This document shows, piece by piece, positions 1 through 64,000 of a stretch of DNA of 64,000 nt. This stretch comes from Haloferax sulfurifontis ATCC BAA-897. GTDB lineage: Archaea > Halobacteriota > Halobacteria > Halobacteriales > Haloferacaceae. Each line of letters starts with the position of its first letter. The first letter of the stretch is position 1. The DNA lies in assembly GCF_000337835.1 (NCBI RefSeq), contig NZ_AOLM01000020.1, forward strand, positions 124,001 to 188,000, read 5' to 3'. Below the pieces are notes generated by a model that was not told the origin of the DNA, made no database searches, and saw nothing but the letters and a program-made list of their open reading frames with translations. The position numbers were made by a program, and so were the translations under genes.

Positions 1-251
1 TCGCGGGCGTCGACGACGCGGAGGCTCTCCATGAAGGAGAAGGTGTCCGCAATCTGCTCGGTCTCGCCTTTGCGCATCAGGCCGGTGTCGACGTAGACCG
101 GGGTGAGTTGCTCGCCGACGGCCTCGTAGGCGAGCGTCGCCGCGACGGAAGAGTCCACGCCGCCCGAGAGGGCGATGATGGCGTGTTCGTCGCCGATTTG
201 GTCGCGAATCGATTCGGTCGCGTCTTCGATGAATTCGTCTACGTTTACCAT
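1..251 (-). CDS. guaAb: GMP synthase, ATP-pyrophosphatase subunit (partial, runs off left edge)
   Basis: Converts XMP to GMP with ATP, using ammonia from a glutamine amidotransferase subunit; last step of GMP synthesis. The 83 visible N-terminal residues carry the N-type ATP-pyrophosphatase P-loop SGGVDSS (about residues 29-35), followed by a stretch typical of GuaA ([12 protein letters not shown]). The ATG at 251 shares one base with the TAA of the CTP synthase gene, so the two purine/pyrimidine genes look translationally coupled with pyrG first. The amidotransferase half is absent here; archaea usually encode it as a separate subunit. The C-terminus lies outside the window. Confidence 0.93.
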
Positions 252-1900
252 TATGCGGTCACCTCTTCGTTGCCGAGTTCGCGCGCGTCGAGCTCGCCGA
301 GGACCGCGCGGAGGAAGCCGAGGAACGGCGGGCTCGCGCGGTCGGGTCGGGAGCGGAACTCGGGGTGGAACTGCGTCCCGAAGAAGAACGGGTGGTTCGT
401 CAGTTCGAGAATCTCCATGCGGTTTTCGGCGCGGCCGGAGAAGCGAAGCCCCTCGGATTCGAGCTCGTCGATGAGTTCGGGGTTCACCTCGTAGCGGTGG
501 CGGTGGCGCTCCGTACAGGAGGTGTCGCCGTACACCGCCTCCGCGAGCGTGCCGGCGTCGATGTCGGTGTCGTGCGCGCCGAGGCGCATCGTGCCGCCCA
601 TCTCGTCGACCTCGTACTGCTCGGGCAGGAGGTCGATGACCGGGTAGGGCGTGTCGGGGTCGAGTTCGGCCGAGTGGGCCTCGTCGTGGCCGAGGACGTT
701 CCGGGCCTGCTCGACGACGGCCATCTGGAAGCCCAGACAGAGACCGAGGAAGGGGACGTCGTTCTCGCGGGCGTAGCGGATGGCCTCGATTTTGCCGCCG
801 GTTCCGCGGGAGCCGAAGCCGCCGGGGACGACGACGCCGTCGGCGTCCTTCAGGCGCTCTTCGTGCTTGTCGAGCATCTCGTCGGAGTCGACCCAGAGGA
901 TGTTCACGTCGACGCCGCACTCGATGCCCGCGTGCTTGAGCGCCTCGTGGATGGACATGTAGGCGTCTTCGAGGGCGTACTTGCCGACGAGCGCGATGTC
1001 GACCGAGCCGGTCCGGTCGGCCGTGACGAGCTCGCGCCACCGGTTGTCGCGGTCTTCCTTCGGGAGCGCCTCGTCGGCGATGCCGAGCCGCTCCATGACG
1101 TACTCGTCGAGGCCCTCCTCTTCGACCATCAGCGGGACGTGGTAGATGTCCGGCACGTCGGGGTTGGAGAACACGGCGGCGTCCGGCACGTCGCAGAACT
1201 GCGCGATTTTGCTCTTCGTCGCCGGTTCGAGTTTGTCGTCGGCGCGGCCGACGAGGATGTCCGGCTGGAGGCCGATGCTCCGAAGCTCCTTGACGGAGTG
1301 CTGGGTGGGCTTCGTCTTCTGCTCGCCGTTCTTCGAGTAGGGAACGAGCGTGACGTGCGTGAACAGCACGTCGCCGTCTTCCTCCTCGGAGGCGAACTGG
1401 CGGAGCGATTCGAGGAACGGCATCGACTCGATGTCGCCGACGGTGCCGCCGACCTCGACGAGACACACGTCGGTCCCCTCGGCCGCCTCGCGGATGCGGC
1501 GCTTGATGTCCTCCGTGACGTGCGGGATAATCTGGACCGTCTTCCCGAGGTAGTCGCCGTCGCGCTCCTTCTGGATGACGTGCTGGTAGGTCTTGCCCGT
1601 CGTGATGTTGTGGTCGGCGGTCATGTCGACGCCCAGGAACCGCTCGTAGTTCCCGAGGTCGAGGTCGACTTCCGCGCCGTCTTTCAGTACGTACACCTCC
1701 CCGTGCTCGTAGGGGTTCATGGTCCCGGCGTCGACGTTCAGGTACGGGTCAATCTTGACCGCGGTGACGTCGAACCCGGCGTTCTTCAGGAGTCGCCCGG
1801 TGCTCGCGGCCGTGATACCCTTCCCGAGGCCGGACATGACACCCCCGGTTACGAAAATGAACTTGCGCCCCATCTCTGGGTCGTATTCGTCCGTCGGCAT
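251..1900 (-). CDS. pyrG: CTP synthase
   Basis: Aminates UTP to CTP with glutamine and ATP in the cytoplasm. The 549-residue protein has the usual two parts. The N-terminal amidoligase domain holds the P-loop-like [10 protein letters not shown] near residues 20-29. The C-terminal class I glutaminase carries the nucleophile Cys in LGLCLGFQM and the HPEF His/Glu pair. Length fits the family (530-550). I chose the ATG at 1900 ([10 protein letters not shown]); an alternative is the in-frame ATG at 1873 directly before [10 protein letters not shown], and upstream codons are not conserved-looking. Its stop overlaps the guaA start. Confidence 0.96.
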
Positions 1901-2035
1901 ACTGACCGTGTGCGAGCGTACTTCAAAACCATTTCGGAGGGAACATCGTGTGCCAGAGCACCGCACGCACCAGAATCCGAGAGAATCGCGCGACTGCGAC
2001 GCGGCGGCGACGCCGACGCGACGGTGTGCGCCCGG

Positions 2036-2593
2036 TCAGTCCAGCCTTTTAATGACTCGCGCCGGGTTGCCGCCGACGACCACCGAGTCGGGAACGTCCT
2101 TCGTGACGACCGCGCCCGAGGCGACCACCGCGTCGTCGCCGATGGTGACGCCGGGGTTGACGACCGCCCGCCCGCCGAGCCACGCGTTGTCGCCGATTGT
2201 CACCGGCTCGCCCGACTCGGGGCCTTTGATTCGCTCCGCGGCGTCGAGCGGGTGGGTCGCCGTGTAGACGTGCACCCCCGGCCCGAGCTGGCAGTTGTCG
2301 CCGATGGTGATGAGACAGACGTCGAGGAAGACGCAGTCGAAGTTGGCGAAGAAGCGCTCGCCGACGCGGACGTTGTAGCCGTAGTCACAGCGGAACGGCG
2401 GCTCGATTCCGAACGACTCGCCGACCTCCCCGAACAGCTCCCGAATCAGTTCCTCGCGGCGCTCGGTCTGCGTCTCGTCGGTCTCGTTGAACTGGCGCGT
2501 GAGTCGACGCGCGCGCTCGCGCTCGGCGACGAGTTCCGGGTCGCTCGCGTCGTACGGGTCGCCGGCGAGCATCTTCTCCTTCTCGGAGGGCAT
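2036..2593 (-). CDS. Hexapeptide-repeat O-acetyltransferase (maltose/galactoside acetyltransferase type)
   Basis: A 185-residue left-handed beta-helix acyltransferase. The N-terminal helical Mac domain ([15 protein letters not shown]) is followed by imperfect hexapeptide repeats ([47 protein letters not shown]), and it ends in the usual GGNPARVIK loop. The catalytic His is likely the one in YTATHPLD. Family members transfer acetyl from acetyl-CoA to a sugar hydroxyl; the true acceptor is unknown. I used the ATG at 2593 because the Mac domain begins there. It is divergent from the aldo/keto reductase gene. Confidence 0.88.
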
Positions 2594-2681
2594 ACCGGCG
2601 ATAACTGGCGGGTGGGTGGTAAGTGTATCCACGGCTTCCGCAACCGCAGGATTTGACTCGCCCGCCCGCGACCGTCCGTCC

Positions 2682-3482
2682 ATGAAGGACTTCCCGCGAC
2701 TCGGCTTCGGGACGTACAAACTCGAAGACCGCGACGAGTGCGTCGAGGCCGTGAAGACCGCCCTCGACGCCGGCTACCGCCACGTCGACACGGCCCAGAT
2801 GTACCACAACGAGGAGTTCGTCGGCGAGGGGCTCGCCGAATCGGACGTCGATGCCGACGACGTGTTCGTGGCGACGAAGCTCGACACGGACAACCTCGGC
2901 TCCGACGACGTGTTGGAGACGGCCCGCGAGTCCGCCGAGAGACTCGGTGTCGACACCATCGACCTCCTGTACGTCCACTGGCCGCTCGACAGCTACGACG
3001 AAGACGAGACGCTCGCGGCCCTCGACGAACTCGTCGAGGAGGGCGTCATCGACCACGTCGGCCTGAGCAACTTCCGACCCGACCAGCTCGAATCGGCCAT
3101 CGAGACGCTCGACGCGCCGGTGTTCGCCCATCAGGTCGAGATGCACCCGATGCTTCAGCAGACCGAACTCCGCGAGTTCGCCGCGGACCACGGCCACCGA
3201 CTGGTCGCCTACTCGCCAATCGCGCGCAATCAGGTCGCCGACGAGGCGGTCATCGTCGACATCGCCGAGAAGCACGACGCGTCGCCCGCGCAGGTCGCCC
3301 TCGCGTGGCTGATAGCAAAGGGCGCGACGCCCATCCCGAAGGCCGCCTCGCCCGACCACATCCGCGACAACTTCGCCGCGCTCGACCTCGACCTCGACGA
3401 GGAGGACGTGGCCGCCATCGACGCCCTCGATTCGACCCACCGCATCGTCGACTTCGACGAAGCGCCGTGGAACCACGCCTGA
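2682..3482 (+). CDS. Aldo/keto reductase
   Basis: NAD(P)H-dependent carbonyl reductase of the AKR superfamily, 266 residues (short side of the family), forming a TIM barrel. The catalytic tetrad is visible: Asp36 and Tyr41 in [11 protein letters not shown], Lys66 in VATKLD, His99 in YVHWPLD. The phosphate-binding end [10 protein letters not shown] lies near residue 225. Resembles 2,5-diketo-gluconate/methylglyoxal reductases, but the substrate cannot be read from sequence. The ATG at 2682 starts the first beta strand ([11 protein letters not shown]). It is divergently transcribed from the acetyltransferase, with 88 bp between. Confidence 0.92.
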
Positions 3483-3579
3483 GCTGAGCCGACCTGCCCC
3501 CGGCCGACGGCCGCGACGCTGAAGCCTCCATTTTCGACTGTTCGACCGCTCTGTATCCAATATTCGTCATCATGGACGC

Positions 3580-3619
3580 CCCGTCAAAACGGGACGTGCG
3601 ACCCCGCCACAAACGGGGT
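3580..3619. other. Two consecutive short hairpins between aldo/keto reductase and zinc-ribbon gene
   Basis: CCCGT-caaa-ACGGG (3580-3593) is followed by ACCCCG-ccacaaa-CGGGGT (3601-3619). Both have perfect stems of 5-6 bp and A-rich loops. They lie just after the aldo/keto reductase gene and just before the TATA-like box of the next one, so termination of the upstream transcript is the simplest reading. This is inferred from pairing only. Confidence 0.35.
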
Positions 3620-3628
3620 GAAAATATA
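3620..3628 (+). promoter_or_regulatory. TATA-like box of zinc-ribbon gene
   Basis: GAAAATATA is centred about 30 bp before the ATG at 3655, the spacing expected for a leaderless haloarchaeal transcript. It favours that ATG over the upstream one at 3628, which overlaps the box. Confidence 0.5.
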
Positions 3629-3654
3629 TGATGGACTCGCCCGTACCGTCGAAT

Positions 3655-3819
3655 ATGGCAACGGTGGTGGTGTGCCCGCACTGCGGACAGGAAGTCGAAT
3701 CGAGATACGAGGGCGACGCCGACTTCGACGGTGTCAGACAGCGATTAAAAAGCGAGTATCGCGTCGCGCGGCAGACCTGCCCGGTCTGTTCGAACCCGTA
3801 CGACCTCCGTCGGGCCTAA
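3655..3819 (+). CDS. Zinc-ribbon microprotein (54 aa)
   Basis: A 54-residue acidic/basic mixed protein with two CxxC knuckles (CPHC at residues 7-10, CPVC near 42-45) separated by a charged helix. This is a classic single zinc-ribbon layout for binding nucleic acid or protein. Function unknown. The start at 3655 is set by the TATA box 30 bp upstream; an in-frame ATG at 3628 would add nine residues. It stands alone, ending 66 bp from the 3' end of the convergent ppc gene. Confidence 0.7.
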   Translation: MATVVVCPHCGQEVESRYEGDADFDGVRQRLKSEYRVARQTCPVCSNPYDLRRA

Positions 3820-3885
3820 TCGCCCCCGGCGGCGCGGCGACGGAGTCCTCGGCGGGTGGCCGAGGGCGTCGGCGTCGCGGTCGCG

Positions 3886-6579
3886 TTATCCCGTGTTCTT
3901 CATCCCGGCGGCGATGCCTTTGACCGTGAGCCGCAGGGTCTGTTCTTCCTCGTCGGTCCGGTGGGTCTGCGACAGCAGGTGCGTCTGCAGGAGGTTCAGC
4001 GGGTCGACGTAGGGGTTGCGGCGGCGGAGGCTCTCTTCGAGCCACTCGCGCTTCAGGAGGCTACTGCGCTCGCTGATGTCGAGCATCAGCCCCGCGGCGT
4101 CTTCGTACTCGTCGGTGAGCCGGGTGAAGAACTCCTCGCGGAGTTCCTCGTCGGCGAGGTTCGCGTACTCCGTGGCGATTTCGAGGTCGGTGCGCGCCAG
4201 CGCCATCGCGGCGTTGTCGAACGTGCTCCGGAAGAACGCCCACTCGTCGTACATCTCGCGGAGGTCGTCCATGTCGCCGCCGTCTTCGAGGAAGGCGTTG
4301 ACGCCGGCGGCCAGCGAGTACCAGCCGGGGAGGATACACCGCGACTGGGTCCACGAGAACACCCACGGGATGGCCCGCAGGTCCTCGACGCTCCGCTCGT
4401 CGGACCGGGAGGCCGGCCGGGAGCCGAGGTTGAGCTCCTCGATGACGGTGATGGGGGTCGCCTGCTCGAAGTAGGAGACGAAGCCGTCGGCTTCGAGGAG
4501 GTTCCGGTACTCCTCGCGGGCGGCGGCCGCCATGGTGTCCATGGCGTCGACCCAGCGGTCGGGCACCTCCTCTTCGGGCGTCCGAATCGCCTGCAGGCGG
4601 GCGCGAATCTGGGCGTTGAGCATCTGTTCGAGGTTCCGCTCCGCGATGCGCGGGTTGGCGTACTTCTCGGCGATGGCCTCGCCCTGCTCGGTGAACTTAA
4701 TCTGCCCCGTGACGGTCTCGTTGGGGAGCGCGAGCATGGCCTCGTTCATCGGGCCGCCGCCGCGGGAGATGGAGCCGCCGCGGCCGTGGAACAGCCGCAT
4801 CGTCACGTCGAAGTCGTCGCAGATGTCGGCGAGGCGGCGCTGGTTCTTGTAAAGGTCCCAGTTGGCCGCGAGGAAGCCGTTTTCCTTGTTGGAGTCGGAG
4901 TAGCCCAGCATGATTTCCTGGACGTCGTTCCGCGCGGCGAGCGCCTGCTCGTAGGCCTCGTTTTCGAACAGCGTGCCCATGATACGGCGCGCGCCGTTGA
5001 GCGCCGACTCGGTTTCGAGAAGCGGGACCACGTCGATGCCGCAGTGGTCGGGCATGGAGACGACGCCCGCCTGGTCGGCGAGGAACAGCACTTCGAGGAC
5101 GTGCGACGGCTCTTCGGTCATCGAGATGCAGTACGTGTCGATGGCGCCGACGCCGTACTCGCGCTGCCACTCGCCGAGCTTGCGGAAGCGGCGGAGGACG
5201 CGCTCGGCCGTCTCCGACACGTCGCCCGGCTCTTCGAGGTCGACGACCGGCTCGTCCTGCAGAATCGCGTCCGTGAGGAGTTCGACGCGCTCGTCCTCGG
5301 AGCTACCGTAGTAGTCGAGGCCCTCGTGGGCCAGCGCCTCGTGGACGGCCTCGGTGTGGTTCTCCTGGTGGTCGCGGAGGTCGAGGCTGGCGAGGGTGAA
5401 GCCGAACGTGTCGACCTGTCGCATCAGGGGCTCGACGTACACGTCGGCGACCTGCGCCGCGCCGGTCCGGCGGAGGCTGGTGTCGATGACTTCGAGGTCG
5501 GCCATGAGTTCGCTCGCGTCGGCGTAGCCGTTCGGGCGGACGTCCTCGACGCGGCGGAGCCGCTCGCGCATCAGCTTGAGCTTCTGGCGGTACGGCTCGT
5601 TGGGGTAGCGCTCGTCGGACTCCTCGGCGACGACGGGGAGGAGCTCGCGGTCCGCCTTCAGCGAGCGTTCGAGCTCGTGGCCCGGGTCGATTCGCGTCGC
5701 GTCCTGACTCAGCACACCGGAGAGACGCTTGAGCGAGTCGCTGTACTTTTCGAGGGCGACGCTCCGCTGGCGTTCGAGCGTGTCTTCAGTCACCTCGGGC
5801 GTGACGAAGGGGTTGCCGTCGCGGTCGGAGCCGGCCCACGAGCGGAACTCGAACAGCTTCGGCACGTCGAGGCCGGGGTACTCGGCGCGGAGCTCCTCTT
5901 CGAGTTCCTCGTACACCTCGCCGACCACGTCGAAAAGCGTGTTTTCGAGGTACCACTGGACGTTTCGGGCCTCGTCGGTCGGCTCCGGGCGGCGGTCGCG
6001 GACCTGCGAGGTCTGCCAGAGGCTCGTCACCTCGGCGACGACGTGCCGCCACTCCTGGTCGTGTTCGAGGTCGGTGAGGCGGCGCTCGTCGAGCGTCTCC
6101 AGCCGGTTGGCGATGGAGCGGAGCTTCGATTTCACCGTCTTCCGGCGGGCCTCGGTCGGGTGGGCCGTAAAGGTCGGCTCGATGAGCACGTCTTCGAGGA
6201 CGCGTCCCAGAAGCTCCTCGTCGACCTCCTCGTCGTCCAGCGCGTCGAGCGTGTCGAGGATGCCGTCTTCGAGCGTCCCCTCTTGGGACGCCTCGCGGAT
6301 GACGCGAACCCGCTCGCGCTCCTCGGCGAGGTTGATGAGTTCGAAGTAGGTGGTGAACGCGCGGGCGACGACGCTCTCGCGCTCCGGTTCGAGGTCGCCG
6401 ACCACGTCGTAGAGTCGCTCGCGCGACCCGGACTCGCCTTTCCGGTAGGCGATGGCCGCCTGTCGAAGCTCTTCGACCGTCTCGAACGACGCCGTCGACG
6501 TCTGCGCTTCGAGCACGTCCCCGAGCAGTGCCCCCAGCTCGCGGACATCTTGCCGCACGTCTCTGGTGTGCAATCGCAT
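3886..6579 (-). CDS. ppc: Phosphoenolpyruvate carboxylase
   Basis: Carboxylates PEP with bicarbonate to oxaloacetate, refilling the citric acid cycle. At 897 residues it is of the bacterial-type PEPC size, not the short archaeal PpcA. The catalytic His is in TAHPTEARR (about residue 132). The glycine-rich loop FHGRGGSISRGGGP with its essential Arg lies near residue 590, and the protein ends in the conserved MKNTG. The start ATG at 6579 is supported by a TATA-like box 27 bp upstream. It is monocistronic, convergent with the zinc-ribbon gene and divergent from the Rieske gene. Confidence 0.97.
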   Translation of the reverse strand: MRLHTRDVRQDVRELGALLGDVLEAQTSTASFETVEELRQAAIAYRKGESGSRERLYDVVGDLEPERESVVARAFTTYFELINLAEERERVRVIREASQEGTLEDGILDTLDALDDEEVDEELLGRVLEDVLIEPTFTAHPTEARRKTVKSKLRSIANRLETLDERRLTDLEHDQEWRHVVAEVTSLWQTSQVRDRRPEPTDEARNVQWYLENTLFDVVGEVYEELEEELRAEYPGLDVPKLFEFRSWAGSDRDGNPFVTPEVTEDTLERQRSVALEKYSDSLKRLSGVLSQDATRIDPGHELERSLKADRELLPVVAEESDERYPNEPYRQKLKLMRERLRRVEDVRPNGYADASELMADLEVIDTSLRRTGAAQVADVYVEPLMRQVDTFGFTLASLDLRDHQENHTEAVHEALAHEGLDYYGSSEDERVELLTDAILQDEPVVDLEEPGDVSETAERVLRRFRKLGEWQREYGVGAIDTYCISMTEEPSHVLEVLFLADQAGVVSMPDHCGIDVVPLLETESALNGARRIMGTLFENEAYEQALAARNDVQEIMLGYSDSNKENGFLAANWDLYKNQRRLADICDDFDVTMRLFHGRGGSISRGGGPMNEAMLALPNETVTGQIKFTEQGEAIAEKYANPRIAERNLEQMLNAQIRARLQAIRTPEEEVPDRWVDAMDTMAAAAREEYRNLLEADGFVSYFEQATPITVIEELNLGSRPASRSDERSVEDLRAIPWVFSWTQSRCILPGWYSLAAGVNAFLEDGGDMDDLREMYDEWAFFRSTFDNAAMALARTDLEIATEYANLADEELREEFFTRLTDEYEDAAGLMLDISERSSLLKREWLEESLRRRNPYVDPLNLLQTHLLSQTHRTDEEEQTLRLTVKGIAAGMKNTG

Positions 6580-6601
6580 CCTACTCGAATACGAGTACCA
6601 C

Positions 6602-6610
6602 ATTCTAAAA
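6602..6610 (-). promoter_or_regulatory. TATA-like box of ppc
   Basis: TTTTAGAAT on the minus strand is centred about 27 bp upstream of the ppc ATG, fitting a leaderless mRNA. Confidence 0.5.
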
Positions 6611-6762
6611 GGCCACGAGTAACGCCGAAAATTTGCCCGGAGATGGGTCCTAAACGAACGTTTCTAATGGTTTGTACAGTTTCTCCGGCCGCGGGGTCGG
6701 CGGGCCGAACCCCTCGCGGGCGGCCGTTTCGTGGGGCGTACTAACACGGTTGATTCGTCACG

Positions 6763-6770
6763 CTTTTACT
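6763..6770 (+). promoter_or_regulatory. TATA-like box of Rieske gene
   Basis: CTTTTACT is centred 26 bp before the ATG at 6792 and supports that start rather than in-frame codons upstream. Confidence 0.45.
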
Positions 6771-6791
6771 GACCGGGTCGAAGGTGGATGT

Positions 6792-7637
6792 ATGAGCGAT
6801 AGCGACAAGTACCCCGCCGATTCGGGTCGCCGTCGGTTCGTCAAGGGCGTCGTCGGGGGAGCGGCGCTCGCGGGCGTGGGAACGACAGGCGCGGCCGCCA
6901 TCAACACCGCAACGTCGTCCACCGGTTCCGGCGGTGGGCCGACGCAGGCGTACGCCATCGAGAACACCGGCGGTCCCGCACCGCGCGGCATGCCGCAGAT
7001 TCCGATCGAGATCGACGACGAGGGCTACATCAGAGGCGTCTGGCCCGAGGTCCAGACCGTCACCCAGAACGGTGTGGAAGTCGAACTCGCCATCAGCGAG
7101 GACTACCAGGGCACGGGCGTCACCTACTCGCAGGACTGGTTCCAGTACTGCGGCGTCCAGACCTACGACGGGCTGAACCCGACGTTCGAGTCGGACAACT
7201 ACTTCCGCTCCGACAACGGGGCCTACGACTGGCAGTCCGAGACCTACAGCGCCGGCGACCGCCTGAACGTCAACGACTTCGACGAGTACGAGACGTGGGG
7301 CAACGGCATCGGGCAGGCCGGTCTCGGAATGCCCGCGACCGGGACGTGGCGCTCGCAGGACACCGAGGACACGATGCCGATTCAGGTGGTCCGCTCGACG
7401 CGCATCGAGGAGGCCGCACAGGACAACGAGTGGCTCGCCGCCTCGACGGACCAGGGCGTCATCGCGTGGCTCAACAAGTGTACGCACTTCTGCTGTGTCC
7501 CCGGCTACAAGCAGTCGGCCAGCTCCGCCACGTTCGGCGGCGAAGACGGCGTCTACTGTCAGTGCCACCAGTCCACCTACGACCCCTTCACCATCGTCGA
7601 GACGCTCTTTACGGCACTGCCGCGCCCGAGCGAGTAA
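6792..7637 (+). CDS. Tat-exported Rieske [2Fe-2S] protein
   Basis: Electron-transfer protein of 281 residues. Residues 13-18 (RRRFVK) plus a hydrophobic stretch to about 37 form a Tat signal without a lipobox, so it is probably kept as a membrane anchor facing outside. Cluster box I is C230-T-H232-F-C-C235 and box II C256-Q-C258-H259-Q-S. Ligands and both disulfide cysteines match the high-potential cytochrome bc1/b6f class, although canonical G and P positions are replaced by C and Q. About 190 residues separate the anchor from box I. No cytochrome b or halocyanin gene is adjacent, so its partner is not evident. Confidence 0.88.
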   Translation: MSDSDKYPADSGRRRFVKGVVGGAALAGVGTTGAAAINTATSSTGSGGGPTQAYAIENTGGPAPRGMPQIPIEIDDEGYIRGVWPEVQTVTQNGVEVELAISEDYQGTGVTYSQDWFQYCGVQTYDGLNPTFESDNYFRSDNGAYDWQSETYSAGDRLNVNDFDEYETWGNGIGQAGLGMPATGTWRSQDTEDTMPIQVVRSTRIEEAAQDNEWLAASTDQGVIAWLNKCTHFCCVPGYKQSASSATFGGEDGVYCQCHQSTYDPFTIVETLFTALPRPSE

Positions 7638-7835
7638 CCTCGCCTCGGCGCCCGCCTTCCCGCTTCGCGACCGGCCGCGACGCGTCCCTCCGTTCCGTTC
7701 TATCTCGTCCTGTTCCATCCCGTGCCGACGTACCCCGTTTCGCGTGCTGACAGACCGGCGGCTCTCGGGTCGTCAGTTAGGGTTCGAGAACCACCCACCG
7801 ACCGGGCGACGTCGCTCCCGGGCGACGACCGCGCG

Positions 7836-8099
7836 CTAGCCGCCGCTGACCGGCGGGAACAGCGCGAGTTCGTCGCCGGCGGCCGTCGCCTCGCCGAGCG
7901 CGGCCGCCTCGCCGTTCCGGAGGACGTTGATGTGGTCGTACAGTTCGCCGTCGTCGCCGAACACCCGCGATTCGAGCGCCGGGTGCGCCCCGACGAGGGC
8001 GTCGAGCGCGTCGCCGACGGTCGCGTCGCCGTCGACGTCGACTCGAACGGTGCGCGCGCCGGCGACTTCCGCGAGGTCGGCGAACAGCTTCCACTCCAT
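7836..8099 (-). CDS. samp1: Small archaeal modifier protein 1 (ubiquitin-like, MoaD family)
   Basis: An 87-residue beta-grasp protein ending in Gly86-Gly87. From memory it is essentially the Haloferax volcanii SAMP1, which is adenylated by UbaA, forms isopeptide bonds to target lysines (sampylation) and also serves as the sulfur carrier for molybdopterin synthase. The start is ATG 8099 (MEWKLF, the N-terminus of the characterised protein), with GGGAG five bases upstream. An in-frame ATG at 8126 overlaps the stop of the upstream RCK gene and would add nine residues. It is the last gene of an apparent three-gene unit with two RCK-domain membrane proteins. Confidence 0.95.
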   Translation of the reverse strand: MEWKLFADLAEVAGARTVRVDVDGDATVGDALDALVGAHPALESRVFGDDGELYDHINVLRNGEAAALGEATAAGDELALFPPVSGG

Positions 8100-8122
8100 A
8101 CTCCCGTCTCGTCGCCCGGCGC

Positions 8123-9595
8123 TCATGAGGATTGCGCCCCGGACGACCGCGAGCCGTCGCCGTCGGAACCGCCGGCGTCGCCCCCGTCGTCGCCGCCGTC
8201 GGTGCGGCTCGTGTCGGTCGTCGCCCGGCGTTCGACCTTCCGGAGCACCTCCGGCCGACCGACGACGTAGAGCGTGTCGCCGGCCGCCAGTTCGCGACCC
8301 CGGCCGGGAATCGCGTCGACCGGGCGGTTCGAAGACCGGATGGCGACGACCGTGGTGTCGACTTCCGAGACCGGCGCGCCGTCGAGGTCGGCACCGGCCG
8401 CGACGGTCGTGACCGCCATCGTCTCGTCGGCGTTCCGCAGGAGCGACGCGAACTCGCGGTCGACGTGGGGGTCCGCGGGGAGCGTCACGAGCCGGTACTG
8501 CTCGCCGCTCGTCAGGCGCTCTGCGTCCTCCGCGTCGAGGGCGACGGTCGCCACGTCGTCGGCGACGCCGCGGAGTTCGCCGAAGGCGACGCGGGTCGGC
8601 GCGGCCGGCGCGGTCGGCGCGTCGGTGCCGCCGTCGGACAGCGAGCCGGTGTCTGGCCCGCCGGCGGGCGTCTCGGCCGATTCGACGGCGTCGGTCGCCT
8701 CGGGCGGTTCAGATGCGTCCGCGGAGCCGCCGTCCGACGGTTCGTCCTCCTCGTCGCCCGCGTCCGGTTCCGGAACCGACCAGACCTGCACGGGGTCGCC
8801 GGCGGCCGCGCCGGAGCCGGGGTCGCCCCGAATCGCGACCGCGACGGTGCCGGGCGCGAGCGTCGGCCCGAGGCCGGCCGCGCGACTGCCGAGCGCGAGA
8901 TAGGACACCTCGCTCTCGCCGGCTTCGAACTCCACGTCGACGTGGCCGACGCCGTGGTCGTCCTTGATGCGCGTGGCGAGTCGGTCGCGGAGTTCGGCCT
9001 CGCTGAGCCGCCGAGGGAACAACAGCGTCTTCCCGCTCAGCTGGGTCTTGACGGTCTTTGCGACCGGGTCGTAGCCCTCGATGTCGCCGATGTCCTCGGG
9101 GAGCGTCACCGACGTGACGCGGCCGACGGTCCGGACGAGTCGGCTCACGTCGGCGTCGAGTTCCTTCGCGCCCGCGACGGCGAACACGTCGGTCGCGAGT
9201 CGGTCGCCGGCGACCCGGCCGACCGGCGCGATGAGCGCCCCGCCGGCGAGCGACCCGATGTTGAAAAGCACGGTGTCCAGTTGGAACACCTCGGTCTCGC
9301 TACCGGTGGTGAACGCGCCGAACAGGCCGATGGTGTTCAGGTAGAGCGCGACGACCGCGGCGCCGAACAGCACCGCCAGCGCCCGCGGGATTATCTCCCG
9401 GGTGTACCAGCGGTAGAGAAGCGAGGCAATCGCCGAGACGATGAACGCGCCGACGACGAGGCCGATGAGCCGGAGCACCGGCGGGACGAGCGCGTCGTCC
9501 GCGGCCGGAATCGACACCTGCCCGGCGGTCGCCGACTGCCCGACCGCCGCGAACAGGTCGGCGGCGGGGGCGGCGGAGGCGAGCGCGACCGACAT
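8123..9595 (-). CDS. Membrane protein with RCK/TrkA-C-like domains (downstream paralogue)
   Basis: A 490-residue protein with three probable membrane helices (about 36-60, 70-92, 105-125). Two cytosolic TrkA-C/RCK-C-like modules follow (a GTVAVAIRG region near 240 and ELAAGDTLYVVGRPEVL near 440), separated by an Asp/Ser/Gly/Glu-rich linker (about 255-330). RCK-C domains usually bind ligands that gate K+ transport, so a K+ or ion-homeostasis role is inferred. Low-complexity acidic residues end the protein. The ATG at 9595 overlaps the TGA of the upstream paralogue, and its own TGA lies 24 bp before the samp1 start. Shares the IGDIEGY motif with its neighbour. Confidence 0.75.
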   Translation of the reverse strand: MSVALASAAPAADLFAAVGQSATAGQVSIPAADDALVPPVLRLIGLVVGAFIVSAIASLLYRWYTREIIPRALAVLFGAAVVALYLNTIGLFGAFTTGSETEVFQLDTVLFNIGSLAGGALIAPVGRVAGDRLATDVFAVAGAKELDADVSRLVRTVGRVTSVTLPEDIGDIEGYDPVAKTVKTQLSGKTLLFPRRLSEAELRDRLATRIKDDHGVGHVDVEFEAGESEVSYLALGSRAAGLGPTLAPGTVAVAIRGDPGSGAAAGDPVQVWSVPEPDAGDEEDEPSDGGSADASEPPEATDAVESAETPAGGPDTGSLSDGGTDAPTAPAAPTRVAFGELRGVADDVATVALDAEDAERLTSGEQYRLVTLPADPHVDREFASLLRNADETMAVTTVAAGADLDGAPVSEVDTTVVAIRSSNRPVDAIPGRGRELAAGDTLYVVGRPEVLRKVERRATTDTSRTDGGDDGGDAGGSDGDGSRSSGAQSS

Positions 9596-10812
9596 CACGC
9601 CACCACCTCCTCGAAGCGGGTCAGGTCGCTTCTCGACCCGACCGCGTAGACGGTGTCGCCGGCGGAGACCGCTTGGTCGCCCCGCGGCGCAATCGTCCAG
9701 TTGCCGCCGTGGCGGACCGCGAGGACGGCCACGCCGTAGGCGTCGCGGACGCCCACCTTTCCGAGCGTCACGCCGTCGAGCGGCCCGTCGGCCCCGACCG
9801 AGAGCCGCGAGAAGCGTTTGCCGGCCCGGCGGAGCAGGGAGACGAGTTCGAACTCCCGGCGGACGCCGCGGGAGGCGACGACGAACCGGTCCACGTCGCT
9901 CCCGAGGAGCGGTTCGACCTCCCCTCGGTCGACCGCGAGCGTGACGCGGCCCTCGCCGCCGACGGCCGTGGGGGCGCGCGGCGCGGCCTTCGGCGCGTCC
10001 GCGTCGTCCTCGTCGTCCTCGGGTTCGCTCAGGGCCTCGACGACCGATTCGACGCTGGCGACGGTCGCCGTGACGGTTTCGGTGCCGCCGTCGGTGACGA
10101 CGACCACCTCGTCGCCCTGCGCGAGTCCCGTCGGCACGAGCGCCGTCACCGACACCGCGCGCTTGCCCGCCGGGAGGCGCTTCGAGAGGCCGCCGACCGG
10201 GGCCGCCGCGGTGACGGTGGCGCGGGCTCGCTCGTCGATTCTGACCTCGACGGCGGCGAGGTCGAACTCGTTCTGCAGGCGGTCGGCGAACCGCGATTCG
10301 AGCTCCACGAGCGGGATGTCGGCCGGGAACGTCCACTCGCCGTTTCGGATGCCGGTGCGGATGTCCAGCGGGACCGGCGGGTAGCCCTCGATGTCGCCGA
10401 CCTCGCCGGTGACGGTGACGCTGACCTGCCCGCGGCCGCCGACGAGTTCGACCACGTCCGTCGACAGCGACCGCTCTGTGAGCTTTCGAAGCGACATCTT
10501 CCGCGGGATATCGTTGGCGAAGGCGTCGCCGCGGTTGTGCGCGTACAACGAGCCCATCAGGACGACCAACAGCGCGACCGTCAGCCTGACCTGGTTGTCC
10601 GACTGCGTAATCGAGGGGTCGGCCAGCGCCATGAGACCGCCGCTCGCGCCCGCGATGGCGACGCTGAGGACGACGACGGCGAGGCCCGGGACGGTGACGC
10701 CGGTGACGTAGCGGAACCCGAAGCCGAGGAGCCACGCGACGGCGGCCGGCACGAGCCCCGTGAGGATGCCGAAGTACAGCCCGTAGACGACTTCGACGGG
10801 GAGTGAAGCCAT
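9595..10812 (-). CDS. Membrane protein with RCK/TrkA-C-like domains (upstream paralogue)
   Basis: A 405-residue paralogue of the next gene. Three membrane helices in the first 100 residues (VVYGLYFGILTGLVPAAVAW first), then a conserved GDIEGYPPVP region, an RCK-C-like module, an acidic linker (SEPEDDEDDADAP), and a second RCK-C module ending AVSAGDTVYAVGSRSDL. No selectivity filter or Rossmann GxGxxG is seen, so it is not itself an obvious channel pore. It heads the operon leading to samp1 and is divergent from the TVGYGD channel gene with 100 bp between. Confidence 0.75.
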   Translation of the reverse strand: MASLPVEVVYGLYFGILTGLVPAAVAWLLGFGFRYVTGVTVPGLAVVVLSVAIAGASGGLMALADPSITQSDNQVRLTVALLVVLMGSLYAHNRGDAFANDIPRKMSLRKLTERSLSTDVVELVGGRGQVSVTVTGEVGDIEGYPPVPLDIRTGIRNGEWTFPADIPLVELESRFADRLQNEFDLAAVEVRIDERARATVTAAAPVGGLSKRLPAGKRAVSVTALVPTGLAQGDEVVVVTDGGTETVTATVASVESVVEALSEPEDDEDDADAPKAAPRAPTAVGGEGRVTLAVDRGEVEPLLGSDVDRFVVASRGVRREFELVSLLRRAGKRFSRLSVGADGPLDGVTLGKVGVRDAYGVAVLAVRHGGNWTIAPRGDQAVSAGDTVYAVGSRSDLTRFEEVVA

Positions 10813-10912
10813 GGGCCGGTACACTCGCCGACGGGATAAAGGCGTGACGGCGCGCCCGTGACGGGCCGATACCCGACCGCTTTTGCCCTCTGACGCCAGA
10901 ACTGGGAAAGAC

Positions 10913-12172
10913 ATGGCTTCCGTACGCGAGTGGGTCGGTGCCCGCGCGACCATCGGGACGGTGTTCGTCGCCGCCGTCCTCTCGGTCGCCATCGGCATCC
11001 TCAACATCAGCGTCCCGGTGAGCGGCGGCGTGCTGGCCGCGTACATCCCGGAGGCGGTCCGCATCACCGCCGGGTTCACCGGGACGCTGACGGGCTTTCT
11101 GCTCCTCGCGAGCGTCTTCGGGCTCCGCCGCCGCTACCGCGCCGCGTGGTACTCGGCCGCGATACTGCTCCCGGTGACGGCCGGGCAGGGGCTCGTCCAG
11201 TCGCCCGAGCGGGCGGCCCCGCTCGTCGGCCTCTCGCTTATCAGCCTCGCGCTCTTGGTGTTCAACTACAGGGCGTTCGACCGCGACCTCGACCTGACGG
11301 CGACACAGCTGTCGGCGCTCCTCGCAATCGCGGGGGCACAGACGTACACGACCGCCGGCGCGTGGGCGCTCAGAGAGCAGTTCAACGGCATCGAGACGCT
11401 GTTCGACGCGTTCTACTTCGGCGTCGTCACCGGGAGCACGGTCGGCTACGGCGACATCTACCCGCAGACCGCCATCGCCAGGCTGTTCGGGATATCGGCG
11501 CTCCTTATCACGGTGGCGACGTTCGCCGTGGCGCTCGGTGTCCTGCTCACGCCCGCAATCGAAGCGCGACTCACCAAGGCACTCGGACGCATGACCGAAT
11601 CACAACTCGACATCCTGGAGAACCACATCCTCGTCCTCGGCTACGGGGAACTGACCGAACCGATTCTCGAAAAGCTCGGCGACCGCGCCCGCGTCGTCAT
11701 CGTCACGCCCGACGAGGCCCGCGCCAAGCGCCTCACCGACCGCGGCTACGCCGTGGTCACGGACGACCCGAGCGACGAGGAGGCGCTCCAGCGAACCCGC
11801 GTCGACGCCGCCCGCTCCGTCGTCGTCGCCACCAACAACGACGCCGAAGACGCGCTGGCCATCCTGACGGCGCGACAGCTCAACCCCGACATCCACATCG
11901 TCGCGTCGGCGACCCAGCGGGAGAACGAGCGGAAACTGCGCCGCGCCGGGGCCAACACCGTCATCAGCCCGGCGGCGCTCGGCGGCCACTTCCTCGCCGA
12001 GTCCGCCGTCGGCGGGAGCGGCCTCGAAACCATCGAGGAACGACTGCTCGACGAACAGCCCACCGACCCGCCTACCGACCCGCCCGCCGACGGGACGACC
12101 GAGGCTGACGGGACGACCGAGGCTGACGGGACGGGCGAGTCAGACGAATCCGAACCGGACGGTCGGAGCTGA
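10913..12172 (+). CDS. Potassium channel with RCK (TrkA-N) domain
   Basis: A 419-residue ion channel subunit. Several N-terminal hydrophobic segments (about 13-33, 52-72, 78-94, 103-118) precede a pore loop with the K+ selectivity filter T176-VGYGD181 and the inner helix (about 190-212). A cytosolic TrkA-N Rossmann domain starts at ILVLGYGELTE (near 243) and binds nucleotide or ions to gate the pore. It ends in an acidic tail with a tandem GTTEAD repeat at 12097-12131. ATG 10913 was preferred to TTG 10883. Divergent from the RCK paralogue operon, which suggests a shared K+ theme. Confidence 0.92.
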   Translation: MASVREWVGARATIGTVFVAAVLSVAIGILNISVPVSGGVLAAYIPEAVRITAGFTGTLTGFLLLASVFGLRRRYRAAWYSAAILLPVTAGQGLVQSPERAAPLVGLSLISLALLVFNYRAFDRDLDLTATQLSALLAIAGAQTYTTAGAWALREQFNGIETLFDAFYFGVVTGSTVGYGDIYPQTAIARLFGISALLITVATFAVALGVLLTPAIEARLTKALGRMTESQLDILENHILVLGYGELTEPILEKLGDRARVVIVTPDEARAKRLTDRGYAVVTDDPSDEEALQRTRVDAARSVVVATNNDAEDALAILTARQLNPDIHIVASATQRENERKLRRAGANTVISPAALGGHFLAESAVGGSGLETIEERLLDEQPTDPPTDPPADGTTEADGTTEADGTGESDESEPDGRS

Positions 12173-12249
12173 CGAGGCCGGCGACCCCGGTCGCAAGCGC
12201 GAACTGACGCCGACGCCGACTGCTCCGCTCCGCGTCGCTCCCTCTCCGC

Positions 12250-13680
12250 TTAGTGCCCGCGGTCGAACACCGCCACGTCGCAGTCTATCTCGCGGATGCG
12301 CTCGAACGTCGGCGGCGCGATGAACCGCGAGGCGGGCGAGCGGTCGCCGCTGGAGCCGAGCACCACGAGGTCGTAGGTGGCGGCGTTGGAGGCGATGAAG
12401 CCGGTCACGTCGGCGCGGGCGACCCGCGTCTCGATGTTGCCGTCGGCCGTCTCGACCAAGTTGGCGAGCTTCGACTCCGCGGGGCGGCGCTCGACCTCCG
12501 AGGTGATGCAGGTCGTGACGCTCACGCTCCCCGTTTTCCCGGCGAGGCGGGTGGCGAAGTCGATCATCGCGTGGGCGGCGTCGCCCGGCCGCGAGACGAG
12601 CACGAGGATGCGCCGCCAGCGGTAGGTCTCGCCGGTCGAGCGGAACGCCACGGTGTCGTACGACCCGCCGAACAGCCCGCGGATGTAGTCCGAAAGCAGG
12701 CCGCGGTCCTCCTCGTAGGGCGTCACCACGAGGTCGGAGTTGGTGTTCGCCGCGGCCTCGGTGGTCGCCGTCAGCGGGTCGCCGCGCGCGACGGCGATTT
12801 CGACCGGGACGCCCAACTGGGTCCGAAGTTTGTGGGCGCAGGATTCGAGGCGCTCGACCGACGCGTCGGTCTCGGCGTCGAGGTCGGCGTCGGCCTCGCC
12901 CTCGGCGCCCGAGTTCGCGTCGCTCTCGTCGGCCGGCGTCGGCGGGAGCACGTCGAGGAGGACGACTTTCCCGGCGCTGTGGGCGGCGGCGAGTCGGGCG
13001 GCGAAAAAGGCCGTCTGGGTCGCCGTCTCGCCGCGCATCGGCACGAGGACGTGGTCGTCGCCGCGGACGGTTCCGTAGAGGTACTCCGCGCGGCGCTCGT
13101 AGAACTGCTCGCGCCAGACGGTGAAGGCGATAGCGATGACGAAGCTGGCGAAGAAGATGCTCACCACGTACTCCTCGGGGTTCACGTCGCCCGTCACGAG
13201 CGTCAACAGCGCCGTCGAAAACGCGGAGGGCGCCTCCACGTCCAGCGCCCACGTCGTGACCCCCGCGAGGAAGATGGCGAGCGCCGCCGCCGACGGGTGG
13301 ACGACCGCGGTCCCGGTCGGGCCGTAGGCCCACCCGGCGAAGCCGACCGCGACGAGGCCGCAGAGCGCGCCGACCGTGAGGGCGACGACGAACTTCACGG
13401 GCGAGGCGTACCGCCCTTCGGGGTCCGAAAACAGCGTGTACGACCCCGACGCGAGCGGCGGGAAAAGCAGGAACGACAGCGTGCTGACCGAGTTGGAGAT
13501 GAGCGTCACCCCGGCGATGAGCACGGGGATGATGAGGAGAATCGAGAGGTGAAGCAGGTTGTTCGTGTTCTCTATCCAGCGGCCGAACGCCACCTTCTCG
13601 CGCCGCTCTATCCGGCGGATTCGGGTGCGAAGCGCCCCGACGCGTGCGACCGCTCGGGCCGCGAGGTGGCGGACGTCCAC
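12250..13680 (-). CDS. HPP-family membrane domain fused to two universal stress protein domains
   Basis: The 476-residue protein starts with about five membrane helices (40-190), including the VVHPSAAALAI segment that names the HPP family. Two cytosolic UspA-like domains follow (about 200-335 and 345-476), split by an acidic low-complexity loop (ADESDANSGAEGEADADLDAET). HPP proteins have been linked to nitrite or ion transport in plastids; USP domains sense nucleotides or stress. A stress-tuned transporter is an inference. It starts with GTG at 13680, nine bases after the uridine phosphorylase stop, so it is likely co-transcribed. Confidence 0.8.
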   Translation of the reverse strand: MDVRHLAARAVARVGALRTRIRRIERREKVAFGRWIENTNNLLHLSILLIIPVLIAGVTLISNSVSTLSFLLFPPLASGSYTLFSDPEGRYASPVKFVVALTVGALCGLVAVGFAGWAYGPTGTAVVHPSAAALAIFLAGVTTWALDVEAPSAFSTALLTLVTGDVNPEEYVVSIFFASFVIAIAFTVWREQFYERRAEYLYGTVRGDDHVLVPMRGETATQTAFFAARLAAAHSAGKVVLLDVLPPTPADESDANSGAEGEADADLDAETDASVERLESCAHKLRTQLGVPVEIAVARGDPLTATTEAAANTNSDLVVTPYEEDRGLLSDYIRGLFGGSYDTVAFRSTGETYRWRRILVLVSRPGDAAHAMIDFATRLAGKTGSVSVTTCITSEVERRPAESKLANLVETADGNIETRVARADVTGFIASNAATYDLVVLGSSGDRSPASRFIAPPTFERIREIDCDVAVFDRGH

Positions 13681-13689
13681 GGTGCTCGT

Positions 13690-14418
13690 CTACGCGAGGT
13701 CGGCGACCGCGTCGAGCGTGATGGAGATGGCGCGCTCGACGTTGTTCTTCGCCTTCTCGGGGAGTTCCTCGTCGGAGTCGGCTCCCTTCTGGGTGCCGGC
13801 GACGAGGTTGCCGTCGACCGTGCAGATAGCGCCGGCGCGGAGGCCCCGGCGGCGGGCGAGCGAGAACACCGTCGCGGCCTCCATCTCGATGGCGAGCAGG
13901 CCGGCGGCGTTCCAGTCTTCGACGTACTCGTCGGACTCGTTGTAGAACGCGTCGTCGGAGACGATGGGGCCGACGTGGACGTCTTCGTCGTTCGCCTCGG
14001 CCGACTCGACGAGCGAGGTGAGCACGTCGTAGTCGGGGACCGCCGGGAAGACTTCGGACTCGTAGCGCTTCGAGGTGCCCTCCTCTTTGGCCGCGCCCGT
14101 GGCGACTATCATGTCGCCGATTTCGATGTCCGCTTGGAGCGCGCCGATGGTGCCGACGCGGATGAACGTCTCCACGCCGACGCGGGCGAGCTCCTCGATG
14201 GCGATGGCGGCGGAGGGACAGCCGATACCGGTCGAGGAGATGGTGAGCGGGACGCCCTCGTACTCGGCGTTGACGACCTTGTACTCGCGGTTCTGCGCGA
14301 CTTCCTCGACGTTGTCGCACTGCTTTGCGATGCGGTCGACCCGCCCGGGGTCGCCCGGGATGAGCGCGATGTCGTTCACGTCGCCTTCTTCGACGAGGAG
14401 GTGGGGCTGTTTCGCCAT
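13690..14418 (-). CDS. udp: Uridine phosphorylase (nucleoside phosphorylase family I)
   Basis: Cleaves uridine (or a related nucleoside) with phosphate to base plus ribose-1-phosphate. The 242-residue protein has the NP-I core: phosphate loop LIPGDPGRV near residues 19-27, VGTIGAL near 87, and EMEAATVF with the ribose-binding Met-Glu near 174. IEIGDMIVATGAAKEEG matches uridine phosphorylases best; purine specificity is not excluded. The ATG at 14418 begins directly before the conserved QPHLLVEEGD. A PfkB kinase and deoC lie within 4 kb, consistent with nucleoside breakdown. Confidence 0.9.
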   Translation of the reverse strand: MAKQPHLLVEEGDVNDIALIPGDPGRVDRIAKQCDNVEEVAQNREYKVVNAEYEGVPLTISSTGIGCPSAAIAIEELARVGVETFIRVGTIGALQADIEIGDMIVATGAAKEEGTSKRYESEVFPAVPDYDVLTSLVESAEANDEDVHVGPIVSDDAFYNESDEYVEDWNAAGLLAIEMEAATVFSLARRRGLRAGAICTVDGNLVAGTQKGADSDEELPEKAKNNVERAISITLDAVADLA

Positions 14419-14597
14419 GTACCGACCCACTCGGGTCGCGGGCAAAAACGACGCGGTTCGACCGGGGGGCGGCGTCGACCCGGCCGACCATCGCCGCGCG
14501 CTCGCGCTCGTCACGCCCCGACGCCGACGCCCTCGACTGCCAGACAGTCAGCCCCGACCGAACTCGCGATTATCGTTCTCGGGGTCGTATCGTGTGT

Positions 14598-15035
14598 ATG
14601 GTCGAACACGTCCTCGTTCCCTTCGACGGGTCGCCGCTGTCCGAGAGCGCGCTCGAATTCGCCTGCGCGGAGTTCGGCTCGCGGACCATAACGGTGCTGT
14701 ACGTCGTCGACAGCCACACAGACGACACCGCCGCAATCGGGTGGGGCGACCACCCAAGCGAGTGGGACGACTGGCTCGAAGACCGGCGGGAGCACGCCGA
14801 GGAGCTCTTTTCGCGGGCGCAGGCGGGAATCGCCGACGAGTACGGCGTCTCGCTACAGACGGGGGTCGCGGTCGGCAGAGTCGCGGAGATGGTCCTGCGC
14901 GCGGCCGCCGAGTACGGCGCGGACCTCATCGTCGTCGGAACCCACGGCCGCCCGCACCTCGAGGAGTTCGTGCTCGGGAGCGTCGCGGAGTCGCTCGTCC
15001 GGCAGTCGGAGCTCCCGGTGGTGACGATTCGATAG
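14598..15035 (+). CDS. Universal stress protein, UspA family
   Basis: A 145-residue single USP domain: VEHVLVPFDGSPLSESALEFA at the N-terminus and the ATP-binding signature IVVGTHGRPHLEEFVLGSVAE near residues 114-134 (G2xG9xGS type). Probably a cytosolic nucleotide-binding dimer of unknown target. ATG 14598 is preferred over 14592 because the family begins at this residue. Divergent from udp. Confidence 0.88.
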   Translation: MVEHVLVPFDGSPLSESALEFACAEFGSRTITVLYVVDSHTDDTAAIGWGDHPSEWDDWLEDRREHAEELFSRAQAGIADEYGVSLQTGVAVGRVAEMVLRAAAEYGADLIVVGTHGRPHLEEFVLGSVAESLVRQSELPVVTIR

Positions 15036-15044
15036 CCGTCGGTC

Positions 15045-15569
15045 TCACGTGAGCCCGGTGAAGACCACCGGCGCGAGGACAAGAAGCGTCGCGCCGAAGA
15101 CGAGCGAGGAGCGGAGCCACTGCCCGCGGACCGCCGTCGCGCGCTCCTCGTAGATGCGCCGGCCGGCCCGCGGGAGGACGAACCGGGCGAACGCGACGTA
15201 GATGAACGCCACGACGACCGCGGTCGCGACGAGGTGCGAGGGGAGGTCGACGCCGGCGACCCCGAGGTCCGGCGCGACGGCGTCGGTCGCGAGGTAGACG
15301 ACCGCGTAGAGGACGCCCGCGAGCCCGCCGGCGGCGTGGTGGGCGACGTTCGCGTCGCCGAAGCTCACCTCGTCGGGCGTCGTCCGGCGGACGACCGCCG
15401 CGGCGACGTACGCCGGGGTGAAGCCGTCGTCTTGTCGCCACATCGGGATGGCCATCACGACCGCGGCCGCGACGCCGACGACCGCGCCGAGAAGCAGTCG
15501 CCCGGCGACCGCGCCGAGGCTCGACGCGGCGTCGAGGGCGGCGACGGTGGCCGGGAGGAGGTCCAACAT
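15045..15569 (-). CDS. Conserved haloarchaeal membrane protein (174 aa)
   Basis: I do not recognise a functional family. Four hydrophobic segments are visible: about 20-42, 80-98, 110-133 and 150-170. A conserved-looking loop FGDANVAHHAAGGLAGVLYA lies between the first two. A GTTTTATCCT promoter box 27 bp upstream supports the start at 15569. It ends nine bases from the convergent UspA gene. Confidence 0.7.
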   Translation of the reverse strand: MLDLLPATVAALDAASSLGAVAGRLLLGAVVGVAAAVVMAIPMWRQDDGFTPAYVAAAVVRRTTPDEVSFGDANVAHHAAGGLAGVLYAVVYLATDAVAPDLGVAGVDLPSHLVATAVVVAFIYVAFARFVLPRAGRRIYEERATAVRGQWLRSSLVFGATLLVLAPVVFTGLT

Positions 15570-15590
15570 CGTCCCGACGAATGGCTGGTG

Positions 15591-15600
15591 AGGATAAAAC
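15591..15600 (-). promoter_or_regulatory. TATA-like box of membrane protein gene
   Basis: GTTTTATCCT on the minus strand is centred 27 bp before the ATG at 15569. Confidence 0.5.
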
Positions 15601-15638
15601 TGGTCGGGTCGTCGCCGAGCGGCGTGGCGGGCGGCGGC

Positions 15639-16556
15639 TCAGCCCTCGACGAGGTCGTCCAGCCGCCGCCAACTGAGTCGCGTCCGCGCTCCCGGTTCGG
15701 CCGCGGTGAGCGCGCCGCAGGCGTTGGCGACTGCCAACGCCCGCTCGTAGGTTGCCTCGTCGAGGCGGGCCGCGATGAACCCCGAGGCGAAGGCGTCGCC
15801 CGCGCCGGTCGTGTCCACCGCGTCGATGGGGTAGCCGGGGTGGACGTGTCGCTCGTCGCCGTCTCTGACCTCCGCGCCCCGCGGGCCGTGTTTGAGGACG
15901 AGCGTCGCCCGCGCGAGCGCCTCGGCCACGTCGGACACGGGTTCGGCGTCGGCGCTCCGGCCGCGTTCGACCGCCGCCTCGCCGAGCGCGGTGGCGGCCT
16001 CGCGGTCGTTGAGAAAGACGTAGTCCACCTCGCGGAGCGCGTCGGCGTAGCCCCGGTCGCCGACCCGCCGGCCGGGGTCGAAACTGACCGTCGTGTCGAC
16101 CTCGTGGGCCCGTCTGGCGAGCGTCGCGGCCGTCTCGGGCGACTGGCTCGTCAGGTGGAGGTGGTCGGCCGACGCGAGCGGGTCGGTCGGGAGGTCGGTC
16201 GCCTCGAACGCCTCGTTGACGCCGGGCGAGCCGAGGACGAACACCTCGCCCGCGGCGTCGACGACGATGTACTTGACCGTGGTCGGGCCGCGGTCGACGC
16301 TGACGACGTGGCGGCAGTCGACGCCCTTCGAGGCGAGTTCGGCGACGGCGGCGTGGCCGTGTTCGTCGTCGCCGACGCTCCCGAGGAGCGCGGCGGGCAC
16401 GTCGAGGCCGACGAGGCCGCTGGCGACGTTGGCGGCGCTCCCGCCGCCCGCGCCGACCCGCGACTCGACGGTCGCCTCGCCGTCCGGCTCCGGCAGGGCG
16501 TCCACGCGGAGGGTGACGTCCCAGTTCACGTGGCCGGCGCAGATGACACGGGACAT
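15639..16556 (-). CDS. PfkB-family sugar/nucleoside kinase
   Basis: A 305-residue ribokinase-fold kinase. N-terminal GHVNWDVTLRVD and GAGGGSAANVA are the substrate-binding signature, and C-terminal DTTGAGDAF is the anion hole with catalytic Asp254 in GAGD (251-254). It phosphorylates a sugar or nucleoside hydroxyl with ATP. Because udp and deoC flank it, ribose-1-phosphate kinase or nucleoside kinase is a reasonable inference for entry into the haloarchaeal pentose bisphosphate route, but ribokinase or 2-keto-sugar kinase cannot be excluded. A GTTATCC box lies 30 bp upstream. Confidence 0.85.
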   Translation of the reverse strand: MSRVICAGHVNWDVTLRVDALPEPDGEATVESRVGAGGGSAANVASGLVGLDVPAALLGSVGDDEHGHAAVAELASKGVDCRHVVSVDRGPTTVKYIVVDAAGEVFVLGSPGVNEAFEATDLPTDPLASADHLHLTSQSPETAATLARRAHEVDTTVSFDPGRRVGDRGYADALREVDYVFLNDREAATALGEAAVERGRSADAEPVSDVAEALARATLVLKHGPRGAEVRDGDERHVHPGYPIDAVDTTGAGDAFASGFIAARLDEATYERALAVANACGALTAAEPGARTRLSWRRLDDLVEG

Positions 16557-16580
16557 GCGTCCGCGTAGGTCGGTTCGCCT

Positions 16581-16590
16581 GTGGGATAAC
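16581..16590 (-). promoter_or_regulatory. TATA-like box of PfkB kinase gene
   Basis: GTTATCCCAC on the minus strand is centred about 30 bp before the ATG at 16556. Confidence 0.4.
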
Positions 16591-16670
16591 TCCCTCGGGT
16601 CGGGCGACTACGGAGCGCGGGGAAAGAGCGTGAACGCGGAGGCGGGCGGCCCCCCAGCCGAATCCCGGCC

Positions 16671-17480
16671 TCAGCCGGCGATGGCGAACAACAGGAGGTT
16701 GTGGACGCCGGGGCCGAGGCCGACGGCGGCGACGAGGCCCAACAGGAGCGACCCCTCGGTCGGGTCCTCGCGGACGTAGTCGGCGAGGAGGGCGACCACG
16801 AAGCCGGCCACGGCGAGTTTCACGAGGACGAACAGCCAGCCGACGCCGAGGGCCTCGGCGGTCGGGAGCGCCGCGGCGGCGTCGAGGATGACGCGCGACA
16901 GCGGCGTCCGCTCGCCGAACCCGAGCACGTCGACGCCGACGGCGGTCGACAGCGCGTCGAGGGCGTGCCCGAAGATTGCGAGGAGGCCGAGCGACCCCGC
17001 GGCGGCCGCCTCGGGCGCGAGTCGCGTCACGACCCGCCACGTCAGCGGGCTGACGACGAGCGCCGCGACGAGCGCGACGCCGGGCCAGACGACCGAGAGC
17101 GTCCCGGCGGCGAGGCCGATGAACAGCGCGAAGCCGGCGAGCCCGGCGGCGACGAGCGCGCCGGGGGCCGCGAGCGCCGGCGGCGAGGCGAGGTCGGTCG
17201 CGTCGAGCGCGAGCCACGTCGCGCCGGCGACGACGGCCACGGAGAGATAGACCGCGGGCGTGCCGGCGAGCGGTTCGACCGCGGGCGGGAGCGCGTCGAC
17301 GACGTAGAGCACGTGGAGCGCCGACCCCGCAACCATCCACGGGACGAGCGCGAGGACGTGCTCGGGCGTGACCGTCGGGCGCGTGCGAGTCAGTCCGACG
17401 CCGACGCCGACGAGCCCCGCGGCGAGGGCGACGAGGTAGGGAAGCGGCGGGAGCGCGAACCCCTCGGGGAGGATGGCCAT
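16671..17480 (-). CDS. DUF63-like multi-pass membrane protein
   Basis: The 269-residue protein is almost entirely hydrophobic, with about eight predicted helices starting at [33 protein letters not shown] and [16 protein letters not shown] resemble the archaeal DUF63 family, whose role is unknown; the family assignment is from memory of motifs. ATG 17480 lies 66 bp from the divergent deoC start, so the two share an intergenic promoter region. Confidence 0.68.
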
Positions 17481-17516
17481 GCAGGAGGCGCGGCGGGGCG
17501 GCGTGAAAGCCTTACG

Positions 17517-17526
17517 TTCTTTAGCC
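17517..17526 (+). promoter_or_regulatory. TATA-like box of deoC
   Basis: TTCTTTAGCC is centred about 26 bp before the deoC ATG. Confidence 0.42.
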
Positions 17527-17546
17527 TCGGGTCGCCTCCACCGGGT

Positions 17547-18185
17547 ATGAACCGAGCCGACCTCGCCCCCCGAATCGACCACACGGTCCTCGGACCCGAG
17601 ACGACGATTGCCGACGTGGAGGCCGTCCTCGACGACGCCGACGAGTGGGGGCTGAACGCCTGCATCCCGCCGTGCTACGTCGCCGAGGCGAGCGAGTACG
17701 CCCCGGACGTGTTGCTGGCGACGGTCGTCGGCTTCCCCCACGGCCAACACACGACGACGGCCAAGCGCGAGGAGGCCGTCGACGCGTGGCAGGCCGGCGC
17801 GGACGAACTGGACATGGTCATCAACGTCGGTCGGCTCAAGGCCGGCGAGGACGACCTCGTGACCGAGGACATCTCCGAGGTCGTCGCGGCCGTCCCGATT
17901 CCGGTGAAAGTCATCATCGAGACGGCGCTTCTCACCGAAGAAGAGAAACGCCGCGCCTGCGAGGCGGCCGTCGAGGCCGACGCCGCCTTCGTCAAGACCT
18001 CCACCGGCTTCGCCGACGGCGGCGCGACGGTCGAGGACGTGGCGCTCATGGCCGAGTACCTGCCCGTCAAGGCCTCCGGCGGCGTCGGCTCCTACGACGA
18101 GGCGGTCGCCATGTTCGAGGCCGGCGCAGAGCGCATCGGCGCGTCGTCCGGCGTCGACATCGTCTCCGGCGCGCCCGAGAAGTAG
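17547..18185 (+). CDS. deoC: Deoxyribose-phosphate aldolase
   Basis: Splits 2-deoxyribose-5-phosphate into acetaldehyde and glyceraldehyde-3-phosphate in deoxynucleoside catabolism. At 212 residues it has the normal short class I aldolase length. The Schiff-base Lys150 is in FVKTSTGF, the proton-relay Lys175 in PVKASGGV, and Asp89 in ELDMVINVG. The ATG at 17547 begins the family N-terminus ([13 protein letters not shown]). It lies close to udp and the PfkB kinase, supporting a salvage/catabolic function. Confidence 0.96.
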
Positions 18186-18290
18186 GTCGGCAGTCAAGCG
18201 GTCTCGCAGTCTCGCGGTTTCGCGGTCATCGATATATCCCGAACGTCGCGGGCCCAACATTGATTGTTCGACTCCCGAGAACCCAGTACC

Positions 18291-19289
18291 ATGCTCCGAG
18301 GCGAACAGGCCGTTCAAATCGTCGTGATTCTCGTGTCAGTGCTTGGGCTCTGGGTCGGCGCGCGGCTGTTGGTCGACGCCGCCGTCCGGTCGGCTCGGAG
18401 ATTCGGGCTCTCGGAGCTCACTATCGGACTGACAATCGTCGCAATCGGAACCTCGACGCCGGAGCTCTCTGTCGCGGTCGACGCCGCGTACAAAGGGCTG
18501 GGCGATATCGCGGTCGCCAACGTTCTCGGCTCGAACATCTACAACCTGGCGTTCGTGCTGGGCGTCATCTCGCTGGTTCGGGTGATTCCGGTCGCGGAGT
18601 CGCTCGTCTCCCGCGACGGCGTCGCCCTGTTGGCGAGCACGCTCCTCGGCGGGGTGGTCCTGTTCGACCTCCGGGTCACGAGGCTCGAAGGAGTCCTCTT
18701 AGTCGGGGCGTTCGTCGCCTACACGGCGTTACTGCTCCGTAGCTCCCAGACAGAGGTCGACGGCGGAAGCGAACAACAGACCGAGCAATCGACCGACCAG
18801 TCGCTCGGCGACGACAGCGTGACCCGTTCGATAACCGAACGAATCGAGTTCCCCGGGCGGGACGCCGTGTTCCTCGCGGGCGGGTTGGCGCTGGTGTTGG
18901 TGAGCGGCGACTACATGGTGCTCGCCGCCTCGGAGTTGGCCCGCGGTGCCGGCGTCTCCGAGTGGGTCATCGGCGGCACAATCGTCGCGGCGGGGACGTC
19001 GACGCCGGAGTTCGCCGTCTCGCTGGTCGCGCTCCGACGGCGGAGTCTCGGGGTCTCCGTGGGCAACGTCGTCGGGAGCAACATCCTCAACATCACCGGC
19101 ATCGTCGGCGTCGCGGCGGTCGCTCGCCCGCTCGCGGTGAGCGCCTCGGCGCTCGGGACGCTCTCGTGGCTGGTCGCGGTCACCCTCCTGATTGTCGCCG
19201 CGCTCTGGACCGGGAGAGTCCTCTCCCGTTTGGAAGGTGCCTTCTTTGCGACCTCCGAGGTCACGCGGTGGATACTGGGGCTCATCTGA
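18291..19289 (+). CDS. Sodium/calcium exchanger family protein
   Basis: A membrane antiporter of the CaCA superfamily, 332 residues with about ten helices in two inverted halves. The ion-binding alpha repeats are TIVAIGTSTPELSVA (about 50-64) and TIVAAGTSTPEFAVS (about 233-247), each with the key Glu and followed by NVLGSN or NVVGSN. A hydrophilic Gln/Asp-rich loop (about 160-185) joins the halves. The transported cation (Ca2+ with Na+ or H+) is family inference. Codon use is slightly less GC-rich than its neighbours. Confidence 0.92.
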   Translation: MLRGEQAVQIVVILVSVLGLWVGARLLVDAAVRSARRFGLSELTIGLTIVAIGTSTPELSVAVDAAYKGLGDIAVANVLGSNIYNLAFVLGVISLVRVIPVAESLVSRDGVALLASTLLGGVVLFDLRVTRLEGVLLVGAFVAYTALLLRSSQTEVDGGSEQQTEQSTDQSLGDDSVTRSITERIEFPGRDAVFLAGGLALVLVSGDYMVLAASELARGAGVSEWVIGGTIVAAGTSTPEFAVSLVALRRRSLGVSVGNVVGSNILNITGIVGVAAVARPLAVSASALGTLSWLVAVTLLIVAALWTGRVLSRLEGAFFATSEVTRWILGLI

Positions 19290-19340
19290 GGGCCGCAGTC
19301 TCCCGAGACGGTCCTGTCGAGCGCCCCCTAAATCGCTCTC

Positions 19341-20561
19341 CTACTCGGCCCGCAACGCGACGAGCCGTCGCGGTCCGTCGTCGCCGCCGGATTCGACGAC
19401 GAACAGCGCGTCACCCGCCGGCGTCGGGCCGGTCAGCGCGCGCCCCGCGAGGTCGTATCGCCAGCGCTCGGCTCCGACGCGAGTGTCACCGAGGCCGACG
19501 CCGCCCCCGGCGTCGTAGGCGACGACGCCGCCGTCGTCGCTCGTGTCCGAGACGAAGACGGTGTCGCCGGCACCGGCGGGCGGGGCGAAGAAATCGTCAC
19601 CGCCCGCCCACGAGGGAGAGCCGGCACGCTTGTCGAAGGCGTCGATTCCCGTCCCGTCGGTCGAAAAGACGCGCCGGGGACCGACGACGAGCGAGCCGTG
19701 CGGCGAGGGCTCCTCGCGGTGCCAGTCCACGGCACCGGCGCGGAGGCCGCCTCTGAGGCGGGCGACGCCCGCGCCGAAGAAGCCCGCGAACACGTCGTTC
19801 GACTCGGCGATTGCGAGCGCCTGCACGCCCCCGGGGTGTTTAGTTCGCCACCGCCCGGTCGCGCCGCGTTCGACGCCCTCGTCGCGGAGCGCGACTACTT
19901 CGCCGCCCTCCGTGCCCGCGACGACGGTGTCGTACCGGGCCGCGAGAGACCGAACCGGACCGAACACCTCCTCGCGCCACTCGACGGCACCGTCGCTGGC
20001 GCGGACGCGATAGAGGTTCCCCGCGGTGTCGGAGGCGTAGAGGCGGTCGCGGTCCGGTTCGGGTCGGACGACGGGTGCCCAGACGCTCGACTCGGTCGGC
20101 GCGTGCCACGCCTCCTCGCCGTCGTGGGTGTACGCGAGCACGCCGGTTCTGGCCCCGACGTGGCCGACGTAGACGCGCTCCGAATCGACCGTCACCGACG
20201 AGCGGAACCCGCTCTGAGAGTCGCTTTCGACCGACCACTGCTCGGTGCCGTCGGCGACCGAGAACGCCCGGAGACGGTCGCTGGTGGCGAGGTACACCGT
20301 CTCGTCGAACACGACCGGGCGCGCCAGTTCGAGGCCGTTCACGTCGATGCCCCACGACTCGCTCGGCTTCGACGCCGGGCCGGTCGCGCGGGGGTTGTAG
20401 CCCGCCCCCTCCGGCGAGAAGTAGGGGTGTGGCCAGTCGGCGCGGCCGTCGCCCGTGGAACCTTCGTCGGCGCCGACACAGCCCGCGAGACCGGCGACTG
20501 CGCCGGCTCCGAGGGCTCCGAGGAACGCCCGCCTCGATGGCCCCGCGTCGGGTCGCGTCAC
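19341..20561 (-). CDS. Tat lipoprotein with PQQ-like beta-propeller
   Basis: A 406-residue exported protein. RRAFLG at about 10-15 and lipobox LAGC at about 25-28 mark a Tat lipoprotein anchored outside the membrane. About seven PQQ-like repeats follow (for example DRLRAFSVADGTEQWSVES and NLYRVRASDGAVEWREEV), forming an eight-bladed-type propeller. Such proteins can act as binding scaffolds; no catalytic site is evident. It starts with GTG at 20561, overlapping the TGA of the upstream propeller gene (GTGA), so the pair is translationally coupled. Confidence 0.82.
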   Translation of the reverse strand: MTRPDAGPSRRAFLGALGAGAVAGLAGCVGADEGSTGDGRADWPHPYFSPEGAGYNPRATGPASKPSESWGIDVNGLELARPVVFDETVYLATSDRLRAFSVADGTEQWSVESDSQSGFRSSVTVDSERVYVGHVGARTGVLAYTHDGEEAWHAPTESSVWAPVVRPEPDRDRLYASDTAGNLYRVRASDGAVEWREEVFGPVRSLAARYDTVVAGTEGGEVVALRDEGVERGATGRWRTKHPGGVQALAIAESNDVFAGFFGAGVARLRGGLRAGAVDWHREEPSPHGSLVVGPRRVFSTDGTGIDAFDKRAGSPSWAGGDDFFAPPAGAGDTVFVSDTSDDGGVVAYDAGGGVGLGDTRVGAERWRYDLAGRALTGPTPAGDALFVVESGGDDGPRRLVALRAE

Positions 20562-21885
20562 GACTCCGACCCTCCAGCGTCCGCGGCTGTCCCCGCGGTC
20601 GCGGTCGTGCCCGCACTAGATGAATCGGCGGCGTCGCCGACGACAGTCAGGCTGAACAGGCCGTCGTCGCGGACGAGCGGGCAGAACACCCGGCGGTCGG
20701 TCGCGGCGAGCGAGTGGCCGACGTAGCGACCGAGCGGAATCGACCAGCGCTCGCGGTCGCCGAAGGGGCCGCCGCCGTCGGTTCGATTCAGGGCGACGAG
20801 TTCGCCGTGTCCCGTACCGACGTAGACCGTGTCGCCGACGACGCTCGCGGCGGAGACGGTCTCTCGCGGGTCGTACGTCCATCGCACCTCGCCGGTCGCG
20901 CTGTCGAGCGCCCGGAGCGACCCGCGGGCGGCGTAGAGGCGCTCGCCGTCGAACGCGAGTCGCTCGTGGACGCCGCGGTCGTCCTCCCAGACCACGTCGC
21001 CGTTCCGCCGGTCGAGCGCCGCGATGCGGTCCCAGCCCGCGATGTACACTCGCTCGTCGCCGACGACCGGCGCGACGGTCTCGACCGTCTCGGTCGGGAC
21101 CTGCCAGCGGGCACGGCCGTCAGTTCCGAGGCAGTAGAGCCGCTGGCCCTCGGTGACCACGAAAATCGAGCGGAGGTTGACCGCGAGGGGACGCCGGACC
21201 GCGCCGAACAGCGACCGCGTCCACGTGACCTCGGCGGCGTCGATGTCGACCGCGCAGACGCGTTCGTCGTCGAGGCCGAGAAACAGCGTCTCGCGGTCGT
21301 TGGAGAACGCCGGCGGCGTCCGCGGGCGACCGGGGAGCTCGATAGTCCGGAACTCCCGGCCGGTGCGGGCGCGGTAGAGCGCGAGCCGGTTCGGGCCGTG
21401 GACCGTCACACCGAGCGAGTAGACGACGCCGTCGAGGACGACCGGCGCGGTCCACCCCTCGCCCTGTGCGGTCCACAACTCCTCGCCGGCGGCCGGGTCG
21501 AGCGCCCGCATCGGGTCGCCGGGCGTGTAGCCCACCCCGTCGGCGGCGACGGGCTCGGTGGAGTCCATCCCGAAGTCGGGTTCGTACTCGATAGTCGGCT
21601 CGGAGATGGCGTGCCTTCGCGGAGAAACGCGGTGTTGGCGTCGTCGTGGGCGTAAGTCGGCCAGCCGCGGTCGAAGCGGACCCCCTCGGGGAAGCCGTCG
21701 TCTGTCTGTCCCTCGCCGCCGCCGAGGCATCCGGCGAGACCGGCGGCCGCGCCCGCCCCGAGAAGGCGAAGCGCGCCGCGGCGGGTGCTGGTGCTGTTGG
21801 TGCCAGCGGCGGACGAAGCGACGCTGTCGGTCGCGGCCGAGTCGCGGGCGGAGGGCGAATCGGGTTGTGTCCTGCGGGAGCGCAT
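20558..21885 (-). pseudogene. Frameshifted Tat lipoprotein with PQQ-like beta-propeller
   Basis: Paralogue of the following gene. From ATG 21885 one frame gives a Tat lipoprotein start (TRRGALRLLGAGAAAGLAGC) and continues through WPTYAHDDANTAFLREG. The propeller then carries on one frame away from ISEPTIEYEPDFG to the TGA at 20558. The break is at about 21610; a single extra base there would restore a protein of about 442 residues, so a one-base deletion is implied. The downstream frame keeps intact propeller repeats (RLYCLGTDGRARWQVP, GDVVWEDD), suggesting the lesion is recent or a sequencing error. Confidence 0.82.
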
Positions 21886-22075
21886 CGACCACAACTGCAC
21901 AACACCGTGACAAGTAACTTTTCGCCGGAAGCGGCGACGAGGGCGCGAAAGCGAGGGAAAAGCGGGGGAAAAGCGGGAGGAAGCGAAAGGGAGCGGAAGG
22001 GGCACTGAGGATGCGGGAACGCGGACGATAAAACAGGGATCGAGGTCGAACAGAATCGAGGTCGAACTCGTCGGC

Positions 22076-22477
22076 TCAGGCCGCGGGTCTGGTGCGGCGG
22101 GCGGCCGAGCGGTCGTGGAGCATGCTTCCGAGTGCGCCGCCGATAGCGCCGGGGATGCCCGCGAGGGCGATGATGACGACGGCCGCGGCGAACACGGTCA
22201 GGCCGAAGAACACGCCCGCGAACAGGACGTTCATGATGACGAGACCGATGGCGACGATAATCCCGCCGAGCGTCGTGCCGACGAGCCCGTTGAGCGCACC
22301 GTCGGCCGGGCCGGTCGTGACGATGTAGCCGGCGACGAGGCCGCCGATGATGCCCGTGAGGACGTAGCCGACCGTGGGGAGCGTGACGTTCGTGAACGGA
22401 AGCGCGAAGCCGCTGAGGATGCCGACGACCACGGTCGCGATGAACCCGTAGGCGATGGCGCGCGTGTTGAACTTCAT
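22076..22477 (-). CDS. Small four-helix membrane protein (DUF5518-like)
   Basis: A 133-residue protein with four glycine-rich hydrophobic segments (about 8-30, 34-55, 62-88, 92-118) and a short Arg-rich cytosolic tail (DRSAARRTRP). The layout matches the haloarchaeal DUF5518 group, from memory. No function is known. ATG 22477 follows a 261-bp AT-richer divergent spacer shared with the methylthiotransferase gene. Confidence 0.72.
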   Translation of the reverse strand: MKFNTRAIAYGFIATVVVGILSGFALPFTNVTLPTVGYVLTGIIGGLVAGYIVTTGPADGALNGLVGTTLGGIIVAIGLVIMNVLFAGVFFGLTVFAAAVVIIALAGIPGAIGGALGSMLHDRSAARRTRPAA

Positions 22478-22738
22478 AGCGACTCTAAATACAGCGTTTG
22501 AGATAATGAATTATGTTCGTTCTCAATCGGATAATACGGCCGGTGTGAGACTCGCGGGGGGCTGAGCGTCCGGCCGGCGCGATGCTCCGTGGGGCGTGCT
22601 CGTCGGTGTTCGTCGGACCGTTGCCGTCCGCGTCACGGGAGAGGCGCTCGCGGGGCGCTATCACGCCCCGCGGACGCCGGCAGTCCCGGGGGAGACCGCG
22701 GCGTTTTTGCCCGCTGACCCGGTACGTGGGGTAACCGA

Positions 22739-24028
22739 ATGGCCCGATACCACATCGAGACATACGGCTGTACCTCGAACCGCGGCGAGAGCCGCGCCAT
22801 CGAGAGCGCGCTCCGCGACGCCGGACACTACCGCGTCGACGGGCCCGAGGAGGCCGATGTCGCCATCATGAACACCTGTACGGTCGTGGAGAAGACGGAG
22901 CGGAACATGCTCCGTCGGGCCAAAGAGCTGGAGGCGGAGACGGCGGACCTCATCATCACGGGCTGTATGGCGCTCGCGCAGGGCAACGACTTCCGCGAGG
23001 AGGGCATCGACGCCCAGATTCTCCACTGGGACGACGTGCCGACCGCCGTCACCAACGGCGAGTGTCCGACCCCCGGCCCCGGCGTCGAGCCCGTCTTGGA
23101 CGGCGTCGTCGGCATCCTGCCAATCGCCCGCGGCTGTATGTCGAACTGCTCGTACTGCATCACGAAGTTCGCCACCGGCCGGGTCGATTCGCCCTCGGTC
23201 GACGAGAACGTCGAGAAGGCGCGGGCGCTCGTCCACGCCGGCGCGAAGGAGCTCCGCATCACGGGACAGGACACCGGCGTCTACGGCTGGGACAAGGGCG
23301 ACCGGAAGCTCCCCGAGCTACTGGACCGCATCTGCACCGAAATCGACGGCGAGTTCCGCGTCCGCGTCGGCATGGCCAACCCCGGCGGCGTCCACGGCAT
23401 CCGCGAGGAACTCGCCGACGTGTTCGCCCGCCACGACAAGCTCTACAACTTCATCCACGCGCCCGTGCAGTCCGGCTCCGACGAGGTGCTCGAACACATG
23501 CGTCGCCAGCACCGCGTCGACAAGTTCCGCGACATCGTCGAGACGTTCGACCGGGAACTCGACTACTGGACGCTCTCGACGGACTTCATCGTCGGCTATC
23601 CGACCGAGACCGACGAGGACCACGAGCGGTCGATGGAACTGCTCCGCGAGATTCGCCCCGAGAAGGTCAACGTCACGCGCTTCTCGAAGCGCCCCGGCAC
23701 CGACGCCGCCGACCTGAAGGGCCTCGGCGGGACGCTCAAGAAGGAGCGCTCGAAGGAGATGTCCGAGGCGAAGATGGACATCGTCGCCGCCGCCTACGAC
23801 GAGATGGTCGGCACGGAGCGCGACGTGCTCGTCGTCGAGGAGGGCACCGGCGACTCCGTGAAGTGCCGCGACGAGGCCTACCGGCAGATTATCGTCCAGA
23901 ACGCCACCGAACACGGCCTCGAACCCGGCGACTTCGCCCGCGTGACGGTGACCGCCCACCAGACCGTCTACGCCTTCGCCGAGCCGGTCGACGCACGGCC
24001 CGAACCGCGAGAGCCGACGGTCGCCTGA
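22739..24028 (+). CDS. tRNA N6-threonylcarbamoyladenosine (t6A37) methylthiotransferase
   Basis: Radical SAM enzyme that adds a methylthio group to t6A37 of ANN-decoding tRNAs (archaeal/eukaryal CDKAL1 type). The 429-residue protein has all three modules. The UPF0004 domain carries cluster cysteines C11, C47 and C76. The radical SAM core has C133-MSN-C137-SY-C140. A C-terminal TRAM domain covers about 360-415 (ERDVLVVEEGTGDSVKCR). It follows the DUF5518-like gene divergently. A GTTTTTGCC box lies about 33 bp before the ATG. Confidence 0.95.
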   Translation: MARYHIETYGCTSNRGESRAIESALRDAGHYRVDGPEEADVAIMNTCTVVEKTERNMLRRAKELEAETADLIITGCMALAQGNDFREEGIDAQILHWDDVPTAVTNGECPTPGPGVEPVLDGVVGILPIARGCMSNCSYCITKFATGRVDSPSVDENVEKARALVHAGAKELRITGQDTGVYGWDKGDRKLPELLDRICTEIDGEFRVRVGMANPGGVHGIREELADVFARHDKLYNFIHAPVQSGSDEVLEHMRRQHRVDKFRDIVETFDRELDYWTLSTDFIVGYPTETDEDHERSMELLREIRPEKVNVTRFSKRPGTDAADLKGLGGTLKKERSKEMSEAKMDIVAAAYDEMVGTERDVLVVEEGTGDSVKCRDEAYRQIIVQNATEHGLEPGDFARVTVTAHQTVYAFAEPVDARPEPREPTVA

Positions 24029-24123
24029 GCGGTCGGGGCCGCGCCGGTACGGTCGGTTCGTATCCCTGTTTTTCGCCGACGCCGGCAACAAGATTGATAG
24101 CGACGCGACGGCTGACAGCACCC

Positions 24124-24714
24124 GTGTCCGACGACAGCCCATCGGAGGCCCGAGCGTTCGCCAGAGACGCGCTGGAGACGGTCGCTCTCGTCGTCGCGGT
24201 CGGCGCGGTGCTGTTCGCGGTCAGCGGCGTGTGGCCGCCGATGGTCGCCGTCGAAAGCGGGAGCATGCAACCGACCCTCGAACGCGGCGACCTCGTCGTC
24301 GTGACTTCGGAGGGTCGCTACGTGGGCCCCGCGGCCGACGACCACGGCGTGGTCACGGCGAACGCGAGCGAGGGCTACGGGCGACTCGGCGGCCCCGGCG
24401 ACGTCGTCGTCTACGCCCCGCCGTCGCGCGCCGAGTCGCCCATCATCCACCGCGCGGTCTTCCGGGTCGAGGACGGCGAGAACTGGTACGACCGGGCCGA
24501 CGACTCGTACGTGGACGGCGCGGACTCCTGTGCCGAACTCCTGAACTGTCCCGCGCCGCACGCCGGCTACGTCACCCGCGGCGACGACAACGACTACTAC
24601 GACCAGGCGCGGGGCATCGCCTCGCCCGTCCGGCCCGACTGGGTGCGGGCGAAAGGCCAGTTCCACGTGCCGTATCTCGGGGAACTGCGGTTAGAACTGC
24701 AGAAACTGCTGTGA
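24124..24714 (+). CDS. sec11: Signal peptidase I (archaeal Sec11 type)
   Basis: Membrane protease that removes Sec signal peptides. The 196-residue protein has one N-terminal membrane helix (about 17-38). The nucleophile Ser47 is in ESGSMQP and His109 in SPIIHRAV, where bacterial enzymes have Lys. The acidic cluster of TRGDDNDYYD (152-160) supplies the third catalytic group. Haloferax has two Sec11 paralogues; I cannot say which this is. GTG 24124 was chosen because it begins the hydrophilic N-tail; no ATG fits. Confidence 0.9.
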   Translation: MSDDSPSEARAFARDALETVALVVAVGAVLFAVSGVWPPMVAVESGSMQPTLERGDLVVVTSEGRYVGPAADDHGVVTANASEGYGRLGGPGDVVVYAPPSRAESPIIHRAVFRVEDGENWYDRADDSYVDGADSCAELLNCPAPHAGYVTRGDDNDYYDQARGIASPVRPDWVRAKGQFHVPYLGELRLELQKLL

Positions 24715-24729
24715 AGCGTCGCCGACGCG

Positions 24730-25665
24730 TCAGCGACCGTCGCCGCCGTCGGGCGAGAACATGGTGTAACGCTCCGTCTCGTCGTCTTCCTTCCACTCGC
24801 CGAGCTCCCGCGGGTCGATGTGGACGAACACGTCGTCCACCTCGTCGATGTTCCGAATCGCCTGCACCACCCACGTCTCGATGTCGTGGGCCTCGGTAAT
24901 CGTCATGTCGCCTTCGACCTCGATGTGGAGGCTCACGTCGATTTCGGGGCCGACGTAGTGGGCGACCACGTCGTGTGCGCCGTAGACGTCGGGGTGCGAC
25001 AGCGCCGTCTGGACGATGAGCGCCCGGAGGTACTCCGGCGGGGCGGCCCCGACGAGGTAGTTCACGTTGTCGCGGACGATTTCGTAGCCGGTGTAGACGA
25101 TGCCGATGGAGACGACCATCGCGGCCAGCGGGTCCAAGATGGGGTAGCCGAACTGGCCGCCGACCACGCCGACGAGCGCCGCGCCCGCGGTGAGGATGTC
25201 GTTTCGGTTGTCGACGCCGGCGGCGACGAGCGCGGGCGAGTTCTGCTCGCGGCCGACCGAGTAGCAGTAGCGGTAGAGGACGTACTTGAACACCGCCGCG
25301 ACGACGAGGACGACGACGCCGAGCGTCCCCGCGGACCCGCCGTAGGTCCCCGCGAGAATACTGGACGTGCTCCGCCAGAGAATCGCTCCGCCGGCGGCGA
25401 AGATGCCGACCGCGACGAAAAGCGAGATGAACGGCTCGATGCGCTCGTGGCCGTGGGGGTGTTCCCAGTCCGGTGGCTTCGTCGTCAGATAAAGCCCGCC
25501 GAGGATGATGGTGCTGTAGACCGCGTCCGCGAGGCTGTTGACCGCCTCGGACCCGAGGGCCAGACTCCCGCTCGTCCACCACACGCCGCCCTTCCCGACG
25601 ACGAGAAGCACGTTCGCCGCGAGGACGACGAATCCGACCCGCCGGATGGCCCGTCTGCGCTCCAT
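24730..25665 (-). CDS. Cation diffusion facilitator family transporter
   Basis: Exports divalent metal ions (Zn, Co, Mn or Fe) in exchange for protons. The 311-residue protein has six helices. Helix-2 residues SEAVNSLADAVYS stand where family members carry metal ligands, and the second pair is in VDNRNDILTAGAA (helix 5). His-rich WEHPHGHERIEP follows helix 2. The cytosolic C-terminal domain (from about 215) is a ferredoxin-like regulatory fold (SLHIEVEGDMTITEAHDIE). The first motif has N where many zinc transporters have HxxxD, so metal choice is uncertain. Confidence 0.9.
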   Translation of the reverse strand: MERRRAIRRVGFVVLAANVLLVVGKGGVWWTSGSLALGSEAVNSLADAVYSTIILGGLYLTTKPPDWEHPHGHERIEPFISLFVAVGIFAAGGAILWRSTSSILAGTYGGSAGTLGVVVLVVAAVFKYVLYRYCYSVGREQNSPALVAAGVDNRNDILTAGAALVGVVGGQFGYPILDPLAAMVVSIGIVYTGYEIVRDNVNYLVGAAPPEYLRALIVQTALSHPDVYGAHDVVAHYVGPEIDVSLHIEVEGDMTITEAHDIETWVVQAIRNIDEVDDVFVHIDPRELGEWKEDDETERYTMFSPDGGDGR

Positions 25666-25746
25666 TACCGTGGCTTTCGGGAGTGGGGTTCAAATGCGCT
25701 TCGGGGCGGAGCGGGCTATTAGACGCACTCGACGTGAGTTTTAGAG

Positions 25747-26313
25747 TCAGTCTAATTCGAAGCGAACCGCGTCGTCGTCGCCGTCGACGACCGCGCCGTC
25801 GAGGCCGGCGAACGCCTCGTGAAGCTGGTCGTAGGAGTCGTCGAGGGCCTGCACGAGCACCTTCGTGTCGGAGATGACCGGCATGAAGTTCGTGTCGCCG
25901 CTCCACCGCGGGACGACGTGGGTGTGGAGGTGGTCGTCGATGGAGCCGCCGGCGGCCGACCCGCCGAGGTTCTCCCCCGCGTTACAGCCGTCGGGGTCGA
26001 AGGCGGCGTCTAACGCGGCGAGCGTCTTCGATTTGAGCCGGGCGTGGTCGAGGAGTTCCGCGTCCGAGAGGTCGCCGAACTCGCCGGTGTGGCGGGACGG
26101 GATGACCATGACGTGGCCCGGCGCGTAGGGGTAGTTGTTCAGGAGGACGAACGAGTGCGGCGAGCGGGCGACGATTTTGGTCTCTCGGTCGTCGTCGCGC
26201 TCGGGGAGCGCACAGAAGGGACAGCGGTCGTCGTCCGGGTCGTCGGCGTCGGCGTCTTGGTCGTCGTCGCGGGCGACCCACTCGATGCGCCACGGGGCGA
26301 ACAGTTGGTCCAT
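25747..26313 (-). CDS. HIT family nucleotide hydrolase/transferase
   Basis: A 188-residue histidine-triad protein: catalytic H128-L-H130-T-H132-VV, with a zinc knuckle (CPFC at 31-34) as in the Ap4A-hydrolase/phosphorylase-like archaeal HIT proteins. N-terminal FAPWRIEWV is also typical. Substrates are probably nucleoside polyphosphates or adenylates such as AMP-lysine; sequence alone does not decide. An acidic insert (DDDQDADADDPDDD) at 16-29 is a halophilic trait. Ends 81 bp from the CDF gene. Confidence 0.9.
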   Translation of the reverse strand: MDQLFAPWRIEWVARDDDQDADADDPDDDRCPFCALPERDDDRETKIVARSPHSFVLLNNYPYAPGHVMVIPSRHTGEFGDLSDAELLDHARLKSKTLAALDAAFDPDGCNAGENLGGSAAGGSIDDHLHTHVVPRWSGDTNFMPVISDTKVLVQALDDSYDQLHEAFAGLDGAVVDGDDDAVRFELD

Positions 26314-26385
26314 GGCGGCTCAATGGAACCGGACGGGCAAGCCGTTTCGGTCTCGGGGCGACCGGTGCCGCCCGGCGTCACCCGA

Positions 26386-27276
26386 CTACCGCGTGAGGTT
26401 CTCGTAGCCGTCTTCGGTGACGATGATGGTGTCTTCGGCCTGTCCGACCAGCGCGCCGTCTTCCTCTTTCAGGACGGGGTAGCCGCGGAGGATGCCCTGC
26501 TGTTCGAGCCGACGGATGGCCATCTCGGAGCGGCCGCCCTCGAACCAGCGGGCCGCGAAGGGGAGCAGTTTGTACTTCTCGCGCACCTCGTCGAGCAGTT
26601 TGCGCGACATGCGGTCGCGGACCGACCGGTCGTTGACGAGGCTGTAAATCTCGTTTTTCGAGCCCTCGGTGACCTTACCGGTGCCGTCGGTGGCGAACGG
26701 CTCGATGGCGACCACGTCGCCGACTTCGAGTTCGACGCCGCGCTCTGCGCCGCGGTTCGGGATGGTCGGGTCGGTGTGGGCGTCCCACTGCTCGACGCCG
26801 TGGCCCGAGAGGTTGAGGACGGGCGTGTAGCCGTAACCGCGAATCACGTCCTCGATTTCCGCGCCGATTTTCCCGGTGTGCGCGCCCGCTTCGACCATGT
26901 CGAGGGCGGCGTCGAGCGCCTCCTCGGCGGACTCGACGAGTTCGTCGTTGCCCGAGAGGTCGACGGTCACGGCGGAGTCGGCGATGTAGCCGTCGACGTG
27001 GACGCCGACGTCGAGACACACCATGTCCTCGCCGAACACGGTGTCGTCGTCGCGGCCGGGGCTGGCGTGCGACGCCTCCTCGTTGATGCTGATGTTGACC
27101 GGAAAGGCACAGCCGTCGGCGAGTTCGCGGATGCGCGCTTCGGCGTGTTCGGCGACTTCGAGGTGGGTGACGCCGGGTTCGACCATCTCGGCCGACTCGT
27201 CCAACACCGTGCGGAGGACCTCCCCTGCCTCTCGATACTTCTCGACCGTCTCGTCGTCGAGGGGTCCGATGCTCAT
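26386..27276 (-). CDS. map: Methionine aminopeptidase, type II
   Basis: Removes the initiator Met from nascent proteins. The 296-residue protein has the pita-bread fold. Metal ligands are the Asp in CLDVGVHVDG and IADSAV, the His in LNLSGHGVEQW, the Glu in VVAIEPFATDG and the Glu in GQAEDTIIV. The insertion around residues 200-260 (KNEIYSLVNDRSVRDR) marks type II. I chose ATG 27276 (MSIGPLDDETVEKYREAGE); in-frame upstream codons lack family similarity. Divergent from the PPP-type phosphatase. Confidence 0.95.
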   Translation of the reverse strand: MSIGPLDDETVEKYREAGEVLRTVLDESAEMVEPGVTHLEVAEHAEARIRELADGCAFPVNISINEEASHASPGRDDDTVFGEDMVCLDVGVHVDGYIADSAVTVDLSGNDELVESAEEALDAALDMVEAGAHTGKIGAEIEDVIRGYGYTPVLNLSGHGVEQWDAHTDPTIPNRGAERGVELEVGDVVAIEPFATDGTGKVTEGSKNEIYSLVNDRSVRDRMSRKLLDEVREKYKLLPFAARWFEGGRSEMAIRRLEQQGILRGYPVLKEEDGALVGQAEDTIIVTEDGYENLTR

Positions 27277-27430
27277 GGGCGCGACTTCGCGGCCGCGCCG
27301 GAAAGCGATTGCGGGATGGCCGGCGACCGGAATCGGACCATCGCCCCCGCCCGGCGAGGTATGCCTGATAGTCTCTGCCACGTCTATATAGCACAACATT
27401 CCGAAACTAGCAACCCTTTCTTAGGCTGGG

Positions 27431-27454
27431 ACGTTCTGAAATAGGAGAGAACGT
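27431..27454. promoter_or_regulatory. Inverted repeat just upstream of the PPP phosphatase
   Basis: ACGTTCT, ten bases, then AGAACGT: perfect 7-bp arms ending six bases before the ATG at 27460. It could be an operator over the start region or an mRNA hairpin; no TATA box at normal leaderless spacing is clear except the AAATAGG inside the spacer. Confidence 0.4.
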
Positions 27455-27459
27455 TTCCA

Positions 27460-28161
27460 ATGAGTGTCCCATCCTTCCACCCCGACGTCGCCGAGCAACA
27501 CCTTCGAGTCGACATCGACGACTGGGACGACGTGTACGTCGTCGGCGACGTACACGGGTGTCTGCCGGCGCTCGAACGCCTCGTCGACCGGCTCGACCCC
27601 TCCGAGGACGACCTCGTCGTCTTCGTCGGCGACCTCGTGCGGAAAGGTCCCGACAGCAAGGGCGTCGTGGACTACGTCCGCGAGCGCGACAACTTCCTGA
27701 CCGTCCGCGGCAACAACGAGGAGAAGCTCATCCGCGGCACGAAGGAGCTAGACGCGCTGACCGACGACGACCTCGAGTGGATTTCGAACCTCCCGGTCGC
27801 TATCACGTGGGACGGGGCCATCGTCGTCCACGGCGGCGTCCACCCCGAAAAGCCGCTCGACGAACACGACGTGGACGAACTCGAAAACACCCGGGCGATG
27901 AACCCCGGCGACAGCTACGACGGTCCCTTCTGGTTCGAGTACTACGAGGGCCCCGAACGCGTCTTCTTCGGCCACACCGTGATGGCCCACCCCGCCGTCT
28001 TCGAGCACGCGATGGGCCTCGACACGGGCGCGGTCTACGGCGGCGCGCTGACGGCGTACGACCTCCACGCCGACGAACTCGTCGCCGTCGACTCCGAGGT
28101 CACCCACGAGTCCCGCAAGGACTCGAAGATTCTCGAACCCCGCCAGCCCGCGCTGGTCTGA
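27460..28161 (+). CDS. PPP-family metallophosphoesterase (Ser/Thr phosphatase or ApaH-like)
   Basis: A 233-residue dinuclear metallophosphatase. Motifs in order are GDVHG (29-33), GDLVRKGPDS (57-66), GNNEE (84-88), VVHGGVHPE (near 128) and FGHTV (near 172). The third motif is normally GNHE; here Asn replaces the catalytic/metal-near His. Substrate is open: protein phosphoserine or dinucleoside polyphosphates. Polyphosphate kinase follows 79 bp downstream on the same strand, which hints at phosphate or nucleotide-polyphosphate metabolism. Confidence 0.85.
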   Translation: MSVPSFHPDVAEQHLRVDIDDWDDVYVVGDVHGCLPALERLVDRLDPSEDDLVVFVGDLVRKGPDSKGVVDYVRERDNFLTVRGNNEEKLIRGTKELDALTDDDLEWISNLPVAITWDGAIVVHGGVHPEKPLDEHDVDELENTRAMNPGDSYDGPFWFEYYEGPERVFFGHTVMAHPAVFEHAMGLDTGAVYGGALTAYDLHADELVAVDSEVTHESRKDSKILEPRQPALV

Positions 28162-28240
28162 GCCGCGCCGCGGCGACGGTGGGAGCGACGGCCGAGGCGG
28201 CGAACTAAAGGTCGCCGCCGAACCATCTCCTCTCAAGCAC

Positions 28241-30499
28241 ATGTCCGACGACGAGCCTCGCGGCGGCGACTCGCAGGGCCGACGCGCCGGTCAGGAGCAG
28301 ACGACCGCGCCGGTCCGCGCCCGCGAGCGCGGCGAAGACGCGACGGAGCCGGCCGACGCCGACCTCGCAGACCCCGCGCTGTATCTCAACCGCGAACTCA
28401 GCGAACTCGCCTTCCACGAGCGCGTCCTCAACGAGGCGATAGACGACCGCAACCCGCTTTTCGAGCGCGTCAAGTTCCTCTCGATTCTCACCTCGAACCT
28501 CGACGAGTTCTTCATGAAGCGCGTCGGCGGCCTGAAACAGCAGATGGCCGCGGGCGTGAGCGAACTCTCGCCCGACGGGCGGACGCCGAGCGGGCAGTGG
28601 TCGCTCGTCCTCGACCGCGCCCGCGACCTGCTCGACCGGCAGTCCGCCTGCTTTCACGACCTCGTCCGGCCCGCGCTCGCCGACGCGGGCATCGAAATCG
28701 TCGGCTACGACAACCTCGCGCCCGACGAGCGGGCGGCCCTCCGCGACTACTTCGAGGCGTCGGTCCTGCCGACGCTCACGCCCCTGACGTTCGACCCGTC
28801 GAACCCCTTCCCGTTCATCTCGAATCTCTCGCTTTCGCTCGCGGTCCGCACGACCGAGGGCGCAGAGGAGCCGACGAAGTTCTCGCGGGTCAAAGTCCCC
28901 GGCAACCGCCCGCGACTCGTCAACGTGGACGAGCGCGTCGCCGACGCGGATGGGGCAAGCGACTCCGACACCGTTTCATCGGCCGCCGCCTCCGCGCCAG
29001 TCAGATTCGTCCCGCTCGTGGCCGTCATCGAGCGCAACATCGACCTGCTGTTCCCGAACGTCGAGATAATCGACACCTCGGCGTTCAGGGTGACGCGGAA
29101 CGCCGAGGTCCGCCGCAACGAGGAGGTCGCAGAGGGCCTCATCGCCACGATAGAGGACGTGCTCCGCCAGCGTCGGTTCGCCACGGTGGTCCGCTTGGAG
29201 GTCCAGTCGGGCACGCCCGAGGCGGTCCGCGACCTGCTCGCGGAACAGCTCGACGTGGACGACCCCGAGGTGTTCGAGCGCGACCTACCGCTGGACTACG
29301 GGGCGCTCGCGTCGCTTTTCGACCTCGACCGCCCGGAACTCGAAATCGCGCCGTGGACGCCCCAGCCCCACCCGCGGTTCGCCGGCCGCTCCGCCGACGA
29401 CCCCGAGTCGGTGTTCGCCGAAATCGCCCGGAAAGACGTGCTCGTCCACCATCCGTACCACTCGTTTACGGGCACCGTCGGCACGTTCCTCGCGGCCGCC
29501 GCGGCCGACCCCGACGTGCTGGCAATCAAGGCCACCATCTACCGCACCGCCCCCGACTCCGAGGTCATCGAGACGCTCATCGAGGCCGCCAACAACGGCA
29601 AGCAGGTCGCGGTGATGGTCGAGCTCAAAGCGCGGTTCGACGAGGAGAACAACCTCCGGTGGGTCCGCCGGCTCGAAGAGGAGGGCATCCACGTCGCCTA
29701 CGGCACCATCGGCCTCAAGACCCACTCGAAGACGGCGCTCGTCGTCCGCGAGGAGGGCAACGAGGTGCGGCTGTACTCCCACGTCGCCACCGGCAACTAC
29801 CACTCCCAGACCGCGAAGCTCTACACCGACCTCGGGCTGTTCACCGCCGACCCGGACATCGGCCACGACCTCGTGCGCCTGTTCAACTTCTTCACCGGCC
29901 ACTCGCGGGCCGAGACGTACCGGAAACTGCTGGTCGCGCCGACGAACCTCCGCGAGGAGATGACGCGATTCGTCCGCCGAGAGGCCGACCACGCCCGCGC
30001 CGGCCGCGAGGCCCGCATCGTCGCCAAGATGAACGCCCTCGAAGACCCCGCGATGGTCCGCGAACTGTACGAGGCGTCGATGGCCGGCGTCGACATCGAC
30101 CTCGTGGTCCGCGGCATCTGTCGGCTCAGACCCGGTATCGAGGGGCTCTCGGAGAACGTCTCGGTGTCGAGCGTCGTCGGTCGGTTCCTCGAACACTCGC
30201 GTATCTTCTACTTCGAAAACGACGGCGACCCGGAGTACTACGTCGGCTCCGCCGACTGGATGACCCGCAACCTCGACCGCCGGGTCGAGGCCGTCGCGCC
30301 GGTCGAGGACCCCGAACACCGCGCCGAACTCGACGCCGTGCTCGACGCGCTCCTGTCGGACAACCGCCGGCGCTGGGTGATGGACGCCGACGGTCGGTAC
30401 GAACAGCGTCGCCCCGGCGACGGCGAGCGGGTCCGAGAGGCCCACCGAGAGCTGATGGACCGGGCGCTCGGCGAGGCGTACCGGGCGGGCGACGACTGA
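28241..30499 (+). CDS. ppk1: Polyphosphate kinase, PPK1 type
   Basis: Reversibly transfers the ATP gamma-phosphate to polyphosphate. The 752-residue protein has the PPK1 order. The N-domain begins YLNRELSELAFHERVLNEA (about 48-66), followed by the head domain and two phospholipase-D-like C domains. The phosphohistidine motif is GLKTHSKTALV (near 490), and ATGNYHSQTAKLYTDLG follows. A charged disordered N-tail of about 45 residues is extra. Length is slightly above E. coli Ppk (688). Preceded by the PPP phosphatase and convergent with the oxoacid dehydrogenase operon. Confidence 0.95.
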   Translation: MSDDEPRGGDSQGRRAGQEQTTAPVRARERGEDATEPADADLADPALYLNRELSELAFHERVLNEAIDDRNPLFERVKFLSILTSNLDEFFMKRVGGLKQQMAAGVSELSPDGRTPSGQWSLVLDRARDLLDRQSACFHDLVRPALADAGIEIVGYDNLAPDERAALRDYFEASVLPTLTPLTFDPSNPFPFISNLSLSLAVRTTEGAEEPTKFSRVKVPGNRPRLVNVDERVADADGASDSDTVSSAAASAPVRFVPLVAVIERNIDLLFPNVEIIDTSAFRVTRNAEVRRNEEVAEGLIATIEDVLRQRRFATVVRLEVQSGTPEAVRDLLAEQLDVDDPEVFERDLPLDYGALASLFDLDRPELEIAPWTPQPHPRFAGRSADDPESVFAEIARKDVLVHHPYHSFTGTVGTFLAAAAADPDVLAIKATIYRTAPDSEVIETLIEAANNGKQVAVMVELKARFDEENNLRWVRRLEEEGIHVAYGTIGLKTHSKTALVVREEGNEVRLYSHVATGNYHSQTAKLYTDLGLFTADPDIGHDLVRLFNFFTGHSRAETYRKLLVAPTNLREEMTRFVRREADHARAGREARIVAKMNALEDPAMVRELYEASMAGVDIDLVVRGICRLRPGIEGLSENVSVSSVVGRFLEHSRIFYFENDGDPEYYVGSADWMTRNLDRRVEAVAPVEDPEHRAELDAVLDALLSDNRRRWVMDADGRYEQRRPGDGERVREAHRELMDRALGEAYRAGDD

Positions 30500-30517
30500 C
30501 GAAAAATCGAATCCGAG

Positions 30518-30778
30518 TCAGGCGCTCGGTTGCACCCGCGCGAGCACGTCGCCGCGAGCGAAGTCGTCGCCCTCGCCGACGCGTATCTCCGTGACCGTCC
30601 CCGCCGTCGGCGCGGCCACGTCGATGCTCACCTTCTCGACCTGTATCTCGCAGAGCGTCTCGCCCTCGTCCACGGCGGACCCCTCGCGGACGAACCAGTT
30701 GGCGAGGTAGCCCTCGTCTACGTCGTCCGCGTCGTCGGGCCACGAGTCCGCCGAGTTCACGTCGACGGCGTCCGTCAT
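30518..30778 (-). CDS. Free-standing lipoyl domain protein of 2-oxoacid dehydrogenase
   Basis: An 86-residue protein that is only a lipoyl/biotinyl domain. EGETLCEIQVEKVSIDVAAP presents the modified Lys49 at the hairpin tip in EVEK-type context, and GTVTEIRVGEGD forms the second half. It would carry acyl groups as a swinging arm. No acyltransferase (E2) core is attached or adjacent. Third gene of the E1alpha-E1beta operon, starting 32 bp after E1beta. The first 15 residues are a soluble acidic tail. Confidence 0.88.
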   Translation of the reverse strand: MTDAVDVNSADSWPDDADDVDEGYLANWFVREGSAVDEGETLCEIQVEKVSIDVAAPTAGTVTEIRVGEGDDFARGDVLARVQPSA

Positions 30779-30809
30779 GCGCGACCCCCGTTCGGTTCCG
30801 ACGCTCCCG

Positions 30810-31850
30810 TCATTCGTGGAGTTCGCGGACGGCCGCCGCGATGTCGTCGGTGCCGGGGTTGACCTCGTCTTCGAGCGAGCGGGCGTAGGGAATCGGCACG
30901 TCGGGGATGGCGAGGCGCTTGACCGCCGAGAGGTCGTCCAGCGCGCCCTCCGCCGCCCGCGCGACGATTTCACCCGTCACGCCGAACGACTGGTAGTCCT
31001 CGTCGACGACGAGGAGTTTCCCGGTCTTACGGACCGAGTCGAGCACCGTCTCGGTGTCGAGCGGCACGAGCGTCCGGAGGTCGATGACCTCGGCGTCGAT
31101 GCCGTCTTCGTCGAGTTGTTCCGCGGCCTCCATCGCCCGGTGGACGTGCAGGCCGAGGGTGACGACGGTCACGTCGTCGCCGGGGCGCTTCACGTCGGCC
31201 TCGCCGAACGGAATCGTGTAGTCCTCTTTGGGGACGCCGGTCTTCGGCCCCGATGGCGACGGCATCCAGCCGAGACCCATGAGGCGCTTGTGGAACATGT
31301 AGACGACCGGGTCGTCGTCGCGGATGGCGCTGTGCATCAGGCCCTTGGCGTCGTAGGCCGTCGAGGGGACGACGACCTTCATCCCCGGCAGGTGGGCGAA
31401 GGTCCCGTAGAGCGTCTGGGAGTGCTGGCCGGCGTCGTTGTAAGTGCCGCCGACGGCCGTGGTCAGCACCATCGGCACCGAAACGGCCCCGCCGCTCATG
31501 TAGGTGTTCTTCGCCATGTTGTTGTAGATCTGGTCCATGGCGACGCCGAAGAAGTCGACGAACATCAGCTCGGCAATCGGGCGCATTCCGGCCTGTGCGG
31601 CCCCGACCGCCGCGCCGAGGTAGGCCGTCTCGCTGATGGGAACGTCCATCACGCGGTCGCGGCCGAACTCGTCCAAGAGGCCGGTCGTACTGGAGAAGAT
31701 GCCGCCGTAGTCGGCGACGTCCTCGCCCATGTAGAACACCTCCTCGTTCTCGCGCATCTCCCACGCGATGGCCTCGACCATCGCCCGGCTCATGGTCAGT
31801 TCGCGGTCCGTCTCGGTCGCTTCGGTGTAGTCTCGTGATTCGGTCGCCAT
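30810..31850 (-). CDS. 2-oxoacid dehydrogenase E1 component, beta subunit
   Basis: The 346-residue transketolase-like beta subunit of a pyruvate/branched-chain oxoacid dehydrogenase. YMGEDVADYGGIFSSTTGL and DVPISETAYLGAAVGAA are the TPP-domain signatures, and the C-terminal transketolase-C domain begins near 215 (VTVVTLGLHVHRAMEAAEQL). It decarboxylates an oxoacid with the alpha subunit. Its ATG overlaps the alpha stop (ATGA). Substrate cannot be inferred; one of the Haloferax complexes is known to serve isoleucine breakdown. Confidence 0.93.
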   Translation of the reverse strand: MATESRDYTEATETDRELTMSRAMVEAIAWEMRENEEVFYMGEDVADYGGIFSSTTGLLDEFGRDRVMDVPISETAYLGAAVGAAQAGMRPIAELMFVDFFGVAMDQIYNNMAKNTYMSGGAVSVPMVLTTAVGGTYNDAGQHSQTLYGTFAHLPGMKVVVPSTAYDAKGLMHSAIRDDDPVVYMFHKRLMGLGWMPSPSGPKTGVPKEDYTIPFGEADVKRPGDDVTVVTLGLHVHRAMEAAEQLDEDGIDAEVIDLRTLVPLDTETVLDSVRKTGKLLVVDEDYQSFGVTGEIVARAAEGALDDLSAVKRLAIPDVPIPYARSLEDEVNPGTDDIAAAVRELHE

Positions 31851-32911
31851 CAGTTGTCACCTCCCGTCTCGCCGGCGTCGCCCGGCGCGTCTGCCGCGGC
31901 CCCGCCGTCCGTCGCCGCCTGCGCCGGCGGGTTCGTGAACACGTTCTCGTACGCCTCCTCCGGGTCGGGCTCGGGCTGTTCTTTCGCCCACGAAATCGCC
32001 TCCTCGACCCGCTCGTGGGCGCGCTCTCGAATCTCGTCGATGTCGTCGTCGGTCACGCCGTGCGAGCGGAGGTCCTCGGCGAGTCGCTCGATGGAGTCGC
32101 GCTGTTCCGCGCGGTCGATGTCGGCCTCGGGGCGATACCCCTCCGCGTCGCCCATGAAGTGACCCATCCGGCGGTGGACCTGCACCTCGATGAGCGTCGG
32201 CCCGTTGCCGTCGCGGGCGCGCATCACGGCCTCGTCCGCGGCCTCGTAGACCGCCACCGCGTCGTCGGAGTCGATACGGACGCCCGGCATGTCGAAGCCG
32301 TCGGCGCGCTGTGCGCCGTTCTGTACGTCCGTCACGCGGTCTTTGGGCATGCTGATGGCCCAGTCGTTGTCCTCGACGACGAAGACGACCGGGAGGTCGT
32401 GGACCGCCGCGAGGTTCAGCGATTCGAGGAAGCCGCCCTGGTCGATAGCGCCCTCGCCGAGGAAGGCGACGGCGACGGCGTCGGTGTTCCGCTTTTTCGC
32501 GGCCATCGCCGCGCCGACCGCCGGCGGACAGCCCTGCGCGATGATGCCCGAACACGCGAAGTTCACGTCGGGGTCGAACAGGTGCATGTGGCCGCCCTTC
32601 CCGCGGCACAGCCCCGTCTTCCGCCCGAAAATCTCGGCCGTCATGCGCTTGAGGTCGACGCCCTTCGCGATGGCGATGTGGTGCGGTCGGTGCGGCGCGG
32701 TCACCGTGTCGTCGTCGCGGAGGTGGATGCAGACGCCCGCGCCGGACGCCTCGTGCCCCGCCGCGAGGTGCAGTTCGCCGGGAATCGGTCCCGCCGAGAT
32801 GTCGAACGCCGGCTGTTTCCCCACGAGGTACTCGTCTACCAGCCGCTCCTCGTAGTGCCGAGCGGTCACCATCTGCTCGTACATCGTCCGTAGGTCGGTA
32901 ACACTCACCAT
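31850..32911 (-). CDS. 2-oxoacid dehydrogenase E1 component, alpha subunit
   Basis: The 353-residue TPP-binding alpha subunit, first gene of the operon. The TPP/Mg motif spans FLGEGAIDQGGFLESLNLA to VVEDN, and GKGGHMHLF is the conserved phosphate-contact loop. A disordered Ala/Gly/Asp-rich tail (about 320-353) follows the core. ATG 32911 is supported by a TATA-like TTAATATACAAT 30 bp upstream; an in-frame upstream start would add 13 poorly fitting residues. Confidence 0.93.
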   Translation of the reverse strand: MVSVTDLRTMYEQMVTARHYEERLVDEYLVGKQPAFDISAGPIPGELHLAAGHEASGAGVCIHLRDDDTVTAPHRPHHIAIAKGVDLKRMTAEIFGRKTGLCRGKGGHMHLFDPDVNFACSGIIAQGCPPAVGAAMAAKKRNTDAVAVAFLGEGAIDQGGFLESLNLAAVHDLPVVFVVEDNDWAISMPKDRVTDVQNGAQRADGFDMPGVRIDSDDAVAVYEAADEAVMRARDGNGPTLIEVQVHRRMGHFMGDAEGYRPEADIDRAEQRDSIERLAEDLRSHGVTDDDIDEIRERAHERVEEAISWAKEQPEPDPEEAYENVFTNPPAQAATDGGAAADAPGDAGETGGDN

Positions 32912-32935
32912 GGTTGGCGTTCGGGTGTACTCCCG

Positions 32936-32947
32936 ATTGTATATTAA
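32936..32947 (-). promoter_or_regulatory. TATA-like box of the oxoacid dehydrogenase operon
   Basis: TTAATATACAAT on the minus strand is centred 30 bp upstream of the E1alpha ATG, in an AT-rich island unlike the surrounding DNA. Confidence 0.55.
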
Positions 32948-33050
32948 CATTAATTGTGTAAGTCATGACCATCAGAACGAGCGGACTCCGCGTTCACGGG
33001 AGCCGACGGGTCGAGACAGGCCTAAGCCGCAGTCCGTCGTATCGTCTCGT

Positions 33051-33692
33051 ATGAGCGACACGACGCCGAATCTCGTTTCGATACCCGTCGGCGACGCGGT
33101 GCTGGAGGGCGACCTTCGGGTTCCGGCGGGCGCGGCGGGGCTCGTGGTGTTCGCCCACGGAAGCGGGAGCAGTCGAAAGAGCCCGCGGAACAACTCCGTC
33201 GCCGAGGTCATCCGCGACCGCGGAGTCGGCACGCTCCTTTTCGACCTGCTCACGGAGGCGGAAGACGAGGAGTACGGGACGCGGTTCGACATCCCGCTTC
33301 TGAGGGAGCGACTGCTCGGCGCGACGGAGTGGCTCCGCGGCCGCGACGACACCGCCGGGCTCGACTACGGCTACTTCGGGTCGAGCACCGGCGCGGCGGC
33401 GGCGGTCCTCGCGGCGGCCGACCTCGGTGACGACGCCGGCGCGGTCGTCTCTCGGGGCGGCCGCGTCGACCTCGCGGAGTCGCGGCTCGGCGACGTGACG
33501 GCTCCGACGCTGTTCGTCGTCGGCGGTGCCGACGAACCGGTGTTGAGTCTGAACCGCGACGCGTTCGCGGAACTCGACTGCGAGAAGTCGCTGGAGGTCG
33601 TCGAGGGCGCAGGCCACCTGTTCGAGGGGCCGGGCGAGCTGGACGCGGTGGCCGACCTCGCCGCCGACTGGTTCGAGACGCACCTCGGCTGA
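33051..33692 (+). CDS. Alpha/beta hydrolase (dienelactone hydrolase-like)
   Basis: A 213-residue serine hydrolase. The oxyanion loop FAHGSGSSRKSPRN is near 32-45, the nucleophile elbow GYFGSSTGAAAA has Ser near 109, the acid is Asp in VGGADEPV (near 163) and the base His is in EGAGHLFEGPG (near 187). The HGSGSSRxSPRN motif is shared with hydrolases often fused to or beside phosphoribosyltransferases. Substrate unknown. Divergent from the oxoacid dehydrogenase operon with 139 bp between. Confidence 0.87.
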   Translation: MSDTTPNLVSIPVGDAVLEGDLRVPAGAAGLVVFAHGSGSSRKSPRNNSVAEVIRDRGVGTLLFDLLTEAEDEEYGTRFDIPLLRERLLGATEWLRGRDDTAGLDYGYFGSSTGAAAAVLAAADLGDDAGAVVSRGGRVDLAESRLGDVTAPTLFVVGGADEPVLSLNRDAFAELDCEKSLEVVEGAGHLFEGPGELDAVADLAADWFETHLG

Positions 33693-33715
33693 GGGCGTCG
33701 CTCGCGGAGCCGACC

Positions 33716-33759
33716 GCGGGGCGACTGCGGGGCGACCGCGAGGCGACCGCGAGGCGACC
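33716..33759. repeat. Minisatellite: four 11-bp units
   Basis: Four direct copies of GCGRGGCGACY follow the hydrolase stop: units at 33716, 33727, 33738 and 33749. A related GCGGGGCGACC recurs at 33772. Intergenic, no evident function. Confidence 0.75.
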
Positions 33760-33799
33760 GCGGAGTCAAGTGCGGGGCGACCGGGATGGGTCGGGACGC

Positions 33800-33955
33800 T
33801 CAGCGCGAGAACTTGAGGTCTTTCGCGGGGTCTTCGACGACGACCCACCAGCGAACGTCCTCCTTGGGGTGGCGGCGCTCGACGTGCTCGTCGAGTCGCT
33901 CGCCGCTGTCGAAATCGCGGCCGCAGAGGTTGCAACGGTGGTGTCTGTTGGCCAT
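33800..33955 (-). CDS. C2H2 zinc-finger microprotein (51 aa)
   Basis: A gene read by hand because it is short. The product has C8-x2-C11-x12-H24-x4-H29, a single C2H2 finger with Phe15 and Leu21 at the usual hydrophobic positions, then a tail WWVVVEDPAKDLKF. The His-Arg start (HHR) and basic ERRH make nucleic-acid binding plausible. Tiny C2H2 proteins occur widely in haloarchaea and some affect biofilm or stress responses. A TTTTGTAAG box lies just upstream of ATG 33955. Convergent with the hydrolase. Confidence 0.8.
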   Translation of the reverse strand: MANRHHRCNLCGRDFDSGERLDEHVERRHPKEDVRWWVVVEDPAKDLKFSR

Positions 33956-33972
33956 GTACATAGCTACGGCCG

Positions 33973-33981
33973 CTTACAAAA
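33973..33981 (-). promoter_or_regulatory. TATA-like box of C2H2 microprotein
   Basis: TTTTGTAAG on the minus strand, centred about 22 bp before the ATG at 33955; slightly close for a leaderless start. Confidence 0.32.
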
Positions 33982-34021
33982 TGAAGGTACCTCGCGCGGG
34001 CTTCGCCCGGCGAACGCGGGT

Positions 34022-34663
34022 TCAGACCCCGTCGACGAGGCGTTCGAGCTGTTCCGGCGGGACCGCGCCGCGGGCCGCGTAGCCGTCGTAGGCGAAGGTG
34101 GGCACGCCGGTCACGCCGTGGCGCTGGGCCTCGGCGAACTGCTCGCGCACCTCCGCGAACAGCGCGTCGTCCGACAGCGCAGAGCGGACTTCGTCGCCCT
34201 CGACGCCCGCGTCCTCGGCGAGTTCGACGAGAAGGTCCTCGTTGCCGATGTCCTCGCCCCCCTGCCAGAGCGCGTCGAAGATTGCCACGTCGAATTCGAG
34301 CCACGTGTCGTTGTCGTAGTGCTGTTTCACGTGAAACGAGGCGACCTGCGCCGGCAGGGAGTCGATGTCGGTCGCGATGTCGAGGTCCATCTCGACGCCG
34401 TACTTGTCCTGCAGGCGGCGGACGCCCTCCTTGGCCTGCTCGTAGTAGTCGTCGTCTTTCCCGTCGTCGACGGAGAAGTCGATGCTCCCGTCGGGGCGGC
34501 GCTTGTGGCTCCGGAGGTCGAAGGGGTGCCAGTCGATGTCGAGTTCCTCGTCGCGGGTCGCCTGATACTGCCGCAGGGACTCGCGGCCGAGGTAACAGAA
34601 CGGACAGACGTAGTCCGAGTAGACGGTGATGTGCTCCGGTCCGCGTCGGGTTCGCTCATACAC
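34022..34663 (-). CDS. DsbA/FrnE-family thiol oxidoreductase
   Basis: A 213-residue cytosolic thioredoxin-fold protein. Active-site C20-P-F-C23 in VYSDYVCPFCYLG, helical insertion about 65-165, cis-Pro region GVTGVPTFAYDGYAARGA near 190. FrnE relatives reduce or isomerise protein thiols. No signal peptide. The only start that keeps the first strand is GTG 34663. Alternatives are 2-hydroxychromene-2-carboxylate isomerases, which lack the CxxC. Confidence 0.9.
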   Translation of the reverse strand: MYERTRRGPEHITVYSDYVCPFCYLGRESLRQYQATRDEELDIDWHPFDLRSHKRRPDGSIDFSVDDGKDDDYYEQAKEGVRRLQDKYGVEMDLDIATDIDSLPAQVASFHVKQHYDNDTWLEFDVAIFDALWQGGEDIGNEDLLVELAEDAGVEGDEVRSALSDDALFAEVREQFAEAQRHGVTGVPTFAYDGYAARGAVPPEQLERLVDGV

Positions 34664-34747
34664 ACTCGTATCCCTCCCGATTACAAAAGCGGATTGCTCT
34701 GTCGTGTGCGGTCGACGCGACGACGCGGCGACGGCTCGGACCGGGAC

Positions 34748-35191
34748 TCACACGCCGGGGGTCGATTCGAGCATCCGGCGGAGCGCGACTTCCATCTCCT
34801 CGAACTCCGAGAGTTCGAGTTCGTCGGTGGTGACGATGACGCCGCGGTCGCCGCCCACGACGCGGCCGACGAAGCCGTCCGAGAAGACGCGGAGGGTGAA
34901 CTCGTACTCGCCGAAGTCGGGGGTCGCGCCGGTCGTGCCGGCGCTGTAGGTCTCTCGCGGGCCGAACCCGGTGCGTTCGTTCTCGACGAGTTCTGACTTG
35001 GCGGCGCGCGCCGCGGCCTCGTCCCAGTCGTAGAGGTCCCGTCGGACGTACAGCACGTCGAAGTCGTCGCGGGTGAAGTGGACGACGCTTCGCAGGGAGT
35101 CCCCGAGCGTCGTTCGGCAGGTGGAGACGATGGCGTCGGCGACGCTCTGAGTGATTGTCGGCGTTGATTCGGTCACGGGGGTAGATAGCAC
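34748..35191 (-). CDS. Conserved haloarchaeal protein of unknown function (147 aa)
   Basis: I do not recognise the family. A soluble acidic protein with predicted alpha/beta order: LRSVVHFTRDDFDVLYVRRDLY, then FTLRVFSDGFVGRVVGGDRGVIVTTDEL and a terminal helix EFEEMEVALRRMLE. It looks like a small sensor-like or roadblock-size domain, but no motif proves this. Starts are GTG 35191 or GTG 35176; the second would give 142 residues. Confidence 0.68.
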   Translation of the reverse strand: MLSTPVTESTPTITQSVADAIVSTCRTTLGDSLRSVVHFTRDDFDVLYVRRDLYDWDEAAARAAKSELVENERTGFGPRETYSAGTTGATPDFGEYEFTLRVFSDGFVGRVVGGDRGVIVTTDELELSEFEEMEVALRRMLESTPGV

Positions 35192-35245
35192 GCCGCAGTA
35201 TTTGGCCGTCTCGCCTCCCGGCGCTCGTCCGAGACAGGTGGTGAA

Positions 35246-36181
35246 TCAGGCCAGTCGGAACCGCGTGTCGGTGAGTTCCTCCGACACGTCCCAGAGCCGC
35301 GCGGCGGTCTCGGGGTCTCTGGCGCGGTCGCTCGGCTCCGCGATGCCGGGATGGCCGCGCATGCCGAACAGCCCCTGCGGGCCGACGTACTCCCCGCTTT
35401 CGACGGCCGGCGAGGTCACGGCGTACAGGAGGGGGAGCGCGCCCATCTCGGCGGACTGGGCGAATATCGCGTTGCCGAGTTTGCTCATCCAGTACCGGAG
35501 CGTCGACCCGGACGCCTCGGGGCCGCGGAACTGGAGGTTGGTGGCGGCGTAACCGGGGTGTGCGCCCACGCTCAGCACGTCGTCGATGCCCGCGGCGGTC
35601 AGCCGGCGGTCGAGTTCGAACGCGAAAAGCAGGTTCGAGAGCTTGCTCTGGGCGTAGGCGTCCCACTCGTCGTAGTCGCGTTCGCCCTGCAGGTCGTCGA
35701 AGTCCATCCGGCCGCGCTCGTGGAGGCCGCTCGACATCGTGACGAGCCGCGTCTCGCCGGGCGTGTCGCGGAGCGTCGGGAACAGGCGGGCGCTCAGGGC
35801 GAAATGGCCGAGGTGGTTCACGCCGAACTGCGTCTCGAAGCCCTGTGCGGTCTCGCGCCGGGGAATCGCCATCACGCCGGCGTTGTTGCAGAGGACGTGT
35901 AGCGACCCGTGTTCGGCGGCGAACTCGTCGGCGAACCGCCGGACCGAGTCGAGGTCGGCGAGGTCGAGTTCCGAGAGGGTCAGCGAGGCCGCCGACACCG
36001 AGTCGCGGATGTCGGCCATCGCGTCCGCGCCGCGGTCGAGGCTCCGGCAGGCCATGACGACGTGCGCGCCCTTCTCGGCGAACACGCGCGTCGCCTCGAA
36101 GCCGAGGCCGCTGTTCGCGCCGGTGACGACGACGGTCTTCCCGGAGAGGTCGGGAACGTCGGCCGCGGTCCAGTCGCTCAT
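35246..36181 (-). CDS. Short-chain dehydrogenase/reductase (retinol dehydrogenase-like)
   Basis: A 311-residue NAD(P)-dependent oxidoreductase. The TGANSGLG cofactor loop is at 20-27, with NNAGVM near 92, catalytic Ser in MSSGLHERG and the YAQSK Tyr/Lys pair near 173. GFETQFGVNHLGHFAL is characteristic of the retinol dehydrogenase/WWOX-like branch. The Arg after the second strand (ACRSLDRG) favours NADP. Substrate unknown. Starts 84 bp from the asparaginase 3' end on the same strand. Confidence 0.9.
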   Translation of the reverse strand: MSDWTAADVPDLSGKTVVVTGANSGLGFEATRVFAEKGAHVVMACRSLDRGADAMADIRDSVSAASLTLSELDLADLDSVRRFADEFAAEHGSLHVLCNNAGVMAIPRRETAQGFETQFGVNHLGHFALSARLFPTLRDTPGETRLVTMSSGLHERGRMDFDDLQGERDYDEWDAYAQSKLSNLLFAFELDRRLTAAGIDDVLSVGAHPGYAATNLQFRGPEASGSTLRYWMSKLGNAIFAQSAEMGALPLLYAVTSPAVESGEYVGPQGLFGMRGHPGIAEPSDRARDPETAARLWDVSEELTDTRFRLA

Positions 36182-36265
36182 GGGGGATTCAACGGCCCGA
36201 ACCGAGTAAACCGTGGCGGCGGGGCCGGCGCGACCGGAAGGCGGCCGCGACCGGCCACGAGGACC

Positions 36266-37219
36266 TCAGTTCGACGCGGTGCTGGTCTGCATCCCGTCGG
36301 AGTTGAACGCCGAGCCGAAGCCCTCGTCGTCGAGGAGGATGATGCCCGCCGACGACCCGGTGAGTTCGCCGAACTCCTCGATGGCGAGGTCGGCCGCGGT
36401 CTGGGCGTCACAGCCGCGTTCGAGGTGGCCGACGGCGCGGCGCGCGAGCGTCACGCGCGCGATGTCTTCGCCCGCCCCCGTGGTCGACGCGCCGCCGGCC
36501 GGGGAGGCGTAGAAGCCCGAGCCGACCTGCGGCACGTCGCCGACGCGGCCGGCGAGGGCGAACCAGCGGCCGCCGGTCGAGGTCGCGGAGGCGAACGTCT
36601 CGCCGTCGGTGGCGACCGCCCCGACCGTGTCGTGGCCGGGAAGGCGAACATCGTGAGCCGAGCGGCCACTGCCTGCCGAGGTTTCCTCGTCCGCCGGCAG
36701 GTAGCCGTCTCCCGCCTCGGCCGTCGGGTCGCTCGTGCTCTCGCCGAACCGGTCGGCGAGCCACGCGAGGTGTTCCGTCGGCGACCCGTCGGGGGCGTCC
36801 GCGTTCGCCCAGCGCTCGCGGGTCTCGTCGGTAAAGAGGTCGACGCCGGTCTCGACGCCGGCGTCGGCGGCGAACTCGACCGCCGGGTCGCCCGTCAGGA
36901 GGACGTGCGGCGTCTCTTCGAGGACCGCCCGCGCGACGGAGACGGCGTGTTCGACGCCCTCCATGCCGGCGGCCGCGCCGACTTGGCGGTCGCTGAGCAT
37001 GACGCCCGCGTCGGTGCGGACGACGCCGTCGGACTGGACCGCGCCGCCGACGCCGGCGTTGAACCGGCGGTCGGATTCGAGGACGCGGACCGCGGTTTCG
37101 ACCGCCGAAAGCGGGTCGGACTCGCTCGCGCCCGCGTCGGCCGCGTCGTCCATGACAGCCTGTCTGGGCGCCGGTTCGCCGGGGATGCCGCCGGCACCGC
37201 CGTGGAGGATAATTCGCAT
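36266..37219 (-). CDS. Isoaspartyl peptidase / L-asparaginase (Ntn hydrolase)
   Basis: A 317-residue type 2 asparaginase that self-cleaves before the catalytic Thr of HDTVGAVA (near residue 195). N-terminal MRIILHGGAGG, FNAGVGGAVQSDG (near 54) and GSGFYASPAGGASTTGAGED (near 228) are family motifs. It releases Asp from isoaspartyl dipeptides or Asn. The linker before the Thr (ESTSDPTAEAGDGYLPADEE) is acidic and low-complexity as in other halophilic members. Possibly co-transcribed with the downstream dehydrogenase. Confidence 0.92.
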   Translation of the reverse strand: MRIILHGGAGGIPGEPAPRQAVMDDAADAGASESDPLSAVETAVRVLESDRRFNAGVGGAVQSDGVVRTDAGVMLSDRQVGAAAGMEGVEHAVSVARAVLEETPHVLLTGDPAVEFAADAGVETGVDLFTDETRERWANADAPDGSPTEHLAWLADRFGESTSDPTAEAGDGYLPADEETSAGSGRSAHDVRLPGHDTVGAVATDGETFASATSTGGRWFALAGRVGDVPQVGSGFYASPAGGASTTGAGEDIARVTLARRAVGHLERGCDAQTAADLAIEEFGELTGSSAGIILLDDEGFGSAFNSDGMQTSTASN

Positions 37220-37302
37220 ACGCGAGTGTCTCCCGACTGCGAGTGTAAACGTATCGACCCCGCACAGAGCGATACTTGCCCTTCGCCGTCGATAACGGCA
37301 GG

Positions 37303-37310
37303 ACTTTTAC
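37303..37310 (+). promoter_or_regulatory. TATA-like box of icd
   Basis: ACTTTTAC is centred about 31 bp before the icd ATG at 37337. Confidence 0.45.
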
Positions 37311-37336
37311 ACCGCACTAGAAAGCTCTGATTGTTC

Positions 37337-38596
37337 ATGAGCTACGACCAGATTGAGGTTCCGGACGACGGCGAGAAAATCACGGTCGACGAGGAGACGG
37401 GAGAGCTCTCCGTCCCCGACAACCCGATTATTCCGATCATCCACGGCGACGGAATCGGAACGGACGTCGGCCCCGCCGCGCAGAAGGTCCTCGACGCCGC
37501 CGCCGAAGCGACCGGCCGCTCGGTCTCTTGGATGCGCGTCTACGCCGGTTCGTCCGCCCGCGACAAGTACGACGAGAACCTCCCGGAAGACACGGTAAGC
37601 GCCATCCGCGACCACCGCGTCGCCATCAAGGGCCCGCTCACGACGCCCGTCGGTGCGGGCTTCCGCTCGCTCAACGTCGCGCTCCGCAAGAAGCTCGACC
37701 TCTACGCGAACGTCCGCCCGACCTACCACCTCGACGGCGTCCCGTCGCCCGTCAAGAACCCCTCGGCGATGGACATGGTCACGTTCCGCGAGAACACCGA
37801 GGACGTGTACGCCGGCATCGAGTGGGAAGCCGGCACCGACGAGGTCCAGAAGGTCAAGGAGTTCGTCGAAGACGAGATGGGCGCCACGGGCGTCATCCAC
37901 GACGGCCCTGTCGGCATCGGCATCAAGCCCATCACCGAGTTCGGGACGAAGCGCCTCGTCCGCGAGGCCATCGAGTACGCCCTCGAAAACGACCGCGACT
38001 CCGTCACCCTCGTCCACAAGGGGAACATCATGAAGTTCACCGAGGGCGCGTTCCGCGACTGGGGCTACGAGCTCGCAGAAGAGGAGTTCGGCGACGTCAC
38101 CATCACGGAAGACGAGCTCTGGGAGGAGTACGACGGCGAGAAGCCCGAGGACAAGGTCGTCGTCAAGGACCGCATCGCGGACAACATGCTCCAGCAACTC
38201 CTGACCCGCACCGCCGACTACGACGTCATCGCCACGATGAACCTCAACGGCGACTACATGTCCGACGCCGCCGGCGCGCAGATCGGTGGCCTCGGCATCG
38301 CCCCCGGCGCGAACTTCGGCGAGGGCCTCTGTCTCGCAGAGCCCGTCCACGGCTCCGCGCCCAAGTACGCCGGCGAGGACAAGGTCAACCCGACCGCGAT
38401 GATTCTCTCCGGCCGCCTCATGTTCGAGTACATGGGCTGGAAGGACGCCGGCAAGCTCATCCGCGACGCCGTCGAGAAGACCATCTCGGACGGCGACGTG
38501 ACCTACGACCTCGAACGCCAGATCGAGGGCGGTAACAAGCTCGCCACGAGCGAGTACGCCGACAAGGTCGTCGAGAATATTCAGGAACTCGCGTAA
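37337..38596 (+). CDS. icd: Isocitrate dehydrogenase (NADP-dependent)
   Basis: Oxidises isocitrate to 2-oxoglutarate in the citric acid cycle. The 419-residue protein matches the characterised Haloferax volcanii enzyme in length. Substrate loop YAGSSARDKYDENLPEDT is near residue 72, the isocitrate-binding Arg are in VRPTYHLDGVPSPVKN and MVTFRENTEDVYAGIEW, the metal Asp in NLNGDYMSDAAGAQIGG, and cofactor loop HGSAPKYAGEDKVNPT (Lys/Tyr pattern favours NADP). ATG 37337 is set by the promoter; TTG 37331 would add two residues. Confidence 0.96.
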   Translation: MSYDQIEVPDDGEKITVDEETGELSVPDNPIIPIIHGDGIGTDVGPAAQKVLDAAAEATGRSVSWMRVYAGSSARDKYDENLPEDTVSAIRDHRVAIKGPLTTPVGAGFRSLNVALRKKLDLYANVRPTYHLDGVPSPVKNPSAMDMVTFRENTEDVYAGIEWEAGTDEVQKVKEFVEDEMGATGVIHDGPVGIGIKPITEFGTKRLVREAIEYALENDRDSVTLVHKGNIMKFTEGAFRDWGYELAEEEFGDVTITEDELWEEYDGEKPEDKVVVKDRIADNMLQQLLTRTADYDVIATMNLNGDYMSDAAGAQIGGLGIAPGANFGEGLCLAEPVHGSAPKYAGEDKVNPTAMILSGRLMFEYMGWKDAGKLIRDAVEKTISDGDVTYDLERQIEGGNKLATSEYADKVVENIQELA

Positions 38597-38650
38597 GCGA
38601 CCACACCACTTCTCTCTCGCGGCACGGACGCCGCATCTCTTTCGCGCCGA

Positions 38651-39106
38651 CTACAGTCGATTCGGGTCTCGCCAGCGCCGAATCCGGTTCCACAGCGGTC
38701 TGACGACGCCGAAGACCACCGCGCCGGCGGTGTCGGCGACGATGTCGACGGCCGTGTCTTCCAAGTAGACCGAGCGGGGCCACTCGACCCAGAAGCCGGT
38801 GAAGAGTCGCTCGTACACCTCGAACCACGTGCCGATTGCGGCGACGGCCATCGGGAGGACGACGAGGAGCGCGAGCCGCGAGTGGAGCAGGCGGGGATTG
38901 AGGACGTAGAGAATCGCCGCGACGCCGAACCCGGAGGCGGCGTGGACGAAGATGTCCCACCACCAGATGCGCGTGTAGAGAAACAGCGCCATGCTCGTGA
39001 AGTGCGTCACGGTGACGACGCTCCCGAACACGGCGACGACGGCCATCTCTCGGGGGCGTTCTTCCCACCCGGCCAACACCGTCTCGTTCCAGGTTCGTCT
39101 CAGCAT
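38651..39106 (-). CDS. Four-helix membrane protein, WWWD family (first of a tandem pair)
   Basis: A 151-residue membrane protein with about four helices. Conserved blocks are shared with the next gene: YTRIWWWDIFVHAASGFGVAAIL in the second helix region, FEVYERLFTGFWVEWPRSVYLEDTAVDIVADTAGA in the third. The embedded polar residues (Trp, Asp, His, Glu) resemble the DUF2238/YjdF membrane family, from memory. Function unknown. Convergent with icd. Confidence 0.75.
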   Translation of the reverse strand: MLRRTWNETVLAGWEERPREMAVVAVFGSVVTVTHFTSMALFLYTRIWWWDIFVHAASGFGVAAILYVLNPRLLHSRLALLVVLPMAVAAIGTWFEVYERLFTGFWVEWPRSVYLEDTAVDIVADTAGAVVFGVVRPLWNRIRRWRDPNRL

Positions 39107-39278
39107 GCGCGGGTCGAACGGTGAACCGCGTCGGCTGGGGTGGCGGGGAGGTGTGTGCGGTTGCCTGCGAGCGGAAGCATAGACGAGAGATAGGCCATCA
39201 TCGGTATGTAACTTTTCCCGACGAAACGACACGTCCGGGGTGAAATTAACCTCGTCGACGGCCGTGCCGACGCCGGAG

Positions 39279-39839
39279 TCAGCGGTTCGCCGGGCAGTCG
39301 TCGCCCGACTGCTCGCCGCCGTCCGAGCGGAGGTGGCCGATTCGGCGCGACGACTCGCCGGGAGTCGCGTCGGCCGGCGTCCGCGACCGGAGGATGCCTT
39401 CGACGAAGGCGAAAAATCCGAGGCCGCCGACCACGTCGACCACGAGGTCTATCGCGGTGTCCTCGGCGTAGTAGGCCATCGACCAGCCCCACCAGAAGTC
39501 CTTGAACAGGTACTCGTACACCTCGAACCCCGCGCCGATGGCGAGGAGGGCGGTCGCGACGACCACGGGGGCGCGAGCGCCGCGGAACGTCTGCGGGAAC
39601 ACGAGGAACAACACGCCCGCGACGCCGAAGCCCGAAAGCGAGTGGGTGAGCACGTCCCACCACCAGATGCGCGTGTAGACGTTGTACGCGAGCCCGCCGA
39701 AGTGGAGCGCGCTGACGACTGCCGCCCAGACGCCGACGAACGCCCACAGCCACGGCTCGCGCGCGAGCTTCGAGTGACTCATCGTCGGCCGTCGCTCGTC
39801 GCGGTGACCGGGGTGTTCGGCGCGCCGGGCGTTGTCCAT
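39279..39839 (-). CDS. Four-helix membrane protein, WWWD family (second of a tandem pair)
   Basis: Paralogue of the previous gene, 186 residues, with YTRIWWWDVLTHSLSGFGVAGVL and FEVYEYLFKDFWWGWSMAYYAEDTAIDLVVDVVGG. It has a longer hydrophilic C-terminus (about 145-186). Two in-frame ATGs are possible: 39839, or 39782 (MSHSKLAREPW) which gives 167 residues and fits the paralogue better. The pair is separated by 172 bp, so it is a tandem duplication and not necessarily one transcript. Confidence 0.75.
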   Translation of the reverse strand: MDNARRAEHPGHRDERRPTMSHSKLAREPWLWAFVGVWAAVVSALHFGGLAYNVYTRIWWWDVLTHSLSGFGVAGVLFLVFPQTFRGARAPVVVATALLAIGAGFEVYEYLFKDFWWGWSMAYYAEDTAIDLVVDVVGGLGFFAFVEGILRSRTPADATPGESSRRIGHLRSDGGEQSGDDCPANR

Positions 39840-39922
39840 GGAGGAAGTACGCGGGGGGAGGGCATAGTTAGGGACTACCGTCTATCGGGTTGTGACACCG
39901 GGCTGATAAATGCTTTCTCCTC

Positions 39923-39944
39923 ATATGTTTCGACTGAAACGTAT
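39923..39944. promoter_or_regulatory. Inverted repeat in spacer upstream of zinc-ribbon/winged-helix gene
   Basis: ATATGTTTC-gact-GAAACGTAT, 9-bp arms with one mismatch, inside an AT-rich spot between divergent genes. It is operator-like; which gene it would control is unclear. Confidence 0.35.
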
Positions 39945-40021
39945 CACGGCCTCGTTCGAGAGGGGCCCGCGGCGGCTCGCGCTCCCGAACGTTCAAATCC
40001 GCCGCCGCGGAACAACGGCGT

Positions 40022-40561
40022 ATGTACGCGGTCGTGGGGTGTACGGACTGCGCGAACATGTGGTTGCTTTCGGACCCCGACGGGTCGAAGACGGCGACGT
40101 GTCCGCGGTGCGGCAGGCGACACCAGACGAAGAAGCTCCGGCGCTTCTTCGAGTCCGACGACAGGGACGCCGCGCGGCAGGCGCGGTCGGCGCTGTTGGC
40201 GAAGAAACACGGCGACAGCGAGGCGTTCGCGCAGGTCGAACACGTCTCGGAACTCGACCGGCGGGTCGAGGAGTCGGGCGTCGACGACCGCGAGTACCTC
40301 GAAGGCTCGGGACTCGACGCCGACGAGGTGTTCGAGGCGGGCGAGGCCGCCTCGCGGGGTCGGAACTCGTCGACCGGGTCGCCCGACCGCCTGACGGTCG
40401 TCCGCGAGGCGGTTCGGGACGGCGACCGGCCGACCGAGGCGGAAATCGTCGCGGCGGCGGTCGAGCGGGGCGTCCCCGAGGACCGCGCCCGCGACCTGCT
40501 CGATAAGCTCCGGCGGCGCGGCGAGGTGTCGGAGTCGCGGGGCCGACACCGGCTGGTCTGA
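40022..40561 (+). CDS. Zinc-ribbon protein with C-terminal winged-helix-like segment (DUF5817-like)
   Basis: A 179-residue protein. The N-terminal ribbon has C7-TD-C10 and CPRC near 28-31 (MYAVVGCTDCANMWLL...ATCPRCGRRHQ). A charged middle helix region follows. The C-terminal 60 residues (EAEIVAAAVERGVPEDRARDLLDKLRRRGEVSESRGRHRLV) read like a winged helix, similar to the MCM/GINS-type small-helix domains. A nucleic-acid-binding role is inferred. It starts at the ATG 40022 directly after the promoter region, likely leaderless. Confidence 0.75.
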   Translation: MYAVVGCTDCANMWLLSDPDGSKTATCPRCGRRHQTKKLRRFFESDDRDAARQARSALLAKKHGDSEAFAQVEHVSELDRRVEESGVDDREYLEGSGLDADEVFEAGEAASRGRNSSTGSPDRLTVVREAVRDGDRPTEAEIVAAAVERGVPEDRARDLLDKLRRRGEVSESRGRHRLV

Positions 40562-40589
40562 GCGCCGGGGTCGCCCTCGCGGACTCACC

Positions 40590-40739
40590 TCAGAGCGCGC
40601 CGAGCAACTTCGCCACGGTCAGCGCGGAGGCGACGACGCCGAGCGCCAACTTCACCAGCCTGAGCGCGAGCGCCACCCGCCGCGCGTCGTCGTACTCGTC
40701 GGGCGATTCGGGGTCGGTACCGCGTGTGGAGACGGGCAT
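40590..40739 (-). CDS. Small single-helix membrane protein (49 aa)
   Basis: Hand-translated short gene. A hydrophilic acidic head (TDPESPDEYDDARR) is followed by one 25-residue hydrophobic helix (VALALRLVKLALGVVASALTVAKLLGAL) to the stop. No homologue is recalled. Codon choice is the GC-rich third-position pattern of real genes here. It is convergent with the DUF5817-like gene, 28 bp apart. Confidence 0.5.
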   Translation of the reverse strand: MPVSTRGTDPESPDEYDDARRVALALRLVKLALGVVASALTVAKLLGAL

Positions 40740-40948
40740 GGGAGGGGATGGGGGTGTGGACACGCCCGCGGGTGCTCCCCGACGGACGCGTTTTCATCGT
40801 TTTCACGGGAACGGAATAAACGCGAGCCACGGGTGCGGAGTGAAAGTGAAAGTGGACGTCGAGGTTCGAATCAGGAGGGACAGGTCCGAAAAGCGCGAAG
40901 AAAAGCGGTTCAGTCGTTTCTGGAGCTAGTGAAACTGAAACGGCCCGG

Positions 40949-42160
40949 TTACCGGCCGAGTTCGGCGTGTGCGCTGGAGAGGTGCCGCGAGGCGAGCGCG
41001 GAGAGAAGCGAGAGTTCGCCCGCGAGGGAGCCGACGGCGATGCACTCGGCGAGGGCGTCGGCGTTGGAGCCGGCGGGGTCGCCGCCGCCGCTGACGCCGA
41101 GGACGTCGAGGCCCTCGGACTGCGTCGGGAGCTTCGTGCCGCCGCCGACGGTGCCGACTTCGAGGGAGGCGATGGAGACCGAGACGTAGAGGTCGCCGTC
41201 CTGCACCTCGGCGGTCGTGATGGCGTTCGCCCCCTCGACGACCTGCGCCTCGTCCTGCCCGGTGGCGAGGAACATCGCGGCGACGACGTTGGCGACGTGG
41301 GCGTTGAAGCCGAGGCTCGCGGCCTTCGCGGAGCCGACGAGGTTCTTGCGGGTGTTGAGTTCCGCGACCGCTTCGGGCGTGGTGTGCAGGCGCTCCTCGA
41401 CGACTTCGCGCGGGATTCGAACGTCGGCGGCGACGCTCCGCCCGCGGCCCTCGACGGCGTTGATGGCGGCGGGCTTCTTGTCGGAACAGAGGTTGCCCGA
41501 GAGGGCGACGAGCGAGGCGGTCGTCTCGTCTTCGACGACGCCGCAGGCGGCCTCGGTGGCGATAGTGGCCATGTTCATCCCCATCGCGTCCTTGGTGTCG
41601 TAGCGGAACCGCAGGTACACGGAGTTACCGACGACGTACGGCGTCACGTCGAGGAGTTCGCCGTGGTTCGTCGTCTCTTCCGCGGCCTCCTTCAGCGCCG
41701 CGAAGTTGTCGCGGGTCCACGAGACGAGCGCCTCGGCCTCGGCCACGTCGGCGACGCGGAACACCGGCGCGCGGGTCATCCCGGACTTGAGGACGCGAGC
41801 GGTCGCGCCGCCGGCGCTGTTGATGACCGAACAGCCGCGGTTGACCGACGCGAGGAGCGCGCCCTCGGTGGTCGCGAGCGGCAGGTACTTCTCGCCGGAG
41901 ACGGAGCCGCCGTCGACCGAGACGGGGCCGGCGACGCCCATCGGCACCTGAATCGCGCCGACCATGTTCTCGATGGCCGACTCGGCGGCCTCCGCGGGGA
42001 AGCCGTAGTTCCCGACCGCGTCGAGCGACGCGCCGGACTGCTCTTCGACGAGCGAGCGGCGCGCCTCGGCGGCGGTGTCGGCGTCGGCGTGCGCTTCGAG
42101 TTCGTGGAGGCGGAGTTCGCCCTCCCGAACGCGGTCTGCGAGGGACGCGGCGTCTGTCAT
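40949..42160 (-). CDS. hmgA: 3-hydroxy-3-methylglutaryl-CoA reductase
   Basis: NADPH-dependent reduction of HMG-CoA to mevalonate, committing step to isoprenoid ether lipids and the target of mevinolin/statins. At 403 residues it has the size of the well-known Haloferax volcanii protein. Class I motifs: ENMVGAIQVPMG, catalytic Glu in TTEGALLASVNRG, Lys in CSDKKPAAIN, Asp in GQDEAQVVEG, His in SRHLSSAH near the C-terminus, NADPH loop DAMGMNMAT and GTVGGGTKLPTQ. Soluble, without membrane segments. Followed on the minus strand by a 209-bp spacer with no clear gene. Confidence 0.97.
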   Translation of the reverse strand: MTDAASLADRVREGELRLHELEAHADADTAAEARRSLVEEQSGASLDAVGNYGFPAEAAESAIENMVGAIQVPMGVAGPVSVDGGSVSGEKYLPLATTEGALLASVNRGCSVINSAGGATARVLKSGMTRAPVFRVADVAEAEALVSWTRDNFAALKEAAEETTNHGELLDVTPYVVGNSVYLRFRYDTKDAMGMNMATIATEAACGVVEDETTASLVALSGNLCSDKKPAAINAVEGRGRSVAADVRIPREVVEERLHTTPEAVAELNTRKNLVGSAKAASLGFNAHVANVVAAMFLATGQDEAQVVEGANAITTAEVQDGDLYVSVSIASLEVGTVGGGTKLPTQSEGLDVLGVSGGGDPAGSNADALAECIAVGSLAGELSLLSALASRHLSSAHAELGR

Positions 42161-42312
42161 GCCCCGACGTTTCCCGCGCCGGCCCTAACGCGTTCCGGTT
42201 CTTCCAACGCCCGCGGTCCGTCCCCGTTCAAGGCCGCCCCGTCGTCCGACCACCGCCCGACCGCTCCGCCGCCTCCCGAACCGTTTTGCCCTCCCGCGTC
42301 GGGGTCGAACGT

Positions 42313-43953
42313 ATGACCGCGGCAGCGGACCTCGTACTGACGAACGCGGAGGTACACACTCTCGGGTCGCCCGACGAGACGCACGAAGCCGTCGCCGTCC
42401 GCGACGGCGAGGTCGTCCGGGTCGGCCGCACGTTCGACGTGGAACTGCTCGCCGGCGTCGAGACGCGGGTCGTCGACTGCGGCGGCCGCGTCGTCCTCCC
42501 CGGCTTCATCGACGCCCACACGCACCTCCCGATGGTCGGCCGGTCTATCGTCCACGCCGACCTCTCGGAGGCCGGCTCCGCGGCCGAGGCGGTCGAACTG
42601 CTCCGCGAGCGCGCCGCCGAGGTCGAACGCGAAACCGAGGGAGGCGATGGGGGGACTGGCGACGGAATCGGCGGCGACGAGACCGACTGGGTGCTCGGCT
42701 ACGGCTACGACGAGAGCAGGTGGGACGAATCGAGATACCTCACCCGCGACGACCTCGACGCCGTCTCCGAGTCGCGTCCCGTGGTCGCCTTCCGCGAGGA
42801 CCTCCACACCGCCGGCGTCAACTCGGTCGTCCTCGACCGCTACGCCGACGAACTGCCCGACGAGGGCGTGCGGACCGCCGGGAGCGACGGTGACGGCGAC
42901 GATGCCGGCGACCCGACGGGCATCGTGGTCGAGGGCGCGGTCGACGTGCTCCGCGAGGCGACCGAACCGGGCCGCGCGGAGATGGCGGAACTCGTCCGCG
43001 CGGCGCAGTCGTACGCGACCGCCCGCGGCGTCACCGGCGTCCACGACATGGTCCGCGGCTCCCGCGCGCCCGAGGTCTACCGCGACCTCGCCGACGCCGG
43101 CGAACTGGCCCTCCGCGTCCGAATCAACTACTGGTCCGACCACCTCGACGCGCTCCGCGAGGTCGGCCTGCGGACGAACCACGGCGGCGGGAGTCGCGGC
43201 GACCTCGTCACCGTCGGCGCGATAAAGACGTTCACCGACGGGAGCTTCGGCGGGCGGACCGCGAAGCTCACAGAACCCTACGCCGACGCCGCGGCGGACC
43301 CCGACGCGGCCGACGACGAGACGGGCCAGTGGGTCGTCGCCCCCGAGGAACTCCGCGACCTCGTCGCCGACGCGGACGAGTCGGGCTACCAACTCACCGC
43401 CCACGCCATCGGCGACGCGGCCGTCGACGCGGTGCTCGACGCGTACGAGGAGACCGACGACCCCGGCGCGGCCCGCCACCGGGTCGAACACGTCGAACTC
43501 GCGTCCGACGAAGCTATCGAGCGCTTCGCCGACTCGGGCGTCGTCGCTTCGGTCCAGCCGAACTTCCTGAAGTGGGCCGACGAGGGCGGCCTCTACGACG
43601 CCCGGCTCGGCGAGCGACGCCTGCGGACCAACCGCTACCGCGACCTGCTCGACGCGGGCGTGGACCTCGCGTTCGGGAGCGACTGCATGCCGCTCGGACC
43701 GCTTCTCGGCGTCGACCTCGCCACCGACCACCCGAACCCCGACCAGTCGCTCACCGTCACCGAGGCGCTTCGGGCGTACACCTCCGGCGCGGCCTACGCC
43801 GGGTTCGACGAGGGCCGACTGGGAACCGTCGCGGTCGGCACCGCCGCCGACCTCGTCGTCCTCGACGAGTCGCCGTGGGAGACCGACTCGATTCGCGATG
43901 TCCCGGTCTCGATGACCGTCGTGGACGGTCGCGTCGTCTTCGAACGCGACTGA
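42313..43953 (+). CDS. Amidohydrolase of the YtcJ-like family
   Basis: A 546-residue metal-dependent hydrolase (amidohydrolase 3). Metal ligands: HTH in GFIDAHTHLPMVG (near 72), further His in TAHAIGDAAVDAVL and RVEHVEL, Asp in FGSDCMPLGPL. The small beta-domain is split between N- and C-termini (TLGSPDETHEAVAVRDGEVV and VDGRVVFERD). Substrate unknown; related enzymes hydrolyse amides or formamides. An acidic/Gly-rich loop (GGDGGTGDGIGGDE) is inserted near residue 113. Divergent from hmgA, 152 bp apart. Confidence 0.88.
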   Translation: MTAAADLVLTNAEVHTLGSPDETHEAVAVRDGEVVRVGRTFDVELLAGVETRVVDCGGRVVLPGFIDAHTHLPMVGRSIVHADLSEAGSAAEAVELLRERAAEVERETEGGDGGTGDGIGGDETDWVLGYGYDESRWDESRYLTRDDLDAVSESRPVVAFREDLHTAGVNSVVLDRYADELPDEGVRTAGSDGDGDDAGDPTGIVVEGAVDVLREATEPGRAEMAELVRAAQSYATARGVTGVHDMVRGSRAPEVYRDLADAGELALRVRINYWSDHLDALREVGLRTNHGGGSRGDLVTVGAIKTFTDGSFGGRTAKLTEPYADAAADPDAADDETGQWVVAPEELRDLVADADESGYQLTAHAIGDAAVDAVLDAYEETDDPGAARHRVEHVELASDEAIERFADSGVVASVQPNFLKWADEGGLYDARLGERRLRTNRYRDLLDAGVDLAFGSDCMPLGPLLGVDLATDHPNPDQSLTVTEALRAYTSGAAYAGFDEGRLGTVAVGTAADLVVLDESPWETDSIRDVPVSMTVVDGRVVFERD

Positions 43954-43984
43954 GCAAAGAACAACTATCGATGTCGTTACTCTT

Positions 43985-44005
43985 TTGAAGAAAATTATTC
44001 TTCGA
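43985..44005. promoter_or_regulatory. Upstream copy of an inverted repeat before nadA
   Basis: Core GAAGAAAATTATTCTTC has 6-bp perfect arms around AATTA. It matches the second site at 44104 in 18 of 21 positions. It begins 32 bp after the amidohydrolase stop in an AT-rich spacer, and looks like a regulator-binding site. Confidence 0.55.
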
Positions 44006-44103
44006 CCGAGTAGAGACTGTGCTCGACTTCGAACGACTAATCGAGTGCATTTACCACCGGCCAATCGTCTATGTAGAGAATCTTTACGGGTGAGTCACGA
44101 GTA

Positions 44104-44124
44104 TTGAAGAAAAATATTTTTCAA
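44104..44124. promoter_or_regulatory. Promoter-proximal copy of the inverted repeat, overlapping the nadA TATA region
   Basis: Core GAAGAAAAATATTTTTC lies within TATTGAA...TTCAATA arms, centred 50 bp upstream of the nadA GTG. The AATATTTTT within it is the best TATA candidate, so a protein bound here would block transcription initiation. Copy two of the 43985 site. Confidence 0.55.
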
Positions 44125-44163
44125 TAAGGGCCGATGATTGGACTTCCACCGTGGTGACCAATC

Positions 44164-45321
44164 GTGGTTGAATTACAGTCGGTCGGGTTCGAGTCGGAGC
44201 TCAGCCTGTTCAAATACGACACCCTCGAACAGCTTCCGGAGAGCCACCGCGACCTCGACGAGGCCGCCCGCTCCCGGCGAATCGCCGCCGCCCGCGAGGA
44301 GCTCGGCGACCGCGTCGTCGTCCTCGGGCACAACTACCAGCGCCGGGAAATCGTCGAGCACGCGGACTTCATCGGCGACTCCTACGAACTCTCGAAGCGC
44401 GCCGCCGAGTCGGACGCCGACTACGTCGTCTTCGCCGGCGTGACGTTCATGGCCGAGAGCGCGGACGTCATCACCGGCGACGACCAGACGGTGATTCTCC
44501 CGTCGATGGAGGCGTCGTGTCCGATGGCCGGGATGGCCGAGGCCGTGCAGGTCGACTCCGCGTGGGAGACGCTCGTCGAAGAAAGCGGCGGCAAGGACAT
44601 CGTCCCCGTGACGTACATGAACTCCTACGCCGACCTGAAGGCCTTTTGCGCCTCCCACGGCGGGCTCATCTGCACCTCCTCGAACGCCGCCGACGCCTTC
44701 GAGTGGGCCTTCGAGCGCGGCGACGCCGTGCTGTTCCTTCCCGACAAGCACCTCGGGCGCAACACGGCCGACGACCTCGGCATCGACGGCGTGGTCGAGT
44801 GGGACCCGTGGGCCGGCGACGTGGCCGAGTCGATGGGTGCCGCCGGCGAGGTGGAACCCGACATTCCGGACCTCGGCGACGCAGAAGTCATCCTCTGGGA
44901 CGGCTACTGTCAGGTCCACGAGCGCTTCCGCGTCGACCACGTCGAGGCGGCGCAGGCCGACGGCGCGAAGGTCGTCGCCCATCCCGAGTGCCGCCCGAGC
45001 GTCGTCGCGGCCGCCGACGAGGTCGGCTCCACGAGCCACATCTGCGACGTCGTCGCGAACGCCGACCCCGGCGAGACGTGGGCCATCGGCACCGAGGTCC
45101 ACCTCGCGCGACACCTCGCGCGCTGGCACCCCGAGGTCGACGTGCGCCCCCTCTGCGGCGACGCCTGCATGGACTGCAACGCCATGCGGCAGGTCGACCC
45201 CAACTACCTGACGTGGGTGCTCGAAGAACTCGCCGCGGGCCGCGAACCCAACGTCGTCGAGGTCGCGCCCGAGGAGAAGGAACTCGCCGCGGTCGCGCTC
45301 GACCGCATGCTCGAACTATGA
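44164..45321 (+). CDS. nadA: Quinolinate synthase
   Basis: [4Fe-4S] enzyme that condenses iminoaspartate with dihydroxyacetone phosphate to quinolinate. The 385-residue protein has triplicated folds with cluster cysteines probably in [24 protein letters not shown] or HPECRP, and [11 protein letters not shown]. Substrate residues [15 protein letters not shown] near 57 are typical. It starts with GTG 44164. First gene of nadABC: its TGA overlaps the nadB ATG (ATGA). Two inverted repeats precede it. Confidence 0.96.
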
Positions 45322-46946
45322 AGGCCGACGTGCTCGTCGTCGGCTCCGGCATCGCCGGCTGTGCCGCGGCCCTCGCCGCCGCCCGCGAGGGGGCCGACGT
45401 GCTCGTCGTCACGAAGGCGACCGAACCCGAGGACGCCGCGTCAGACTGGGCGCAGGGCGGCATCGCCGTCACCCGGTCCGCGCCCGCGGAGTTCGCCGCC
45501 GACATCCGCCGGGCGAGCGACGACACCGCCGACCCCGAGGCCGTCGAGACGCTCGTCTCCGAGTCCCGCGCCGTCGTCGAGGACGTGCTGTTGGACACGC
45601 TCGGCGTCGAGTTCGACGCGGCGGGCGACGGCGACGCCGGCGACCCGGGTTCTGGCGACGCCGCCGGCACCGACGCCGCCGACTTCGACCTCGCCCGCGA
45701 GGCGGGGCACTCCAGCCGCCGAATCCTCCACGTCGACGCCAGCACCGGCGCGCACGTCCTCCGGCCGTTCCTGAAGCACCTCTCGGCCCGCGACGGCGTG
45801 CGCATCGTCGAGGACGCGATGGCGCTCGACCTCCTGACCGAGGAGGGGACCGTCCGCGGCGCGACCGTCCTCGCGGGCGGCGAGGTCGAACCCGTGTTCG
45901 CCGGGGCGACCGTCCTCGCCACCGGCGGCATCGGCGACTGTTACGCCCGGTCGACCAACCCCGCGGGCGCGGCCGGCGACGGCGTGGCGATGGCCGCGCT
46001 CGCCGGCGCGACCGTCTCTGACATGCAGTACGTCCAGTTCCATCCGACGGCGTACGACCCCCGGACTGACCCACGGGCCGACGACGACGCGCGACCGTTT
46101 CTCGTCAGCGAGGCCGTTCGCGGCGAGGGCGCGGTCCTGCGCGACGCCGACGGCCGCCGCTTCATGCCTGACGTGCACGAAGACGCCGAACTCGCCCCCC
46201 GAGACGTGGTCGCCCGCGCCGTCTCCCGCGCCCGCGACCGGACCGGCCGCGTCGTCCTCGACGTGGCCGACCTCGCCTTCCGCGGGGAGTTCCCCGACCT
46301 CGCGGCGCTCTGCGACGACCGCGGCGTCGACCTCGACGCCGGCATCCCGGTCGCCCCGAGCGAGCACTTCCTCTGCGGCGGCGTCGCCGTCGACGACCGC
46401 GGCAGGACCTCGCTGTCCCGGCTGTTCGCCGTCGGCGAGTGCGCCCGCACCGGCGTCCACGGCGCGAACCGACTCGCCTCGACCAGCCTGCTCGAAGGCC
46501 TCGTCTGGGGCGTCCGCGCCGGCGAGACCGCGTCCGACCGGGGCCGCGGCGAGGCCGAGACCGTCGAGTACGCGCCGCCGCGCGACTCCGACCCGGCGCT
46601 CCCCGACGCCTTCGCCGACACGAAGTTCGACCGCCTCGGGCGGACGATGGACGAGTTCGTCGGCATCGAGCGCACGCCCGACGGCCTCGACACCGCGCGG
46701 GCGCGGCTCCGCCGCCTGAAAGGCGAGGTCGACGCCTACGCCCGCACCCGCGTCTCGCGGGCCGTCTACGAACTCCGGAACGCCTGCGTCGCGTCGCTCC
46801 TCGTCGCCCGCGCGGCCGCCGACGCGCCGTCGGCCGGTTGTCACTCGCTCGTCGACCCCGACGGGCGCGAGGGAAGCGAGGGAGGCGACGGAGGCGAGCG
46901 TGGCGACGACGCCGGACAGGGGGTGACCCCGAGTGCTGACGACTGA
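45318..46946 (+). CDS. nadB: L-aspartate oxidase
   Basis: FAD enzyme that oxidises aspartate to iminoaspartate for NadA. The 542-residue protein begins with the FAD Rossmann loop [16 protein letters not shown] (7-22). [10 protein letters not shown] (about 47) and the succinate-dehydrogenase-like substrate loop with HPTAYDP and [12 protein letters not shown] are present, and the C-terminal helical domain starts near 420. An Asp/Gly-rich insertion ([20 protein letters not shown], near residues 109-128) and an acidic Gly-rich tail are halophilic additions. Confidence 0.95.
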
Positions 46947-47739
46947 GACGGTCGAGCGCTGGCTGGCCGAGGACGTCGGCCACCGCGACGTGACGAACGA
47001 CGTGCCCGGCGACACCACCGGCCGGCTCGTCGCCAAGGAACCGGCGGTCGCCGCCGGTCTCGACGCCGCCGTCGCCGTCTTCGGCTCCCTCGGCGTCGAG
47101 GCCGAGCGAGCGGTCGAAGTCGGCGACGCGGTCGAAGCGGGCGACGAAGTCCTCCGCGTCGAGGGCGACGCCCGGAACGTCCTCCGCGGCGAGCGCGTCG
47201 CCGCCAACGTCGTCGGCCACGCCTCCGGGGTCGCCACGACGACCCGCGAGGCGGTCGACGCCGCCCGCGAAGTCTCGGATTCGGTTCGGGTCGCCGCGAC
47301 CCGCAAAACCACCCCCGGCCTCCGCGGCGTCGAAAAGCGCGCCGTCGTCGCCGGCGGCGGCGACACCCACCGCCTCACGCTCTCCGGGATGGTGATGGTC
47401 AAGGACAACCACGTCGCCGAACTCGGTCTGGAGGAGGCGGTCCGCCGCTTCGCCGAGCGCAAGTCGTTCGCGACCAAGCTCGAAGTCGAAGTCGAGACGC
47501 CCGCGATGGGCGAGCGCGCCGCGGCCGCCGGGGCCGACATCGTCCTGTTCGACAACCTCCCGCCCGAGGCGGTCCGCGAGGGCGTCTCCCGACTCCCCGA
47601 GGGCGTCCTCTCGGAGGCCAGCGGCGGCATCACTCCGGAGACGCTCCCCGACTACGCCGACACCGGCGTCGACGTGGTGTCGATGGGCTGGCTCACCCAC
47701 AGCGCGCCGAGTTCGGACTTCTCCTTCCGGACCGGGTGA
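46933..47739 (+). CDS. nadC: Nicotinate-nucleotide pyrophosphorylase (carboxylating)
   Basis: Converts quinolinate and PRPP to nicotinate mononucleotide. The 268-residue protein has the quinolinate phosphoribosyltransferase order: RWLAEDVGHRDVT, then RVAATRKTTPGLRGVEKRAV, MVKDNHV and the barrel end SEASGGITPETLPDYA. It starts with GTG 46933, overlapping the nadB end by 14 bp in another frame. Last gene of the nad operon; pyrF follows 62 bp later on the same strand. Confidence 0.95.
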   Translation: MLTTETVERWLAEDVGHRDVTNDVPGDTTGRLVAKEPAVAAGLDAAVAVFGSLGVEAERAVEVGDAVEAGDEVLRVEGDARNVLRGERVAANVVGHASGVATTTREAVDAAREVSDSVRVAATRKTTPGLRGVEKRAVVAGGGDTHRLTLSGMVMVKDNHVAELGLEEAVRRFAERKSFATKLEVEVETPAMGERAAAAGADIVLFDNLPPEAVREGVSRLPEGVLSEASGGITPETLPDYADTGVDVVSMGWLTHSAPSSDFSFRTG

Positions 47740-47801
47740 GGGGCCGGTCCACCCGGAGCGAAGGGAAAACCCCTTACTTTCGGTCGTCGCACTCGCGGGC
47801 A

Positions 47802-48599
47802 ATGGGCTTCTTCGACGACCTCCGCGACCGCATCGAGGCGACAGACAGCGTCGTCTCGGTCGGCCTCGACGCCGATATCGACCGCATCCCCGAGCACCTG
47901 ATCGACGAGGACCTCCCGCGCTGGGCGTTCAACCGCCGCATCATCGACGCGACCCACGAGCACGCCGCGGCGTTCAAGCCGAACGCGGCGTTCTACGAGG
48001 ACGAAGACGGCTGGCGCGCCCTGCGGGAGACCATCGCCTACGCCCACGGCAAGGGCGTGCCGGTCCTCTTGGACGCCAAGCGCGCCGACATCGGCAACAC
48101 GACCCGCAAGTACGCCGACCTGCTCGACGACGCCGACGCCATCACGGTCAACCCCTACATGGGCCGCGACTCCGTCCAGCCGTTCCTCGCCCGCGAGGAC
48201 AAGGGCGTGTTCGTCCTCTGCCGCACCTCGAATCCCGGCGGCTCCGACCTCCAGTCGCTCGAACTCGACTCGGGCGAACCCCTCTACGAGCGCGTCGCGG
48301 CGCTCTGCGCCCTCTGGAACGAACACGGGAACGTCGGCCTCGTCGTCGGCGCGACCGGCCCCGACGAACTGGAGCACCTCCGCGAGCAGGTGCCCGACCT
48401 GCCGTTTCTCGTCCCCGGCGTGGGCGCGCAGGGCGGCGACGCCGAGGCCGCCGTCGAGTTCGGCCTCGCGGACGGCGTCGGCCTCGTGAACTCCTCTCGC
48501 GGCATCATCTTCGCCGGCGAAGACCGCGGCGAGGACTTCGACAAGGCCGCCGGGCAGGCGGCCAAGCGCCTCAAAAAGCGACTGAATCAGTACCGCTGA
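47802..48599 (+). CDS. pyrF: Orotidine 5'-phosphate decarboxylase
   Basis: Final step of UMP synthesis. The 265-residue protein is the longer (type 2, about 270-residue) form. The catalytic Lys/Asp motif is DAKRADIGNTTRKYA (near 83-97); SVGLDADIDRIP is the N-terminal signature, AFKPNAAFYE the first Lys. C-terminal PGVGAQGGD and NSSRGIIFAG bind phosphate. The ATG at 47802 starts the family N-terminus. Could be read through from nadC. Confidence 0.96.
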   Translation: MGFFDDLRDRIEATDSVVSVGLDADIDRIPEHLIDEDLPRWAFNRRIIDATHEHAAAFKPNAAFYEDEDGWRALRETIAYAHGKGVPVLLDAKRADIGNTTRKYADLLDDADAITVNPYMGRDSVQPFLAREDKGVFVLCRTSNPGGSDLQSLELDSGEPLYERVAALCALWNEHGNVGLVVGATGPDELEHLREQVPDLPFLVPGVGAQGGDAEAAVEFGLADGVGLVNSSRGIIFAGEDRGEDFDKAAGQAAKRLKKRLNQYR

Positions 48600-48687
48600 G
48601 GCGACGCGTGGGCGGGTTTCTCGGCCGCCTCGTCCGGCGGTCGCGCCCCGGCGAGACGTTTACCACCGTGCGACCCTAACTGCGCCC

Positions 48688-49266
48688 GTGGACCGAGACC
48701 GACTCGTCATGGGGCTCGCGGCGGTGTTCGCGGGCATCACCATGCTCCTCGTCGTGTTGGCGTTCGCCTACCGACAGCTCCTGTTGCTGTTCGTCGCCCT
48801 CCCCTTCGGCGCGACGACCTACTTCATGTACGCCCACGTCAGCGGCCGCCTCCACGAGCGGTTCCGCCGGACGCGCGTCCGCGCCGACGCCGGACGCGGC
48901 GGGTTCGGCTTCCGGTCGGAGCGACGGCGGAGCGACCGCCGGGAGACCGGCGGGTTCGGCGCTGGGCCCCGCGGCGACCCACAAGAGGGACCGCGCGCCG
49001 GGCGGTTCGGTCCAGACGGCGGATTCGGCGGCGAACGCCGCCGCCGACAGCGAACTCGCGGCGACGGGCCGAACGTCCGCCCGCCGCGACGCGGTATGAG
49101 CCGACGGCAAGCCCTCGACACGCTCGACCTCGACGACGACGCCTCCGCGGACGAGGTGAAAGCCGCCTACCGGAGGCGCGTCAAGGAGACGCACCCGGAC
49201 TCGAAGACCGGCGACGAGGAGGCGTTCAAGCGCGTCAACCGGGCATACGAGCGACTGAGCGACTGA
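48688..49266 (+). CDS. Membrane-anchored J-domain protein
   Basis: A 192-residue protein. Two N-terminal hydrophobic helices (about 7-27, 30-48), then an Arg/Gly-rich disordered linker (about 50-135, with GGFGFRSERR and GGFGAGPRG repeats), and a C-terminal J domain (about 138-192) with the diagnostic H169-P-D171. J domains stimulate Hsp70 (DnaK) ATPase. No zinc-finger or substrate domain is present, so it is a class C type J protein, perhaps a membrane recruiter. Starts with GTG 48688. Confidence 0.82.
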   Translation: MDRDRLVMGLAAVFAGITMLLVVLAFAYRQLLLLFVALPFGATTYFMYAHVSGRLHERFRRTRVRADAGRGGFGFRSERRRSDRRETGGFGAGPRGDPQEGPRAGRFGPDGGFGGERRRRQRTRGDGPNVRPPRRGMSRRQALDTLDLDDDASADEVKAAYRRRVKETHPDSKTGDEEAFKRVNRAYERLSD

Positions 49267-49407
49267 GCGCGTCTCGTTTCCTCTCGCATTCGACCGCCAC
49301 ACGTCTCGTCGGGCGCGTTCGCGTCGCTTCCGTCTCGATTGTGTTACAGTCTCATGGCAATCGCTACCGCGGAAAGCGTTTTCACGGTCGGTTTCCTACC
49401 CGAGTCC

Positions 49408-51012
49408 ATGAGCGCGGATCGGGCTCTCTTGGACGAGGCCCTTGAGCGCGGTGAGGAAGAAGGCGGAAACGTCGAGTTCAAAGAACGCCTCACCCGCGCC
49501 GTTCACCTGTCCGACGGCCGGATGGAGTCGCTCGCGGCGCAACTCAGACACCGAGTGCTCTCCGGCGACGGCGTGGCGACCTACGTGGTCGGCGTCACCG
49601 ACGACGGCGGCATCGCCGGCATCCCGCCGGACGACTTCTCCGAGACCATGGACGTGCTGTCGCTTCTGGCCGAGGAGGCCGGGGCGCACATCGAGGACGT
49701 GGAGACGTGGGGCGTCGGCGACTCGGCCGAGCGCGGCCTCGTCGGCGTCGCGACCATCCGCGAGGGCGCGATGCTCGACGTGGACGACGACCACATCGTC
49801 GTCGGCACCGCGGGCCACGTCGACCACGGCAAATCGACGCTCGTCGGCTCGCTCGTGACCGGACAGGCCGACAACGGCAACGGCGGCACGCGGTCGTTCC
49901 TCGACGTGCAACCCCACGAGGTCGAACGCGGCCTGTCCGCGGACCTCTCGTACGCCGTCTACGGTTTTGCCGACGACGGCCCGGTCCACATGCGCAACCC
50001 CCACCGGAAGTCCGACCGAGCGCAGGTCGTCCAGGAGGCCGACCGACTGGTCTCGTTCGTCGACACCGTCGGCCACGAGCCGTGGCTCCGAACGACGATT
50101 CGCGGCCTCGTCGGCCAACGCCTCGACTACGGCCTGCTCGTCGTCGCCGCCGACGACGGCCCGACGCGGACGACCCGCGAACACCTCGGCATCCTGCTCG
50201 CCATGGAGCTTCCGACGGTCGTCGCCATCACGAAGGTCGACGCCGTCTCCGAGGAGCGCGCCGCCGAGGTCGAACGCGAGGTCGAGCGCCTCCTCCGCGA
50301 CGTGGGCCGGACGCCCCTGAGCGTCGAGCGCCACGGCGTCGACGCCGCCGTCGAGGAGATAAGCGAGTCGGTCGTCCCGCTGTTCCTGACGAGCGCGGTC
50401 ACGATGGACGGCCTCGACGACCTCGACCGGCTGTTCGAGGCGCTCCCGAAGCGGAGCGCCGCCGAGGGCGAGTTCAAGATGTACATCGACCGGACCTACT
50501 CGGTCACGGGCGTCGGCGCGGTCGCCTCGGGCACGGTCAACTCCGGGGCGGTCGAGGCCGGCGACACACTGCTCTTGGGACCGATGTCCGACGGCGAGTT
50601 CCGCGAGGTCGAGGTCCGCTCCATCGAGATGCACTACCACCGGGTCGACCGGGCCAACGCCGGCCGCATCGTCGGCATCGCCCTGAAGGGCGTCCGCGAG
50701 TCCGAAATCGAACGCGGTATGGTGCTCCTCCCCGCCGACTCGGAGCCAGCCGCCGTCCGCGAGTTCGAAGCCGACGTGATGGTGCTCAACCACCCGACGC
50801 GGATTCAGGAGGGCTACGAGCCGGTCGTCCACCTCGAAACCATCTCCGAGGCGGCAATCTTCCACCCCGACGGCGGGCGGCTCCTGCCGGGCGACACCGG
50901 CACGACCCGCGTGGAGTTCAAGTTCCGCTCGTACTTCGTCGAGGTGGGCCAGCGGTTCGTCTTCCGCGAGGGGCGGTCCAAGGGCGTCGGCACCGTGACG
51001 AAGGTCGACTAG
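49408..51012 (+). CDS. GTPBP1/2-like translation-factor-family GTPase
   Basis: The 534-residue protein has an N-terminal alpha/beta domain (1-125), then an EF-Tu-like GTPase: G1 GHVDHGKS (136-143), G3 DTVGHEPW, G4 TKVD (near 284), and beta-barrel domains 2 and 3. The domain order is that of GTPBP1/GTPBP2, which act on ribosomes or RNA decay in eukaryotes; the archaeal role is not known to me. ATG 49408 was chosen over in-frame codons upstream, which encode unrelated-looking residues. Confidence 0.88.
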   Translation: MSADRALLDEALERGEEEGGNVEFKERLTRAVHLSDGRMESLAAQLRHRVLSGDGVATYVVGVTDDGGIAGIPPDDFSETMDVLSLLAEEAGAHIEDVETWGVGDSAERGLVGVATIREGAMLDVDDDHIVVGTAGHVDHGKSTLVGSLVTGQADNGNGGTRSFLDVQPHEVERGLSADLSYAVYGFADDGPVHMRNPHRKSDRAQVVQEADRLVSFVDTVGHEPWLRTTIRGLVGQRLDYGLLVVAADDGPTRTTREHLGILLAMELPTVVAITKVDAVSEERAAEVEREVERLLRDVGRTPLSVERHGVDAAVEEISESVVPLFLTSAVTMDGLDDLDRLFEALPKRSAAEGEFKMYIDRTYSVTGVGAVASGTVNSGAVEAGDTLLLGPMSDGEFREVEVRSIEMHYHRVDRANAGRIVGIALKGVRESEIERGMVLLPADSEPAAVREFEADVMVLNHPTRIQEGYEPVVHLETISEAAIFHPDGGRLLPGDTGTTRVEFKFRSYFVEVGQRFVFREGRSKGVGTVTKVD

Positions 51013-51051
51013 AATAGCACGGACGGCGACGCAGATTCGCCTCGCCGACGG

Positions 51052-51543
51052 TCAGGCCGCGTCTTCGACCGCGACGTAGCCGTCCGGTCGGTTTTCCGCC
51101 GCGTCGAACAGCACCGCCCAGTCGAGGAGCCGCGCGACTCTGTCGCGCCAGCGCGACTCCCACCCCTCGGGGTCGCGGTGGCGCTCCCAGTTCGGCACGG
51201 TCGGCTCGAACGCCTCGAACACCGCGTCCGCGGACGTCGGCTCGTCGCCGAGGGCGTCGAGCGCCTCGCGCGCGCCGAAGACGTTCTCTTCGAACGCGCT
51301 CCGCAGGTCGTCGGCGTCGGGGTCGTCGCGGACGCGCTCGAAGCCGCGGCTCACCTCGCGGGCGAGGCCGAGCGACTGGCAGAACACGAGCCAGTCGCGG
51401 CCCTCGTCGGGCGTCACGTCGAGTCGGGTCGCCACTCGGCCACAGCAGTCGTCTTCGGACCCCGGAATCAGGGGGACGGCGCGGTGGGCGTCCCACAGTC
51501 GGTCGAGGGAGTCAGGCGCGGGCGGGACCGGCTTGCGCCTCAC
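51052..51543 (-). CDS. Conserved haloarchaeal protein of unknown function (163 aa)
   Basis: I do not recognise it. A soluble, mainly helical protein with Trp-rich C-terminal third (NWERHRDPEGWESRWRDRVARLLDWAVLFD) and two adjacent Cys (DDCCGRV) near 32-35 that could bind metal. Its GTG start at 51543 overlaps the stop of the mch gene (GTGA), so it is translated from the same mRNA as the methenyl-H4MPT cyclohydrolase, and may relate to C1 metabolism or simply share expression. Confidence 0.7.
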   Translation of the reverse strand: MRRKPVPPAPDSLDRLWDAHRAVPLIPGSEDDCCGRVATRLDVTPDEGRDWLVFCQSLGLAREVSRGFERVRDDPDADDLRSAFEENVFGAREALDALGDEPTSADAVFEAFEPTVPNWERHRDPEGWESRWRDRVARLLDWAVLFDAAENRPDGYVAVEDAA

Positions 51544-52472
51544 AGTCCGAACGACTCGGCGAGCACGTCCTCGTCGGTCTCGCCGAGGGTGTACGTCGGC
51601 CCGTCGACCACGTCGACCGTGACCTGCGCGGGGCCGAACACGTCGGGGTCGACCTCGCCGAAGTCCCAGTCGGCGTCCTCGAACAGCTGTTCGAACGGAA
51701 CGCCGTAGTCAGCCCCGGCCGTGGATATCGCGCGGTCGAAGTCGTCGAAGTCCTCGCTGACGGTGACGTGGACGCGCCCGCCGTAGGCGACGGCGTCGTT
51801 CGTCCGACCCATGGCGACGCTCTCGTCGTAGCTGACGGGGGCGAGCGGGGCGGAGCCGTTGATAGAGAGGACGTTCGTCGGGTCGTACCCCGCCTCGAAG
51901 AGGTTGAAGACGGCGAGTTCGGCGGCGCGGGCCGCGCCCGTGACGCTTCCGACGAGCGAGCCGGTCGCGTAGGTCGGCAGGAAGACGGCGCTCGGTTCGA
52001 GGCCGGTCGTCTCCGCGACGTGTTCGGCCACCTCGTCGGTCGGAAGGTCGATGCTCTCGACGGCGAGGACCGTCAGGTCGAACTCGTCGTAGTAGCCGAG
52101 GTGGTGGAACTCCTCTTCCTCGCCGACCAGCGCGCGGGCCGGGCCGGAGCCGAGACCGTCGAAGCCGTCGAAGGTGAGCTCCCAACCGGCCTTCTGCGAG
52201 CAGAGGAGCGCGAGCGCCGGGCGGTCGGTGGAGAGTTCGACGTGCGGACGGGGCGTGCCGGCGACCTCGCCCATCCGCGTCTGTACCGTGGCGAGACCCG
52301 CGGTCTGAATCTCCGCGAGGAGCATCCCCGCTTCGACACCGCCGTCGGCGTCGACGCCGAAGTCGATGACCGTCGCGCCCGAGTCGAGTTCGTAGCCCTC
52401 GATGCCGAGCTCTCCGGCGAAGTCGAGCGCCTCGTCGACCAGTTCGATGGCCATCCGATTGATGCTGTCCAT
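51540..52472 (-). CDS. mch: Methenyltetrahydromethanopterin cyclohydrolase
   Basis: Interconverts methenyl- and formyl-tetrahydropterin. The 310-residue protein fits the methanogen family (about 310-320). Characteristic stretches: NRMAIELVDEALDFAGELGI, AGMLLAEIQTAGLATVQTRMGEVAGTPRPHVELSTDRPALALLCSQKAGWEL in pieces, and YATGSLVGSVTGAARA. Haloarchaea lack methanogenesis; the enzyme probably serves biosynthetic C1 transfer. Its start is ATG 52472, which is not preceded by a strong TATA box. Confidence 0.93.
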   Translation of the reverse strand: MDSINRMAIELVDEALDFAGELGIEGYELDSGATVIDFGVDADGGVEAGMLLAEIQTAGLATVQTRMGEVAGTPRPHVELSTDRPALALLCSQKAGWELTFDGFDGLGSGPARALVGEEEEFHHLGYYDEFDLTVLAVESIDLPTDEVAEHVAETTGLEPSAVFLPTYATGSLVGSVTGAARAAELAVFNLFEAGYDPTNVLSINGSAPLAPVSYDESVAMGRTNDAVAYGGRVHVTVSEDFDDFDRAISTAGADYGVPFEQLFEDADWDFGEVDPDVFGPAQVTVDVVDGPTYTLGETDEDVLAESFGL

Positions 52473-52538
52473 GCGAGGCGATTGCGCGCCTTCGGCTAAA
52501 GGGTTTGTCAGTCACCCACCGCTCCGGGTCGCGTGGAC

Positions 52539-52559
52539 GTGTCTCGTGTCTCGTGTCTC
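52539..52559. repeat. Three tandem GTGTCTC units
   Basis: A perfect 7-bp unit repeated three times in the mch/thiamine-binding spacer. Short; no role evident. Confidence 0.7.
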
Positions 52560-52600
52560 GCACGGCGGACCCGCGTGGCGGGTCGCCGCGGCCCGCGAAG

Positions 52601-52915
52601 CTACTCGCGGTCGCGTCTCGCTTCCCGCCCGAGGTGGGCTTCGACGGCGTCGACCTTGTCGGCGGCCGTCTGGTCTTTCGTGCGCTTGTCGTCTATCTTC
52701 AGGAACGAGCTCACGCGGTCGCCGTCGACCGCCTTGTGAGCCGCGCCGACCGCCGCGAGCAGTTCGTCGATGTCGTCGGCCTCGATGACCGTTCCCATCG
52801 GGTTCGTCTCGTAGGCCACGTCGAAGTCGTCGAGGGCCGCGACGGCCTTTGCGACCTCGCCCGACATGCTCCCTTCGACGACCGGTGCGACGCTCAACAT
52901 GGCGATGACTGTCAT
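52601..52915 (-). CDS. MTH1187-family (YqgV-like) thiamine-binding protein
   Basis: A 104-residue ferredoxin-like domain: MTVIAMLSVAPVVEGSMSGEVAKAV at the N-terminus and ETNPMGTVIEADDIDELLAAV near 36-56, both characteristic of the family that binds thiamine or its precursors. It probably forms tetramers in the cytosol. Its C-terminus is a charged helix (ADKVDAVEAHLGREARRDRE). It has its own transcript; spacing to mch is 128 bp and contains a triple GTGTCTC repeat. Confidence 0.85.
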   Translation of the reverse strand: MTVIAMLSVAPVVEGSMSGEVAKAVAALDDFDVAYETNPMGTVIEADDIDELLAAVGAAHKAVDGDRVSSFLKIDDKRTKDQTAADKVDAVEAHLGREARRDRE

Positions 52916-53020
52916 GGCCGTACCAACGCGGCACGCGGTAGTAAAACGGGGTGGGCCGAGCCAGCCGGGCCGGCGACCGAACCGACGAGGCTATGACCTC
53001 GAACAGCCACAGATTCCGAT

Positions 53021-53188
53021 ATGTTCCAGAGCCAACTCACTCGGCTGGCGCTCGTGTTGGGGGCGAACGTCGTCGGCGGGGTCACCCTCGGTTCGGCCAT
53101 CGGCGGGGCCGTCGGCTACGCGGCGGAGTGGACCGTGACGGGTGCCGTCTTGGGACTGGCAGTCGCCGTCTTCGCCGTCCGTCGGTAG
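53021..53188 (+). CDS. Small two-helix membrane protein (55 aa)
   Basis: Hand-translated. MFQSQLTRLALVLGANVVGG starts a first glycine-rich helix, AIGGAVGYAAEW links, and VTGAVLGLAVAVFAVRR ends with a positively charged stop-transfer. GC-rich third positions favour a real gene. Function unknown. It lies between divergent MTH1187-like and convergent-free YihY genes, 72 bp before the latter. Confidence 0.55.
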   Translation: MFQSQLTRLALVLGANVVGGVTLGSAIGGAVGYAAEWTVTGAVLGLAVAVFAVRR

Positions 53189-53260
53189 TCGCTCTCACCG
53201 AGAGCCGCCGCCGACCGGGCGCGCATCGCGCTTTTCTCGTCAGCCGACGTATCAGCGCCC

Positions 53261-54319
53261 ATGAATCCGCGCGTCGAGAGAGCGCTCACGCTGGGCCGGG
53301 CCATCGCCTACGAGGTCCGGACCGAGCGGCTCACCTTCATGGCGGGCAGTATCGCCTACGGAGCGTTCGTCTCGCTGTTACCGCTGTTCCTGCTCGTCCT
53401 CGCGGCCGTCTCCGCCACCGGTAACAGCGGTCTCCGCGAGAGCGTCATCGCCGTCATCCAGTCCGTCTTGACCCCCGGCGCGGGCGACGTCATCGTCGCC
53501 GAACTGGAGTCGTCGACCCAACTGGCGAGCCTCTCCGTCGTCGGGGTGCTCGTGTTGGTGTGGGGGACGCTCCGCATCTTTCGCGGCCTCGACACCGCCT
53601 TCTCAGACATCTACGAGTCGGAAGCGGCCAACACCTTCGCCGACCAACTCTCCGACGGCATCGTCGTGCTCGTCACCGTCGCGGTCGCCGTCGTCGCCGG
53701 CGCGCTCATCGAGTCCGCGCTCCCGGCGCTCGACGGGGCGCTCGGGTGGGCCGTCTACCGCGGCCTCCTCGTCGGCGTCCTGTTCGTGACGTTCTACCCG
53801 ATGTACTACATCTTCCCCGACGAGGACGTGACCTATCTGGAGGTCGTCCCCGGCACGCTCGTCGCCGCCGTCGGCCTGACGACCTTCGAGTCGCTGTTCC
53901 GGCTCTACGTCGAGTTCAGCAGTCGCGCCCCCGAATCGAGCGTCGTCGCCGGCATCCTCGTCCTCCTGACGTGGCTCTACTTCAGCGGGCTCGTCATCCT
54001 CCTCGGCGCGGCCGTCAACGCGGTGTTGTCGAACCGCTCGCGCGACGTGAACGTTCGCCCGCTGTTCGGCGGCGTCCCCCTCGACTCGCAGGTCGACACC
54101 GTGACTCGCGGGGAAGTGACCGCGGCCATCGAGCGACTCGACCGCCTCGTTGCGGCCGCGCCCGACGAGGACCTGACGCTTCGCGTCGGCGACGAGTCGG
54201 TCACACTTCCCCGGCCAGAGCGGGTCGTCACGGACACCGAAACCAGTCGGTTCCTGCCGGAGGGCCCCGTCAGACTGGAACTCAGATGGTCCTCGTGGCC
54301 TGACAGTCACGAGGAATGA
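53261..54319 (+). CDS. YihY/BrkB-family membrane protein
   Basis: A 352-residue protein with six helices (about 28-50, 88-108, 128-150, 165-185, 203-225, 232-255). Conserved YEVRTERLTFMAGSIAYGAFVSLLPLFLLVL opens it, and VLTWLYFSGLVILLGAAVNAVL closes the membrane part. A cytosolic acidic C-tail follows. Formerly called RNase BN in error; transport or envelope role is unproven. ATG 53261 is the natural start. Confidence 0.88.
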   Translation: MNPRVERALTLGRAIAYEVRTERLTFMAGSIAYGAFVSLLPLFLLVLAAVSATGNSGLRESVIAVIQSVLTPGAGDVIVAELESSTQLASLSVVGVLVLVWGTLRIFRGLDTAFSDIYESEAANTFADQLSDGIVVLVTVAVAVVAGALIESALPALDGALGWAVYRGLLVGVLFVTFYPMYYIFPDEDVTYLEVVPGTLVAAVGLTTFESLFRLYVEFSSRAPESSVVAGILVLLTWLYFSGLVILLGAAVNAVLSNRSRDVNVRPLFGGVPLDSQVDTVTRGEVTAAIERLDRLVAAAPDEDLTLRVGDESVTLPRPERVVTDTETSRFLPEGPVRLELRWSSWPDSHEE

Positions 54320-54357
54320 CGACGGGCGTTATGGGACTGGCGTGCGTATGCGACACT

Positions 54358-54642
54358 ATGGCAATAAAGACACCAGCCCGCCCGACCCAGCCGGCGCGAC
54401 CACTCGAAGAGGACCGAACGAAGTGGGAGGCCACCGAGACGACCGCCGAAACTGCCTCGCGAGCGGTCCGACCCCCGACCGTCGTCGAACACCGGCGACT
54501 GCCCGAGAAGAACTTCGGCGAGGCGCAACTCGTCTGGCGGTGTGACGACTGCGGCGAACTCGGCTCGCTGACCGCGTTCCCGTCGTCGTGTCCCGACTGC
54601 GGCGCGGGCCGCGAGGCGCTGTTCTACTTCACTGAGGACTGA
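54358..54642 (+). CDS. Rubrerythrin-like zinc-ribbon protein (94 aa)
   Basis: A 94-residue protein with a C-terminal zinc ribbon, WRCDDCGELGSLTAFPSSCPDC (CxxC about 59-62 and 75-78), ending EALFYFTED. N-terminal half is extended and charged. This resembles small haloarchaeal DUF7130-like proteins, from memory. ATG 54358 is preferred (start MAIKTPARPT); upstream in-frame ATGs overlap the YihY stop. Role unknown. Confidence 0.72.
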   Translation: MAIKTPARPTQPARPLEEDRTKWEATETTAETASRAVRPPTVVEHRRLPEKNFGEAQLVWRCDDCGELGSLTAFPSSCPDCGAGREALFYFTED

Positions 54643-54713
54643 CCCCCTCGGTCGAGCGCGGTCCGCCACCGGCCGACCGCGACCGTTTTCCCGCCGGCCG
54701 ACGATCCACGGAT

Positions 54714-54965
54714 ATGTACCTCTCTCACCCCGTCCGTCGCATGCGCGACGACCCTCTGGACGGCGAGGTCGTGGCGCTCCGCGTCGAACCAGCGGACGAC
54801 GCCCGCGAGGCGCTCGAAACCCGCGTCGAGTCGCTCGGCGGAAGCCTCGAACGTGAACTCCGATTCGGCGGCGTCGTTGTCTCGCTCGCGGAGTCGGCCG
54901 TCTCCGACCTGTGCGAACTCGACGGCATCGAGCGAATCGAGACGGCCGACACGCTCGGCTACTGA
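54714..54965 (+). CDS. Small conserved protein (83 aa) of unknown function
   Basis: An 83-residue acidic protein with an alpha/beta pattern: GEVVALRVEPADD, a helix DAREALETRVESLGG, strand SLERELRFGGVVVSL, a helix ESAVSDLCELDGIE and strand ERIETADTLGY. This looks like a complete ferredoxin-like or protease-inhibitor-like (I9-type) fold. No motif proves function. Same strand as its neighbours. Confidence 0.65.
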   Translation: MYLSHPVRRMRDDPLDGEVVALRVEPADDAREALETRVESLGGSLERELRFGGVVVSLAESAVSDLCELDGIERIETADTLGY

Positions 54966-55020
54966 TTCTTCGCCCGCGCGTGCGAGAACGGGACGGTCCG
55001 CTCGGGCATTAGTGTCAACT

Positions 55021-55028
55021 ACTTAGTA
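55021..55028 (+). promoter_or_regulatory. TATA-like box before the 29-aa gene
   Basis: ACTTAGTA is centred about 25 bp before the ATG at 55050, as for a leaderless transcript starting at the tiny gene and not at the larger one downstream. Confidence 0.4.
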
Positions 55029-55049
55029 GACCCCCTGCGGACGTGGCGT

Positions 55050-55139
55050 ATGGTCCGTCTGCCCTCCCGAATTGCGCGAGTGACCGGTGTCGTCGCCGCC
55101 GCACTCATCGCCCTCGTGACGTTCCCGACCGTATCATGA
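55050..55139 (+). CDS. 29-aa hydrophobic peptide coupled to downstream membrane protein
   Basis: MVRLPSRIARVTGVVAAALI followed by ALVTFPTVS: a basic head then one membrane-length hydrophobic segment. Its TGA overlaps the ATG of the next gene (ATGA) and a TATA box sits 25 bp upstream of its start. It may be a leader peptide for coupled translation or a genuine subunit. It is below usual gene-calling limits, so it is easily missed. Confidence 0.45.
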   Translation: MVRLPSRIARVTGVVAAALIALVTFPTVS

Positions 55140-55426
55140 GCCCCCTCACCGACCTCGGGGGGCTCCCCCTGCTCGTCGCGTACCTGTTGCTCCTCGCGGG
55201 CACGGCCGTGCAGTATCGGCGCGAGAAGCTCTCCGGCACGCGGGCGGTTCTCCTCGTCGGGATGTGTCTCACGTGGCTCTCGTACGCCCTCTTGCAGGTG
55301 ACGCAAGGCGGGGTCGTGCCGACGGGCACGCCGCTCAACTACGCCCTCGACGCGCTCGCCGTCGTCGTCCTCGTCGCCGGCGTGGCCGCGATGGCCTGGT
55401 GGTGGCGGACGCGGGACGAAACGTGA
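55136..55426 (+). CDS. Three-helix membrane protein (96 aa)
   Basis: A 96-residue protein with hydrophobic segments about 9-24, 34-52 and 66-87, and charged loops (QYRREKLSG, RTRDET tail). It is not a recognised family. The start at 55136 overlaps the stop of the 29-aa gene, which puts both on one mRNA. Confidence 0.62.
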   Translation: MSPLTDLGGLPLLVAYLLLLAGTAVQYRREKLSGTRAVLLVGMCLTWLSYALLQVTQGGVVPTGTPLNYALDALAVVVLVAGVAAMAWWWRTRDET

Positions 55427-55643
55427 GAGTTTCCGGGGGCGCGTCGCTGACGGGGTTGCGTTCGGAGACGTGCGTCGGCCGGGAGTTCACCGAGCACCGT
55501 GAGATGAACGCAGGCGCACCGGCGAGACCGGCGGTCGAGTCGGTGAGACGGGGTTTGAGCCGAGCCGAGACGATTTCCTCGCGATGCTCGGAACTGCGTC
55601 TCGTCGGGTTCGAAATCCCAGCGTCCCGCACACAGCCTCAAGA

Positions 55644-55667
55644 CCGAGAGACACGGAGGTCTCTCGG
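55644..55667. other. Hairpin in repeat unit 1
   Basis: CCGAGAGAC, a 6-base loop, then GTCTCTCGG: a perfect 9-bp stem. Equivalent to the hairpin at 55775 with one compensated base pair. Confidence 0.7.
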
Positions 55668-55694
55668 AGGTTTGTGTTCGGCAGAAGTGCGTCG

Positions 55695-55751
55695 GCTGGG
55701 ATTTGAACTCCACTCGCTCACTCGCGTTCGCTCGCTAGTTCAAATCCCAGC
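55695..55751. repeat. 15-bp perfect inverted repeat from opposing T-arm fragments
   Basis: GCTGGGATTTGAACT (55695-55709) and its complement AGTTCAAATCCCAGC (55737-55751) flank a 27-base CTCGCTCACTCGCG-like spacer. Both arms are tRNA-Gly T-arm sequence in opposite orientation. Confidence 0.75.
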
Positions 55752-55774
55752 GTCCCGCATTCACAACTCACAGT

Positions 55775-55802
55775 CCGAGCGACACGCACAGCGGTCGCTC
55801 GG
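55775..55802. other. Hairpin in repeat unit 2
   Basis: CCGAGCGAC, a 10-base loop, then GTCGCTCGG: a perfect 9-bp stem immediately downstream (minus-strand sense) of tRNA-Gly. Relative to unit 1 an A-T pair has become C-G on both sides. Confidence 0.7.
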
Positions 55803-55823
55803 AAGGTAGATTCGTTGTAGAAG

Positions 55824-55894
55824 TGCGTCGGCTGGGATTTGAACCCAGGTTGTGACCATGGCAAGGTCACGTGATACCACTACACTACCGACGC
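55824..55894 (-). tRNA. tRNA-Gly (anticodon GCC)
   Basis: A full 71-base cloverleaf on the minus strand, without encoded CCA. Acceptor GCGTCGG pairs with CCGACGC plus discriminator A. The anticodon arm TGACC-TTGCCAT-GGTCA reads GCC, and the T arm is CTGGG-TTCAAAT-CCCAG. It decodes GGC/GGU glycine codons. Second of two tandem copies in transcription order, 12 bases after the other copy. Confidence 0.96.
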
Positions 55895-55906
55895 ATGTGG
55901 TGGAAG

Positions 55907-55977
55907 TGCGCTGGCTGGGATTTGAACCCAGGTTGTGACCATGGCAAGGTCACGTGATACCACTACACTACCAGCGC
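55907..55977 (-). tRNA. tRNA-Gly (anticodon GCC), second copy
   Basis: Identical to its neighbour except in the acceptor stem, GCGCTGG pairing with CCAGCGC, where both strands changed together. First in transcription order; a clear TATA box lies about 50 bp upstream. The two are probably processed from one precursor. Confidence 0.96.
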
Positions 55978-56026
55978 ATTCCGCGTGTATCGTGGCGTGC
56001 TACTGCGTTACTCGATAGTGTCGGGT

Positions 56027-56035
56027 TGATAAATA
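56027..56035 (-). promoter_or_regulatory. TATA box of the tRNA-Gly pair
   Basis: TTATTTATC on the minus strand, about 50 bp before the first tRNA, the strongest TATA match in this spacer. Confidence 0.5.
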
Positions 56036-56081
56036 AGGCTTGCGAAACGGGGGAGAAATCGGGCGACGGCGCGCCACCTGC

Positions 56082-56149
56082 TACCACGTGAGATTCGCCC
56101 TCGGCGACCTGTCGCCGACCGTGTAATTATGTACCACGCGACATTCGCC
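56082..56149. repeat. Direct repeat flanking a palindrome upstream of the ribosomal protein cluster
   Basis: TACCACGTGAGATTCGCC (56082-56099) recurs as TACCACGCGACATTCGCC (56132-56149), two mismatches in 18. Between them lies CGGCGAC-ct-GTCGCCG (56102-56117), a perfect palindrome. These occupy the 289-bp spacer between tRNA-Gly and the SPOUT gene. Confidence 0.6.
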
Positions 56150-56206
56150 AATCTCCCGCAAACTGGGTCGTGGGACGCTCTATCACCCCAGAACGGATTC
56201 GCTACT

Positions 56207-56214
56207 CTTTTAGG
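56207..56214 (+). promoter_or_regulatory. TATA-like box of the ribosomal protein cluster
   Basis: CTTTTAGG lies 53-60 bp before the ATG at 56267, which would leave an mRNA leader of roughly 30 bases, unlike the leaderless genes elsewhere in the window. Confidence 0.4.
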
Positions 56215-56266
56215 TAGGCCCCCGGTACAAACGCCACAGTCTAGACGAGACGAGGATGAACCCGGC

Positions 56267-57109
56267 ATGAAACTCAGCGTACTCGTGCCGTCCTCACTCG
56301 TCCGGGAAGCCGAAGACAAACGCGAGGCAACTCGCAAACTCGGCTACGTCGCCCGCGCGGCGGCGGTCTTCCGGGCGAACGAACTCGTCGTCTTCCCCGA
56401 CGAAGACGGCGAGAACAAGTGGGGCGGCGAGTTCGTCGAAACCGTACTTCGGTACGCCGCGACGCCCCCCTACCTCCGCAAGGAGGTCTGGGGCAAGCGC
56501 GACGAACTCCGCTACGCTGGAATCTTGCCGCCCGTTCTCGTCGCGTCTACGACCGCGGACGACTCCGACGAGTCGCCCGCGTTGCGAGAAGGAATCGTGA
56601 CCGAGGTCGGACCTGACGACCGCGTTCGGGTCAATTGCGGAATGCAACACCCGATCTCCCTGTTCGTCCCTCCCGGGATGGACCTCACAGAGGGAGAGCG
56701 CGTCGCTGTCAGGATCTCTTCGCGAGAACCGGTCCGTGCGCGGATCGTCGACGAGCCCCGTCCGGGCTTCGACGTATCCCGCATGGACCTCACGGAAGCA
56801 CTCGGCAGGCCGGATGCGGGCGTGCGAATCGCCACGTCTCGCTATGGCGAACCGCTGTCGGTCCCCACATTGGGTGACTTGACGGCCCGCATCACCGATG
56901 CCGGCGGCATGACCGTCGTCTTCGGGTCGCCGGGCCGTGGGCTTCCGGACATGCTCGGGATGCCTCCCGAGGATGTTGCAGACGTCGAACCTTCCGTTGG
57001 TCCGGGGTTCGACCTCTGGCTCAATACGATTCCGCGACAGGGCAGTGAGGTCGTGCGAACAGAAGAAGCGATGTTCGCCTCCCTCGCCTCCCTGACACTC
57101 ACGGAGTGA
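56267..57109 (+). CDS. SPOUT-type putative RNA methyltransferase heading the ribosomal protein cluster
   Basis: A 280-residue protein of the COG2106 type. An N-terminal alpha/beta-knot part (MKLSVLVPSSLVREAEDKREATRKL...RANELVVFPDE) is interrupted by an OB-like insertion (about 105-165), and FGSPGRGLPDMLG with FDLWLNTIPRQGSEVVRTEEA near 222-270 supplies the knot that binds S-adenosylmethionine. Relatives include a 23S rRNA/uridine methyltransferase class. Codon use is less GC-rich than its neighbours. ATG 56267 starts the first strand, and rpl3 follows after four bases. Confidence 0.85.
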   Translation: MKLSVLVPSSLVREAEDKREATRKLGYVARAAAVFRANELVVFPDEDGENKWGGEFVETVLRYAATPPYLRKEVWGKRDELRYAGILPPVLVASTTADDSDESPALREGIVTEVGPDDRVRVNCGMQHPISLFVPPGMDLTEGERVAVRISSREPVRARIVDEPRPGFDVSRMDLTEALGRPDAGVRIATSRYGEPLSVPTLGDLTARITDAGGMTVVFGSPGRGLPDMLGMPPEDVADVEPSVGPGFDLWLNTIPRQGSEVVRTEEAMFASLASLTLTE

Positions 57110-57113
57110 ATCC

Positions 57114-58130
57114 ATGCCACAACCAAGCAGACCACGAAAAGGCTCGATGGGCTTCAGCCCGCGCAAGCGAGCAGTCAAGGAGGTTCCACGCATCAAGTCG
57201 TGGCCGTCCGACGACGGCTCTCCCGCGCTGCAGGGCTTCGCCGGTTACAAGGCCGGTATGACCCACGTGATGATGGTCAACGACGAGGCAGACTCCCCCC
57301 GCGAAGGAATGGAGGAGTCCGTCCCGGTGACCGTCGTCGAGACGCCGCCGATGCGCGCCGTCGCCCTTCGCGCCTACGAGCAGACGCCGTACGGTATGAA
57401 GCCGCAGACCGAGGTCTGGGCGGGCGAGTTCCACGACGAACTCGACCGCGTCCTCGACCTGCCGGCAGAAGACACGTTCGACTCGGACGCCGACGCGCTT
57501 CGCGAGGCCGTCGAGGCCGGCGAAGTCGATGACCTCCGCGTCATCACGCACACGGTGCCCTCCGAGCTCGCGAACGTGCCCAAGAAGAAGCCCGACGTGA
57601 TGGAGACTCGCGTCGGCGGCGGCTCCATGGTGGAGCGCGCCGACTTCGCCCTCGACCTCGTTGCCGAGGGCGGCGAACACGAGATGTCCGACGTGTTCCG
57701 CGCCGGCGAGTACCTCGACGCCGCGGGTGTCACGAAGGGTAAGGGTACGCAGGGTCCCGTCAAGCGATGGGGCGTCCAGAAGCGTAAGGGCAAGCACGCC
57801 CGCCAGGGCTGGAGACGCCGTATTGGCAACCTCGGCCCCTGGAACCCGTCCCGTGTCCGCTCTACGGTTCCGCAACTCGGTCAGACTGGCTACCACCAGC
57901 GCACCGAGCTCAACAAGCGCCTCATCGACCTCGGTGAGGGCGACGACGCCTCCGTCGACGGTGGCTTCGTCAACTACGGCGAGGTCGACGGCTCCTACGC
58001 GCTCATCAAGGGCTCGCTCCCGGGCCCCAACAAGCGCCTCCTGCGGTTCCGCCCGGCCATCCGGCCGAACGACCAGCCGCGCCTCGACCCCGAGGTGCGC
58101 TACGTCTCTACCGCATCGAACCAGGGTTAA
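57114..58130 (+). CDS. rpl3: Ribosomal protein uL3
   Basis: 338-residue large-subunit protein that reaches the peptidyl transferase centre. RPRKGSMGFSPRKRA and the central extension KGTQGPVKRWGVQKRKGKHARQGWRRR (in parts near residues 207-235) are typical archaeal/eukaryal L3. Close to the family length. Opens the ribosomal run; three-base gap to rpl4. Confidence 0.97.
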   Translation: MPQPSRPRKGSMGFSPRKRAVKEVPRIKSWPSDDGSPALQGFAGYKAGMTHVMMVNDEADSPREGMEESVPVTVVETPPMRAVALRAYEQTPYGMKPQTEVWAGEFHDELDRVLDLPAEDTFDSDADALREAVEAGEVDDLRVITHTVPSELANVPKKKPDVMETRVGGGSMVERADFALDLVAEGGEHEMSDVFRAGEYLDAAGVTKGKGTQGPVKRWGVQKRKGKHARQGWRRRIGNLGPWNPSRVRSTVPQLGQTGYHQRTELNKRLIDLGEGDDASVDGGFVNYGEVDGSYALIKGSLPGPNKRLLRFRPAIRPNDQPRLDPEVRYVSTASNQG

Positions 58131-58133
58131 ACC

Positions 58134-58880
58134 ATGCAGGCAACTATCCGAGACCTGAACGGCGACGACGCGGGCAGTATCGACCTGCCCGAGGTCTTCG
58201 AGACGGCTTACCGTCCGGACCTCATCAAGCGTGCCGTCATCGCCGCGCAGGCAAACCGAAAACAGCCGTACGGTGCCGACCCCTACGCCGGACTTCGAAC
58301 CCCGGCAGAGTCCATGGGCAGTGGCCGTGGGATGTCCCACGACCCACGCCAGAACGGCGTCGCCCGACGCGTCCCGCACGCCGTCTCCGGCCGCCGCGCT
58401 CACCCGCCGAAGGCCGAAAAGGACCAGGGGAAGGAGATCAACACGAAGGAGCGTAAGCTCGCCGTCCGCTCGGCGCTCGCCGCCACGACGGACCCCGAGC
58501 TGGTCGCCGAGCGCGGTCACCGCTTCGACGACGACGTCGAGCTCCCCCTCGTCGTCTCCGACGACTTCGAGGACCTCGTCAAGACGAAGGAGGTCGTCGA
58601 CCTCCTGCAGTCCCTCGGCGTCTACGACGACATCGAGCGCTCCGAGGAGAACAAGAAGGTCAAGGGCGGCCAGGGCAAGCTCCGCGGTCGCAAGTACACC
58701 CGTCCGAAGTCCATCCTCTTCGTGACGGCCGACGAGCCCTCGAAGGCGGCTCGCAACCTCGCGGGCGTCGACGTCGCCACCGCGGCGAACGTCTCCGCCG
58801 AGGACCTCGCGCCCGGCACCCACGCCGGCCGCCTCACGCTGTTCACTGAGAGCGCGCTCGAGGAGGTCGCAGAACGATGA
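58134..58880 (+). CDS. rpl4: Ribosomal protein uL4
   Basis: 248 residues, archaeal L4e type. The long internal loop with GSGRGMSHDPRQNGVARRVP lines the exit tunnel. C-terminal ATAANVSAEDLAPGTHAGRL is typical. Its TGA overlaps the rpl23 ATG (ATGA). Confidence 0.97.
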   Translation: MQATIRDLNGDDAGSIDLPEVFETAYRPDLIKRAVIAAQANRKQPYGADPYAGLRTPAESMGSGRGMSHDPRQNGVARRVPHAVSGRRAHPPKAEKDQGKEINTKERKLAVRSALAATTDPELVAERGHRFDDDVELPLVVSDDFEDLVKTKEVVDLLQSLGVYDDIERSEENKKVKGGQGKLRGRKYTRPKSILFVTADEPSKAARNLAGVDVATAANVSAEDLAPGTHAGRLTLFTESALEEVAER

Positions 58881-59128
58881 GCATCATCGAACACCCGCTG
58901 GTCACGGAGAAGGCGATGAACCAGATGGACTTCGACAACAAGCTCCAGTTCATCGTCCACATCGACTCGACGAAGTCCGACGTCAAGTCGGAAGTCGAGT
59001 CGCGCTACGACGTGACCGTCGAGAAGGTCAACACGCAGGTCACGATGAAAGGCAAAAAGAAAGCAACAGTTCGTCTCTCTGAAGACGACGACGCGCAGGA
59101 AGTCGCGTCGCGTATCGGGGTGTTCTAA
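58877..59128 (+). CDS. rpl23: Ribosomal protein uL23
   Basis: 83-residue protein at the tunnel exit, where SRP and nascent-chain factors dock. MSIIEHPLVTEKAMNQMDFD and VEKVNTQVTMKGKKKATVRL are diagnostic. Translationally coupled to rpl4; two-base gap to rpl2. Confidence 0.97.
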   Translation: MSIIEHPLVTEKAMNQMDFDNKLQFIVHIDSTKSDVKSEVESRYDVTVEKVNTQVTMKGKKKATVRLSEDDDAQEVASRIGVF

Positions 59129-59130
59129 CC

Positions 59131-59856
59131 ATGGGACGCCGAATTCAGGGCCAGCGTCGCGGTCGCGGTACGTCCACGTTCCGGGCGCCGTCGCACCGCT
59201 ACAAGGCCGAGCTGTCGCACAAGAAGTCCGAAGACAAAGACACGATCTCGGGTACGGTCGTCGGCATCGAGCACGACCCCGCACGCAGTGCGCCCATCGC
59301 CCTCGTCGAGTTCGAGGACGAACAGCGCATGATTCTCGCACCCGAGGGTATCTCCGTCGGCGAAGAGCTTCAGATCGGCGTCTCCGCCGAGATCAAGCCC
59401 GGCAACACCCTGCCGCTCGCCGAGATTCCCGAAGGTGTCCCCGTCTGTAACGTCGAGCACCAGCCCGGCGACGGCGGGAAGTTCGCCCGCGCCTCCGGCG
59501 TGAGCGCGCAGCTTCTCTCGCACGACCGCAAGGTCGCTATCGTGAAGCTCCCGTCGGGCGAGGTCAAGCGCCTCAACCCCAACTGCCGAGCCACCATCGG
59601 CGTCGTCGCCGGTGGCGGCCGCACGGAAAAGCCGTTCGTCAAGGCAGGCAAGAAGTACCACAAGATGAAAGCGCGCGGTATCAAGTGGCCGCGCGTGCGT
59701 GGTGTTGCTATGAACGCCGTCGACCACCCGTTCGGTGGCGGCGGCCGGCAACACCCCGGTCAGCCGAAGTCCGTCTCGCGGAACGCTCCGCCGGGCCGGA
59801 AGGTCGGTGACATCGCCTCCAAACGCACCGGTCGCGGTGGCAAGGGAGGTAAGTAA
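59131..59856 (+). CDS. rpl2: Ribosomal protein uL2
   Basis: 241 residues. [22 protein letters not shown] opens it; the conserved catalytic-centre end [20 protein letters not shown] carries the His needed near the peptidyl transferase site. GGAGGT-like sequence (AAGGGAGGTAAG) overlapping its end serves rps19. Confidence 0.97.
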
Positions 59857-59858
59857 CC

Positions 59859-60281
59859 ATGAGTACGCAATACCGCACCGGCCGCGAAGGTGAGTTCACC
59901 TACCGCGGCTACACGCTCGACGAGCTGCAGGATATGGAGCTCGACGAGGTCGCGGAACTGCTCCCCGCTCGTCAGCGGCGAACCATCACCCGAGGCCTGT
60001 CGGCCGAGCACGAGAAACTGCTCGCGAAGGCTCAGGACAAGACGGAAGAGGAGACGGCTAACACGCCCATTCGAACGCACCTGCGCGACATGCCGATTCT
60101 CCCCGAATTCGTCGGTCTTACCTTCGCCGTCTACACCGGTCAGGAGTTCGAGCGCACCCAGATTCAGCCCGAGATGATCGGTCACTACCTGGGCGAGTTC
60201 CAGCTGACCCGTAGCTCGGTCGAGCACGGTCAGGCCGGTATCGGCGCGACCCGGTCTTCGAAGTTCGTGCCCCTCAAGTAA
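59859..60281 (+). CDS. rps19: Ribosomal protein uS19
   Basis: 140-residue head protein of the small subunit. The conserved [21 protein letters not shown] and [17 protein letters not shown] match archaeal S19; the N-terminal 50 residues are the archaeal/eukaryal extension. Confidence 0.97.
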
Positions 60282-60284
60282 ACC

Positions 60285-60746
60285 ATGGGAATCAACTACA
60301 GCGTCGAGGCCGACCCGGACACCACGGCCAAGGGTATGCTCCGGGACCGGCCCATCAGCATCAAGCACAGCAAGGCCATCTCCCGAGCCATCAAGGGGAT
60401 GCCCGTCGCCGACGCAGAGGAGTACCTCGAAGCCGTCATCGACGGCGAGCGGTCGGTTCCGTTCAAGCAGCACAACTCCGGCGTCGGTCACCGAAGCGAC
60501 ATCGACGGCTGGGACGCGGGACGGTACCCCGAGAAGGCGTCCAAGGCGTTCCTCGAACTCCTCGAAAACGTTCGCAACAACGCGACCGAACAGGGCTTCG
60601 ACGGACCGGCCATGGAGATCAAGCACGTCGCCGCCCACAAGGTCGGCGAACGTCAGGGTCGCAAGCCCCGCGCCTTCGGTCGGGCGGACCCGTGGAACAC
60701 CCCAATCTGTGACGTCGAACTCATCATCGAAGAGGTCGAGGAATAA
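60285..60746 (+). CDS. rpl22: Ribosomal protein uL22
   Basis: 153 residues, archaeal L22/L17e type. [20 protein letters not shown] begins it and [16 protein letters not shown] is the C-terminal hairpin that lines the exit tunnel. Its TAA shares a base with the rps3 ATG. Confidence 0.97.
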
Positions 60747-61654
60747 TGGCTGACGAACACCAATTCATCGAGAACGGACTGCAGCGGTCCCAGATCGACG
60801 AGTTCTTCGCAGAAGAGCTCGGTCGAGCGGGCTACGGCGGCATGGACGTCGCCAAGACGCCGATGGGCACCCAGATCGTGCTCAAGGCCGAAAAGCCCGG
60901 GATGGTCATCGGGAAAGGCGGGAAGAACATCCGTAAGGTCACCCGCGAACTCGAAGAGCGATTCAACCTCGACGACCCCCAGATCGACGTGCAGGAAGTC
61001 GACGAGCCGGACCTCAACGCCCGGATCGTCGCCGACCGCCTCGCCAACGCGCTCGAACGCGGCTGGTACTTCCGTAAGGCGGGTCACACGACCATCGACC
61101 GCATCATGGACGCCGGCGCCCTCGGTGCCGAGATCGTCCTCTCCGGAAAGGTCACGGGCGCTCGCTCCCGCGTGGAGAAGTTCAACCGCGGCTACATCAA
61201 GCACAACGGCGAGCCCGCACAGGAGATCGTCGACGAGGGCCAGGGCGTCGCAGTCATGAAGCTCGGCACCATCGGCGTGACGGTCAAGATCATCCCGCCG
61301 GGTGCGCGACTCCCCGACGACTTCGAAGTCGAGGAAGACGCCAACCCCGAGGCGGTCGAACAGATCGAAGAGACCGAAAGCGTCGAGGACCTCCTCGAAG
61401 AGGAGCCGGAGGAAGTTCCGGACGTCTCCGAGGAGGACGACGACGAGACGGACGCCATCGACGAAGACGTCGTCGAGGAAGCGGCCGTCGAAGCGGTCGA
61501 AGAGGAAGTCGTCGACGACGAAGCCGACGACGAGGACGAAGCGGTCGAGGAAGTCGTCGACGACGACGAGGAACTCGACGAAGACGTCGCCGAAGAGGCG
61601 GCCGACCTCGTCTCGGAGATGGAAGACGAAGACGACGAAACGGAGGAAGAATAA
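60746..61654 (+). CDS. rps3: Ribosomal protein uS3 with long acidic C-terminal tail
   Basis: 302 residues, where non-halophile archaeal S3 has about 200-230. The KH domain ([20 protein letters not shown]) near 55-75 and S3-C domain (RAVGA-type [11 protein letters not shown]) are normal; from about residue 193 the chain is nearly all Glu/Asp/Val. S3 forms the mRNA entry helicase with S4 and S5. It abuts rpl29 with no gap. Confidence 0.96.
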
Positions 61655-61867
61655 ATGGCGATCCTCTACACCGAAGAGATTCGCGACATGACGCCCGCAG
61701 AGCGCACCGCCGAGCTCGAAGAGCTCGAGACGGAACTGCTCAACGCGAAGGCCGTTCAGGCCGCGGGCGGCGCGCCGGAGAACCCCGGCCGCGTCTCTGA
61801 ACTGAAAAAGACCATCGCCCGAATCAAGACGATTCAGGGCGAAGAAGGCGACCTCGACGAAGAATAA
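61655..61867 (+). CDS. rpl29: Ribosomal protein uL29
   Basis: A 70-residue two-helix protein near the tunnel exit: [20 protein letters not shown] and [19 protein letters not shown]. Its TAA overlaps the start of the RNase P subunit gene by one base. Confidence 0.95.
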
Positions 61868-62298
61868 TGCCACTCACACCCGAGACTCTCACGCGACACG
61901 AACTCAACGGCCTCCACGTGGAGGTCGTCGACGCGGCGAACCCCGACCTCGTCGGGATAGCCGGTCGCATCGTCGTCGAGACGATGCACACGTTCATGCT
62001 CGACGACGGGTCTCGGGTGCGGCAGGTGCCGAAACGAGGGGCGACCTTCGAATTTGAGATTCCGCGTACAGATGAAGCCGCCGGCGCCGCGAAGGCGTCG
62101 GGGACCGCGTCCAAACTTCGGTCGGATACTACTGGCGGATTTGATGCCAGTCAGTCTGGCCGGCTCGCCGACTCATCATCGGCGGCTTCCCGTTCCGGGA
62201 ATTGCGAGGGTGTGGCCTACGTTACGGTGGATGGCGCACAACTGCTCTCACGACCCGCCCTGCGCACCGAAACTACAGGTGACTCGAAATGGCGATAG
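61867..62298 (+). CDS. rnp1: RNase P protein component 1 (Rpp29/Pop4)
   Basis: Protein cofactor of the tRNA 5'-processing ribozyme. 143 residues; N-terminal Sm-like core [20 protein letters not shown] to [11 protein letters not shown] and C-terminal [15 protein letters not shown] are normal. Between them (about 67-114) lies a Ser/Ala/Thr-rich insert not usual in the family, and its bases are less GC-rich. The 3' end overlaps rps17 by 10 bp. Conserved location in archaeal ribosomal clusters. Confidence 0.9.
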
Positions 62299-62633
62299 GA
62301 CTTGACGTTCCAATGCCTCCGGAACCTGACGATTCCGAGGCTTACGACTACGAAAAATGTCCGTTCTACGGCTCGCTCTCCGTCCGGGGTCAGACCCTGG
62401 AGGGGACGGTCGTCTCGACGGACATGGCAAAGACCGTCATCGTCGAGCGGGAGTACGACGTATTCGTTCCGAAGTACGACCGCTACATGAAGCGACGTTC
62501 CCGCATCCCGGCACACGTGCCGGGCGTGCTCGACGACGTCGCTGTCGGTGACGAAGTAACGATTGCGGAGACCCGACCTCTCTCGAAGACGAAATCCCAC
62601 GTCGTCGTCGAGATTATCGGAGGTGACGAGTGA
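62289..62633 (+). CDS. rps17: Ribosomal protein uS17
   Basis: 114 residues; OB-fold with [21 protein letters not shown] and KYMKR-type [16 protein letters not shown]. Overlaps both neighbours (10 bp with rnp1, 1 bp with rpl14). A GGAGGTGA near 62620 is a good ribosome-binding site for rpl14. Confidence 0.96.
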
Positions 62634-63031
62634 TGGAAGCGCTCAAAGCGGACATCACCAAGGGTGTCGCCCGTGGCTCGCTGGTCACGTGCGCCGACAA
62701 CACCGGCGCTCGTGAACTGAAGATTATCAGCGTCGCGGGTTACTCCGGTACGAAGAACCGCCACCCCAAGGCAGGCATCGGGGACAAGGTGACCGTCTCG
62801 GTCACCAAAGGTACCCCCGAGATGCGCCGCCAGGTGCTCGAAGCTGTCATCGTCCGCCAGCGGAAATCCATCCGCCGGCCCGATGGCACGCGTGTGAAGT
62901 TCGAGGACAACGCCGCCGTCATCATCGACGAGATGGAAGAGCCTCGCGGGACCGAAATCAAGGGTCCCGTCGCACGCGAAGTCGCCGAGCGCTTCGGGAG
63001 TATCGCATCGACGGCTACGATGATCGTATAG
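62633..63031 (+). CDS. rpl14: Ribosomal protein uL14
   Basis: 132 residues. [20 protein letters not shown] and [27 protein letters not shown] (in parts) are the L14 signature. ATG 62633 is preferred to the GTG at 62630 because it sits at the right distance from GGAGGT and overlaps the rps17 stop. Confidence 0.97.
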
Positions 63032-63032
63032 T

Positions 63033-63389
63033 ATGACTCGACAACCGCGCAAACAGCGAACCCAGATTCGCGACGCGCCGCTCCACGAGCGGCAAAAGCA
63101 GGTCCGCGCACCGCTGTCGGCCGACCTCCGCGAGGAGTACGGCAACCGTAACGTCCGCGTCAACGCGGGCGACACGGTCGAGGTGCTCCGCGGCGACTTC
63201 GCCGGCGACGAAGGCGAAGTCACCGAGGTCGACCTCACGGACGCCGTCATCTACGTCGACGGCGTCACCGTTGAGAAAGCCGACGGCGAGGAGGCCCCAC
63301 GCCCCCTTCAGGCCAGTAACGTCCGCGTGACGGAACTGGACCTCGAAGACGACGTGCGCGAGGCCCGACTCAAGGAGGATAACGAATGA
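63033..63389 (+). CDS. rpl24: Ribosomal protein uL24
   Basis: 118 residues, KOW domain [20 protein letters not shown] near 50-69 with the archaeal N-terminal extension [20 protein letters not shown]. An assembly initiator of the large subunit. Its stop overlaps the rps4e ATG (ATGA). Confidence 0.97.
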
Positions 63390-64000
63390 CTCGACACCAG
63401 AAGCGACTGTCCGTACCGAAGTCCTGGCCGGTCGAGCGCAAGACAGGCACGTTCACGGTCAAGGCCGGAGCGGGTCCGCACGGCGAGGCGGGGGTTCCCC
63501 TCATCATCGTCCTGCGCGACGTGCTCGGCTACGTTGACTCGAAGAAGGAGGCCCAGTACGCCCTCAACCACCAGAGTATTCTGGTCAACGGCGACGTGGC
63601 CTCCGACGTCCGCCGTCCCATCGGGATGTTCGACATCCTGGCGTTCGTCCAGCGAGAGGAGTACTACCGCGTCTTCCCCGACGAGGGAGGCCGCCTGGCG
63701 CTGACGCCCATCGACGCCGACTCGGCATCCAGCCGTCTCGGCAAGATCGTGAACAAGACGCAGGTCTCCGGTGGCGACTTCCAGCTGACGCTCCACGACG
63801 GGGCGACCCTCGTCGTCGAGGACGCCTCGGAGTACAGCGGCAAGGACTCCATCGTCGTCGACAACGAGACGAAGGACGTCGTCGCGCACTTCCCCTACGA
63901 GGAAGGCGCGCTCGTCACAGCTGTCAACGGGCAGCATGCTGGCGAAATCGGCGAGGTCACAGAGATAATCGTCACGCCCGGCAGCGGGAACAACTCCGTT
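63386..64000 (+). CDS. rps4e: Ribosomal protein eS4 (partial, cut by right edge)
   Basis: 205 visible residues of an archaeal/eukaryal S4e, start [20 protein letters not shown]. The S4-like RNA-binding segment [20 protein letters not shown] near 53-72 and the KOW region beginning [16 protein letters not shown] are visible. AGGAGG seven bases before the ATG is a strong ribosome-binding site. The remaining roughly 30 residues lie beyond the window. Confidence 0.96.

Follow-up and report, generated by a model that had tools for sequence, protein, structure and literature searches.

Why should a tRNA gene be followed by further copies of its own 3′ end, each accompanied by an inverted piece of its T-arm and by a hairpin? 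The question is raised by two tRNA-Gly(gcc) genes on the minus strand of the 64 000-nucleotide stretch of Haloferax sulfurifontis DNA analysed here (the window). The upstream gene (55906–55977) has no unit directly behind it, and the second (55823–55894) stands at the head of an array. In the tRNA sense, the array runs from the tRNA through a trailer with hairpin B, an inverted T-arm, core alpha and a displaced tRNA end (D′1) to a trailer with hairpin A, a second inverted T-arm, core gamma and a diverged end copy. The exchangeable 3′ end of the head gene (D, tRNA positions 53–73) lies at 55824–55844 on the minus strand. Unit 1 (55688–55823, minus strand), a 136 bp step between tRNA ends, comprises trailer B, an inverted T-arm, core alpha and the displaced end. 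Its trailer hairpin B, CCGAGCGAC...GTCGCTCGG, is at 55775–55802 (minus strand) and shows covariation. The inverted T-arm copy (55738–55759, plus strand) is the complement of the T-loop and of the 3′ part of the T-stem, followed by a diverged end. The purine-rich core alpha (55709–55737, minus strand) separates the inverted from the direct copy, and D′1 (55688–55708, minus strand) is identical to positions 53–73 at 21 of 21 bases. Further on, trailer hairpin A, CCGAGAGAC...GTCTCTCGG (55644–55667, minus strand), is followed by the inverted T-arm copy of unit 2 (55608–55630, plus strand), with one extra base in its T-loop part, and by core gamma (approximately 55561–55607, minus strand), which holds the hairpin TTCCGAGCATCGCGAGGAA (55575–55593) with tandem G–A pairs.

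The first-pass annotation had described two units at this place, each made of an inverted T-arm fragment, a hairpin and a minus-strand tRNA-Gly end. Both are real, in their positions as in their sequence blocks, but the first unit actually starts inside the functional tRNA gene: the 26-base block AGAAGTGCGTCGGCTGGGATTTGAAC found at 55683–55708 recurs at 55819–55844, where it extends into that gene. The two end copies are also joined by a third, more diverged tRNA-Gly end, GGTGAACTCCCGGCCGACGCA, at 55471–55491 (minus strand). The 232 nt stretch originally described (55613–55844) folds at z = −7.0, well beyond chance. The plus-strand neighbours of the tRNA-Gly genes are an open reading frame and frames that read as ribosomal-protein-like. 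In a search of the window and eight further loci against Rfam 15, nothing on the units exceeded the gathering score, and only tRNAs and an L4-Archaeoglobi leader were matched. The leader match in the window (69.9 bits, 56613–56712, plus strand) sits within apparent coding sequence, inside the long open frame 56129–57109; it also occurs in a locus from another family (L016).

Anatomy and distribution of the units

We cut 61 units from three genomes: the window genome (G000), G045 and G056. Most measure about 83–150 bp (full span 54–256 bp). None of the units examined carries a gene, and an integrase gene is absent because they are too short to hold one. Of the 61 units, 47 contain an inverted copy of their own T-arm, which spans positions 54 to about 65 and has at most three mismatches in 13; the corresponding rates, computed over all 197 units, are 0.8% for shuffled units and 9.6% of 591 trials for foreign T-arms. 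The last four tRNA bases are mirrored as well in 11 of these 47 units (foreign, 3.6%).

The direct copies have sharp limits. Over 74 copies from three genomes, identity to the local tRNA stays at the background level as far as position 51, reaches 0.88–1.00 at positions 53–73, and behind N73 drops from 0.64 to about 0.35; the criterion for a copy demands similarity inside 53–73, and both edges fall outside it. As positions 53–56 are near-uniform in all tRNAs, the true left edge could lie anywhere within 52–57. The copies are direct-oriented 3′ tRNA fragments running from the loop to the tRNA end, as is characteristic of elements that use tyrosine recombinases. Both the end copy and the inverted arm follow the local tRNA, and only the inner parts recur between loci; terminal sequences common to different loci, of the kind that marks MITE or REP-type repeats, were not found in the units. 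Copies do not decay with distance along the stack (Spearman 0.07, p = 0.42, n = 123), and a gradient of age was rejected on these figures. Foreign tRNA ends, which might have proved jumping between tRNAs, are absent from G000 and G056; the six rows at three places in G045 are taken as the neighbouring tRNA-Met array read from tRNA-Asn.

To assess breadth, we counted as an own-end copy the last 21 nt of the same tRNA, with at most four mismatches, 25–400 nt downstream; units with more than four mismatches in the end copy are left out of the counts. Such copies follow 21 of the 51 tRNA genes of the window genome, and 20 of 44 and 15 of 42 in two genomes that belong to the same order but to other families (42 tRNA genes entered the count for G056, where Rfam gives 45). 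A fourth genome, G058, has one among its ten best-scoring tRNAs, and the 26 control tRNAs from four genomes of other families of the phylum have none. Upstream of the tRNAs the counts are 1/49, 0/13 and 0/16, and the ends of other tRNAs, used as a control, match in 3 of 1020, 0 of 880 and 0 of 840 trials. Own-end copies are far beyond chance, and the pattern is widespread in Halobacteria, at about 40% of the tRNA genes in the three genomes examined, related species not being independent samples. A search for the element in other haloarchaeal genomes, as initially suggested, indeed finds it behind many tRNA genes in three families; what had been proposed as a dispersed repeat is dispersed as a pattern, but its tRNA-specific parts are strictly local. 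Moreover, a scan of GTDB genomes gave at least 80 loci with a perfect T-arm palindrome, 68 of those listed being haloarchaeal as judged from their titles (two of them recorded only as ‘Euryarchaeota archaeon’). Among the loci listed, a same-strand tRNA stands no more than 800 nt upstream of 67 of the 74 haloarchaeal matches, against 1 of 13 matches in the remaining 12 loci; because a perfect palindrome was the means of selection, paired arms are over-represented in these loci, which were treated separately in the tests.

Displacement of tRNA ends and trailers

At the tRNA-Gly locus of 13 Haloferax genomes, the trailer directly behind the tRNA is of type B in seven, A in three and X in three, and these types mix freely with the cores. 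Trailers behind displaced copies match the tRNA trailers of other genomes rather than their own. In G007, the trailer behind D′1 is identical (1.00) to the tRNA trailer of G000 and only 0.52 identical to that of its own tRNA; the values against other species are 0.95 in G008 (own 0.66), 0.94 in G000 (own 0.69) and 0.86 in G013 (own 0.58). The outermost copies (D′1 in G001 and G009, D′2 in G007 and G008) have no tRNA trailer match above 0.66, as expected of the original flank. The same holds for tRNA-Phe: of 28 copies, seven have a trailer with an identity of 0.80 or more to one that follows the tRNA in another genome, and all 28 stay below 0.75 when compared with the trailer of their own tRNA; over the three genomes, 11 of 74 copies share the trailer of their own tRNA at 0.75 or more.

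The conspecific genome G063 provides the closest comparison. Trailer A stands directly behind its tRNA-Gly, as it does in G003, G005 and G008, whereas in the window genome it stands behind D′1, an extra 136 bp unit with trailer B lying between the tRNA and D′1. Unit 1 is absent at the equivalent position in G063. The distal cores also differ (gamma in G000, delta in G063), so more than one event separates the two genomes. The pair, together with the displaced trailers, supplies filled and empty sites that differ by the element, in an order that is not polarized: loss of a unit by recombination between direct repeats yields identical pairs. Finally, trailers are related between tRNAs for different amino acids within a genome, 26 of 1213, 21 of 898 and 34 of 858 pairs scoring above the best shuffled pair.

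The copies run from the T-loop to N73, and old ends with old trailers have been displaced downstream, so that repeated integration at the tRNA gene, one of the possibilities raised by the first-pass annotation, is well supported. In our reading, to which we give about an even chance, the units are miniature integrative cassettes without genes, and the 3′ end of the tRNA is what they replace. This reading draws on the exact span of the copy (53–73), which is what an element that restores the tRNA needs, on the match of displaced trailers with the tRNA trailers of other genomes at tRNA-Gly and tRNA-Phe, on the shift of trailer A from the tRNA to D′1 by one extra unit, on the local and downstream placement of the copies, on the free mixing of trailers and cores, and on the kinship of trailers among tRNAs for different amino acids. 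What the comparisons show is that a unit placed at the T-arm gives the tRNA gene a new 3′ end and trailer, that the old end and its old trailer come to lie about 130 bp downstream, and that repetition yields a stack. Entry would occur by recombination in or near the T-loop, and the repeated ends would then allow the units to be shuffled by further recombination.

The stacks are very probably reshuffled by homologous recombination too. Could this process act alone? Ancient arrays might be reshuffled solely by exchange between cells, with no dedicated enzyme: one crossover would fall in the flank of the tRNA and another between an end copy of the donor and the tRNA end of the recipient, units would be gained or lost, and gene conversion would hold the end copies equal to the tRNA. 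Haloarchaea do exchange DNA between cells, the units have direct repeats of 21–26 bp at their boundaries, independent recombination of cores and trailers takes place at shared T-arm parts, the copies show no decay with distance, and a stretch that lies between two end copies in G000 is missing from G002. This explanation leaves aside where units with a fitted inverted arm behind some 40% of tRNA genes come from, and why trailers are related at tRNAs of different identity; as a sole cause we consider it fairly unlikely.

The related trailers at different tRNAs, with an end and an arm fitted to each, are the hardest fact. Simple site-specific integration leaves unexplained how end and arm are rewritten between tRNA identities; the fit could have been copied from the target at insertion or acquired later by gene conversion or selection. 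Against integration by cassettes also stand the lack of any gene in the units and of any recombinase tied to them, the outcome of the searches of phage, plasmid and viral sequences and the different design of the local 6.7 kb element (both below), the unpolarized direction of the genome pairs, the absence of extra decay in distant copies and the minority of copies that do share the trailer of their own tRNA.

Hairpins and strand polarity

The changed stem noticed between the two trailer hairpins of the window, with both sides altered together, is real and belongs to a wider set. We compared 14 distinct homologous hairpins drawn from several tRNA loci: of 126 cells, 99.2% are paired and a single one is not; shuffles pair at 88.0%, and none of 500 is as high. 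Changes on both sides affect three of the nine pairs and occur in 12 cells, against a mean of 4.5 after shuffling. In addition, 47 of 61 units have, on the tRNA-sense strand, core and trailer hairpins in which Watson–Crick pairs flank tandem G–A pairs, whereas the mirror pattern on the opposite strand occurs in three (0.84 expected after shuffling). Two other sets give 46 of 62 and 54 of 73 units with such sense-strand hairpins. Hairpins of the d(GCGAAGC) type are stable, and the unit cores resemble them. The sense strand also folds better than the antisense strand in 43 of 62 units (p = 5.5 × 10−4 with RNA parameters, 1.3 × 10−3 with DNA parameters), with a mean fold z of −4.1 compared with −3.3 over 61 units, and in the arm duplex G–T mismatches outnumber A–C mismatches in three sets (39:27, 55:17 and 50:13).

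Selection for a structure, as claimed at the outset, is supported by the covariation and by the strand polarity; the latter would fit RNA or single-stranded DNA alike, unlike a cruciform of double-stranded DNA. Because the tandem G–A pairs are kept on the sense strand only, we infer that the tRNA-sense strand acts in a folded, single-stranded form, and the data suggest single-strand folding of that strand. Under integration by cassettes, this polarity, which counts among its supports, leads us to favour a folded single strand as the participant and an enzyme acting in trans as the catalyst, for which a tyrosine recombinase of the type that integrates at tRNA genes is the likeliest candidate.

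The same polarity is what a selected trailer RNA would show. The array would be co-transcribed with the tRNA, and its hairpins, inverted T-arm and end copy would steer 3′-end formation or tRNA folding, the inverted arm being able to pair with the T-arm of the tRNA itself or with the copy. Covariation agrees with this, and so do the first trailer bases: trailers often open with runs such as CTTCT or TTTTC, which resemble the terminators of Haloferax volcanii, where intergenic termination uses a T stretch and takes place at a C (PMC7237163). If so, each unit would bring its own terminator; with one directly behind N73, transcription would end before most of the unit. Moreover, no obvious RNA function needs a copy that ends at N73 while the next trailer is exchanged, and 30 of the 51 tRNA genes of the window genome have no copies. 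The H. volcanii circRNA-seq data, as far as the accessible part of that study goes, gave seven BHB-flanked circles, namely tRNA introns, rRNA and one 5′ UTR (PMC7714728). A role as trailer RNA as the explanation of the units strikes us as unlikely.

Tandem G–A hairpins are not confined to tRNA genes, and their status as a tRNA-only motif was rejected. Of 96 such hairpins in the 68 haloarchaeal loci listed, 41 lie within 700 nt downstream of a tRNA in the same orientation, 13 have a tRNA nearby but on the opposite strand, and 42 are away from tRNAs, many of the last with 4 bp stems and longer loops. In the window genome, GAGCGNAGCGAG has 28 matches and is not commoner than its backward control (63), and GAACGNAGTGA has 19 and is commoner (1). 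A repeated motif was also seen away from the tRNA arrays of this genome, at C2:101414, C12:155627, C16:81040, C27:236219 and C27:279457 (L338, L351, L352, L361 and L363): TTTTTGGTCCAGATTTTTGC or a near variant, a tandem G–A hairpin core and then mostly AAAAGGTGG. These five loci gave no match to this motif in Rfam.

Relation to known integrative elements

When islands and proviruses integrate into tRNA genes, the incoming end restores the tRNA and the old end is displaced (PMC4383910, PMC8371274). The units resemble these elements of tyrosine recombinases in the restored 3′ end and the displaced, direct-oriented 3′ fragment, in a crossover region formed by tRNA loops and in the reuse of sites in arrays (PMC4383910, PMC8371274). 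They differ in size (about 0.1–0.15 kb instead of kilobases), in having neither an integrase nor any other gene, in the inverted T-arm and core hairpin, and in occupying about 40% of the tRNA genes of a genome. The Islander procedure, as described in the accessible text, drops candidates below 2 kb and tests for an integrase gene (PMC4383910), so that the units would escape its listing.

Might they be scars of ordinary tRNA-integrating viruses or plasmids, each unit consisting of the two ends that remained once the interior had been deleted? Such elements are usually recognized by tRNA 3′ fragments (PMC4383910, PMC9897764), partial tRNAs lie beside full ones in Hfx. gibbonsii (PMC7921747), and the window genome has a gene-bearing insertion with a longer tRNA-Glu fragment. 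Deletions would, however, give varied sizes, whereas most units fall within the range of about 83–150 bp given above, and many tRNAs have trailer and core modules in common; no intact large element with these modules at its ends was noticed. A standard element is also available locally for comparison: at C19:8058–14771 of the window genome (L388, L373), about 6.7 kb separate tRNA-Thr(cgt) from a fragment made up of its last 13–14 bases, behind which a unit array continues. No inverted T-arm precedes this end fragment; with so short a tRNA end and no inverted arm, the standard local element differs in design from the units. An origin as such scars is in our view quite improbable. Searches of phage records with the units gave no match, and the only match among plasmids was confined to the tRNA part; the palindrome occurs in only two IMG/VR contigs in the viral contig scan, in both cases inside apparent genes at 44% GC. 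A viral attachment site was rejected on these grounds. Local tandem duplication or replication slippage of the tRNA end, to which the strictly local copies might point, is very improbable and largely refuted by the differing trailers, since it would have copied the trailer too, yet identity falls at N73 and few copies (none at tRNA-Phe) share that of their own tRNA.

Two further arrays of the window genome contain genes. At C2:51369–53133 (L383), the tRNA-Glu(ttc) array encloses a gene for 470 amino acids that reads as ATPase-like; the fragment behind it extends back towards the anticodon arm, and this 1.75 kb insert was rejected as a gene-carrying autonomous partner of the units, its longer tRNA fragment making it look like another kind of element. 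At C18:96734–98805 (L384), two tRNA-Phe genes with arrays flank a near-identical pair of small genes that look like cold-shock proteins.

Two other systems stack or fold in a comparable manner. Integron cassette arrays consist of small modules stacked behind a fixed site, with imperfect strand-specific hairpins and exchange at the head of the stack, all of which the units share; but the units have no gene, and their attachment sequence varies from tRNA to tRNA. In integron attC sites the crossover GTT is at the outer end of the palindrome, whereas in the units listed GTTC opens the end copy next to the core, on the inner side. CTX-type elements integrate as folded single-stranded DNA by means of the host Xer recombinases and have satellites. 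The tandem arrays of the units are similar, and a strand-specific folded substrate with a helper enzyme in trans would be; their target is a tRNA T-arm and not dif, no replication gene or phage was seen with them, and for them a single-stranded intermediate is a prediction from strand polarity.

In the literature searched, in which subscription journals are thinly covered, no description of such units was found, apart from a remark on partial tRNAs and general papers on tRNA fragments. The remark concerns Hfx. gibbonsii LR2-5, where 11 partial tRNAs are reported, several directly adjoining a full copy (PMC7921747); these very likely belong to the same set, and the accessible part of that account mentions neither the unit structure nor trailer displacement, the inverted arm or the breadth. 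The other papers on tRNA fragments, in their accessible parts, concern kilobase elements (PMC9897764, PMC3119063, PMC6563490). Compared with known integrative elements, what is new is that the units are gene-less, tiny, built of hairpins and present at about 40% of the tRNA genes in three genomes.

A bolder extension, which we regard as doubtful, is that Halobacteria host class-wide mobile hairpins of about 100–150 nt without genes, each homing to the T-arm of one tRNA gene and entering as a folded single strand with a recombinase in trans. A large fraction of the cell's tRNA genes would thereby have their 3′ end and trailer renewed again and again, and targeting would fall to the inverted T-arm, which would be rewritten whenever a hairpin moved to another tRNA. 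If the units are indeed integrative cassettes, many haloarchaeal tRNA genes would be composite, with an inherited body and a 3′ end and trailer swapped as cassettes smaller than the sizes that island finders look for. They would offer a minimal integrative element for study and a testable case of folded single-strand integration in archaea, and would explain the partial tRNAs of haloarchaeal genomes. Even if homologous recombination alone is at work, a fast-changing tract lies behind many tRNA genes, which matters for tRNA annotation, 3′-end mapping and the choice of vector integration sites.

Similar arrangements were seen in other contigs. A metagenome contig of 42% GC labelled only as a bacterium (L098, QNEG01000093.1, 6132–6404) has a tRNA-Ser, a spacer, an inverted T-arm, a core and a tRNA end; the last coincides with the contig end, and the arrangement may be an assembly repeat. 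Three Candidatus Nitrosocosmicus contigs have repeated tRNA 3′-end copies (L168, WHSX01000006.1, 460–8000; L170, JARFXS010000028.1, 252–2900; L122, QCWC01000235.1, 310–1240). No integrase-like frame was recognized among the open reading frames listed for L168 and L170. The end copies are 0.9–2.4 kb apart, with some inverted T-arms and with ordinary genes between them (hydrolase-like and ferredoxin-like by reading), and the whole resembles a tRNA-anchored stack that carries genes.
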